Shown here: positions 1 to 29,351 of the stretch, in pieces
Layout: the number at the start of each line of letters is the position of its first letter
Numbering within the stretch: position 1 is the stretch's first letter
Notes under the pieces: model-generated
What the model saw: the letters and a program-made list of their open reading frames with translations, nothing else
The model's database searches: none
Told to the model about the DNA's origin: nothing
Position numbers and translations under genes: made by a program
From: a virus
Strand: one strand, 5' to 3'
DNA length: 29,351 bases
Virus record (IMG/VR): IMGVR_UViG_3300023106_000023
Location: 1 to 29,351 of that record

Positions 1-2505
1 GAGCAGGAACTGCTGCGCGAGCGCACATACGAGATGACCAACGGCCAGGTGCAAAGCGCCAGCAAACGCGACCAGCTGCTGCTGCATATCCTGGAGAACT
101 ACGGCGTGGACCTGCCCGACATGCAGAAGTCCACATTGGAGCGGCGCATCGCGGATCCCGACTTGCCCGAAGGCCTCAAGGAACTGCTGCGCGTGCGCCT
201 GTCGACCGCTACCACCAGCACCAGCAAGTACCAGGCCCTGCTCAACTGCGTCAGCAGCGATGGCCGGCTGCGCGGCACGAAGCAATACTGCGGCGCCGCG
301 CGCACCGGGCGCTGGGCCGGCCGTCTGTTCCAGCCCGACAATCTACCTTCTCGCGGCCTCATGCCCGAGGACCAGATAGAACTAGGCATTCAGGCGCTCA
401 AGGACGGCACCGCCGGCCTGTTGTTCGGCGACGTGATGTGGCTCACCAGCTCGGCTATTCGCGGATGTATCGCGGCGCCGCCTGGCAAGAAGCTGGTGGT
501 GGCCGACCTGTCGAACATCGAGGGGCGCGGACTGGCCTGGCTCGCCGGTGAGAAGTGGAAGATGAAGGCGTTCGCCGAGTTCGACGCCGGGCGCGGCCAC
601 GACCTGTACGCGCTGGCATACGCCAAGTCGTTCGGCGTCTCGCCCGAGTCGGTGATGGAAGACAAGAAGGCCGGCGGCATCCAGCGTCAGGTCGGGAAAG
701 TTCAAGAGCTCGCCCTAGGGTTTCAATCCGGCGTCGGCGGATTCTGCACCTTCGCAGCGGCCTACGGTATCGACTTGGAAGATCTGGCCGCGCAGGCGCA
801 GCGCCACATACCCGGCGAGGTGTGGGGCCAGTCGTCGATCATGCTGGAATGGCACCGCAGCAAGGGCCGCGACCCGGCGGCGCAGTACGGGCTGTCGGAC
901 CGCGCATGGCTGGTGTGCGAGTCGTTCGTCCTCGGCTGGCGTGCCGGCCACCCCGCGATTAAAGACTGGTGGCACGACCTGGAAGACAAGATGCGCCAGG
1001 CGATCACGAACCCCGGCACCACCTACCAAAGCGGCAAGGTGAAAATCCGCCGTGACGGCGCGTGGATGCGCGTGGTGCTGCCGTCGGGCCGTGCGCTCTG
1101 CTACCCCGGCCCCGCGCTGGTGGCCGAGCGCAAGAAGAAAGACGAGACGGAAACGGCCGACGTCGAGACCGTGCGCGCGGTGGAGTCGGACACCGGCGAC
1201 GGGCGCACTTCGGTGAGCTATCTGGGCATGAACCAGTACAGCCGGAAGTGGTCCCGCATCCATACATACGGTGGCAAAGGGGCGGAAAACTGTCTGACTG
1301 GAGACACCGAAGTGTTGACCATGGTGGGCTGGTGTCGCATTGACGAAGTAGAGGATATCCCAGTGTGGGACGGCCATGAATGGGTCGAGCACGACGGTTG
1401 TGTTTATAAAGGTAATCAGTTAGTATTATCAAACTACGGCGTAAGGATGACGCCGGATCATTTGGTTCTAACTGAGAAAGGATGGCGGAATGCATCATCG
1501 TGCGAGGGACTTGACCGGGCAGACGTTGGGCTACCTGACGGCTATACGGTACATCGGATCGGAGAACGGGCGCCGGTCTATCTGGGAAGTGAAATGCAGC
1601 TGCGGTGTGCTCAAGCCTATGCAAGCCTCGGAATTCCTCAAGCAGCAGAAGCGCGGCATCGTGGCGTCGTGCGGGTGCATGCGGAAGGCGACGATCGGGG
1701 CGAGGAACGTTACCCACGGTATGAGCCGGCACCCGGCGTTTGCAGTGTGGCGCAGCATGTGCGACCGCTGCCACTTGGCGACGCACCAGGCGTATCACAA
1801 CTATGGTGCGCGGGGCATTACTGTCTGCGATACCTGGCTGGAATCCTTCGAGGCGTTCTGGGCCGACATGGGGCCGACGTACGCCACCGGGCGATCGATC
1901 GAGCGCAAGGACAACGCGCAGGGGTACAGCCCCGAGAATTGCCGATGGCAGTCAATGCGGCGGCAAGCGAACAACAAGCGCACCTCGCGGCTGATCGATA
2001 CCCCGATGGGGCGCATAACAGTGTCGCAGGCGGCGCGCCGGTACGGGATCTACGTCGGGACGCTGTACTACCGCCTGGACCACGGGTGGCCGGTGCTGAA
2101 GGCGCTCAACCTGTCTACGACCTGATGAACTGCGGGCCGCGTCACCAGTTCGTGGTGCGCGGCACCGACGGTCAAGCGCTGATCGTCCACAACTGCACCC
2201 AGGCCACCGCCCGCGACGTTATGGCCCACAACATGCCGCTGATCGACGGTGGATACTTTGACGGCGAGGAATTCATCGACGGGCTGCGCGCACTGGAGTT
2301 GCACGGCGAGCGTGACGACCGGCCCGAGCACCTGCAGGGCTATGGCATTGTCCTAACCGTTCATGATGAATGCGTGGCCGAGACCCCCGATGACCCCCGC
2401 TACAACGCCGAGCACCTGGCCGCGCTGCTGTGCGCACCACCACCATGGGCGCCGGACATGCCGCTGGCCGCCGCCGGCTTCGAGTCGTACCGCTACAAGA
2501 AATAA
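1..2505 (+). CDS. Family A (Pol I-like) phage DNA polymerase, C-terminal part, interrupted by an intein; 5' end outside window
   Basis: Template-directed DNA synthesis for phage replication. The frame is open from base 1, so the gene starts upstream and the ATG at 34 is internal. Visible family A hallmarks are motif A (VVADLSNIEGR, near 500-530), a motif B-like stretch (RQVGKVQELALGFQSGVGGF, near 690-740) and motif C (VLTVHDECVAETP, near 2353-2390) with the catalytic His-Asp. Between motifs B and C the extein reads GGKGAEN, then CTQATARD after the insertion, matching the conserved GGK..EN..QA.ARD block of the family. A 301-codon intein (1291-2193) splits this block, leaving 430 N-extein codons in the window and 103 C-extein residues. 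The gene ends at TAA 2503-2505, directly before promoter copy 1. Any exonuclease domain would lie upstream and cannot be seen. Splicing is probably required for activity because the intein separates catalytic motifs. Confidence 0.93.
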   Translation, partial: EQELLRERTYEMTNGQVQSASKRDQLLLHILENYGVDLPDMQKSTLERRIADPDLPEGLKELLRVRLSTATTSTSKYQALLNCVSSDGRLRGTKQYCGAARTGRWAGRLFQPDNLPSRGLMPEDQIELGIQALKDGTAGLLFGDVMWLTSSAIRGCIAAPPGKKLVVADLSNIEGRGLAWLAGEKWKMKAFAEFDAGRGHDLYALAYAKSFGVSPESVMEDKKAGGIQRQVGKVQELALGFQSGVGGFCTFAAAYGIDLEDLAAQAQRHIPGEVWGQSSIMLEWHRSKGRDPAAQYGLSDRAWLVCESFVLGWRAGHPAIKDWWHDLEDKMRQAITNPGTTYQSGKVKIRRDGAWMRVVLPSGRALCYPGPALVAERKKKDETETADVETVRAVESDTGDGRTSVSYLGMNQYSRKWSRIHTYGGKGAENCLTGDTEVLTMVGWCRIDEVEDIPVWDGHEWVEHDGCVYKGNQLVLSNYGVRMTPDHLVLTEKGWRNASSCEGLDRADVGLPDGYTVHRIGERAPVYLGSEMQLRCAQAYASLGIPQAAEARHRGVVRVHAEGDDRGEERYPRYEPAPGVCSVAQHVRPLPLGDAPGVSQLWCAGHYCLRYLAGILRGVLGRHGADVRHRAIDRAQGQRAGVQPRELPMAVNAAASEQQAHLAADRYPDGAHNSVAGGAPVRDLRRDAVLPPGPRVAGAEGAQPVYDLMNCGPRHQFVVRGTDGQALIVHNCTQATARDVMAHNMPLIDGGYFDGEEFIDGLRALELHGERDDRPEHLQGYGIVLTVHDECVAETPDDPRYNAEHLAALLCAPPPWAPDMPLAAAGFESYRYKK
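1477..1482 (+). promoter_or_regulatory. Ribosome binding site of the nested endonuclease gene
   Basis: AAAGGA lies 7 nt upstream of the ATG at 1490. The same bases encode Glu-Lys-Gly of the intein block B (TEKGW), so they are dual-purpose: splicing-domain codons and translation start signal. This decides the start at 1490. The only sense codons between the TAA at 1471 and 1490 in that frame contain no ATG, GTG or TTG. Confidence 0.7.
1490..2125 (+). CDS. HNH homing endonuclease nested out of frame inside the intein
   Basis: Predicted site-specific endonuclease of 211 aa that would cut intein-less polymerase alleles and drive homing. The order is a RDLTGQTLGYLTAI start typical of free-standing phage HNH proteins, Cys pairs C36-x-C38 and C61-x-C63 (likely zinc ligands), then THGMSRHPAFAVWRSM. 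The HNH core follows: NYGARGITVCDTWLESFEAF and SIERKDNAQGYSPENCRW, with N142 and N150. A C-terminal helix-turn-helix-like segment (VSQAARRYGIYVGTLYYRL) probably binds DNA. The gene is in frame 2 while polymerase and intein are in frame 1. Its ATG has an AAAGGA 7 nt upstream, and a same-frame TAA at 1469-1471 excludes a fused product. It starts just after block B and its TGA (2123-2125) lies within block F. Both ends look natural for the family, arguing against a sequencing frameshift. Family call is strong; homing role is inferred from position. Confidence 0.9.
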   Translation: MHHRARDLTGQTLGYLTAIRYIGSENGRRSIWEVKCSCGVLKPMQASEFLKQQKRGIVASCGCMRKATIGARNVTHGMSRHPAFAVWRSMCDRCHLATHQAYHNYGARGITVCDTWLESFEAFWADMGPTYATGRSIERKDNAQGYSPENCRWQSMRRQANNKRTSRLIDTPMGRITVSQAARRYGIYVGTLYYRLDHGWPVLKALNLSTT

Positions 2506-2538
2506 CTTGCACAAGTAAATACTTGCGTGTATAGTTCT
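2506..2538 (+). promoter_or_regulatory. Early promoter/operator repeat, copy 1 of 3
   Basis: This 33-bp sequence is identical to 4228-4260 and 6695-6727. It contains TTGCAC (2507-2512) and TATAGT (2530-2535) separated by exactly 17 bp, a near-consensus sigma70 promoter. An inverted repeat ACTTG-CA-CAAGT overlaps the -35 box, and a further ACTTGC lies in the spacer (2520-2525), giving three half-sites for a regulator. It begins at the polymerase stop codon and would drive the genes from 2590 onward. Expected transcription start is about 2541-2543. Confidence 0.8.
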
Positions 2539-2544
2539 TACATC

Positions 2545-2565
2545 GGCGCCGCATTGGGCGGCGCC
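2545..2565 (+). other. GC-rich hairpin in the 5' leader of module 1
   Basis: GGCGCCGC (2545-2552) and GCGGCGCC (2558-2565) form a perfect 8-bp stem with loop ATTGG. It starts right at the expected transcription start of promoter copy 1 and ends 24 nt before the next ATG. There is no T-tract behind it, so it is not a typical terminator. It may be an mRNA-stabilising 5' hairpin or a regulator of translation. The other two promoter copies have no such hairpin. Confidence 0.5.
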
Positions 2566-2589
2566 AGAACTGTCCCAAAGGACAAGGCC

Positions 2590-2880
2590 ATGAAAAAGAT
2601 TTTCGTATTCAGTAACGTTCAAGGTGGCGGTGATGGCATCTGCTACGCCATGGCCGAGGACGGCACCGTGCTGGGTTCGCACTGGTGCAGCAACGAATAT
2701 TTCGCCTCCGGCGACCTCGGCGTCACCCCCGGCTCGCGGCCAGATCGCCACGTAGATTACGCGAAACACTACCCGGACGGCTACGAAATGGAATTCATCC
2801 CCGCCGACGAAGTGAAAGCGCATGCAGGGCTTACCGCTGCTTTCGCGCTCAACAAGCAACAAGCCGACGCTGCCGAATAA
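2590..2880 (+). CDS. Conserved-looking phage hypothetical protein, 96 aa
   Basis: First gene behind promoter copy 1. The ATG at 2590 is chosen because AAAGGA (2577-2582) sits 7 nt upstream; an in-frame GTG at 2527 lies inside the promoter repeat and would be untranscribed or antisensible as a start. The protein (MKKIFVFSNVQGGGDGI...) is soluble and mixed alpha/beta in appearance, with a glycine-rich turn GGGDG at the start and several His/Cys/Trp residues (SHWCSNEY). There is no transmembrane segment. It resembles small unannotated proteins in replication or early regions of proteobacterial phages, as far as I recall. No function can be assigned. It is followed after 23 nt by the putative HTH gene. 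Confidence 0.75.
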   Translation: MKKIFVFSNVQGGGDGICYAMAEDGTVLGSHWCSNEYFASGDLGVTPGSRPDRHVDYAKHYPDGYEMEFIPADEVKAHAGLTAAFALNKQQADAAE

Positions 2881-2903
2881 TCCACCATCCCAAGGAACCC
2901 ATC

Positions 2904-3131
2904 ATGAAAAACGAAAACGATCTGCTCGACCTGGTCACCGAAATGGTCAAGGCCAAGAACGACGCCCAGCTGTCCCGCGCGCTCGGCATCGCGCCGCCGG
3001 TCATCAGCAAGGTGCGCCACGCCCATCTGCCGGTCGGCGCCGCACTGGTGATCAAGATCCACGAGGTCACCGGCATGGCCGTCGCGCTGATCAAGTCGCA
3101 CATCACCCACGGTCCGCAGGTGGTGAAATGA
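2904..3131 (+). CDS. Small putative helix-turn-helix (XRE/Cro-like) DNA-binding protein, 75 aa
   Basis: Probable DNA-binding regulator. The segment AQLSRALGIAPPVISKVRHA (about residues 20-39) matches the pattern of an XRE helix-turn-helix: a helix, a short turn around Gly-Ile, and a recognition helix PPVISKVR. It is followed by helices ending LVIKIHEVTGM, as in Cro-like folds. An AAGGAA stretch 8 nt before the ATG serves as Shine-Dalgarno. It overlaps the next gene by ATGA (3128-3131). Its place just behind promoter copy 1, plus the symmetrical ACTTG half-sites in the three promoters, make it a candidate for their regulator, but this link is inference. It could instead be a host-regulon modulator. 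Confidence 0.72.
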   Translation: MKNENDLLDLVTEMVKAKNDAQLSRALGIAPPVISKVRHAHLPVGAALVIKIHEVTGMAVALIKSHITHGPQVVK

Positions 3132-3310
3132 TCGCCGCTCGCCGCGCCCGGATAGCTACCGATAGCTACGGCGGCTACGAGGTGCAGGTCTGGCGCTGGT
3201 GGTTCCCGTTCTGGGTGCAGCCGCGCATCAACACTCACCACTCGATTTCGGAGGCCGAAGCCTACGCCAAACGCTGGCTCAACCACGTCGTAAAGGAAGT
3301 CACGAAATGA
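3128..3310 (+). CDS. Small hypothetical protein, 60 aa
   Basis: Starts at ATG 3128 inside the stop of the HTH gene and ends at TGA 3308-3310, itself overlapping the next ATG at 3307. This tight translational coupling on both sides supports a real gene. The protein is Arg/Trp-rich (VQVWRWWFPFWVQPR) and then has a short helix SEAEAYAKRWL. The aromatic stretch is too short and too charged for a confident membrane segment. No family is recognised. Similar short proteins with a central WRWWFPFW-like stretch are typical unannotated fillers of phage early operons. Confidence 0.65.
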   Translation: MIAARRARIATDSYGGYEVQVWRWWFPFWVQPRINTHHSISEAEAYAKRWLNHVVKEVTK

Positions 3311-3669
3311 AAACCGTCCTCTTACTCGGCGGCCCGGCCGCTGGCCAGCGCGTCGAAGTGCACGGGGCCATGAACAGCTATCGCGCGCTAACGGGCATCT
3401 GCGGTCTGCCGGTCGAGACCACCTACAAGGTCACCCCGATGTGCTCGCACGGCGAGGTGCACTGGTTCGGCGTGCTCGACGGCGCCGACCCGCTGGCGCT
3501 GCTCATTGCGGGGTACGCGCCTGCGCCAGCAAAGCGCGGTATCGTCGGCATGGACTTGTCCAAACTCGAGATGCACTTCGGCGATCCGGGCATCGTCCTG
3601 CGCAAGCTGTGCGCCGCCGGCGTGCTGACGCAAGAAGAACTGGCGACCGCCATGAGGAAATTCTCATGA
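3307..3669 (+). CDS. Hypothetical phage protein, 120 aa
   Basis: Starts at ATG 3307, overlapping the previous stop by ATGA, with AAGGAAG (about 3293-3299) as Shine-Dalgarno. The N-terminus MKTVLLLGGPAAGQR looks like a beta-strand followed by a Gly-rich loop, but it lacks the GKT/S of a Walker A motif, so NTP binding is not claimed. The middle carries VTPMCSHGEVHWFGVLDG, a beta-rich stretch. The C-terminal 45 residues look helical (FGDPGIVLRKLCAAGVLTQEELATAM). No signal peptide or membrane segment. Function unknown. It ends overlapping the start of the next gene. Confidence 0.68.
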   Translation: MKTVLLLGGPAAGQRVEVHGAMNSYRALTGICGLPVETTYKVTPMCSHGEVHWFGVLDGADPLALLIAGYAPAPAKRGIVGMDLSKLEMHFGDPGIVLRKLCAAGVLTQEELATAMRKFS

Positions 3670-3851
3670 TGCGCTTCGTTCTCACGGTGGGCGGCGCGGT
3701 GGTGCTATCCGCCCTTCTGACTTGGGCGATAGTGGAGTTGCTTGACACCGCCCCACCAACCCCCGCCAAAACGGAAACCCTCAGCTGCGTCCGGGTCAAG
3801 GAAGTGGCCCCGGCCGGCACCATCAACTACCTTTGCGAGGTTCGGAAATGA
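3666..3851 (+). CDS. Small single-pass membrane protein, 61 aa
   Basis: Starts at ATG 3666 (a second ATG follows directly at 3669), overlapping the upstream stop. One hydrophobic segment (VLTVGGAVVLSALLTWAIVELL, about residues 5-26) forms a membrane anchor or uncleaved signal. A Pro/Thr-rich linker and a small extramembrane tail with two Cys (LSCVRVKEV...YLCEVRK) follow; the two Cys could form a periplasmic disulfide. There is no lipobox. It ends at TGA 3849-3851 overlapping the nuclease start. No family recognised. Confidence 0.66.
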   Translation: MMRFVLTVGGAVVLSALLTWAIVELLDTAPPTPAKTETLSCVRVKEVAPAGTINYLCEVRK

Positions 3852-4225
3852 ACAGCAAAATCGAGCGCGACGACTTCGGGTCGACGACAATCAAGCGGCG
3901 GTCACTGGCGCGCCCCCTGCGCGAGAGCGATATCGAAAAGTACCTGGTCAAGCGCGTCAAGGAACTGGGTGGCGAGTGCCGCAAGATCCAGTTCATCGGC
4001 CGGCCGGGCGCCCCGGATCGGCTGGTGATGCTGCCGGATAAGATCGGCGGCGTTGGAGCTTTCCGCCAGGTGGTGCGCAATGCGCAAACCATCTGGATCG
4101 AACTCAAAGCACCCGGCAAAAAGGCCGAGCCGCACCAGCTGCGCGAGCACGAGCGCATGCGCAAGATGGGGCAGCGGGTGGTGGTGATTGATTCGCTGGC
4201 CGGCGTGGACGAAATCCTCAACTAA
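3848..4225 (+). CDS. VRR-NUC domain nuclease, 125 aa
   Basis: Predicted PD-(D/E)XK-type nuclease of the VRR-NUC family, probably acting on replication or recombination intermediates. Visible active-site elements in order are Glu26 in RESDIEKYLVKRVKELGG, the GAPDR loop (residues 54-58, Asp57), E85-L-K87 in IWIELKAPGKK, and Gln97 in PHQLREHERM. The length of 125 aa is normal for stand-alone phage versions. The ATG at 3848 overlaps the previous stop. Stand-alone VRR-NUC proteins are often encoded near phage helicases, and a SNF2-type helicase follows at 5290. It is the last gene of the first promoter module; promoter copy 2 begins 2 nt after its stop. Confidence 0.88.
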   Translation: MNSKIERDDFGSTTIKRRSLARPLRESDIEKYLVKRVKELGGECRKIQFIGRPGAPDRLVMLPDKIGGVGAFRQVVRNAQTIWIELKAPGKKAEPHQLREHERMRKMGQRVVVIDSLAGVDEILN

Positions 4226-4227
4226 AG

Positions 4228-4260
4228 CTTGCACAAGTAAATACTTGCGTGTATAGTTCT
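4228..4260 (+). promoter_or_regulatory. Early promoter/operator repeat, copy 2 of 3
   Basis: Identical over 33 bp to copies 1 and 3. The -35 TTGCAC is at 4229-4234 and the -10 TATAGT at 4252-4257, with a 17-bp spacer. Homology with copy 1 extends a further 7 bp (TACATCG, 4261-4267). The first half-site is GCTTG here instead of ACTTG. It sits between the VRR-NUC stop and the gene at 4289, with a leader of only about 25 nt. Confidence 0.8.
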
Positions 4261-4288
4261 TACATCGCAACCCACACCGGAGAACACC

Positions 4289-4486
4289 ATGCCCCGCTCT
4301 ATCGAAACCCTCACCGCCCGCCGCGCCGCGCAGTTAAAAGCGCTGGCCCAGGTGCGCAACACCCTGCCGGCGTCGGACCGCGCCATGGTCATCGACCTGT
4401 TCGACCAGACCGAGCCGTTGACCGACAAGCAGCACGAAACGATCGCCGTTCTGGCCGGCCGCTACCTGTGCGAGGTGGTGTCGTGA
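4289..4486 (+). CDS. Small helical hypothetical protein, 65 aa
   Basis: First gene behind promoter copy 2. The ATG at 4289 has GGAGA (4279-4283) as Shine-Dalgarno. The protein is almost entirely predicted helix and charged (SIETLTARRAAQLKALAQV...LTDKQHETIAVLAGRYL), with no membrane segment and no Cys pairs for metal binding. It may be a small nucleic-acid-associated or partner protein, but no family is recognised. Its TGA (4484-4486) overlaps the GTG start of the next gene. Confidence 0.68.
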   Translation: MPRSIETLTARRAAQLKALAQVRNTLPASDRAMVIDLFDQTEPLTDKQHETIAVLAGRYLCEVVS

Positions 4487-4863
4487 AGACCGCTGACCTG
4501 CTCCCGCCACTGCTCGACTACTGGACCGCGCGCGCCGAGGGCGTGCCCGCCGACCAGCTGGACATCCGCCGCCTCCCGCGCCCCGGCGATCCACGCACCC
4601 CGGACGCCATCTGCGTGCGCCAACTGATCGGCAACGTCGGCACCGTGCTGGGCCTGATCCGCGTGGACTACAGCACGAACTGGGCGTTGGCCGGTCCGCT
4701 GGTGGAGAAGCACCGGCTCGACGTCTACTGGCTGGCCGGGCGGTGGCGTGCGGATATCCAGCGCCTACCCATGTACGCGGCGGGCGACACCCCGCTGATC
4801 GCCATCTGCCGCGCCGTCGTGCGCGCCGCGTTCGGCGACGAGGTGGAGGATTTGCCATGCTGA
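4483..4863 (+). CDS. DUF2591 / NinX-like phage protein, 126 aa
   Basis: Resembles the DUF2591 family, which includes NinX of lambdoid phages. The pattern is a starting TADLLPPLLDYWTARAEG, then VDYSTNWALAGPLVEKHRLD, and near the end GDTPLIAICRAVVRAAFGDE. All three blocks and the length of about 125 aa fit the family. The molecular function is unknown; members sit in early or nin-type regions. The start is GTG 4483 in GTGA overlap with the previous stop; the frame upstream of it is the translation of the promoter repeat and is not used. It overlaps the next gene at 4857-4863. Confidence 0.8.
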   Translation: MKTADLLPPLLDYWTARAEGVPADQLDIRRLPRPGDPRTPDAICVRQLIGNVGTVLGLIRVDYSTNWALAGPLVEKHRLDVYWLAGRWRADIQRLPMYAAGDTPLIAICRAVVRAAFGDEVEDLPC

Positions 4864-5042
4864 CCAACGAGGCGACCATAGCCTATTTGCGGATGATATT
4901 GGCGCAGAATACCAGTCGGCCAAACTACGGCGATGACAACTGCGATCCGACCAAGCAAATGGCAAAAGCGTATAACGGCGAGGGTATCGAAAACGGTATC
5001 CTGGCGTTGATCATGCTTCTGGAGCAGAAAGGGGCGAAGTGA
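4857..5042 (+). CDS. Small hypothetical protein, 61 aa
   Basis: ATG 4857 is preceded by GGAGGA (4845-4850) with a 6-nt spacer, a strong ribosome binding site that decides the start inside the end of the DUF2591 gene. The protein is mostly helical (ATIAYLRMILAQ... GIENGILALIMLLEQK). The final hydrophobic helix is short and flanked by charge, more likely amphipathic than membrane-spanning. A central NYGDDNCDPTKQ loop is acidic. No family recognised. The stop TGA (5040-5042) shares one base with the next ATG. Confidence 0.67.
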   Translation: MLTNEATIAYLRMILAQNTSRPNYGDDNCDPTKQMAKAYNGEGIENGILALIMLLEQKGAK

Positions 5043-5293
5043 TGGAGATTAAACGAATTGAGGGTGCGACCCGAACCTTTGGCGCGCCGCACGATTGGGA
5101 CGCGGAGGCCAACGGCAAATGCTACGGTCTGCCAGTGCGGGACGTAACCTGCGAGGGTACGCCGTTCATGGTCTCCGCATGGGGGCCGACGCCGCAGGAA
5201 ATGAAGGCGTTGCTGGCCGGCGAGACGATCAAGCTGTGGATCTCGGGCACCGTGCATCCGGTCGTGTCCGTCACCGTCGGGCCGGTGGTATGA
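5042..5293 (+). CDS. Hypothetical phage protein, 83 aa
   Basis: Starts at ATG 5042 (TGATG overlap with the preceding stop; an alternative GTG lies at 5039). The protein is beta-rich: MEIKRIEGATRTFGAPHDWD, then FMVSAWGPTPQEMKALLAG and a final IKLWISGTVHPVVSVTVG. The pattern of an N-terminal strand with APxDWD and a C-terminal VHPVVSVTVG is one I recall from unannotated genes next to phage helicases. No catalytic motif is evident. Coupling to the helicase by ATGA overlap (5290-5293) suggests a helicase-associated role, as inference only. Confidence 0.7.
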   Translation: MEIKRIEGATRTFGAPHDWDAEANGKCYGLPVRDVTCEGTPFMVSAWGPTPQEMKALLAGETIKLWISGTVHPVVSVTVGPVV

Positions 5294-6690
5294 TCATCGT
5301 CCCCCGCGAGTTCACCGCCCGGCCTTACGGCAAAATAATGACCGACTTCATCCTCGACACCGAGCGCTGCGCTGCGTGGGCTGGGATGGGCCTCGGCAAG
5401 ACGGTCAGCACCCTCAACGCCGTGGACATCCTGCAGGCGCTCGACGACCGCCCGATCCTGGTCGTCGCGCCCTTGCGAGTGGCCACGACCACCTGGCCGG
5501 ATGAGGTGCGCAAGTGGAACCACCTGCGCCACCTGACCGTCTTGCCGATCACCGGCAGCGAGAAGGAGCGCATGCGCGCGCTCAAGTACGACGCCAACAT
5601 CCTGACTACGAATTTCGAACAGCTGCCCTGGCTTGTCGAGCACTACGGCGAGCGCTGGCCGTTCGCCACGGTGGTGATCGACGAGTCCACCAAGCTCAAG
5701 GGCTTCCGCCTGCGGCAGGGAACCCAGCGCGCCAAGGCCTTGGGCCGGGTGGCACACACGAAGATCAAGCGCATCGTCGAGCTGACCGGCACGCCGGCAC
5801 CCAACGGCCTCGAAGACCTGTGGGGGCAGGCGTGGTTCTTGGACAAGGGCGCGCGCCTCGGCCGCACGTACGACGACTTCAAAAAACGGTGGTTCCGCAA
5901 GAAGTACAGCGGCTTCGGCACCGAGCCGATGGAACACGCCCAAGAGCAGATCCAGCGCGCGCTGCGCGATATCTGCGTCACGATCGACGCCAAGGATTGG
6001 TTCGACCTGAAAGACCCGATCGTCAACAATATCTATGTCGATCTGCCCCCCAAGGCGCGCGCGCTGTACCAGGACATGGAGAAGCGCGCCTTCATGGAGA
6101 TCGCGGCCATGGGCACCATGCACGGCATCGAAGCGCTGGGTGCGGCGCAGAAGATCGGCAAGCTGCTGCAGCTGTCGAACGGCGCCGCCTATCTGTCACC
6201 GGGCAGTAGCGAATGGGCCGAGGTGCACGACGCGAAGATCCACGCGCTGGAGGACATCGTCGAGGAAGCGGCCGGCATGCCGGTGCTGGTGTCCATCCAG
6301 TTCAAGAGCGACCTGGCGCGCCTGCTCAAGGCCTTCGGCAAGGACGCCATCGCATTGAACAGCCAGGAGGGCATACGGCGCGCCCAACGCGGCGAGGGCA
6401 AGGTGTGGCTGGGCCACCCGGCCAGCATGGGCCACGGCGTCGACGGCCTGCAGGAGCACACCAACATCATGGCCTTCTTCGGCCACGACTGGAACCTGGA
6501 GCAGCGCCTGCAGATCATCGAGCGGATCGGGCCGACGCGGCAAATGCAGGCCGGGAAGGATCGGCCGATGTTTATCCACAACATCATCGCGAGGGAAACC
6601 GCAGACTCTATGGTCATCGAGCGGGTGGAAACGAAGCGCTCGGTGCAGGATATTCTGTTAGCGGCGATGAAGGCCAAGGGCTACGCATAA
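5290..6690 (+). CDS. SNF2/DEAD-type superfamily 2 helicase, 466 aa
   Basis: ATP-dependent DNA translocase or helicase, probably for replication or recombination. Visible motifs in order are Walker A GMGLGKT (residues 32-38), motif Ia ILVVAPLRV, Walker B VVIDEST (Asp131-Glu132), motif III LTGTPAPN (from residue 165), and in the second RecA domain GHPASMGHGVDGLQ and motif VI QIIERIGPTRQ (about residues 408-418). The motif set and short length of about 470 aa match SNF2-like helicases widespread in phages. The start at ATG 5290 (ATGA overlap) is chosen over the upstream open frame because the protein then begins at a natural MIIVPREFTARPYG. The gene closes module 2; promoter copy 3 follows after 4 nt. 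Confidence 0.93.
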   Translation: MIIVPREFTARPYGKIMTDFILDTERCAAWAGMGLGKTVSTLNAVDILQALDDRPILVVAPLRVATTTWPDEVRKWNHLRHLTVLPITGSEKERMRALKYDANILTTNFEQLPWLVEHYGERWPFATVVIDESTKLKGFRLRQGTQRAKALGRVAHTKIKRIVELTGTPAPNGLEDLWGQAWFLDKGARLGRTYDDFKKRWFRKKYSGFGTEPMEHAQEQIQRALRDICVTIDAKDWFDLKDPIVNNIYVDLPPKARALYQDMEKRAFMEIAAMGTMHGIEALGAAQKIGKLLQLSNGAAYLSPGSSEWAEVHDAKIHALEDIVEEAAGMPVLVSIQFKSDLARLLKAFGKDAIALNSQEGIRRAQRGEGKVWLGHPASMGHGVDGLQEHTNIMAFFGHDWNLEQRLQIIERIGPTRQMQAGKDRPMFIHNIIARETADSMVIERVETKRSVQDILLAAMKAKGYA

Positions 6691-6694
6691 ATAA

Positions 6695-6727
6695 CTTGCA
6701 CAAGTAAATACTTGCGTGTATAGTTCT
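6695..6727 (+). promoter_or_regulatory. Early promoter/operator repeat, copy 3 of 3
   Basis: Identical over 33 bp to copies 1 and 2. TTGCAC is at 6696-6701 and TATAGT at 6719-6724, with a 17-bp spacer. The five bases upstream (AATAA) match copy 1 but not copy 2, while the downstream flank (ACTCATG) differs from both. It drives the lipoprotein module that begins at 6771. Confidence 0.8.
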
Positions 6728-6770
6728 ACTCATGGGCAGCGCAACGGGCGCGGCGGAATTGGAGAAGAAC

Positions 6771-6986
6771 ATGAAAGCACTCAAAGTCAACGAAACGCCA
6801 GAAGGCCAACCCGTGGTGGAAGTCTATAACAAAGGCAAAACTTACACGGTATGCGGCCCGAGCATCACCCATATCGTCCACACGCGCGGCGCATCCTACC
6901 GGCGTGAAGTGCTGGGCCATGTGCAGCGTGAGAAGATCGCAGCCGCAGCCGCCCGCTACGGCGGGCATCACCTGGACGCACCATGA
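6771..6986 (+). CDS. Small hypothetical protein, 71 aa
   Basis: First gene behind promoter copy 3. ATG 6771 is preferred because GGAG (6761-6764) lies 6 nt upstream; an ATG at 6732 has no ribosome binding site and lies only about 8 bp after the -10 box. The protein looks like a small beta-sheet (MKALKVNETPEGQPVVEVYN, then YTVCGPSITHIVHTRG) followed by a helix (QREKIAAAAARYGG). There is no signal peptide. It overlaps the lipoprotein gene by 4 nt (6983-6986). No family recognised. Confidence 0.68.
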   Translation: MKALKVNETPEGQPVVEVYNKGKTYTVCGPSITHIVHTRGASYRREVLGHVQREKIAAAAARYGGHHLDAP

Positions 6987-7828
6987 AAACCATCCTCACA
7001 ATCGCCCTCGCCGTCACGCTCACCGCGTGCGGCGGCATGCAAGACGCCCACGCCGAGCGCGTACGGCAAATCTACCGGCCGTCGCTGCCGGCTGTCTCGA
7101 TCACCGCGCCCGATGGCCGGACCACGATCAGCACCTGCGTGCACGACGCCGGCGCCATCTGCTCGCTGGTGCGCAACGGCGTCGAGTACATCAACGACAC
7201 CGACCACGGCCGCCAGCTGCAAAGCGCGGTATCCTACGACGGCAAGGGCGAGAACGACAACCCGACCGAGGCCGGCGCGTCGCACCTGACCAACGGCTAC
7301 AACCCGTCGCCGTCGAGCAGCCGACTTGTCGAGTCGAGCGGTGCCGGCAACGTCATCAGCACGTTCAGCCAGATGGCCTACTGGAACCCGGTCGCCGGCC
7401 AGCGCACCAGCGACACCTATTTCGAAAAGCGCGTCCAGTTCATCACGCCGACCGTGATCCGCTACGACGTGGCCTACGTGGTGCCGAAGAAGCAGACGGC
7501 CACGTTCGAGACGCTCACCGCCTACATGCCGGCCGCCTTCAGCGAGTTCCACACCGCCGACGGCGCGCGCCTGTCGGACGGCCCCGGCGAGCAAGAGAAG
7601 CCGGTCATCCTGGCCACGCCGAACGGCCAGCACGCCATGGGCATCTATTCGCAGCGTCAGGTCGGCTACGGCCGGTGGCGCTTCCGGGCCGACGGCGTGG
7701 TGAAGTGGAACGCCGTCGTGCGCGACACCAACGTGGAAGGCATCTACCGATTCACCCTGTACGTTGTGGTGGGCACGCTCGACAGCGTGCGCGCCGACAT
7801 CGCCAAACTTTCGCAACAGCCACTTTAA
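6983..7828 (+). CDS. Putative phage-encoded lipoprotein, 281 aa
   Basis: Starts with a short lipoprotein signal peptide MKTILTIALAVTLTAC, with lipobox LTAC and lipidation at Cys16. The mature part is thus expected in the periplasm or anchored in the outer membrane. It looks beta-rich: DGRTTISTCVHDAGAIC, INDTDHGRQLQSAVSYDG, NPTEAGASHL, then WNPVAGQRTSDTYFEKRVQF. The D-GR-Q plus N-P-x-x-x-G layout faintly recalls beta-sandwich or mutarotase-like carbohydrate proteins, but no catalytic residues can be named. It is transcribed with two tiny membrane proteins from its own promoter copy. A surface lipoprotein in an early module suggests a moron-type function such as superinfection exclusion or envelope modification; this is inference. 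Confidence 0.78.
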   Translation: MKTILTIALAVTLTACGGMQDAHAERVRQIYRPSLPAVSITAPDGRTTISTCVHDAGAICSLVRNGVEYINDTDHGRQLQSAVSYDGKGENDNPTEAGASHLTNGYNPSPSSSRLVESSGAGNVISTFSQMAYWNPVAGQRTSDTYFEKRVQFITPTVIRYDVAYVVPKKQTATFETLTAYMPAAFSEFHTADGARLSDGPGEQEKPVILATPNGQHAMGIYSQRQVGYGRWRFRADGVVKWNAVVRDTNVEGIYRFTLYVVVGTLDSVRADIAKLSQQPL

Positions 7829-7838
7829 GGAGAGCATC

Positions 7839-7955
7839 ATGAACAAACCAATCCCCACCTTGAACGATCCATGGGTCCGCTGGGCGCGCCTGATCGGTGC
7901 CCTGTTCGTCGCTGCCGTGGTGCTGGCGCTGTTCGGTTCGCTGGTGGAGAAATGA
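7839..7955 (+). CDS. Very small membrane protein, 38 aa
   Basis: ATG 7839 is preceded by AAGGAG (7827-7832) with a 6-nt spacer, a strong ribosome binding site. The peptide is a short N-terminal stretch (MNKPIPTLNDPWVRWAR), one transmembrane helix (LIGALFVAAVVLALFGSL) and a charged end VEK. It overlaps the next small membrane gene by ATGA (7952-7955). No family recognised. It could support the lipoprotein, modify the inner membrane, or act in lysis control. Confidence 0.62.
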   Translation: MNKPIPTLNDPWVRWARLIGALFVAAVVLALFGSLVEK

Positions 7956-8086
7956 AGCGCTGGCACACCGCGCACTGGAAAGCGGTTAAACGGGCCGCTG
8001 TGCGTGCCGAGCGTGATCTGGCGGTGCAGGGCTGGCTTGTCGCTTTCATCGCGCTGGCAGCGGCGCTCGCAAGCCTGAGCGCCTAA
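7952..8086 (+). CDS. Very small membrane protein, 44 aa
   Basis: Coupled to the previous gene by an ATGA overlap. The N-terminal half is basic and probably helical (MKRWHTAHWKAVKRAAVRAE), followed by one transmembrane helix (GWLVAFIALAAALASLSA) running to the C-terminus. It is thus a tail-anchored protein with a positively charged cytoplasmic part. It is the last plus-strand gene: its TAA (8084-8086) is separated from the stop of the convergent Rz1 gene by a single base. Function unknown. Confidence 0.62.
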   Translation: MKRWHTAHWKAVKRAAVRAERDLAVQGWLVAFIALAAALASLSA

Positions 8087-8087
8087 T

Positions 8088-8342
8088 TCACTCCAGCCAT
8101 GCGTCCACCGTCTTGCGGTGGCGGATGGCGCAATCGACGTAGCGCGGAATCAGCACCTCCTGCACCCACCCCTGCAGCACATCATAATCGTCGGTGGTCG
8201 GCGTCTCGCCGATCAGCGCGCAATCACCTGCGAGGTATTGGTCGAGCAAGGGCCGCGTCGGCGGCGGCGGCGCTTTCGGCGAGGTTACGCAGCCGCACAG
8301 GGCCAGGCTTGCAATCAGCAGGGAGAGGGGGAGGGGGCGCAT
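8088..8342 (-). CDS. Rz1: Rz1-like outer-membrane spanin lipoprotein, 84 aa
   Basis: Outer-membrane subunit of the two-component spanin that disrupts the outer membrane in the last step of lysis. Signal peptide MRPLPLSLLIASLALCGC has a lipobox-like LCGC with lipidation at Cys18, followed by the Pro-rich stretch PKAPPPPTRP typical of Rz1. The gene starts inside Rz in another frame (overlap 8224-8342) and runs 136 nt past the end of Rz. The C-terminal half (TTDDYDVLQGWVQEVLIPRY) is longer than in compact Rz1 proteins. It is the last gene of the late operon. Confidence 0.82.
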   Translation of the reverse strand: MRPLPLSLLIASLALCGCVTSPKAPPPPTRPLLDQYLAGDCALIGETPTTDDYDVLQGWVQEVLIPRYVDCAIRHRKTVDAWLE

Positions 8343-8628
8343 TTTTCTGGTTCCTTCGGATGGCGGCGAGCTGGGTGTTGACGGCGGACAAATCGGTTTG
8401 CGCGCCGAGGGCAGCGGCGGCGATCACCTCGGCCGCCGTCTTATAGTCGGACAGCGCCACCTGCGACGCCTGCGAGATCGCATTGGCCTCGTCGCGCTTC
8501 GTCTCGGCCGCCGCGATCTTCAGGTCGGCAATCGTGTCGGCGTACCACAGCTTGGCGCCGAAGCCGCCGCCGGCAAGACCAACGACCAGCGCGCCGGCGG
8601 CGATCGGCCAGGTGGGGATCAGGCTCAT
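8224..8628 (-). CDS. Rz: Rz-like inner-membrane spanin, 134 aa
   Basis: Inner-membrane subunit of the spanin complex. The N-terminal transmembrane anchor (WPIAAGALVVGLAGGGFGAK) is followed by a long periplasmic helix with coiled-coil character (TIADLKIAAAETKRDEANAI and further Ala-rich turns to about residue 90). The Pro-rich NAPPPPLPADCKPGP stretch near the C-terminus is produced by the region that overlaps Rz1 in another frame. ATG 8628 overlaps the endolysin stop by 4 nt. Order endolysin-Rz-Rz1 is the classical lysis cassette layout. Confidence 0.85.
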   Translation of the reverse strand: MSLIPTWPIAAGALVVGLAGGGFGAKLWYADTIADLKIAAAETKRDEANAISQASQVALSDYKTAAEVIAAAALGAQTDLSAVNTQLAAIRRNQKNAPPPPLPADCKPGPVRLRNLAESAAAADAALARPIPRR

Positions 8629-9086
8629 CCGATCACCATCCTTTCGATCAACCGCGCGGCGCGGTTCGGGGTCTGCGTCTTGGCCCAAGCCGAGTCGCGC
8701 ATGTGCTCCGCCGCGCCCACGTAGTCGCCCACCTGCATGGCCGCCACCGCCTTGCGGAAAGCGAGCAAGCCCGACACGCCCAGCTGGAAAGCCATGTTGA
8801 GGATGACGCGCTGGCGATTGTCCGACAGGCGGCGCCACCACGGCGCGCGGCGGTCGAGCTCCACCATCTTGGTGTCGATGTCCAGGTTGAGCAGCAGCAC
8901 CGACTGGTGCGGGGTGATGCTCTTTCCTTCGCGCAGGTCGACGCCGAACGGCGCGGGGTCGGCGCCCTTGGCTGGGTCCAGCAGGTGGCCAACGCCGATG
9001 GTCCAGTACCCGAGGTGGTCCTTGTAGGAGCGCAGCTTCTCGCCCTCGTCGGCGCGCAGCTCGACGTTCAACAGTTCGCGGTTCAT
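8625..9086 (-). CDS. Endolysin, T4-type lysozyme (GH24), 153 aa
   Basis: Muramidase that cleaves the glycan backbone of peptidoglycan. The catalytic triad is readable with the T4 lysozyme spacing: Glu14 in RADEGEKLRSYKD, Asp23 in KDHLGYW and Thr29 in WTIGVGHLL. The rest follows the fold, including LLNLDIDTKMVELDR, NRQRVILNMAFQLGVSGLLAF and a final AKTQTPNRAARLIERM. There is no signal peptide or SAR-type N-terminal hydrophobic segment, so export should depend on the holin encoded directly upstream. It overlaps both holin (9083-9086) and Rz (8625-8628). Confidence 0.95.
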   Translation of the reverse strand: MNRELLNVELRADEGEKLRSYKDHLGYWTIGVGHLLDPAKGADPAPFGVDLREGKSITPHQSVLLLNLDIDTKMVELDRRAPWWRRLSDNRQRVILNMAFQLGVSGLLAFRKAVAAMQVGDYVGAAEHMRDSAWAKTQTPNRAARLIERMVIG

Positions 9087-9541
9087 GGCGGGGTTTCCTC
9101 CCTCGGTGCCGGTGCGGGCGGCGCGCCGCGCAGCCGGTTAAAGATATCGGCCATCCAGCCGAACAGGCCGTCGTCCACCCCACGATCGATGACGCGGCTA
9201 CCGCCGGCGCCGCCGAGGGTGATCAGCGCGGCCTGTAACGAGAAGTAGAGCGGGGTCCAGCTGACCAGCAGGAACACCAGCATGCCGGCGGCCAGGCCGC
9301 AGAATAGATCCTTGACGATCTCCAGCCACACGCTCTTGATCTGCAAATCGGGCTTGGTGATTTTGTTGAGGGTGTTGGCCGCCGCGCCGATCAGCGAGAA
9401 GATGATGGTGTACTTGATGGCGGCGAAGGGGATAGACTCGATGCCCTTGGCCAGGTCGGTCTCTGCCGCATAGGCTGCGGCGCACCAGAAGGCGCAAAGG
9501 TAAATCCAGAAGGCAATCTTCAGCTGCAAGCTCTTTGCCAC
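9083..9541 (-). CDS. Putative holin, multi-pass membrane protein, 152 aa
   Basis: Likely forms the membrane lesions that release the endolysin encoded next. The GTG start at 9541 is chosen because GAGG lies about 6 nt upstream and the protein then begins VAKSLQLK before the first hydrophobic stretch. Hydrophobic segments lie at about residues 9-26, 40-58, 78-96 and 97-114, the last two separated by a short turn; the C-terminus is Pro-rich and charged (PPAPAPREETPP). The segment EIVKDLFCGLAAGMLVFLLV recalls LydA-type holins. The first hydrophobic segment ends AYAAETD, which also looks like a signal peptidase site, so topology is uncertain. Position directly before the lysozyme supports the call. 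Confidence 0.75.
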   Translation of the reverse strand: MAKSLQLKIAFWIYLCAFWCAAAYAAETDLAKGIESIPFAAIKYTIIFSLIGAAANTLNKITKPDLQIKSVWLEIVKDLFCGLAAGMLVFLLVSWTPLYFSLQAALITLGGAGGSRVIDRGVDDGLFGWMADIFNRLRGAPPAPAPREETPP

Positions 9542-9975
9542 CCTGGGCCTCGTGATCGTAGTTTGGCGTCCAAGAACGCAACGGCAATATTTAGGAACGC
9601 ATGCCAGTAGAAAAATAATAACAATGATACGCTGTGCCCGCCCCTTTCTGCAACAAATGGTTGCGCCGCGTAGCAGAATGCCAAACTTGCAAAGAGGTAG
9701 TGGCGATACCGGAACGTCCGGCGCCAGGTGATGTAGAGCTTGCGCCGGCCGAAGCTGATGTAGTCCGGGGTCCAGTCGTTGAGCAGCACATCGAACACCA
9801 GCACCAAGCCGATCAGCGCCATGGCCCACAGCAGCGCGGTGCCGTCGGCGTAGCGGTTCACCTCGTACAGCCCGGTGAGGGGGTCGTTGGTGCCGTAGTA
9901 CCAGGAGACGAGCGCGCCACCCCCCATGGCCAAACGAGTGAGGGCGGGGAATTGGTCTTGCAAACGTTGGATCAT
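9520..9975 (-). CDS. Membrane protein of the late/lysis region, 151 aa
   Basis: ATG 9975 (GAGGAAG just upstream, ATGA overlap with the previous gene) gives a protein starting MIQRLQDQFPALTRLAMGGG. Three to four hydrophobic segments are visible: GGGALVSWYYG, ALLWAMALIGLVLVFDVLL, YLFASLAFCYAAQPF and SVSLLLFFYWHAFLNIAVAFL. The C-terminal quarter is coded by AT-richer DNA than its neighbours. It overlaps the holin start by 22 nt. It may be an accessory lysis factor or antiholin, but only position suggests that. Confidence 0.7.
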   Translation of the reverse strand: MIQRLQDQFPALTRLAMGGGALVSWYYGTNDPLTGLYEVNRYADGTALLWAMALIGLVLVFDVLLNDWTPDYISFGRRKLYITWRRTFRYRHYLFASLAFCYAAQPFVAERGGHSVSLLLFFYWHAFLNIAVAFLDAKLRSRGPGWQRACS

Positions 9976-10355
9976 TGGCTTCCTCGATTCCGAAGACGGG
10001 AGGACGCTGGGATGAAAGATAGGCATAGGATCTCCGAAAGTTCGAGGATCGCCTGCAGCGCGCGGTACTGGCTAAACGGGTGGCTCCCGTCTCTATAGTA
10101 GCCCATGAAGTGGACAAATACCAACACGGCACAGATGGAGGCGATAACGACACTAGCAGCAGCTCTTAGGCGCAGTGCCACGAGGGCGACAACGATCTCG
10201 GCGAGACCGCAGAAAATGTAATAGGTCGGCCATTCTGTTGGGGCCGGAATAAAAATGCTCGCGGCCACCACTGCGGTGAGCGCGAGCATGCGCCAGTCTT
10301 TCCAGTTCCGCCAAACGGCGAGCGCCAGCAGCACCAGATAGAGCGGCGTGCGCAT
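9972..10355 (-). CDS. Multi-pass membrane protein, 127 aa
   Basis: Start taken at ATG 10355, because the upstream extension overlaps a separate small proline-rich gene. Hydrophobic segments are MRTPLYLVLLALAVW, MLALTAVVAASIFI, YYIFCGLAEIVVALVALRL and SVVIASICAVLVFVHFMGYY, giving about four membrane passes, and the C-terminus is cytoplasm-like and basic. Small hydrophobic proteins with an HPFSQYRALQAILELSE-type tail occur between tail fibre and lysis genes in other phages as I recall. No function assigned. It overlaps the next membrane gene by 4 nt. Confidence 0.7.
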   Translation of the reverse strand: MRTPLYLVLLALAVWRNWKDWRMLALTAVVAASIFIPAPTEWPTYYIFCGLAEIVVALVALRLRAAASVVIASICAVLVFVHFMGYYRDGSHPFSQYRALQAILELSEILCLSFIPASSRLRNRGSQ

Positions 10356-10356
10356 A

Positions 10357-10452
10357 TTACTTCGGAGGCTTCGGCGGTGGCTCGGTGCCGCCACCGGTCT
10401 GCGGGGTAGGCACCGGGTCAGGGGTCGGTACTGGCTTAGGATCTGCGCACAT
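10357..10452 (-). CDS. Tiny proline-rich protein, 31 aa
   Basis: Complete small gene on the minus strand: ATG at 10452, TAA at 10359-10357, immediately before the membrane protein gene at 10355. AAAGGAA lies about 7 nt upstream of the ATG, a strong ribosome binding site. The peptide is MCADPKPVPTPDPVPTPQTG, then a GGTE turn and PPPKPPK: about 40 percent proline, with no hydrophobic segment. Prolines alternate with Thr, Val and Lys as in extended linkers. Role unknown; a spacer, a tail-fibre partner or a leader peptide are possible. Confidence 0.6.
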   Translation of the reverse strand: MCADPKPVPTPDPVPTPQTGGGTEPPPKPPK

Positions 10453-10488
10453 GGTATTTCCTTTCAGGGTGAATGTACGCAAATTCTA

Positions 10489-10815
10489 TCACTCTTCCTC
10501 GGCTTCCGGCGCGGGTGATTCCAGATAGCCCGGATCGGGGTCCGGCTGCGGGGGCATGTCGCCAGGTGGCGGAAAATCAGTAGGCGGCGGCTCGTCGGGG
10601 TCGGCCACGTCGGGGCGCGGCCGGCAGGTCATCGCCGTGACGCCCTCTGCCTCGTACATACCCAGCTCGACATATGCAATGCACAGCCATTCGGCGTCGC
10701 ACATCGACGCCTGGATGACGTTGAGGACGCGGCCATTCTGGTCAAGCAGTTCAACGGCCGGCAAGACCGGATCGTCGATGGTGCAGGTGTTCGGTGGAAT
10801 ATTTTCCCAGCCCAT
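10489..10815 (-). CDS. Hypothetical late protein with acidic proline-rich tail, 108 aa
   Basis: Starts at ATG 10815 with GGAG 7-8 nt upstream, 11 nt behind the tail fibre stop. The first 65 residues look like a compact beta domain (PAVELLDQNGRVLNVIQASM, ECIAYVEL-like strand, two or three Cys). The last 40 residues are a low-complexity Pro/Asp/Glu tail (DPDEPPPTDFPPPGDMPPQP). The location directly behind the fibre suggests a fibre assembly or attachment role, but no family is recognised. The low-complexity tail resembles the next tiny proline-rich gene in composition. Confidence 0.72.
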   Translation of the reverse strand: MGWENIPPNTCTIDDPVLPAVELLDQNGRVLNVIQASMCDAEWLCIAYVELGMYEAEGVTAMTCRPRPDVADPDEPPPTDFPPPGDMPPQPDPDPGYLESPAPEAEEE

Positions 10816-10826
10816 GAGGTGCTCCC

Positions 10827-12314
10827 TTATTTGAAGTAGCGGATGATGATGCAGCCGCCGGCACCAGCGCCGCCGCCGCCGCTCCCGCCAGAACCGTAGC
10901 CTGTCGCGGGTTTGGCGATACCGCCATTGCTGGCCGGGCCGCCGAAGCCGTTATTGGAATCCCCGCCTTTGCCGAGTATGGTGTCGTATTGGTTATTGGC
11001 GGTGCCGTTCCACGCTACCAGATCGAAACTGTTCGCGCCTGCTTGGCCCGGGATCGCTAAATCGGCCCCCGTCGCCCCGGTGAAAGTCGCGCTCAGCGTC
11101 GTGAAACCCGAGAGGGCGAAAGAGGTCGCGCCACCGTTGCCGGGGGCCACCGTAGTGGATCCGGCCGTGCCGACGCCGCCGATGGATATAACTGCGGCGG
11201 ACCCGATCACCGCGTCGCGGAATCGTTTGACCCCGCACCACCCGGCACCCCCTGCCTGTTTCGAGCTGGCGGTGAGATTGTAGCCGTATTGGCCCCCGGC
11301 CTGCACCTCAACTTCGAAACTGGAGGCCTGCACAGTCCAGATGGAACCGGAAGTGAGTATCTCGATATACTGCTTGGCGCCGACTGACGGGGTACCGTCG
11401 CGCTTGAAGATTGTGACCCAAAAAGCCCCATCCATGCGGATAACTTCTGCTTGATCCCCCGCGACTACGGTTTGCGTACCGCCATAGACGTTCATGCCCG
11501 CGCCTTGTTGGAGTGTCGCCGTACCGCTGAATAGCAGGGTGCGTTTAGCGCCCGCTTGCGGAGATGCCGTAAAACCCGTGATAGTGCCAGTCCCGGAGAG
11601 GACTACAGAATTCCCCGCGCCGCTCCAGATATCGGGGGTAGCACTTACGGGTACATCGGCCGCCTGCCTCTCGTTGAGCGCTCCCGTCAGGTTGCCGCCG
11701 GTGATGCCGCCTGTCGACCCGGCTACACCCTTCTCACCGCTCGGCCCGATCACCCAGTTCGCCACGGTGTTGCCGCTGGTCGCCGGGTTGACGTCGGTGA
11801 CGGCGAGCGTTAGGGTGGTGCCGCTGTACGTGGCCGTGCCCACCATCCACTGTGCGGCATTGGTCGGGTTGACGGCCTTGAGGGTCTGGTTCGCGGTGAA
11901 TTGCTTGCCGGCCTGCGTGGTGAAGACCTTGGTGCCGACGCCGATCACCAGCGACGTGGTGCTCGTCGCGGTCAGGGCGGCGGCGTAGTTCTGCGCCGCG
12001 TCGCGCGCCGTCTCGGCGCCCGTCTGCGCAGACTGCGCCGCGTTGCGGTAGGTCAGGGCGGTGTCGCGCGCGGCTTCGGCCGCGTTGCGATAGGTCAGGG
12101 CGGTGTCGCGATAGCCCATCGCGGCGACGGCCGAGGCGGCGCCGTCCAGTGCATTGGCGTAGACGTTGGCGGCGATGGCCGCGATCTGCGTCAGGATGAC
12201 CGTGGAGAACCACGTCACCCACGCGTCAACGCGGTTGGAGAACGTGGCGCGGTCGCCGCGCTGCGGGAGATCCGCCGGTGGCGGGGTGTATCCTGGTGGG
12301 GGTGTCGCGGCCAT
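10827..12314 (-). CDS. Tail fibre protein with glycine-rich C-terminal tip, 495 aa
   Basis: Receptor-binding fibre. The N-terminus is Pro-rich (MAATPPPGYTPPPADLPQRG), followed by an Ala-rich helical or coiled segment with tandem RDTALTYRNAA units (about residues 68-97). A short collagen-like GPSGEKGVAGSTGG stretch follows, then beta-rich shaft and head domains with Gly/Thr/Ser repeats. The C-terminal 60 residues are polyglycine-rich (GSGGSGGGGAGAGGC) and end IIIRYFK, a typical fibre-tip ending of adhesins with polyglycine patches. It starts in TAATG overlap with the upstream 317-aa gene. Host specificity would depend on the C-terminal half. Confidence 0.87.
   Translation of the reverse strand: MAATPPPGYTPPPADLPQRGDRATFSNRVDAWVTWFSTVILTQIAAIAANVYANALDGAASAVAAMGYRDTALTYRNAAEAARDTALTYRNAAQSAQTGAETARDAAQNYAAALTATSTTSLVIGVGTKVFTTQAGKQFTANQTLKAVNPTNAAQWMVGTATYSGTTLTLAVTDVNPATSGNTVANWVIGPSGEKGVAGSTGGITGGNLTGALNERQAADVPVSATPDIWSGAGNSVVLSGTGTITGFTASPQAGAKRTLLFSGTATLQQGAGMNVYGGTQTVVAGDQAEVIRMDGAFWVTIFKRDGTPSVGAKQYIEILTSGSIWTVQASSFEVEVQAGGQYGYNLTASSKQAGGAGWCGVKRFRDAVIGSAAVISIGGVGTAGSTTVAPGNGGATSFALSGFTTLSATFTGATGADLAIPGQAGANSFDLVAWNGTANNQYDTILGKGGDSNNGFGGPASNGGIAKPATGYGSGGSGGGGAGAGGCIIIRYFK
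12038..12110 (-). repeat. Tandem 42-bp repeat within the tail fibre gene
   Basis: Two copies of a 31-bp stretch (12038-12068 and 12080-12110), 42 bp apart and differing at one base (12048 versus 12090), encode the repeated RDTALTYRNAA units of 14 residues. A third, diverged unit follows in the protein (ETARDAAQNYAA). The period fits four heptad-like helical turns, so fibre stalk length could change by slippage here. Confidence 0.7.
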
Positions 12315-13267
12315 TAGATAGTACCTTTCACTGTGATATTAATTACCGGCGTGCCGAAGTCATCATACTGCTGGCGCGCGCTCATGAGACCGAATACGGT
12401 CAGCGCTTCATACATTGTCGCCGAGCTGCCCACCACCACCACGGGGATACCGAGCAATTCCTTGACCGTATCTAACACGGCGTTGGCGTCCTCGATATTC
12501 ATCCGGCAGCTGATCGTTAGACCGGTGGCGTTGGGGCCTTTCTTCGTTCGCGTGCGCCCGAAGGGGTCAGTGACTACCCGGCTAAAGTCGATCGGCTCCA
12601 CCGACGCGCCGCGCTTAGGGACACCCAGGGGGCGCATGTCGCCGATTGCGAACATACCTATTTTCGGCTGACCGCTGACTTTGGTCAACGTCAATGTGAT
12701 CTCGGCGTCGTTGTACGGGTCGATGCCGGTGGTGATGAACTGCGTCTGCGGCTTGAAGCGGTCGAAGAAATACTCATAATAGTCAGCCGGCGCCGATCCT
12801 TCAAGCGGGCCGCTATAGGTATAGATCACGCTGCCGCCGGGCGCATCCTTCGCCAATACGCTGATGCTGTCCGCATCCAAGCCGAACAGCGCAAAGCCGT
12901 TGAAGTAGCCGGGTGTCAAGGTGTACGACAGCGTGGTGCCCGTGCCCACTGTCTGGGTGTTGATCTCCGGGTCGAACAGCGCGAATTTATTGGTAGGCAC
13001 GTCATCAATCCAGTACGTCACCTCCCCCGCCGCGTTAAACTGATTAGCTGGTATCTCGGGGTCTTTCGGCGCCGCCGAGGTCATGGCCGCCGCCGCCTCG
13101 TAGACCCGGTGCGTACTGGCCTTGTAGACCCGATCCCCCACGGCGTAGTTATTTGGCCCCCATGCCGGGTTCGCGTCTTCGGCCGCCAGCGAGCTGGCTG
13201 TGATCATCCCCGCCGTAATCTGAATTGGCGACAATACGCTGCTTGCGTCTTCGTCAATGTCTATCAT
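12314..13267 (-). CDS. Putative tail-tip or minor tail protein, 317 aa
   Basis: Lies between tape measure and tail fibre, overlapping the tape measure stop by ATGA (13264-13267), so a distal tail or baseplate role is likely from synteny. The protein has an N-terminal part with NPAWGPNNYAVGDRVYKAST, which recalls small carbohydrate-binding-type modules, then a beta-rich body (TLSYTLTPGYFNGFALFGLD, ITLTLTKVSGQPKIGMFAIG), and a C-terminal domain with GLTISCRMNIEDANAVLDTV. The C-terminal half could be jelly-roll or tube-like. No Dit, Tal or gpJ family can be named. It is the only gene available between tape measure and fibre. Confidence 0.75.
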   Translation of the reverse strand: MIDIDEDASSVLSPIQITAGMITASSLAAEDANPAWGPNNYAVGDRVYKASTHRVYEAAAAMTSAAPKDPEIPANQFNAAGEVTYWIDDVPTNKFALFDPEINTQTVGTGTTLSYTLTPGYFNGFALFGLDADSISVLAKDAPGGSVIYTYSGPLEGSAPADYYEYFFDRFKPQTQFITTGIDPYNDAEITLTLTKVSGQPKIGMFAIGDMRPLGVPKRGASVEPIDFSRVVTDPFGRTRTKKGPNATGLTISCRMNIEDANAVLDTVKELLGIPVVVVGSSATMYEALTVFGLMSARQQYDDFGTPVINITVKGTI

Positions 13268-16200
13268 GCTGGTTCCGTGTAAATAGCAGTGCCGCCCGAC
13301 GACACCTGCTCGAACTGGTTCGCGAATTTATTCGTGCTGCTGGCCGTGGTGCTGGAGCTATTCGCCGTACGCATGGTGTTTTCCTCTACACTTGCCATCC
13401 GGGAGTTTAGCGCCCGTAGCTCGGCCACCGTGTTGGCGCCGCTGTTCTGGTTCTGCAAATACTCGGGGCTGTTAAGGAAACCCTGCTTGATGGCGTCCCA
13501 GCTGGTGCCCTTCTTGATCTCGTCGAGGTAGAACTGCAGACCGGCGGCGTCCGCATTGCGCCCCAGCAGGGTGCTGTACAGGTTCTCGATGGCTCCGATG
13601 TTGCCAGTTTCGGCCGCCACCGGGTTGGTCGCGGCAGCGGTCTTGAGCGCGGCGATTGCTTCGGCCAGTGCAGCCAGCGCGCCGGGCAACGAATTGAGCG
13701 CGGCCGAATTGCCGGTGGCGATGGCCACGGCCTTGCGCTGTTCTTCCAGGATCGCGTCGAGGCGTGCGATCTGCATGTCATACGCGCGCTGCGTCGCGGT
13801 CTTCTGGTCTTGAAGCGCGAGCAGGGTGCGCTCGGCCACCGAGAGCTGCGAGTCGGTGATCGCGCCCAGTTCCTTGATGTCGCGGCCGGCGGCGGCCTGG
13901 TCGCGCAGGTACTCGGTCATGCTGCCGTAATTGTCGGTGCTGTTGCTGCCCAGCGCGGAGAGCGCATCCTTCAGGCTGTCGGCCGACGGCAACACACCGC
14001 TCGCCTTGGCGATTGCGATGGCGGCTACCACCTGCGCGCGGGCTGCGCCGTACGACGCCACGCTCTGCTGCGCGCTGCGCACGGCTGTGATCGGCGCGGC
14101 CAGGGCGTCGGACAGCGATTTGAGATTGCCGATCTTCGTCGTCACCGCCGTGATGCTGTCGTTGATGGCGGCGAGCGCGACATCGAGCGCGGTCTTGGCG
14201 GCGGTCTTCTGTGCGTCGACCACGGTTTTCAGGTCGTTGTACGCCGCGCTGATCGCGGAAATCAGGGCGTTGACCTGCGCGATCTGCGCGGCGGCCAGAT
14301 CCTTGGCCGCCTGTGCTGCGGATGCCAGTGCGGCGTCTTCCGCCTGCAGCGCCTTGAGGTAGTCGTAGCGCGCCACCGTGGTGGCGTCCATACCCCGGAT
14401 CTCAAAGGCGCGCACCGCGTCTGCGCCAGCGCGCGCGGCGAGCAGCGCGTCGATTTGGTCGTCGTAGCCCTTGTTGACGGCGGCCAGTGCGTCGGCCACG
14501 GCCTTGGCCTGGGCGATTTGCGCGGCGGCGATCTCGGCCTCCGCTTGCGCCTTGGCCTTGGCTTCGTCCGCTGCCGCCTTGGCCGCCGCTTCGGTGGCCT
14601 TGGTGATCTCGTTGAAGGCCGGGGCCAGCGCGAGCAGTTGGGCGAACATGGTTGCGCCCGCCTCGGTCGTCTTGTCCAGGCCCAGCAGGTAGGTCTTGAA
14701 CTGGTCGTTGGTGGTCAGGCCCGCCACGCCCATCGACTTGAGCGCGTCGGTCAACTGCTTCTGCACCGGGGCCAGTTGCTCGGCTTCGGACAGGAAGTTC
14801 TGCTGGAAGTAGGACAGGCCGCTGCCCAGCGCCGTCAGGCCGCCGTTGACCGCGATAAAGCTCTCGCGCGCGGCGATGCTGCCGGCGCCGACCGCGCCGA
14901 ACGAGGTGCCCACGGCGGCGAGCATGGTGTCCAGGCCCGTGTAGTTGCTGACGATGCGCTCCATCGTCACGCTGAGCGACTCGCCTTCTTTCTGGAACTT
15001 GGTCAGGTTCGGCACCAGTTCCACGGCGATGCTGTCGGCGACGCCTTCGAAGAACTTGGTGATGGCGCCGAGCTTGTCGGAGTCGGTCGCCAAGCCGGTG
15101 AGATCGATGCTCAGTTTCTGCACGCGCGTCGACAGCGCGGAGGTGTCCGCGCCGATCGTGTCGCCCAGCACCTTGGACACGTCGAGGATGGCCTTGTAGG
15201 TGGACGAGAACGCGGCCGACTGCTCGCTCGACAACGCGGTGCTGTCGGTGCCCTTCTTGTCGCTGCGGAACCACCCGCCCTTCTGCGTCCAGGTGCTGAC
15301 GTTGTTGCCGGTGGCGCCGGTCGCGGTGAGCGAGCCGTCGATGATGGTGCTTTGCACCTTCTTCTCGCCCATGCCGAACAGCCGATTGGCGACGCCGCCG
15401 AGCAGGCCGCCGATCAGGGCGCCGAGCGCGGTACCGACGACGGGCACGATGCTGCCGATCGCCGCGCCGATGGCGGTGCCGGCGGCGACGGTGTTCTTGC
15501 TGCCGTATTGGCCGGAGATTAGATTGCCGCCGAGGTAGCCGCCCGCCGCGCCGGCGAAGATGCCGACACCGGCGCCCACGGCCGAGCCGCTGCTGATCGC
15601 CGAGCCGGTGCTGGCCATGCCCGCGCTGTTGTACGCTGCCGCCGCGCTGGCGGCCTGGCTGCTGGTCAGGCCCATGCCGGCACCGAATGCCGAGGTGGCC
15701 GACGAGCCGAACAGGTTGCCCAGCGTGGTGACGTAGCCGCCGAGCGCGCCGCCGGCACCCGCGAAGCCTGTGGTGAAGCCTTCGTAGATCGACTTGCCCG
15801 CGTTGATCAGGCCGATGGCGCTGCTACCCGCGCCCCCCGCCGATGCCCCGCCGCCCAAGGCTGTGGCGATATCGCCCACGCCGCCGGACGACGAGGTGCC
15901 GATGTTGATGATCCATTTTTTGATCGTCTGCTGGTAGAGCCAGTCGAAGAAGATATTCTTGAAGGTGTCCTTCAGCCGCGTGGCGGTATCCTTGCTGCCG
16001 TCGAGGATCGAGACGAACGTCGCATGCGCGGTGTCGTCGATGCTTTTCCAGAACGACACCTGCGCGGCGGCCGCGCCGTCGCTGGCTTTCTTTTGTGTTT
16101 CCAGCACCTCAAGGTTGCCCATAGCGGCAACGTTGCGCTTGCGCGCTTCGATCTCGCGCTCCAGTTGCGCCACGGTGTCCTCGCTCAACTCCAGCGCGCC

Positions 16201-17787
16201 GCGCTGCGACAAGCGGTCCTCGTCGCGCGCGAGGGTCATCTGCGCGATCTCCAGCTTGGTCTTGCCGTAGACGGTCACCAAGTCCTCGTTCGCGGCGGCC
16301 TCGGCCACCAGCGCGGTGTAGTTGGCGTCTCGCTCGTCGGCCAGTGCGGCGATGGCGGCGCGCACCTGCTTGGCGGCGGCCGCGTTTTTCTCCAGTGCAC
16401 CGGCGTTGTCGAGCAGCGCGCGGATCTCCTTGATGTGCTCCTTGGTCAACACGATCTTGCCGGCGGCCAGTTCCTCGTCGAGCTTGATGCGCGCTTTCTG
16501 CGAATCGGTCAGCGCGTCGCCGCCGTCAATCTCCAGCCGGTCGGCGGCCATCTTCTCTTTGATGGATGCGATCAGGCCGGCATAGGCGCCTTGCTCTTTC
16601 TTCGCTGCGCTCTCCGCGTCGGCGGCGGCTTTGTCGCGTGCGGCCTTGATCTCCCCCGCGTTGAGGAATGTGGCCACCTTGACAGCGGTCGCGGCCTTGA
16701 TCAGATTGTCCGCGATCAGGTCACCGGCGTCCTTCATCGGCGCTACTTGCGCGGTGGCCGTGGCGCCGAGGTCTACCCATTTCTTTTCCCAGAGGTCAAA
16801 CGCCGCGCGCGCCTTCTCCGCGTCGGCGGCCGCCATGTCGCCGATCCCGCCCTCACCAAATGCGGACTTCAGCGTTGCTGCTCCGCCTTTAAAATCGAGG
16901 GTGGTAAATTGGTACAGCGCGCTGTAGTACTGACCCAGCTGCGCGGCCCACACGCCGATCTCAGTGGCCACAGCTTTCACTACGAAAGCAACATTGCCCG
17001 CCAAGATAACAAACACCCGCAGGATCTCATTCAGTGGGGTGAATTTATCCGCCGCGTTGTCCAGCTCCTTGCCGTTGGTGGCGAAGTCGTCCGCAAGCGC
17101 GGTCAGCACCGGTAGCAGACCCGCCGCGATGCGCGTGCCGAGACCCTGCGCCGCGAAGCCCAGCTCGTCGATCTTGTCGTTGAACGCGCCGGCGTCGGCG
17201 GCCACCTGCTCGGTGATGCCGGACAGTTCTTTACCCTTGCCGATCAGCGCGTCGATGCCGGCGGCGCCGTTGTCGAGCAGCACAGCGGCTTCCTGCCATG
17301 ATTTGCCCAGCACCTCGGCGCCGAAGGCCGCGCGCTGCTGCGGGTCTTGGATGTTTTTGAAGATGTCGGAAAGCTGCTTGAACGCTTCGAGCGGTTCGGT
17401 GGCGGTGATGCCCAGCTCGCGGAACTTGGCCCCGTCCTTGCCGATGTTCTGCGCAAGCTTCGTGATCGAAGCCCCCACCCCTTCGAGCTGGGTGTCGGAC
17501 AGCTTGGCCCCGTAGGCAAGGCCCGCGAGGTCTTCTATAGCCACCTTGGTGCGTACGCTCAAATCGTTGAGCGCGTCGGCGGCGTCGATGCTCTGCTTGA
17601 TGAAAGAGGCGAAAGCGCCGATGGAGAGACCACCGGCCAGGCCAGTCAACAACCCTTTGAGCGCTTGAGCACTCGCGCTCATGGCGTCCAACGCGGTGTT
17701 CACATCGCGCCGGGCGGCTTGCATGTCCTGCCGGAGACGGGCTATGTCAGCGCGAAGGCGAATCTCTACATCAGCTGCGACTGTCAT
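13264..17787 (-). CDS. Tail tape measure protein with DUF4214-like C-terminal domain, 1507 aa
   Basis: Determines tail length and is ejected with the DNA. The N-terminus is helical (EIRLRADIARLRQDMQAARR), followed by a tape measure-type domain (IGAFASFIKQSIDAADALND, LAGLAYGAKLSDTQLEG). Long coiled-coil, Ala/Lys/Glu-rich stretches flank a Gly/Ala-rich hydrophobic central block (about 15340-15900; GAAIGSIVPVVGTALGALIG), a candidate membrane-inserting region. Near the C-terminus, about residues 1396-1450, AIENLYSTLLGRNADAAGLQ followed by FLNSPEY is DUF4214-like. The ATG at 17787 overlaps the end of the T frame of the tail chaperone, the classical order. At roughly 0.15 nm per residue the tail would be about 225 nm, an estimate from the general rule. 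Confidence 0.93.
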   Translation of the reverse strand: MTVAADVEIRLRADIARLRQDMQAARRDVNTALDAMSASAQALKGLLTGLAGGLSIGAFASFIKQSIDAADALNDLSVRTKVAIEDLAGLAYGAKLSDTQLEGVGASITKLAQNIGKDGAKFRELGITATEPLEAFKQLSDIFKNIQDPQQRAAFGAEVLGKSWQEAAVLLDNGAAGIDALIGKGKELSGITEQVAADAGAFNDKIDELGFAAQGLGTRIAAGLLPVLTALADDFATNGKELDNAADKFTPLNEILRVFVILAGNVAFVVKAVATEIGVWAAQLGQYYSALYQFTTLDFKGGAATLKSAFGEGGIGDMAAADAEKARAAFDLWEKKWVDLGATATAQVAPMKDAGDLIADNLIKAATAVKVATFLNAGEIKAARDKAAADAESAAKKEQGAYAGLIASIKEKMAADRLEIDGGDALTDSQKARIKLDEELAAGKIVLTKEHIKEIRALLDNAGALEKNAAAAKQVRAAIAALADERDANYTALVAEAAANEDLVTVYGKTKLEIAQMTLARDEDRLSQRGALELSEDTVAQLEREIEARKRNVAAMGNLEVLETQKKASDGAAAAQVSFWKSIDDTAHATFVSILDGSKDTATRLKDTFKNIFFDWLYQQTIKKWIINIGTSSSGGVGDIATALGGGASAGGAGSSAIGLINAGKSIYEGFTTGFAGAGGALGGYVTTLGNLFGSSATSAFGAGMGLTSSQAASAAAAYNSAGMASTGSAISSGSAVGAGVGIFAGAAGGYLGGNLISGQYGSKNTVAAGTAIGAAIGSIVPVVGTALGALIGGLLGGVANRLFGMGEKKVQSTIIDGSLTATGATGNNVSTWTQKGGWFRSDKKGTDSTALSSEQSAAFSSTYKAILDVSKVLGDTIGADTSALSTRVQKLSIDLTGLATDSDKLGAITKFFEGVADSIAVELVPNLTKFQKEGESLSVTMERIVSNYTGLDTMLAAVGTSFGAVGAGSIAARESFIAVNGGLTALGSGLSYFQQNFLSEAEQLAPVQKQLTDALKSMGVAGLTTNDQFKTYLLGLDKTTEAGATMFAQLLALAPAFNEITKATEAAAKAAADEAKAKAQAEAEIAAAQIAQAKAVADALAAVNKGYDDQIDALLAARAGADAVRAFEIRGMDATTVARYDYLKALQAEDAALASAAQAAKDLAAAQIAQVNALISAISAAYNDLKTVVDAQKTAAKTALDVALAAINDSITAVTTKIGNLKSLSDALAAPITAVRSAQQSVASYGAARAQVVAAIAIAKASGVLPSADSLKDALSALGSNSTDNYGSMTEYLRDQAAAGRDIKELGAITDSQLSVAERTLLALQDQKTATQRAYDMQIARLDAILEEQRKAVAIATGNSAALNSLPGALAALAEAIAALKTAAATNPVAAETGNIGAIENLYSTLLGRNADAAGLQFYLDEIKKGTSWDAIKQGFLNSPEYLQNQNSGANTVAELRALNSRMASVEENTMRTANSSSTTASSTNKFANQFEQVSSGGTAIYTEPA

Positions 17788-18657
17788 TGCCCGGTTTCTC
17801 CAGTTTCTTTGCCTTGCGCTCCAGGCGCCGTTCTTCGCGGTCGAGGGACTTCTCCGCTTTTTGGTTCCGCGCCCATCGCCATTTCGATTCGAACTCAGGC
17901 CATGGGCAAGGTGCTTCGCGCTTCGTCGCGGCGAACGATTCGCCCAGATACGCCTTGGACAATTTGATCAGCAGCCGCGACTGGTACGGTTGCCATTCTA
18001 TACCAAGCAGGTGCTCCCACGCCACCAAATCGACCGCTTCAATCGGCCCGTCCTTCTTGGTCGGGCCTATCTCCCACAGGTAGTCCAACAGGTCACGCCC
18101 CCAAGACACTGGGGGCAGTTCCAGCGGCAAGCCGCTGGCCTCGATCGTGTCGCGCCGGGGCTTCTCCGGCGGCGCCTTCGTGTCCGAGGTGCTGGCCTCG
18201 GGCGTTGCGTTTAGCCAGGCTGCGAAGCGGACGAATCGGTGGAGGTCGTCGCCTGCTCTGGCAAGTAGTTTCCCCGATCACCCGCAAACTTGTTCAGGCC
18301 GGCGGCGATGTGGCCGATCTCCAGATCCTTGTAGGCCGCGCGGAAAGCCGCATTGCCCACCTTGCCCTCGTAGTCGAAGCCGTCGAAGGAGATGGTGATC
18401 GCGGCCAGGAACACGGCCAGGTCTTCGGTGTCCGCGTCGGCGGCGCGCTTGCTGTCCTTGCCGTTGATCAGCGCGGACAGGCCGCCGGATTTTTTCTCGG
18501 TGAAGTCGTGCAGCGCGGCCTGGAACACCTTGGTGCCGGGGCTGTGGTGGGTGATGGTCCACGGGGTGCCGTCTTCGTTGTACTGGACGTTGCCCTTGGC
18601 ATCGGTGACTTCGTATTTGCCAACTGGCAGAATGGAGAGGGATTTCAAGCTTTTCAT
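17771..18657 (-). CDS. Tail assembly chaperone, -1 frameshift fusion (gpGT-like), about 295 aa
   Basis: Extended tail chaperone that recruits tail tube protein to the tape measure. The reading frame downstream of gpG has no ATG of its own and is closed upstream by TGA at 18280-18278. It opens just before the slippery site GGGAAAC (18274-18268). After a -1 slip there the product continues GKLLARAGDDLHRFVRFAAW and on through ELPPVSWGRDLLDYLWEIG to a basic end LERKAKKLEK, stopping at TGA 17773-17771, inside the tape measure start. That gives 130 gpG residues plus 165 new ones. The continuous protein-like sequence across the shift, the canonical heptamer and the position between tube and tape measure genes all fit lambda gpG-T. 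Confidence 0.85.
18211..18657 (-). CDS. Tail assembly chaperone, short form (gpG-like), 148 aa
   Basis: Main, unshifted product of the tail chaperone locus. It starts MKSLKSLSILPVGKYEVTDA, with a beta-hairpin region (NVQYNEDGTPWTITHHSPG) and a helical body (DTEDLAVFLAAITISFDGFD, AFRAAYKDLEIGHIAAGLNK). The last 18 residues after the slippery site (YLPEQATTSTDSSASQPG) are low-complexity, as expected for a tail read only when no shift occurs. No good Shine-Dalgarno is evident, only AAGAAAG 8-14 nt upstream. Assignment rests on synteny and on the frameshift. Confidence 0.84.
   Translation of the reverse strand: MKSLKSLSILPVGKYEVTDAKGNVQYNEDGTPWTITHHSPGTKVFQAALHDFTEKKSGGLSALINGKDSKRAADADTEDLAVFLAAITISFDGFDYEGKVGNAAFRAAYKDLEIGHIAAGLNKFAGDRGNYLPEQATTSTDSSASQPG
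18268..18274 (-). promoter_or_regulatory. Programmed -1 ribosomal frameshift slippery site GGGAAAC
   Basis: On the minus strand the zero frame reads G GGA AAC, a perfect X XXY YYZ heptamer. It differs from the lambda G-T site (GGGAAAG) only in the last base. A -1 slip leads straight into the open T frame, 3 nt after that frame's last stop codon. No strong downstream stem is obvious, only a 5-bp GACGA/TCGTC pairing. Confidence 0.85.
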
Positions 18658-18759
18658 GTCGATTCTTTCTTGGGAGGATTATTGCACCTTCGGCCACCTG
18701 CGCCCTCCCAAGGGCGACAGGCGACCGTCAGTGCTGGTTGTGGCCTAGTGGCCGGGTTC
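18658..18759 (-). other. 102-nt gap between tail tube and chaperone genes with a GC-rich hairpin
   Basis: The gap holds a perfect 6-bp stem with 4-nt loop at 18701-18716 (CGCCCT / AGGGCG) and a shorter GGCC-TAGT-GGCC at 18742-18753. No T-tract follows on the minus strand, so a strong intrinsic terminator is not supported. It may be an attenuator or mRNA 3' end protector that keeps tail tube mRNA more abundant than downstream mRNA. No gene was seen in it. Confidence 0.4.
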
Positions 18760-19257
18760 TTACGCGGCCGGGGTCGGGATGACCGGGGTCGCTGCTTTCA
18801 GGGCTTCGGACTGCAACAGCAGGGTCATGGCGTAGGTCAGGTTGTCGTTGCTGCCGCCGCCGGACTCGGACAGGTTCGACACCTGCGCGGTGCAATACAG
18901 CACCGAGCCGGATTGACGGACCACGGCGAACGAGGCCACCGCGCGGTCGCGCATGGTGGTGTCGGCGGCGTCGAACGCATCGGTCTCGCCGTCTTCACCT
19001 TCTTCGAGCACCATCCACTCGGAGTCGATCAGCTGGTAGTTGCCGACGCGGCGTCGCACCAGGCCTTGGCTCACGACGTCCAGCTCGGAGGTATTGGACT
19101 GGCGGCCTTCCATGGCGCCGACCTGGGTAACGGTGAACTCCAGGGCGCCGGCGCCGAAGAACGTTTCGAACGCGGCTTCTGTGTCGTCGGTCGGACGGCC
19201 AGCTTTGATGAACAGGCGCGTGCCTGCGTAAGTCTCGAAATCTGCTGGAAACGGCAT
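18760..19257 (-). CDS. Major tail tube protein, 165 aa
   Basis: Forms the tail tube of the siphovirus tail. It starts MPFPADFETYAGTRLFIKAG, with AGGAG 8-9 nt upstream as a strong ribosome binding site, fitting an abundant structural protein. The body contains TQVGAMEGRQSNTSELDVVS and LIDSEWMVLEEGEDGETDAF, then a beta-rich RDRAVASFAVVRQSGSVLYC, and ends in an Ala/Pro tail. Position between the tail terminator and the chaperone pair is diagnostic. It is flanked by larger non-coding gaps with hairpins on both sides, unlike most genes of this operon. Confidence 0.83.
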   Translation of the reverse strand: MPFPADFETYAGTRLFIKAGRPTDDTEAAFETFFGAGALEFTVTQVGAMEGRQSNTSELDVVSQGLVRRRVGNYQLIDSEWMVLEEGEDGETDAFDAADTTMRDRAVASFAVVRQSGSVLYCTAQVSNLSESGGGSNDNLTYAMTLLLQSEALKAATPVIPTPAA

Positions 19258-19277
19258 AATGTTTTCTCCTGTTGAAT

Positions 19278-19308
19278 GCCCGCGCGCACCATTGCGTGAC
19301 GGGCGGGC
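19278..19308 (-). other. Hairpin in the leader of the tail tube gene
   Basis: GCCCGC (19278-19283) pairs with GCGGGC (19303-19308), and within the loop CGCA/TGCG can pair as well. It lies about 20 nt upstream of the tail tube ATG on the minus strand, in the 67-nt gap 19258-19324, next to the strong AGGAG. It could stabilise the tube mRNA or mark a processing site. Confidence 0.4.
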
Positions 19309-19324
19309 AAACCGATACCGTATT

Positions 19325-19741
19325 CTAATTCGGTTCGGAAAAAGTTACCATGAAATCTCGCGATTTTTCATGTATTTTATCGTCGCCCACCGGTAGATCT
19401 GGGCCTTCGCCCTGCTGAAGGATGGACTTGACGTGGTACGACAACACCTGGCCGGTGTGGACGCCCGCGCCGAGCGCTGCGGCTTTCAATATTTTCTCGC
19501 TAGCCGCGTAGCCGCCGGGGTCTTTCGCCAGCACCGTGACCTGCACGCGGGTGCGCATCGTCTTGCCCGGCTGGCGGCGCGCGATGGTGCTGATCTCGTC
19601 GCCGTAGATGCGGGTGACGCTGATCACCGGCAGCACCGTGAACTGCGTGGCGGGGCCAACGTAGATACGATCAGCCGGCACCAGGCTGGTGACAACAGGG
19701 TTGGTGGCCAGGAGCGCGCGGACGATGGCGACGGCGCTCAT
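19325..19741 (-). CDS. DUF3168-type tail completion/terminator protein, 138 aa
   Basis: Likely caps the tail tube and joins it to the head. The start MSAVAIVRALLATNPVVTSL with VPADRIYVGPA, the core LPVISVTRIYGDE and RVQVTVLAKDPGGYAASEKI follow the DUF3168 pattern: N-terminal helix, strand with ...I..G......P.I.V..., then a strand followed by a helix. The length is normal. ATG 19741 overlaps the upstream gp10-like gene by ATGA. Position before the tail tube gene supports the role. Confidence 0.82.
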   Translation of the reverse strand: MSAVAIVRALLATNPVVTSLVPADRIYVGPATQFTVLPVISVTRIYGDEISTIARRQPGKTMRTRVQVTVLAKDPGGYAASEKILKAAALGAGVHTGQVLSYHVKSILQQGEGPDLPVGDDKIHEKSRDFMVTFSEPN

Positions 19742-20229
19742 GCGGCGGCCTCGTCGGGCGGCACGGCGGCGGGCACGTTGATGCCCTCCTTGGTCAAGCG
19801 CTTGCGGATCTGCGTCTGCACGGCGGCCACGGCCTGAGAGAACTTCTCGTCGGCCGCCGGCCGCATGAACGGGTGCGGGCGCGAGCCAGGGTGCTCGACG
19901 CTGCGCACGGTGTTGCCGTTGACGGTCATCGCGCGCGCGGTGATGCTGTGGGCGCGGGTGCCGTACTCGACCATGTGAGCGTAGAAGGCCAGCGCGTTGC
20001 CGACCTTGACGCTGGCCGACACCTGGCCGTCTCGCGTCTTGCGCGTGGTGATGCGCGCCGACTGGCGCAGCAGGCCATGCTCCACCGGAATGTTCTGCTT
20101 GACCTGATCAAGGTACACCTTGGCCCCGGCGCGCAGCGCGGAGCGCATGATGTTCGTCTCCAGCTTGGCGGGCAGCGTCTGCAAGAGGGCGTCGAGCGCC
20201 GCGCCGCCGGTGATGTTCTCCTGGCTCAC
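19738..20229 (-). CDS. HK97 gp10-like head-tail joining protein, 163 aa
   Basis: Neck or tail-completion protein of the HK97 gp10 family. It starts at GTG 20229 with AAGGAG 8 nt upstream and GTGA overlap with the adaptor gene. The protein opens with a helix (AALDALLQTLPAKLETNIMR, SALRAGAKVYLDQVKQNIPV). It then carries the family core GLLRQSARITT, VGNALAFYAHMVEYGTRAH and near the C-terminus PHPFMRPAADEKFSQAVAAV, the PxPFMRPA motif being characteristic. No odd features. Confidence 0.9.
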   Translation of the reverse strand: MSQENITGGAALDALLQTLPAKLETNIMRSALRAGAKVYLDQVKQNIPVEHGLLRQSARITTRKTRDGQVSASVKVGNALAFYAHMVEYGTRAHSITARAMTVNGNTVRSVEHPGSRPHPFMRPAADEKFSQAVAAVQTQIRKRLTKEGINVPAAVPPDEAAA

Positions 20230-20570
20230 GAGCTGAACTCCTTGATGGTGAATTCCAGCCACTCGCGCCGGCCGATCTCCGCCGGCCCCGCGCTGATCTG
20301 GTGGATCGTGTCCACCTCGTTGTGGACGATCACCCGCATGTCGGAGCTGATGCCGCGCAGGTAGCGGATACGCACGCGCGCCGGCTTCTCGGACATGTCG
20401 ATGGCCTGGCCGTTGCGCTCGGCATTGCCGGGCAGCGTATCCCACACCTGGGCGGGCACGCGCGCGAAGACGGTCTCCCACGGGCCCGGCTGCGGGCCGT
20501 ACTCGGGGTCTTCCACCACGGTCGGACGCTGGATGGTGATGCGCCGGTCGAACTGGCCGCCGGTGATCAT
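20226..20570 (-). CDS. Phage head-tail adaptor (SPP1 gp16/HK97 gp9-like), 114 aa
   Basis: Head closure protein. It begins MITGGQFDRRITIQRPTVVE, with the typical FDRRITIQ start of the family, then EYGPQPGPWETVFARVPAQV with the conserved PWETV..VWA-like block. The C-terminal half has ARVRIRYLRGISSDMRVIVH and WLEFTIKE. Length of about 110 aa is standard. ATG 20570 overlaps the connector stop by ATGA, and the last bases overlap the gp10-like GTG start. Confidence 0.92.
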   Translation of the reverse strand: MITGGQFDRRITIQRPTVVEDPEYGPQPGPWETVFARVPAQVWDTLPGNAERNGQAIDMSEKPARVRIRYLRGISSDMRVIVHNEVDTIHQISAGPAEIGRREWLEFTIKEFSS

Positions 20571-21127
20571 TGGTACACCACGTAGCGCTGGATCAGCCAC
20601 TTGTAGAAGTCGTCGGGCAGCGCGTAGGTCTGCCCCTCGTTGACCATGCTGCGGTGTTCGTAGAACGCGTTGATGGCCAGGAGCATCCACTGGCGGATCG
20701 GCTCTGGCACGCTGGCCGCGTCGGCATAGCCGGCTTGGTACTGGACGACCACGGCGCCGACTTGCGCGCGCGTGGTAGGCCATGGCGTGCCGTAGGCCGG
20801 GGTGATGGTCGGCGGGTCGCGGAAGGTGTCGACCAGGTAGCCGGCCGGCACGGTCTGCTCGGCACCGTCGGCGTCGGTATATTTGATGCTGTCGATCTCG
20901 GCCAGCGGCGGCCGGGGCACGTGCAGCGTGCCGCAGAACGCATCGGCGCCGAAGGCCAAGGTCTGCGGCATGAGCGCGCGGTTAAGCCGTTCCTCGGCCA
21001 TCTGGCGCGCAGCGCGGATCATGCGCTCAATGTCGCTGTCCTCGTCGGTGCCGACCACCCGCAGGTTGGCCTTGGCCTCCGCGAGGGTGATCGGTTCTTC
21101 GTCCGGTGGCGTGATGACTTTGATCAT
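20567..21127 (-). CDS. Head-tail connector protein (HK97 gp6-like), 186 aa
   Basis: Forms the ring below the portal. Start MIKVITPPDEEPITLAEAKA followed by NLRVV...SDIERMIRAARQMAEER, the family signature of E-P-(I/V)-T-L-x-E-A-K-x-(H/N)-L-R-V and a helix with ERxxxR. The rest contains RPPLAEIDSIKY, GAVVVQYQAGYADAASVPEP and a helical end (QWMLLAINAFYEHRSM). The extra-long C-terminal half of the phiE125 gp8 type is present. It sits 37 nt behind the beta-helix gene; the gap holds nothing else. Confidence 0.92.
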   Translation of the reverse strand: MIKVITPPDEEPITLAEAKANLRVVGTDEDSDIERMIRAARQMAEERLNRALMPQTLAFGADAFCGTLHVPRPPLAEIDSIKYTDADGAEQTVPAGYLVDTFRDPPTITPAYGTPWPTTRAQVGAVVVQYQAGYADAASVPEPIRQWMLLAINAFYEHRSMVNEGQTYALPDDFYKWLIQRYVVYQ

Positions 21128-21164
21128 TTTTGATAAGTGCCGGTTTCGGTGGTGAGGGTCATGG

Positions 21165-23765
21165 TTAGAAAGCGCCCTTCACATACCAAAGAGTGCCGTT
21201 CGACTTCACGGTGAATCCACCATACTGGACAGCTTGCGATTTGGTGTTCGCCGCGTTGATAAGCTCCGCACCGCTCCCCTTGAACTGCGCGGCGTTCGCC
21301 CCCGCGTCAGTCTTGATCAGCGTCAGCTCCTTGCCCGGAACGGTGGCAGCAGCAGGGAGAGTGGCGACAACGACGTTTGCCGTGCAGTCAGCCAAGATAG
21401 TATCGTCATTCTCGGTGACGGTGTACGCAGCGGCGGTCACTGGCGTAGTCTGTACGCCGCCGAACAGATCGACCGCATTACCACCGCCCGTATTGTTGAC
21501 CGTCTTGCCAACAGGGCATTGGTTGCGGCCCCAGTAAAGCTTACTTCCGGCGAGGTTGGCGACGTTGGCCGAGTTGTTTCGGTTGTAGAAGCCGCCGATG
21601 AATTTGACGTTGCTCGTCGCCCCGTCCATATCCAGTGTCACGGAGGTGGAGGTGCCGCCGTCGCAGAATGCTTGAACATAGCCGTTGGTACAGCCGGTCA
21701 GGTACAGTTGGCGCGCAATTGGCGAGCCTGCGTTGTTTTCGAACACTTGGAGGTTCGAAATGCTGAAACGGTCGAACTTGTTCAGCTTAACGCCGCCGAG
21801 CGCCGTCGTCGTGTCGGTGCCGCAGTTGTGGACCGTCACGTTATTGAAATTACAGTTAGACCACAAAGCCGTTGCCGTGTCGGAGTTGATGCCCCAGCTA
21901 GTGCAGTCGGTAATGGTGGCGTTGCTCAGGTTGATGTTGTCAGCCCCAACCACGCCGCCCGATTTGTAGTAGATGCCCTGCCCATTCGCCAACGATGCTT
22001 TGCCGGTAGTGTTGCAATTTTTGATGGTGACGTTGCTGATATTCACGTCGCTTGCACCTGATCCGATGATGATGCCGGTTCCACAATCTCGAATGGAAAT
22101 GTTCGACACCACCGCTCCGGAGGTCGGCGCAAGCAACGACGTAGGCGATCCAAGCGCGGTTGCGACTGTGGCGGCAGGAACGGCATAGGTGAATGTGGTT
22201 GGTGTCGGCGTACTGAGGATCGTCACTTTCCCGTTATAGCCGATGGATGTAGAGCCGCGAACCGCCACCTTGCCACCAACCGGGTAACCGTGCGCTGATG
22301 CGGTCGTACCAGCAGCCACGCCGCCGGATTGCGTCAAGCTCGTCAAGGCCGCCCAGCCGTAGCTAGTGCCGCCGATATCAATGGCGGGGCCGCGCTCATT
22401 GTAGGCGACGACATTATTGATGACGACGTTGCCGACGTTGATGAACACCGCAAACAGACCGCCATTATCGCCGCCCTGCAAGCCGGTCGTGGTATCGAGG
22501 CCGTTGTCGTGCTCGATAAAACCGTCGATCAGGTAATCATTCGACGCAATCGTTTCCGCAGCGTGCGCATGGAAGGAACGGAAACCATTGTGGTGCGAAT
22601 GGATATTGGTCAGCTTCCACGATTGGCAACCGTCGTAAGCTGCGCCACCGTGATACCCGCAGTTTTTCAACTCAACCTTATCCAGCGCCCAGTTGTTTGC
22701 CGTGTAGGTGCCCACACCGTCTCCCCGGATCACGATGCCATTATATCCGTTATCGGTAGTGCCTGCTGTGATGGTCCCCGTGGCCGAGTCCGTACCCGCG
22801 CCGACCTGGAACGTGAAGGTGGTAGGCCCGGTAACGGTGATGAACTTGCCGCCGTTATAGACTCCGGCGGTTCCTCCTGTGGCGCCCATGATATAAGCAA
22901 ACTCGCCCGTGGCGAGGGTTGCTGTCGATGCGACAACCGCAGTAGCCACGCCCCCCGTGCGGCTAAGACTGGACACCGCGAAACGGCCAGTGGTGATGCG
23001 TTGCTGGTTGTCCCGGTTTCCGTCCAGCGTCAGGGACGCAATCCGGAAATTGGTCAAATCGGCATTGCTGGACGCCTTTGCGAAAACCACGTTTGCATTG
23101 TCCGTATAGGGCGTGTTGTCGTGCAGCCGGAGGATGGTGACGCCCTCGCCCTGGCCTACGATATGCACATTGGATTTCGGCAGGACGGACGAGCGAATAT
23201 CAAACGTGCCGCCGCCCAAGATCAACGTACCGCCACCTGACAGAGATAGGCCGGTAATGGCAGTATTGATGGCGATGTCGTCGAAAAAACCGGAAGGGTT
23301 TAGCCTGATGGAAGAAGTCGACGAAGCCCCTCCCATAACCCCCGCATCCAACACCTTCACCGCCAGCGATCCGGTCGTGCACTTGATCTCGACGGTGAAG
23401 TCACCTTCAAACGGGCCAACCGTCAGCCCGGAGGCGCCGATCGTCGTCAGCGCGCCTACAGCCACGCCGCTGGCGTCGTAGCGCTGGTAGGTGCCTGTGG
23501 TGCCGGCCGTCGGCGTGATCGTCAGCGCGGACCCTTCCGTCAGCGGCACGATGGCCTTGCGGTTGGCGATCAGGTTGACGGTGCCGCGCTTCTTCACCGC
23601 TGGCTGGATCATGACGGGTTGCCGCTCGCGGTACGCGACGACACCACCGGTCAAGTTCGCGGTGGCGTTGCCGCCCGCAATCAGCGCGGTCTCCAGCGCC
23701 GAGTCCAGCGTGATGATGTCGTTCGGCGAGAAGCCGTCGTACGTCGAGAGCAGGCGGATGGTCAT
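21165..23765 (-). CDS. Beta-helix spike-like protein encoded in the head module, 866 aa
   Basis: Right-handed beta-helix protein of pectate-lyase/tailspike appearance. Residues 1-50 (MTIRLLSTYDGFSPNDIITL with IAGGNATANLTGG) resemble small head proteins with a G-D/N-x-I...LI..G.A pattern. Residues about 55-145 form a beta domain. From about 160 to 770 there are beta-helix coils (LILGGGTFDI, SNVHIVGQGEGVTILRLHD, VSNISIRDCGTGIIIGSGAS, DINLS-type turns). Two homologous small beta domains are inserted at about 265-332 and 474-540. The C-terminal 90 residues (YTVTENDDTILADCTANVVV ... SNGTLWYVKGAF) match a common fibre-end module. ATG 23765 has AGGAA 6-7 nt upstream. Its place between capsid and connector genes is unusual: a capsid-attached spike or decoration with polysaccharide binding or cleaving activity is possible. 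Catalytic residues are not identifiable by eye. Confidence 0.8.
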   Translation of the reverse strand: MTIRLLSTYDGFSPNDIITLDSALETALIAGGNATANLTGGVVAYRERQPVMIQPAVKKRGTVNLIANRKAIVPLTEGSALTITPTAGTTGTYQRYDASGVAVGALTTIGASGLTVGPFEGDFTVEIKCTTGSLAVKVLDAGVMGGASSTSSIRLNPSGFFDDIAINTAITGLSLSGGGTLILGGGTFDIRSSVLPKSNVHIVGQGEGVTILRLHDNTPYTDNANVVFAKASSNADLTNFRIASLTLDGNRDNQQRITTGRFAVSSLSRTGGVATAVVASTATLATGEFAYIMGATGGTAGVYNGGKFITVTGPTTFTFQVGAGTDSATGTITAGTTDNGYNGIVIRGDGVGTYTANNWALDKVELKNCGYHGGAAYDGCQSWKLTNIHSHHNGFRSFHAHAAETIASNDYLIDGFIEHDNGLDTTTGLQGGDNGGLFAVFINVGNVVINNVVAYNERGPAIDIGGTSYGWAALTSLTQSGGVAAGTTASAHGYPVGGKVAVRGSTSIGYNGKVTILSTPTPTTFTYAVPAATVATALGSPTSLLAPTSGAVVSNISIRDCGTGIIIGSGASDVNISNVTIKNCNTTGKASLANGQGIYYKSGGVVGADNINLSNATITDCTSWGINSDTATALWSNCNFNNVTVHNCGTDTTTALGGVKLNKFDRFSISNLQVFENNAGSPIARQLYLTGCTNGYVQAFCDGGTSTSVTLDMDGATSNVKFIGGFYNRNNSANVANLAGSKLYWGRNQCPVGKTVNNTGGGNAVDLFGGVQTTPVTAAAYTVTENDDTILADCTANVVVATLPAAATVPGKELTLIKTDAGANAAQFKGSGAELINAANTKSQAVQYGGFTVKSNGTLWYVKGAF

Positions 23766-23777
23766 GTCGGGTTCCTG

Positions 23778-24044
23778 TTAGTGTTTCTTTTTAGGCGCAG
23801 GCGCGGCTTTATTGGCCGGTGCTGCTTCCATTTTGTTTTGTACTTCTTCGGCCATCTTCTCCCCGCCCAGCAGGTCGTCCTGGCTGTCGGTCACACCGGT
23901 TTGCGGCGCCGCATCTTCGGCCTTTACCAGGCCGTTTTTGATCAGATCGGCCATATCGCCGGGGGTTGCTTCCACCGCGTCGCCAGCGATATACATGCGC
24001 GCGCCGTGGGCGAAACTGTCGAGTGCGATTGCTAGGGTTTTCAT
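23778..24044 (-). CDS. Small head-module protein, 88 aa
   Basis: Sits between major capsid and beta-helix genes with a strong AGGAGA ribosome binding site. Residues 1-43 (MKTLAIALDSFAHGARMYIA, then GDAVEATPGDMADLIKNGLV) share the pattern of short head-associated proteins: a strand, a FxHG turn, a GD, and a helix ending LIKNGLV. The rest is a charged, Ala/Lys-rich tail (NKMEAAPANKAAPAPKKKH). The N-terminal pattern resembles that of the adjacent beta-helix protein. It could be a decoration or head-completion protein; the basic tail might contact DNA. Confidence 0.75.
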   Translation of the reverse strand: MKTLAIALDSFAHGARMYIAGDAVEATPGDMADLIKNGLVKAEDAAPQTGVTDSQDDLLGGEKMAEEVQNKMEAAPANKAAPAPKKKH

Positions 24045-24098
24045 ATTGATCTCCTGGATGTAGGAAAAGCCGGGGATTTCTCCCCGGCCGTAGCTTTC

Positions 24099-25289
24099 TT
24101 ACAGGAAGGCGCCCTTGATGCGCGCTTCTGGACGGTAATCCGCCAGTGCCAGGCGTTCCTCGGCCAGGATGGTCACCCGGTTGTTGACGAAGTCGTCTTC
24201 GTTTTCCGTCGAGACCACGATGTCGGCCGTCTCGCGGTCGAAGATCTGCGCCGACTGGCGGAAGTTACCGGCCAGGAAGTTACCGGCGGTCATGGCCAGG
24301 GTGGTGACGATACGACGGCCCCACAGCGAAGGCGCGATGTTGCCCTGCGGGTTGCCGATGATGTAGCGGCCCTGGGTGTCCTTGATCAATTCGATCTTCG
24401 CCCAGTCGGTCGGGTGCATGACGGCAGCGTCGGCCGGCAGCAGCGCCAGCTCGCCCTGCAGGAAGGCCAGGCGCAGGCGGTCGATGTTGGTCTCGCCGGC
24501 GACGGTGAACGGCGCCACATAGGCGGTCGCGGTGGTGTAGATGCCGGCCAGGTTGTTGCCGGTGCCCGAGCCCATGAGCAGCTGGACATCTTCGACGAAA
24601 CGCAGGCCATACAGCAGGCGTTCTTCGATCATCGATTGCATCGCCGGGACGTCGTCCAGGATCTCGGTGGTGGCCTTGATGAAGTGCGCCAGCTTGATGA
24701 CCACGGCCTGGCGCTGTTCGAACGTCAAGTTCGATTCAGGCTTGCGCGTGCCTTCGGCCACCGGTGCGGTCGAGTTGGTGAACACCAGCTCGCGGAAATA
24801 CTGGATCAGGTTCGACGAGGTGCGGCCGGGCGCCAGCAGGTCGCGCACGGTGGCGGGGCGCTGCGGGATAGCGATAACGCCCTGTTGACGGTCCGGCGCC
24901 ACCAGCAGGCCGCCCGAAGCGGTCAGGCTGGTAATTGCTTTCACCTGGCCACGAAGCGACTGGCCGCGCTGCAGCTTCTCGCCCTTTTCCACGAACGACT
25001 TGAATGACGCGCTGTCGGTGAATTGCTGACCGACGGTCAGGATCTGCGATTTTTCGACTTGGCCGCGACGCACCAGCTTCTGCTCGAAGTCGTCCATGCG
25101 GGCCAGGGCCTCGCCCTGCTTGACCATCAGTTCGTCGGTGACCGACTTCTGTTTGTCGCTCAGCGCCTTGCCTTCTTTGGCCAAAGCAATGGCCTCTTCG
25201 GCTTTCTCGCGCACCTTGTCCGTGGTGCTGTGTACCTCGGTCTTGATGCGGGTCATTTCGGTGATCAGTTCGCTCATATCGTTGGGCAT
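24099..25289 (-). CDS. Major capsid protein, HK97 fold, 396 aa
   Basis: Main shell protein. The N-terminal 75-80 residues are a long coiled coil (TRIKTEVHSTTDKVREKAEE, SDKQKSVTDELMVKQGEALA), the delta/scaffold domain that the prohead protease should remove. The shell part contains GGLLVAPDRQQGVIAIPQRP, VRDLLAPGRTSSNLIQYFRE, VVIKLAHFIKATTEILDDVP and VMHPTDWAKIELIKDTQGRY, ending VTILAEERLALADYRPEA, all typical of HK97-fold capsid proteins. ATG 25289 is preceded by AAGGA with a 6-nt spacer; M5 is an alternative without better support. The order protease-capsid fits. Confidence 0.96.
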   Translation of the reverse strand: MPNDMSELITEMTRIKTEVHSTTDKVREKAEEAIALAKEGKALSDKQKSVTDELMVKQGEALARMDDFEQKLVRRGQVEKSQILTVGQQFTDSASFKSFVEKGEKLQRGQSLRGQVKAITSLTASGGLLVAPDRQQGVIAIPQRPATVRDLLAPGRTSSNLIQYFRELVFTNSTAPVAEGTRKPESNLTFEQRQAVVIKLAHFIKATTEILDDVPAMQSMIEERLLYGLRFVEDVQLLMGSGTGNNLAGIYTTATAYVAPFTVAGETNIDRLRLAFLQGELALLPADAAVMHPTDWAKIELIKDTQGRYIIGNPQGNIAPSLWGRRIVTTLAMTAGNFLAGNFRQSAQIFDRETADIVVSTENEDDFVNNRVTILAEERLALADYRPEARIKGAFL

Positions 25290-25298
25290 GATAATTCC

Positions 25299-25973
25299 TT
25301 AGTTCGGGGTGAGTTTGAATTCGCGCAGGAAGGCCAGCGCGGTTTGTGCATCATCGCTCTTGGTGTTGCCGGGCTCACCCCGGAGCAACTTCGACAGACC
25401 GCATGTGGCGATGGCTGCGGCCTGTGATTTGGAGAACCCACCTGCATCCCGCAGGAAGTCCTCAAATTCTCGCAAGGTCGGCAGCGTGCCGGCCTCGATC
25501 ATGCTCTTGACGTCGGTCATGCGCGCGGCGTCGTTCATTGGATTGGTGACCACGCTGATCTCCACCAGGTCCAGCTCGTGGAGGGTGGTCACGCCGGTTT
25601 TCTTGTCGTAGCTGTCGCGCTTGATGCGGTAGCCGATCGACAGCCCGGTGATGGTCTTGGTCTTCATGCCCTTGTGGGCGATGCGCGCGTACGGCGCATC
25701 CTCGATCCACAGGTCGGAGTCGCCCAGCAGGCCGTGCTTGTCCTCGGTCAGGTTCGACCATGCGCCGATCGGCTCGTCGGTCTTGTGCTGCCACAGGGTC
25801 GGCACCGCGCGGCCCGACTTGTCCCACAGCTCCAGGCTTTTGCCGAAGGCGCCGAACTCGACGACGTCGCCGCCCTTGTCCACATTACCGAAAACCGAGC
25901 CGTAGCCAGAGAAGCGGCCGGTATCGGTCAAGCTTTTCAGGTCCAGGTCAATCGATTTGGTCAAGTAGTTCAT
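25299..25973 (-). CDS. HK97-family prohead protease, 224 aa
   Basis: Serine protease that removes the capsid scaffold domain during maturation. Family features in order are GRFSGYGSVFGNVDKGGDVV, then FGKSLE, the catalytic His63 in LWQHKTDEPIG, and Ser112 in TITGLSIGYR, with LVEISVVTNPMN closing the core. Residues after about 165 (EFEDFLRDAGGFSKSQAAAI) form the usual helical C-terminal extension that may act as internal scaffold. It overlaps the portal gene by 4 nt (25970-25973). Confidence 0.95.
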   Translation of the reverse strand: MNYLTKSIDLDLKSLTDTGRFSGYGSVFGNVDKGGDVVEFGAFGKSLELWDKSGRAVPTLWQHKTDEPIGAWSNLTEDKHGLLGDSDLWIEDAPYARIAHKGMKTKTITGLSIGYRIKRDSYDKKTGVTTLHELDLVEISVVTNPMNDAARMTDVKSMIEAGTLPTLREFEDFLRDAGGFSKSQAAAIATCGLSKLLRGEPGNTKSDDAQTALAFLREFKLTPN

Positions 25974-27274
25974 GCGGTGGTGTCCGGTTGGTCTTGCGCG
26001 ATTGTATCAGGGTTTTGCGTCGTGCTCGTGATTTTTCCGACCATATTCAGCGGGATCATGTTGCTTTGCATGAACAGGTTGTCGCCGCCGGGCAGTGGCT
26101 CCAGGTTCTCCAGCGACCGGCAGAAGTTCGGGGTGTAGACGGCGGCCTTGATCATCTTGTCGTAATACGCCGAGCGGCCGGTGCTATCCATGCGGAAGAA
26201 GCCCTCGCGGCTGAATTCGGCGAAGTACTTCAAGCGCTCGACCGGCGTCAGCAGATTCTTGGCGATGCTCTGCTCGATTCCCACCAGGTCCGGGTCGATC
26301 ACGTACTGGAGGAAGCCGAGATTCTGCTGCTCGCGGCCGGTGCCCCAGTTCGAGACGGCCGTGCCGTGGCCGATCATCGCCGGCGGCACGCCATACCACC
26401 GGCACAGGTCCTCGACGCTGGCGCTGACCTGCTCCATAAGCTGGGCGTCCACCGGGTTGATGGTCAGCTGCTTGTACTGCGCGCCGCCTTCCATCAGGTA
26501 TTGGCGGCCGAGCGTCGCGTCGCCGAAGACGCCGTCGATCATGGCGGTTTGGATCTGCGCGCGCTGGTCTTTGGTCAGGATCTCATTGACGGTGACCACG
26601 CCGGACGGGCGCATGTTGCCGTTGAACAGGGTGGACGACGCCGACTCAGCGCTTTGCGCGCGGGCCATGGACCGGGCGCCCACGCCGATCGGCGACAGGC
26701 CGGTCAAGCCGTCCTCGGTGAAACCCTTGATGTGCCACACGTCGCGCTCGGTGTATTCTTTCCGGCCGGTTGGATCGGCGTAGATGAACTGCACATCGCC
26801 GCCGGCCAGGCGCCGCACCGTCATGAGCGCGGGGTTCAGGGGATCCAGCGACACGATGCGGGCGCCGCTGAAGGTCTTCAGGACGTAGGCATTGCCCCAG
26901 GTGTCGAGGCGCACCTGGATTGAATTCCAGAAGTCGCGCGCCGTCATGTCCGCGTTGGGCGAGTCGTGCAGGAGGCGATACAGCGGGTGGTCGCGGGCGA
27001 CCTTGCGAGACTCGCGCCCGTTCACCTCGGTGCGCTCGTAGATGAACAGCGGCAGGGTGGAAATGGCGTTCGATTTGAGCTTGACGCAGGCCCACACGGT
27101 GGAGAGCTGCAGTGCACGGTCGATGCGGGGGGTGTTGTCGCCGGCATTATAGCTGCCGTTCGTAACATCGCGGTTGCCGGGGTCGCGGTCGATCTGCCGA
27201 TACGCAAGCGCGTCGCGGATCGAGAAGTAAATCGCCTTGAGCGAGAAGCCCTTCGGCTTGCCTTTGTCGCTCAT
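25970..27274 (-). CDS. Phage portal protein, HK97 gp3-like, 434 aa
   Basis: Dodecameric portal at the packaging vertex. Recognisable stretches in order are ALQLSTVWACVKLKSNAIST with LPLFIYER, DHPLYRLLHDSPNADMTARD, WGNAYVLK, VWHIKGFTEDGLTGLSPIGV, NLLTPVER and a variable polar end. In the clip and stem region, VSASVEDLCRWYGVPPAMIG is diagnostic of the family. Length of about 430 aa is standard. The gene overlaps both terL (27271-27274) and the protease gene (25970-25973), as expected for a translationally coupled head operon. Confidence 0.96.
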   Translation of the reverse strand: MSDKGKPKGFSLKAIYFSIRDALAYRQIDRDPGNRDVTNGSYNAGDNTPRIDRALQLSTVWACVKLKSNAISTLPLFIYERTEVNGRESRKVARDHPLYRLLHDSPNADMTARDFWNSIQVRLDTWGNAYVLKTFSGARIVSLDPLNPALMTVRRLAGGDVQFIYADPTGRKEYTERDVWHIKGFTEDGLTGLSPIGVGARSMARAQSAESASSTLFNGNMRPSGVVTVNEILTKDQRAQIQTAMIDGVFGDATLGRQYLMEGGAQYKQLTINPVDAQLMEQVSASVEDLCRWYGVPPAMIGHGTAVSNWGTGREQQNLGFLQYVIDPDLVGIEQSIAKNLLTPVERLKYFAEFSREGFFRMDSTGRSAYYDKMIKAAVYTPNFCRSLENLEPLPGGDNLFMQSNMIPLNMVGKITSTTQNPDTIAQDQPDTTA

Positions 27275-28842
27275 GTCACCGCCATGTCCGCAAGATAGTC
27301 ATCCCATGTCCGTTTCTCGTTTTCTACTTCCTGCGGCATCACGCCGACGGCCATCGCCAGCGCTACCATACCATCGATCCGGCCGCGCGCCGTCTTTTTG
27401 TCGAACTTGCGCGCTCCACTGTCGCCGACCACTTTGGCGTTGAACGCGCATGTGGTCAGCACAGGCTGGTTGCCGTGGCGCAGCTGGCCCTCGATCAACT
27501 TCACCTCCAGGTCGCGCAGGGCCGGCGTCATCGAAGCAGTTCCCTGGCCAAACTCGACAAAGCGGTCCATCTCGTCCACGGAGAACAACGGTTTCCCGGT
27601 TTTTTCATCCTCTTTGCGCAGCCATTCCTTCAAAAACGCCATCAAATATCGGTCGAAAGCGAACAATTTAACGTCGAATTTATCGAAAATTCGGCGCAAT
27701 TCCTGGGCAACGTAGCGGTATTGTATCGCTTTTCCGGGTGTTGTCAGCAAAAATCCTTGCTCATGCCACACGTTATACGGCACTTTATCGCGGTCCGACC
27801 GACCTTTCAAGTCGTGTTCGGGGAGCCAGAAGTACGGATAAACGCTGCCGTCGGCCTCGGAGACCAGCACCGCCGCCGTCAAGTCGCTGACGCTCGACAA
27901 ATCCATGCCTCCGTACACCGCCGGCTTCTCCTTCTCGGTCGGCGGCGCGCCGTTGGCCTCCCAAATCAGGCGCGAGATGAACGGCGCCACCGCGTCCACA
28001 CGCTGGTTGAGCACAAGGTTGCGTACGCCGTTCTCCCGCGACGGCTGGGCCTTTGCCTTTGCGATCTGCTTGCGCAAATCCTCCAGCGAGCGGAAGACAC
28101 CGAGGGCGGGATTGGCGGCGTACCACGCCGACTCGTCATCGAGGTCGCAATCGTCCGGCGCCGCGTACAGGTGCTTGACGATGTGGGGGTCCGGGTCGGC
28201 GTCAAGCATACGCGAGAGCATGTCGTTCGCCGTCGGCGCTTGGGTGCTGATCACCAGGTACAGCGCATTGTCATATGCGCCCTGCGCTGTCTCTACCGCC
28301 GTGACGAATTCGTTTTCCGGGCCTTTCACCTGGCCAAGTTCATCCATCACGCATAGCACAGGCGAAATTCCCTGGGTGGAAGAACCCTCGGCGGCCAGGG
28401 CCAGGTACTCAACGTTTTTATTCAAGCCGATGATGCTCTTCGCGGACGGCAGCACCTTGGTGCGGGCTCGCAATTCATCCGAGAAGTTTATCATTTTGAC
28501 CATTAATTTGAACAGCAGCGCGGCCTGCTTCAGGGCCATGGCGCCGCTGACGATCTGCGAATTCTCCAGCGCCTCAGGGCCGGCGATGTGCGCCAGGCAG
28601 ATGCCGGCGATCAGCGCGGTCTTTCCGTTCTTCTTGCCGATGCACAGTATGCCGGTATGGGTGCCATGCGGATTCGAGTAGACGTCGCGGATAAACTTTT
28701 TCTGGAATTCCTCCAGCACAATCGGCTGGCCGACCTTGCTACCTTCAGGCACCCGGCAGTGTTTCTGGATGAAGCCAATCACCCGCTCCGCTCGCAAAGC
28801 GAGCGCGGCATCGACGCTGTTCTGTTTGGCGCTCTTGCTCAT
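27271..28842 (-). CDS. terL: Terminase large subunit, 523 aa
   Basis: ATPase motor and nuclease of DNA packaging. Walker A is GKKNGKT (residues 69-75) preceded by HTGILCI, and Walker B is VLCVMDE (Asp167-Glu168). The nuclease domain begins PAVYGGMDLSSVSDLTAAVL with likely metal ligand Asp314. The end carries the conserved KKTARGRIDGMVALAMAVGV, where Asp is another nuclease ligand. This motif set fits the Terminase_1 group seen with HK97-type heads. The gene is coupled to terS by a 4-nt overlap (28839-28842). Confidence 0.96.
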   Translation of the reverse strand: MSKSAKQNSVDAALALRAERVIGFIQKHCRVPEGSKVGQPIVLEEFQKKFIRDVYSNPHGTHTGILCIGKKNGKTALIAGICLAHIAGPEALENSQIVSGAMALKQAALLFKLMVKMINFSDELRARTKVLPSAKSIIGLNKNVEYLALAAEGSSTQGISPVLCVMDELGQVKGPENEFVTAVETAQGAYDNALYLVISTQAPTANDMLSRMLDADPDPHIVKHLYAAPDDCDLDDESAWYAANPALGVFRSLEDLRKQIAKAKAQPSRENGVRNLVLNQRVDAVAPFISRLIWEANGAPPTEKEKPAVYGGMDLSSVSDLTAAVLVSEADGSVYPYFWLPEHDLKGRSDRDKVPYNVWHEQGFLLTTPGKAIQYRYVAQELRRIFDKFDVKLFAFDRYLMAFLKEWLRKEDEKTGKPLFSVDEMDRFVEFGQGTASMTPALRDLEVKLIEGQLRHGNQPVLTTCAFNAKVVGDSGARKFDKKTARGRIDGMVALAMAVGVMPQEVENEKRTWDDYLADMAVT

Positions 28843-29303
28843 GCGAGATAGTCGTCTTCCTGCTCGACTTCCTTGCGAAGATTACGCGCGCCGGCTTCGA
28901 GTTTGCGCTTGGCCGTCGGCGCGCGCGGGTCACCGGTGGCGCGGCCGATCATCTGCAGCGAACGACCGAGGGCCATCTGCCGGCGCGCGAGCGCTTCGTT
29001 GATTCCCACCAGCGGGTTGGCCACCTTGGTGCCGCGCTCGTTGGTCAGCACCCTGCCGTCCAGCGCCAGCTCGGCGCGCACTTCCTCCTGCTCCACCATG
29101 CATTCGGCCAGTTGCGCGGCGATCGTCAGCTGGTGCTCGTTCCACTCCTCGCGTGCGCGTGCGCGCACAATGTCCGCGAAGTACGGCTCGGCGTCTGCAG
29201 AAAGCTGCACGTGGGCCGGCGGCCGGAGGTCCGGGGAGGCCGCATTTTTTGCCGCGTTGATCGCGGCGGTGGCGCTGTCGGATCGGGTTTTTCGAGTTGC
29301 CAT
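28839..29303 (-). CDS. terS: Terminase small subunit (probable), 154 aa
   Basis: Probable DNA-recognition subunit of the packaging machine. The protein starts MATRKTRSDSATAAINAAKN, then PPAHVQLSADAEPYFADIVR, WNEHQLTIAAQLAECMVEQE and NPLVGINEALARRQMALGRS with an acidic end EVEQEDDYLA. The helical N-P-x-(V/M)...E..A..RQMALGRSL block resembles P27-type small terminases. It is directly coupled to terL. No clear Shine-Dalgarno is visible before ATG 29303. The remaining 48 nt of the window (29304-29351) hold no recognisable gene or promoter; the late promoter must lie further upstream. Confidence 0.85.
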   Translation of the reverse strand: MATRKTRSDSATAAINAAKNAASPDLRPPAHVQLSADAEPYFADIVRARAREEWNEHQLTIAAQLAECMVEQEEVRAELALDGRVLTNERGTKVANPLVGINEALARRQMALGRSLQMIGRATGDPRAPTAKRKLEAGARNLRKEVEQEDDYLA

Positions 29304-29351
29304 GGTGTAAGTTTCAGGTCAGCAAGTTGTGGGTTAGAGTTTGAAAAGAGG

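Follow-up and report, generated by a model that had tools for sequence, protein, structure and literature searches.

The window, the whole 29,351-bp stretch of a virus record that was analysed here, opens with a DNA polymerase reading frame that runs without a stop from position 1 to 2505. This frame contains an intein, and the intein is overprinted by an HNH endonuclease gene in another frame of the same strand. The following features were found:

1 to 1290, plus strand: N-extein of a phage family A DNA polymerase (PHROG 17 DNA polymerase, 1e-50), its 5' end cut by the window edge
1291 to 2193, plus strand: intein in the polymerase frame, 301 aa, from Cys1 to His300-Asn301 (open frame, Mtu RecA mini-intein profile match at 2e-6, AF2 and Foldseek)
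1291 to 1539, plus strand: N-terminal splicing half, blocks A and B, residues 1-83, with TxxH as TPDH at 1450-1461
1478 to 1482, plus strand: Shine-Dalgarno-like AAGGA, 7 nt before the HNH start, built from intein codons for E-K-G-W
1490 to 2125, plus strand: HNH endonuclease gene in the +1 frame relative to the intein, ATG to TGA, 211 aa (phrog_374 HNH endonuclease, 3e-52)
1490 to 1549, plus strand: dual-constrained segment, read as ..ASSCEGLDRADVGLPDG in the intein and as MHHRARDLTGQTLGYLTA in the HNH protein, with excess intein-frame conservation
1543 to 2100, plus strand: intein-frame linker of about 180-186 residues, mostly disordered by prediction, its conservation almost nil except for the lack of stops
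2101 to 2193, plus strand: C-terminal splicing half, blocks F and G (VYDLMNCGPRHQF ... IVHN), with the HNH stop codon at 2123-2125 inside block F
2194 to 2505, plus strand: C-extein of the DNA polymerase in open frame, its +1 residue a Cys

The intein is preceded by ...YGGKGAEN and followed by CTQATARDV..., and the joined extein flanks match intein-less phage polymerases, of which many exist, in a single piece. The N-extein also matched Pfam DNA_pol_A at 2e-6, which is below the gathering cut-off. The window carries Cys1, T54-P-D-H57 in block B, VYDL in block F at 2113, and VHN followed by C, that is, H300-N301 and the +1 Cys. These agree with the sequence features of a class 1 intein (Cys1, a block B TxxH, a C-terminal His-Asn and a +1 Cys, Ser or Thr), and C1, T54, H57, H300 and N301 were invariant in 35 aligned inteins. 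An earlier note on this DNA had read the polymerase frame as open through the intein blocks with all splicing residues intact, and both points were borne out. The AF2 model of the intein frame had the Hint fold, with pLDDT of 93-98 for residues 1-80 and 90-96 for residues 271-301, and all the top Foldseek matches were solved mini-inteins. For loop residues 85-265, pLDDT was mostly about 40. The intein frame is thus predicted to form a mini-intein fold with a disordered loop of ~180 aa. This is not the layout of a classical endonuclease-bearing intein, since the HNH lies in the +1 frame and the intein frame over those bases is predicted to be disordered. The element is an in-frame insertion at a conserved host motif and is absent from some relatives, namely the APSE phages with empty alleles and the intein-less phage polymerases.

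The earlier note had also recognised a full HNH gene with its own start and stop, which we found together with a ribosome-binding site, and had placed it between intein blocks B and F. It does lie out of frame inside the intein; its extent is greater than that, as the stretch of its first ~20 codons also encodes conserved splicing-domain sequence (..SSCEGLDRADVGLPDG..) and the TGA falls within block F (VYDLM). The HNH gene thus spans the space between the conserved edges of the splicing domain and overlaps with each of them. The HNH protein folded well in AF2 (mean pLDDT 91). Its match to the I-HmuI profile was weak (E 0.035), a Foldseek search with the HNH model returned no significant match among solved structures, and a second alignment placed the HNH enzyme PacI at Z 4.6 over residues 76-162, a weak hit among unrelated rows. 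The position of the catalytic His of I-HmuI aligns to an Arg in the HNH protein; a putative nuclease activity is thus assigned from the family annotation and conservation.

Selection on the two frames was measured in 109 loci made non-redundant at < 80% nt identity, with a null obtained by shuffling HNH codons between synonymous positions. No stop occurred in the intein frame of 99 +1 loci, against about 641 expected, and none in the 10 +2 loci of the same set (32 expected), while the third frame of the 109 loci had 1292 stops against 1253 expected. A second +2 set of 52 non-redundant loci gave the same picture, with 0 intein-frame stops (177 expected) and 607 third-frame stops (645 expected). 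In 59 free-standing HNH relatives used as a control, the equivalent frame held 936 stops against 956 expected; only two of the 59 were stop-free, one being a truncated overprinted intein (L105) and the other a GC-rich gene (L128). The stop-free GC-rich control is what would be seen if a high-GC HNH gene left one alternative frame open by chance and the frame relation had no meaning, and the window alone says little against this, as 2.4 intein-frame stops are expected under synonymous shuffling and the probability of finding none is 0.07 (0.073). A single case would not convince, and the strength comes from the relatives: with the family-wide lack of stops, free-standing controls full of them and conserved splicing residues, we give chance practically no credit.

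Identity in the intein frame differed along the overlap. In the core (HNH residues 21-194) it was near the shuffle null (e.g. 0.208 versus 0.197), whereas it reached 0.331 against a null of 0.207 over the first 20 HNH codons, a segment that aligns with the region after block B in the Mtu RecA mini-intein, and 0.175 against 0.131 at the end of the overlap. Constraint on both frames thus acts mainly at the edges; the loop serves as a spacer that chiefly needs to be free of stops. A functional conserved protein encoded by the intein-frame loop was considered and rejected, because core identity barely exceeds the synonymous-shuffle null and AF2 gives no confident fold there.

One relative used for comparison was a locus in a Novosphingobium MAG from Lake Pavin (L330), which is 92% identical and aligns without gaps over 2543 bp. 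Outside the overlap, its changes at polymerase codon positions 1/2/3 numbered 22/5/133 and fell mostly on polymerase third positions; inside the overlap the counts were 23/4/8 (Fisher P = 1.4e-9) and the changes fell mostly on HNH third positions. Over the same bases there were 10 amino acid changes in the HNH protein and 22 in the intein frame. This switch in codon position and the unequal numbers of replacements identify the HNH as the frame constrained at the amino acid level. Taken together, selection keeps the intein frame free of stops and the HNH frame at the amino acid level, with the loop sequence otherwise almost free; presumably, the intein frame is kept open because the polymerase is needed. 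As a separate observation, positions 1490-1700 of the window show no difference from this relative over 211 nt, although the rest of the overlap differs by 8%. This identity exceeds what dual coding of ~20 codons explains and may reflect recombination.

The same alignment bears on whether the HNH is truly in frame with the intein and was displaced by two compensating indels in assembly or sequencing. Such an event is conceivable in principle, as one phage record of 40793 bp (L326) has a single frameshift that puts the HNH into the N-intein frame and breaks the polymerase. The independent gap-free relative shows no compensating indels, and the same offset recurs in 98 further non-redundant +1 loci and in the isolates APSE-1, the Caulobacter phages and Shewanella SFCi1, so that an artefact has a negligible probability. 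Well over 150 relatives yielded no HNH that was both intact and in frame; the in-frame exceptions were the frameshifted record and an anomalous fragment at a contig edge (L232). Tests of both refuting cases that the earlier note had named, compensating indels and an in-frame HNH in close relatives, thus came out in favour of overprinting. In L326, the frameshift cuts off the polymerase after an N-intein/HNH fusion and may be either a sequencing error or a natural mutant.

Translation of the HNH was considered next to its start signals in 98 non-redundant +1 loci, 84 of which could be anchored by a D-x-T-G motif. When intein-frame codons were redrawn synonymously, an upstream ATG or GTG without an intervening stop was expected in 36.9 anchored loci and was found in all 84; a start combined with a Shine-Dalgarno sequence was found in 73 of the 84, against 20.7 expected. 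In many +1 loci with a CTG at the usual start, there is an ATG 12-15 nt before it. The start in the +2 group is less clear; candidates are an ATG or GTG ~77-98 nt from the beginning of the intein and a codon near 194. This uncertainty, the overlap of the frames and the position of the HNH N terminus next to block B would suit programmed frameshifting from the intein, which would yield an N-intein-HNH fusion and not a free-standing nuclease. In the +1 group, the conservation of ATG/GTG and Shine-Dalgarno sequences well above expectation and the ATGs upstream of CTG starts argue against frameshifting, and we regard it as unlikely. Still less probable is an HNH gene that belongs to an RNA intron within the intein. 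Group I introns often contain HNH genes, but the window has no Rfam match, the HNH ORF and the splicing halves fill the whole insert with no sequence to spare, and the intein frame is kept open, which an intron would not need.

We consider it very likely that the locus is a mobile intein and that one DNA stretch is translated separately into two products. Translation in the polymerase frame would give a precursor in which the Hint halves flank a disordered loop of ~180 residues, and the intein would excise itself and join the polymerase halves. Internal initiation at the ATG or GTG, with a Shine-Dalgarno sequence supplied by intein block B codons, would give a free-standing HNH nuclease from the +1 frame. 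The nuclease would cut intein-less polymerase alleles, and repair would copy in the whole intein-HNH unit, as the presence/absence pattern and flank differences in APSE phages suggest. Later, the HNH may decay by deletion with the intein frame retained. This proposal agrees with the earlier note, which had described a single unbroken intein that an independent endonuclease gene overprints and had expected splicing to be uncoupled from mobility; the HNH's own start and ribosome-binding site support that view, with splicing uncoupled from nuclease expression.

The overprinted form is not a one-off: two polymerase sites and a helicase gene carry it, and the HNH is found in two different frames. 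Intein and HNH alignments, used to scan viral contigs, recovered large sets of relatives, mostly on metagenomic contigs, and a further scan used the N-terminal splicing block, which is free of bias from the middle of the intein. In nearly all loci of the latter scan, the intein frame ran without a stop as far as the host gene's end, and the HNH was out of frame; the N-block scan of genomes gave five loci. The frame goes with the site: it is +1 at the polymerase site YGGKLxEN followed by C and in the helicase gene, and +2 at the second polymerase site, RQxGKVxELA followed by C. Within the phage collection, APSE phages, four Caulobacter phages and Shewanella SFCi1 have the +1 form. The +2 form occurs in about 160 Jerseyvirus-type records from Salmonella, Escherichia and other phages, nearly all of them annotated as polymerase only. 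Overprinting of the intein by its HNH is the rule in a large phage family. The +1 overprinted intein in the helicase gene is carried by L035, L051, L079 and L089, and the SNF2-type helicase of the window has an intein-free motif at the same site (KLLQLSNGAAYLS, 6160-6198, plus strand). One contig (L026/L184) has a +1 overprinted intein at an unfamiliar motif, SGRFFKN followed by CTQGKRNTYVRV, possibly in a third host gene.

The mean distance between HNHs of the +1 and +2 groups was 0.75, against about 0.51 within groups, and the corresponding values for the splice blocks were 0.58 and about 0.50. In a tree, the +2 HNHs formed a long, supported separate branch, with free-standing rows that had been fetched with a +1 query and hence sampled with bias. 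The frame, the site, the distances and the tree branch suggest two separate HNH captures. Within the +1 group, splice-block and HNH distances were only moderately correlated (Spearman 0.28), and exchange between inteins and HNHs is conceivable. Going further, we think it somewhat probable that overprinted inteins form a class of homing element of their own, a recurrent one, in which phage mini-inteins captured an HNH out of frame at least twice (+1 and +2, at different polymerase sites), two unrelated proteins are kept in one sequence with one frame as an open, almost unconstrained spacer, and the element moved to a helicase gene with its frame relation kept.

Among APSE phages, an exact 918-bp unit is missing from four records and present in four compared records, in polymerases of 97-99% identity. 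The exteins share 95-99% and the inserts 99.6-100% of their letters. Agreement is lower in the 60 nt next to the site, where 49-57 positions match and Ile is replaced by Cys at +1. This presence/absence together with the flank differences fits recent homing with co-conversion. The small inteins L193, L217, L238 and L240 lack an HNH; they retain its beginning in the HNH frame, have lost the core and preserve the intein frame, and most also retain the C-terminal helix-turn-helix region of the HNH. They look like the decay stage of a homing cycle. The earlier note had suggested a possible intermediate in the capture of endonucleases by mini-inteins. This part is not supported: the relatives compared include none with an intact in-frame HNH, the small HNH-less inteins mostly look like deletion products, and the diverse, widespread family with its deletion derivatives points to a stable homing element with two uncoupled outputs and not to a transient form. 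An APSE-like copy in an Arsenophonus endosymbiont genome (L332) is damaged in both the intein and HNH frames and is apparently a decaying prophage remnant.

Like classical large inteins, whose endonucleases are LAGLIDADG and rarely HNH, the element combines a Hint splicing domain with a homing endonuclease between blocks B and F; unlike them, its endonuclease is encoded by a separate +1 (or +2) gene and forms no domain within the intein polypeptide. Separate translation is also seen for the free-standing homing endonucleases that lie inside or next to split inteins and group I introns, but these are not known to share bases with the coding frame of the splicing element. The nearest published case is the ShiLan domain (PMC11855218, Genes 2025 16:178), an out-of-frame HNH in a methylase in which no splicing motifs were found and whose authors think that the insert stays in the methylase. 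In both systems an insertion leaves the host gene open and encodes the HNH in a different frame, and presence/absence is consistent with homing (PMC11855218). The host frame here differs in being a complete intein that is predicted to be functional, so the element is not of the ShiLan type (an out-of-frame HNH with no splicing element). Moreover, no ribosome-binding site was detected for ShiLan (PMC11855218), whereas the Shine-Dalgarno sequence is conserved in the overprinted inteins.

The statement that known inteins carry their endonuclease in frame is a fair generalisation, but P45/P46 of APSE-1 are the same element as here, and the public record already annotates P46, as a shorter ORF, as an HNH CDS inside the P45 polymerase. 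Later APSE records omit P46 and call intein-less polymerases 'missing large internal portions'. Records L245-L248 describe theirs as 'partial, missing large internal portions'. L245-L247 lack precisely the intein-HNH unit, and L248 carries the unit under the same description. In the Ent1 and Ent2 records, the intein is annotated and the HNH is not. Searches of literature text turned up no account of an endonuclease gene that overprints its own intein; a preprint on non-canonical intein architecture (10.1101/2025.01.02.630785) may overlap, and priority is uncertain.

An intein can thus carry its mobility gene other than as a domain, which separates splicing from the dose of nuclease, and the locus clearly exemplifies a long overlap of genes on the same strand that selection maintains. 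The nuclease escapes annotation pipelines, as most of the ~160 Jerseyvirus-type records list only the polymerase over the HNH. With many natural examples, empty alleles, decayed derivatives and easily grown hosts (Caulobacter, Salmonella and Shewanella), direct tests of the homing cycle and of how far dual coding can go are within reach.

Elsewhere in the window, three exact 30-bp copies of TTGCACAAGTAAATACTTGCGTGTATAGTT lie in or beside intergenic gaps (2507-2536, 4229-4258 and 6696-6725, plus strand). The repeat reads as a sigma-70-like promoter (TTGCAC, 17 nt, TATAGT) with the palindrome-like AAGTAAATACTT in between, and the copies are perhaps a shared promoter with a repressor site.
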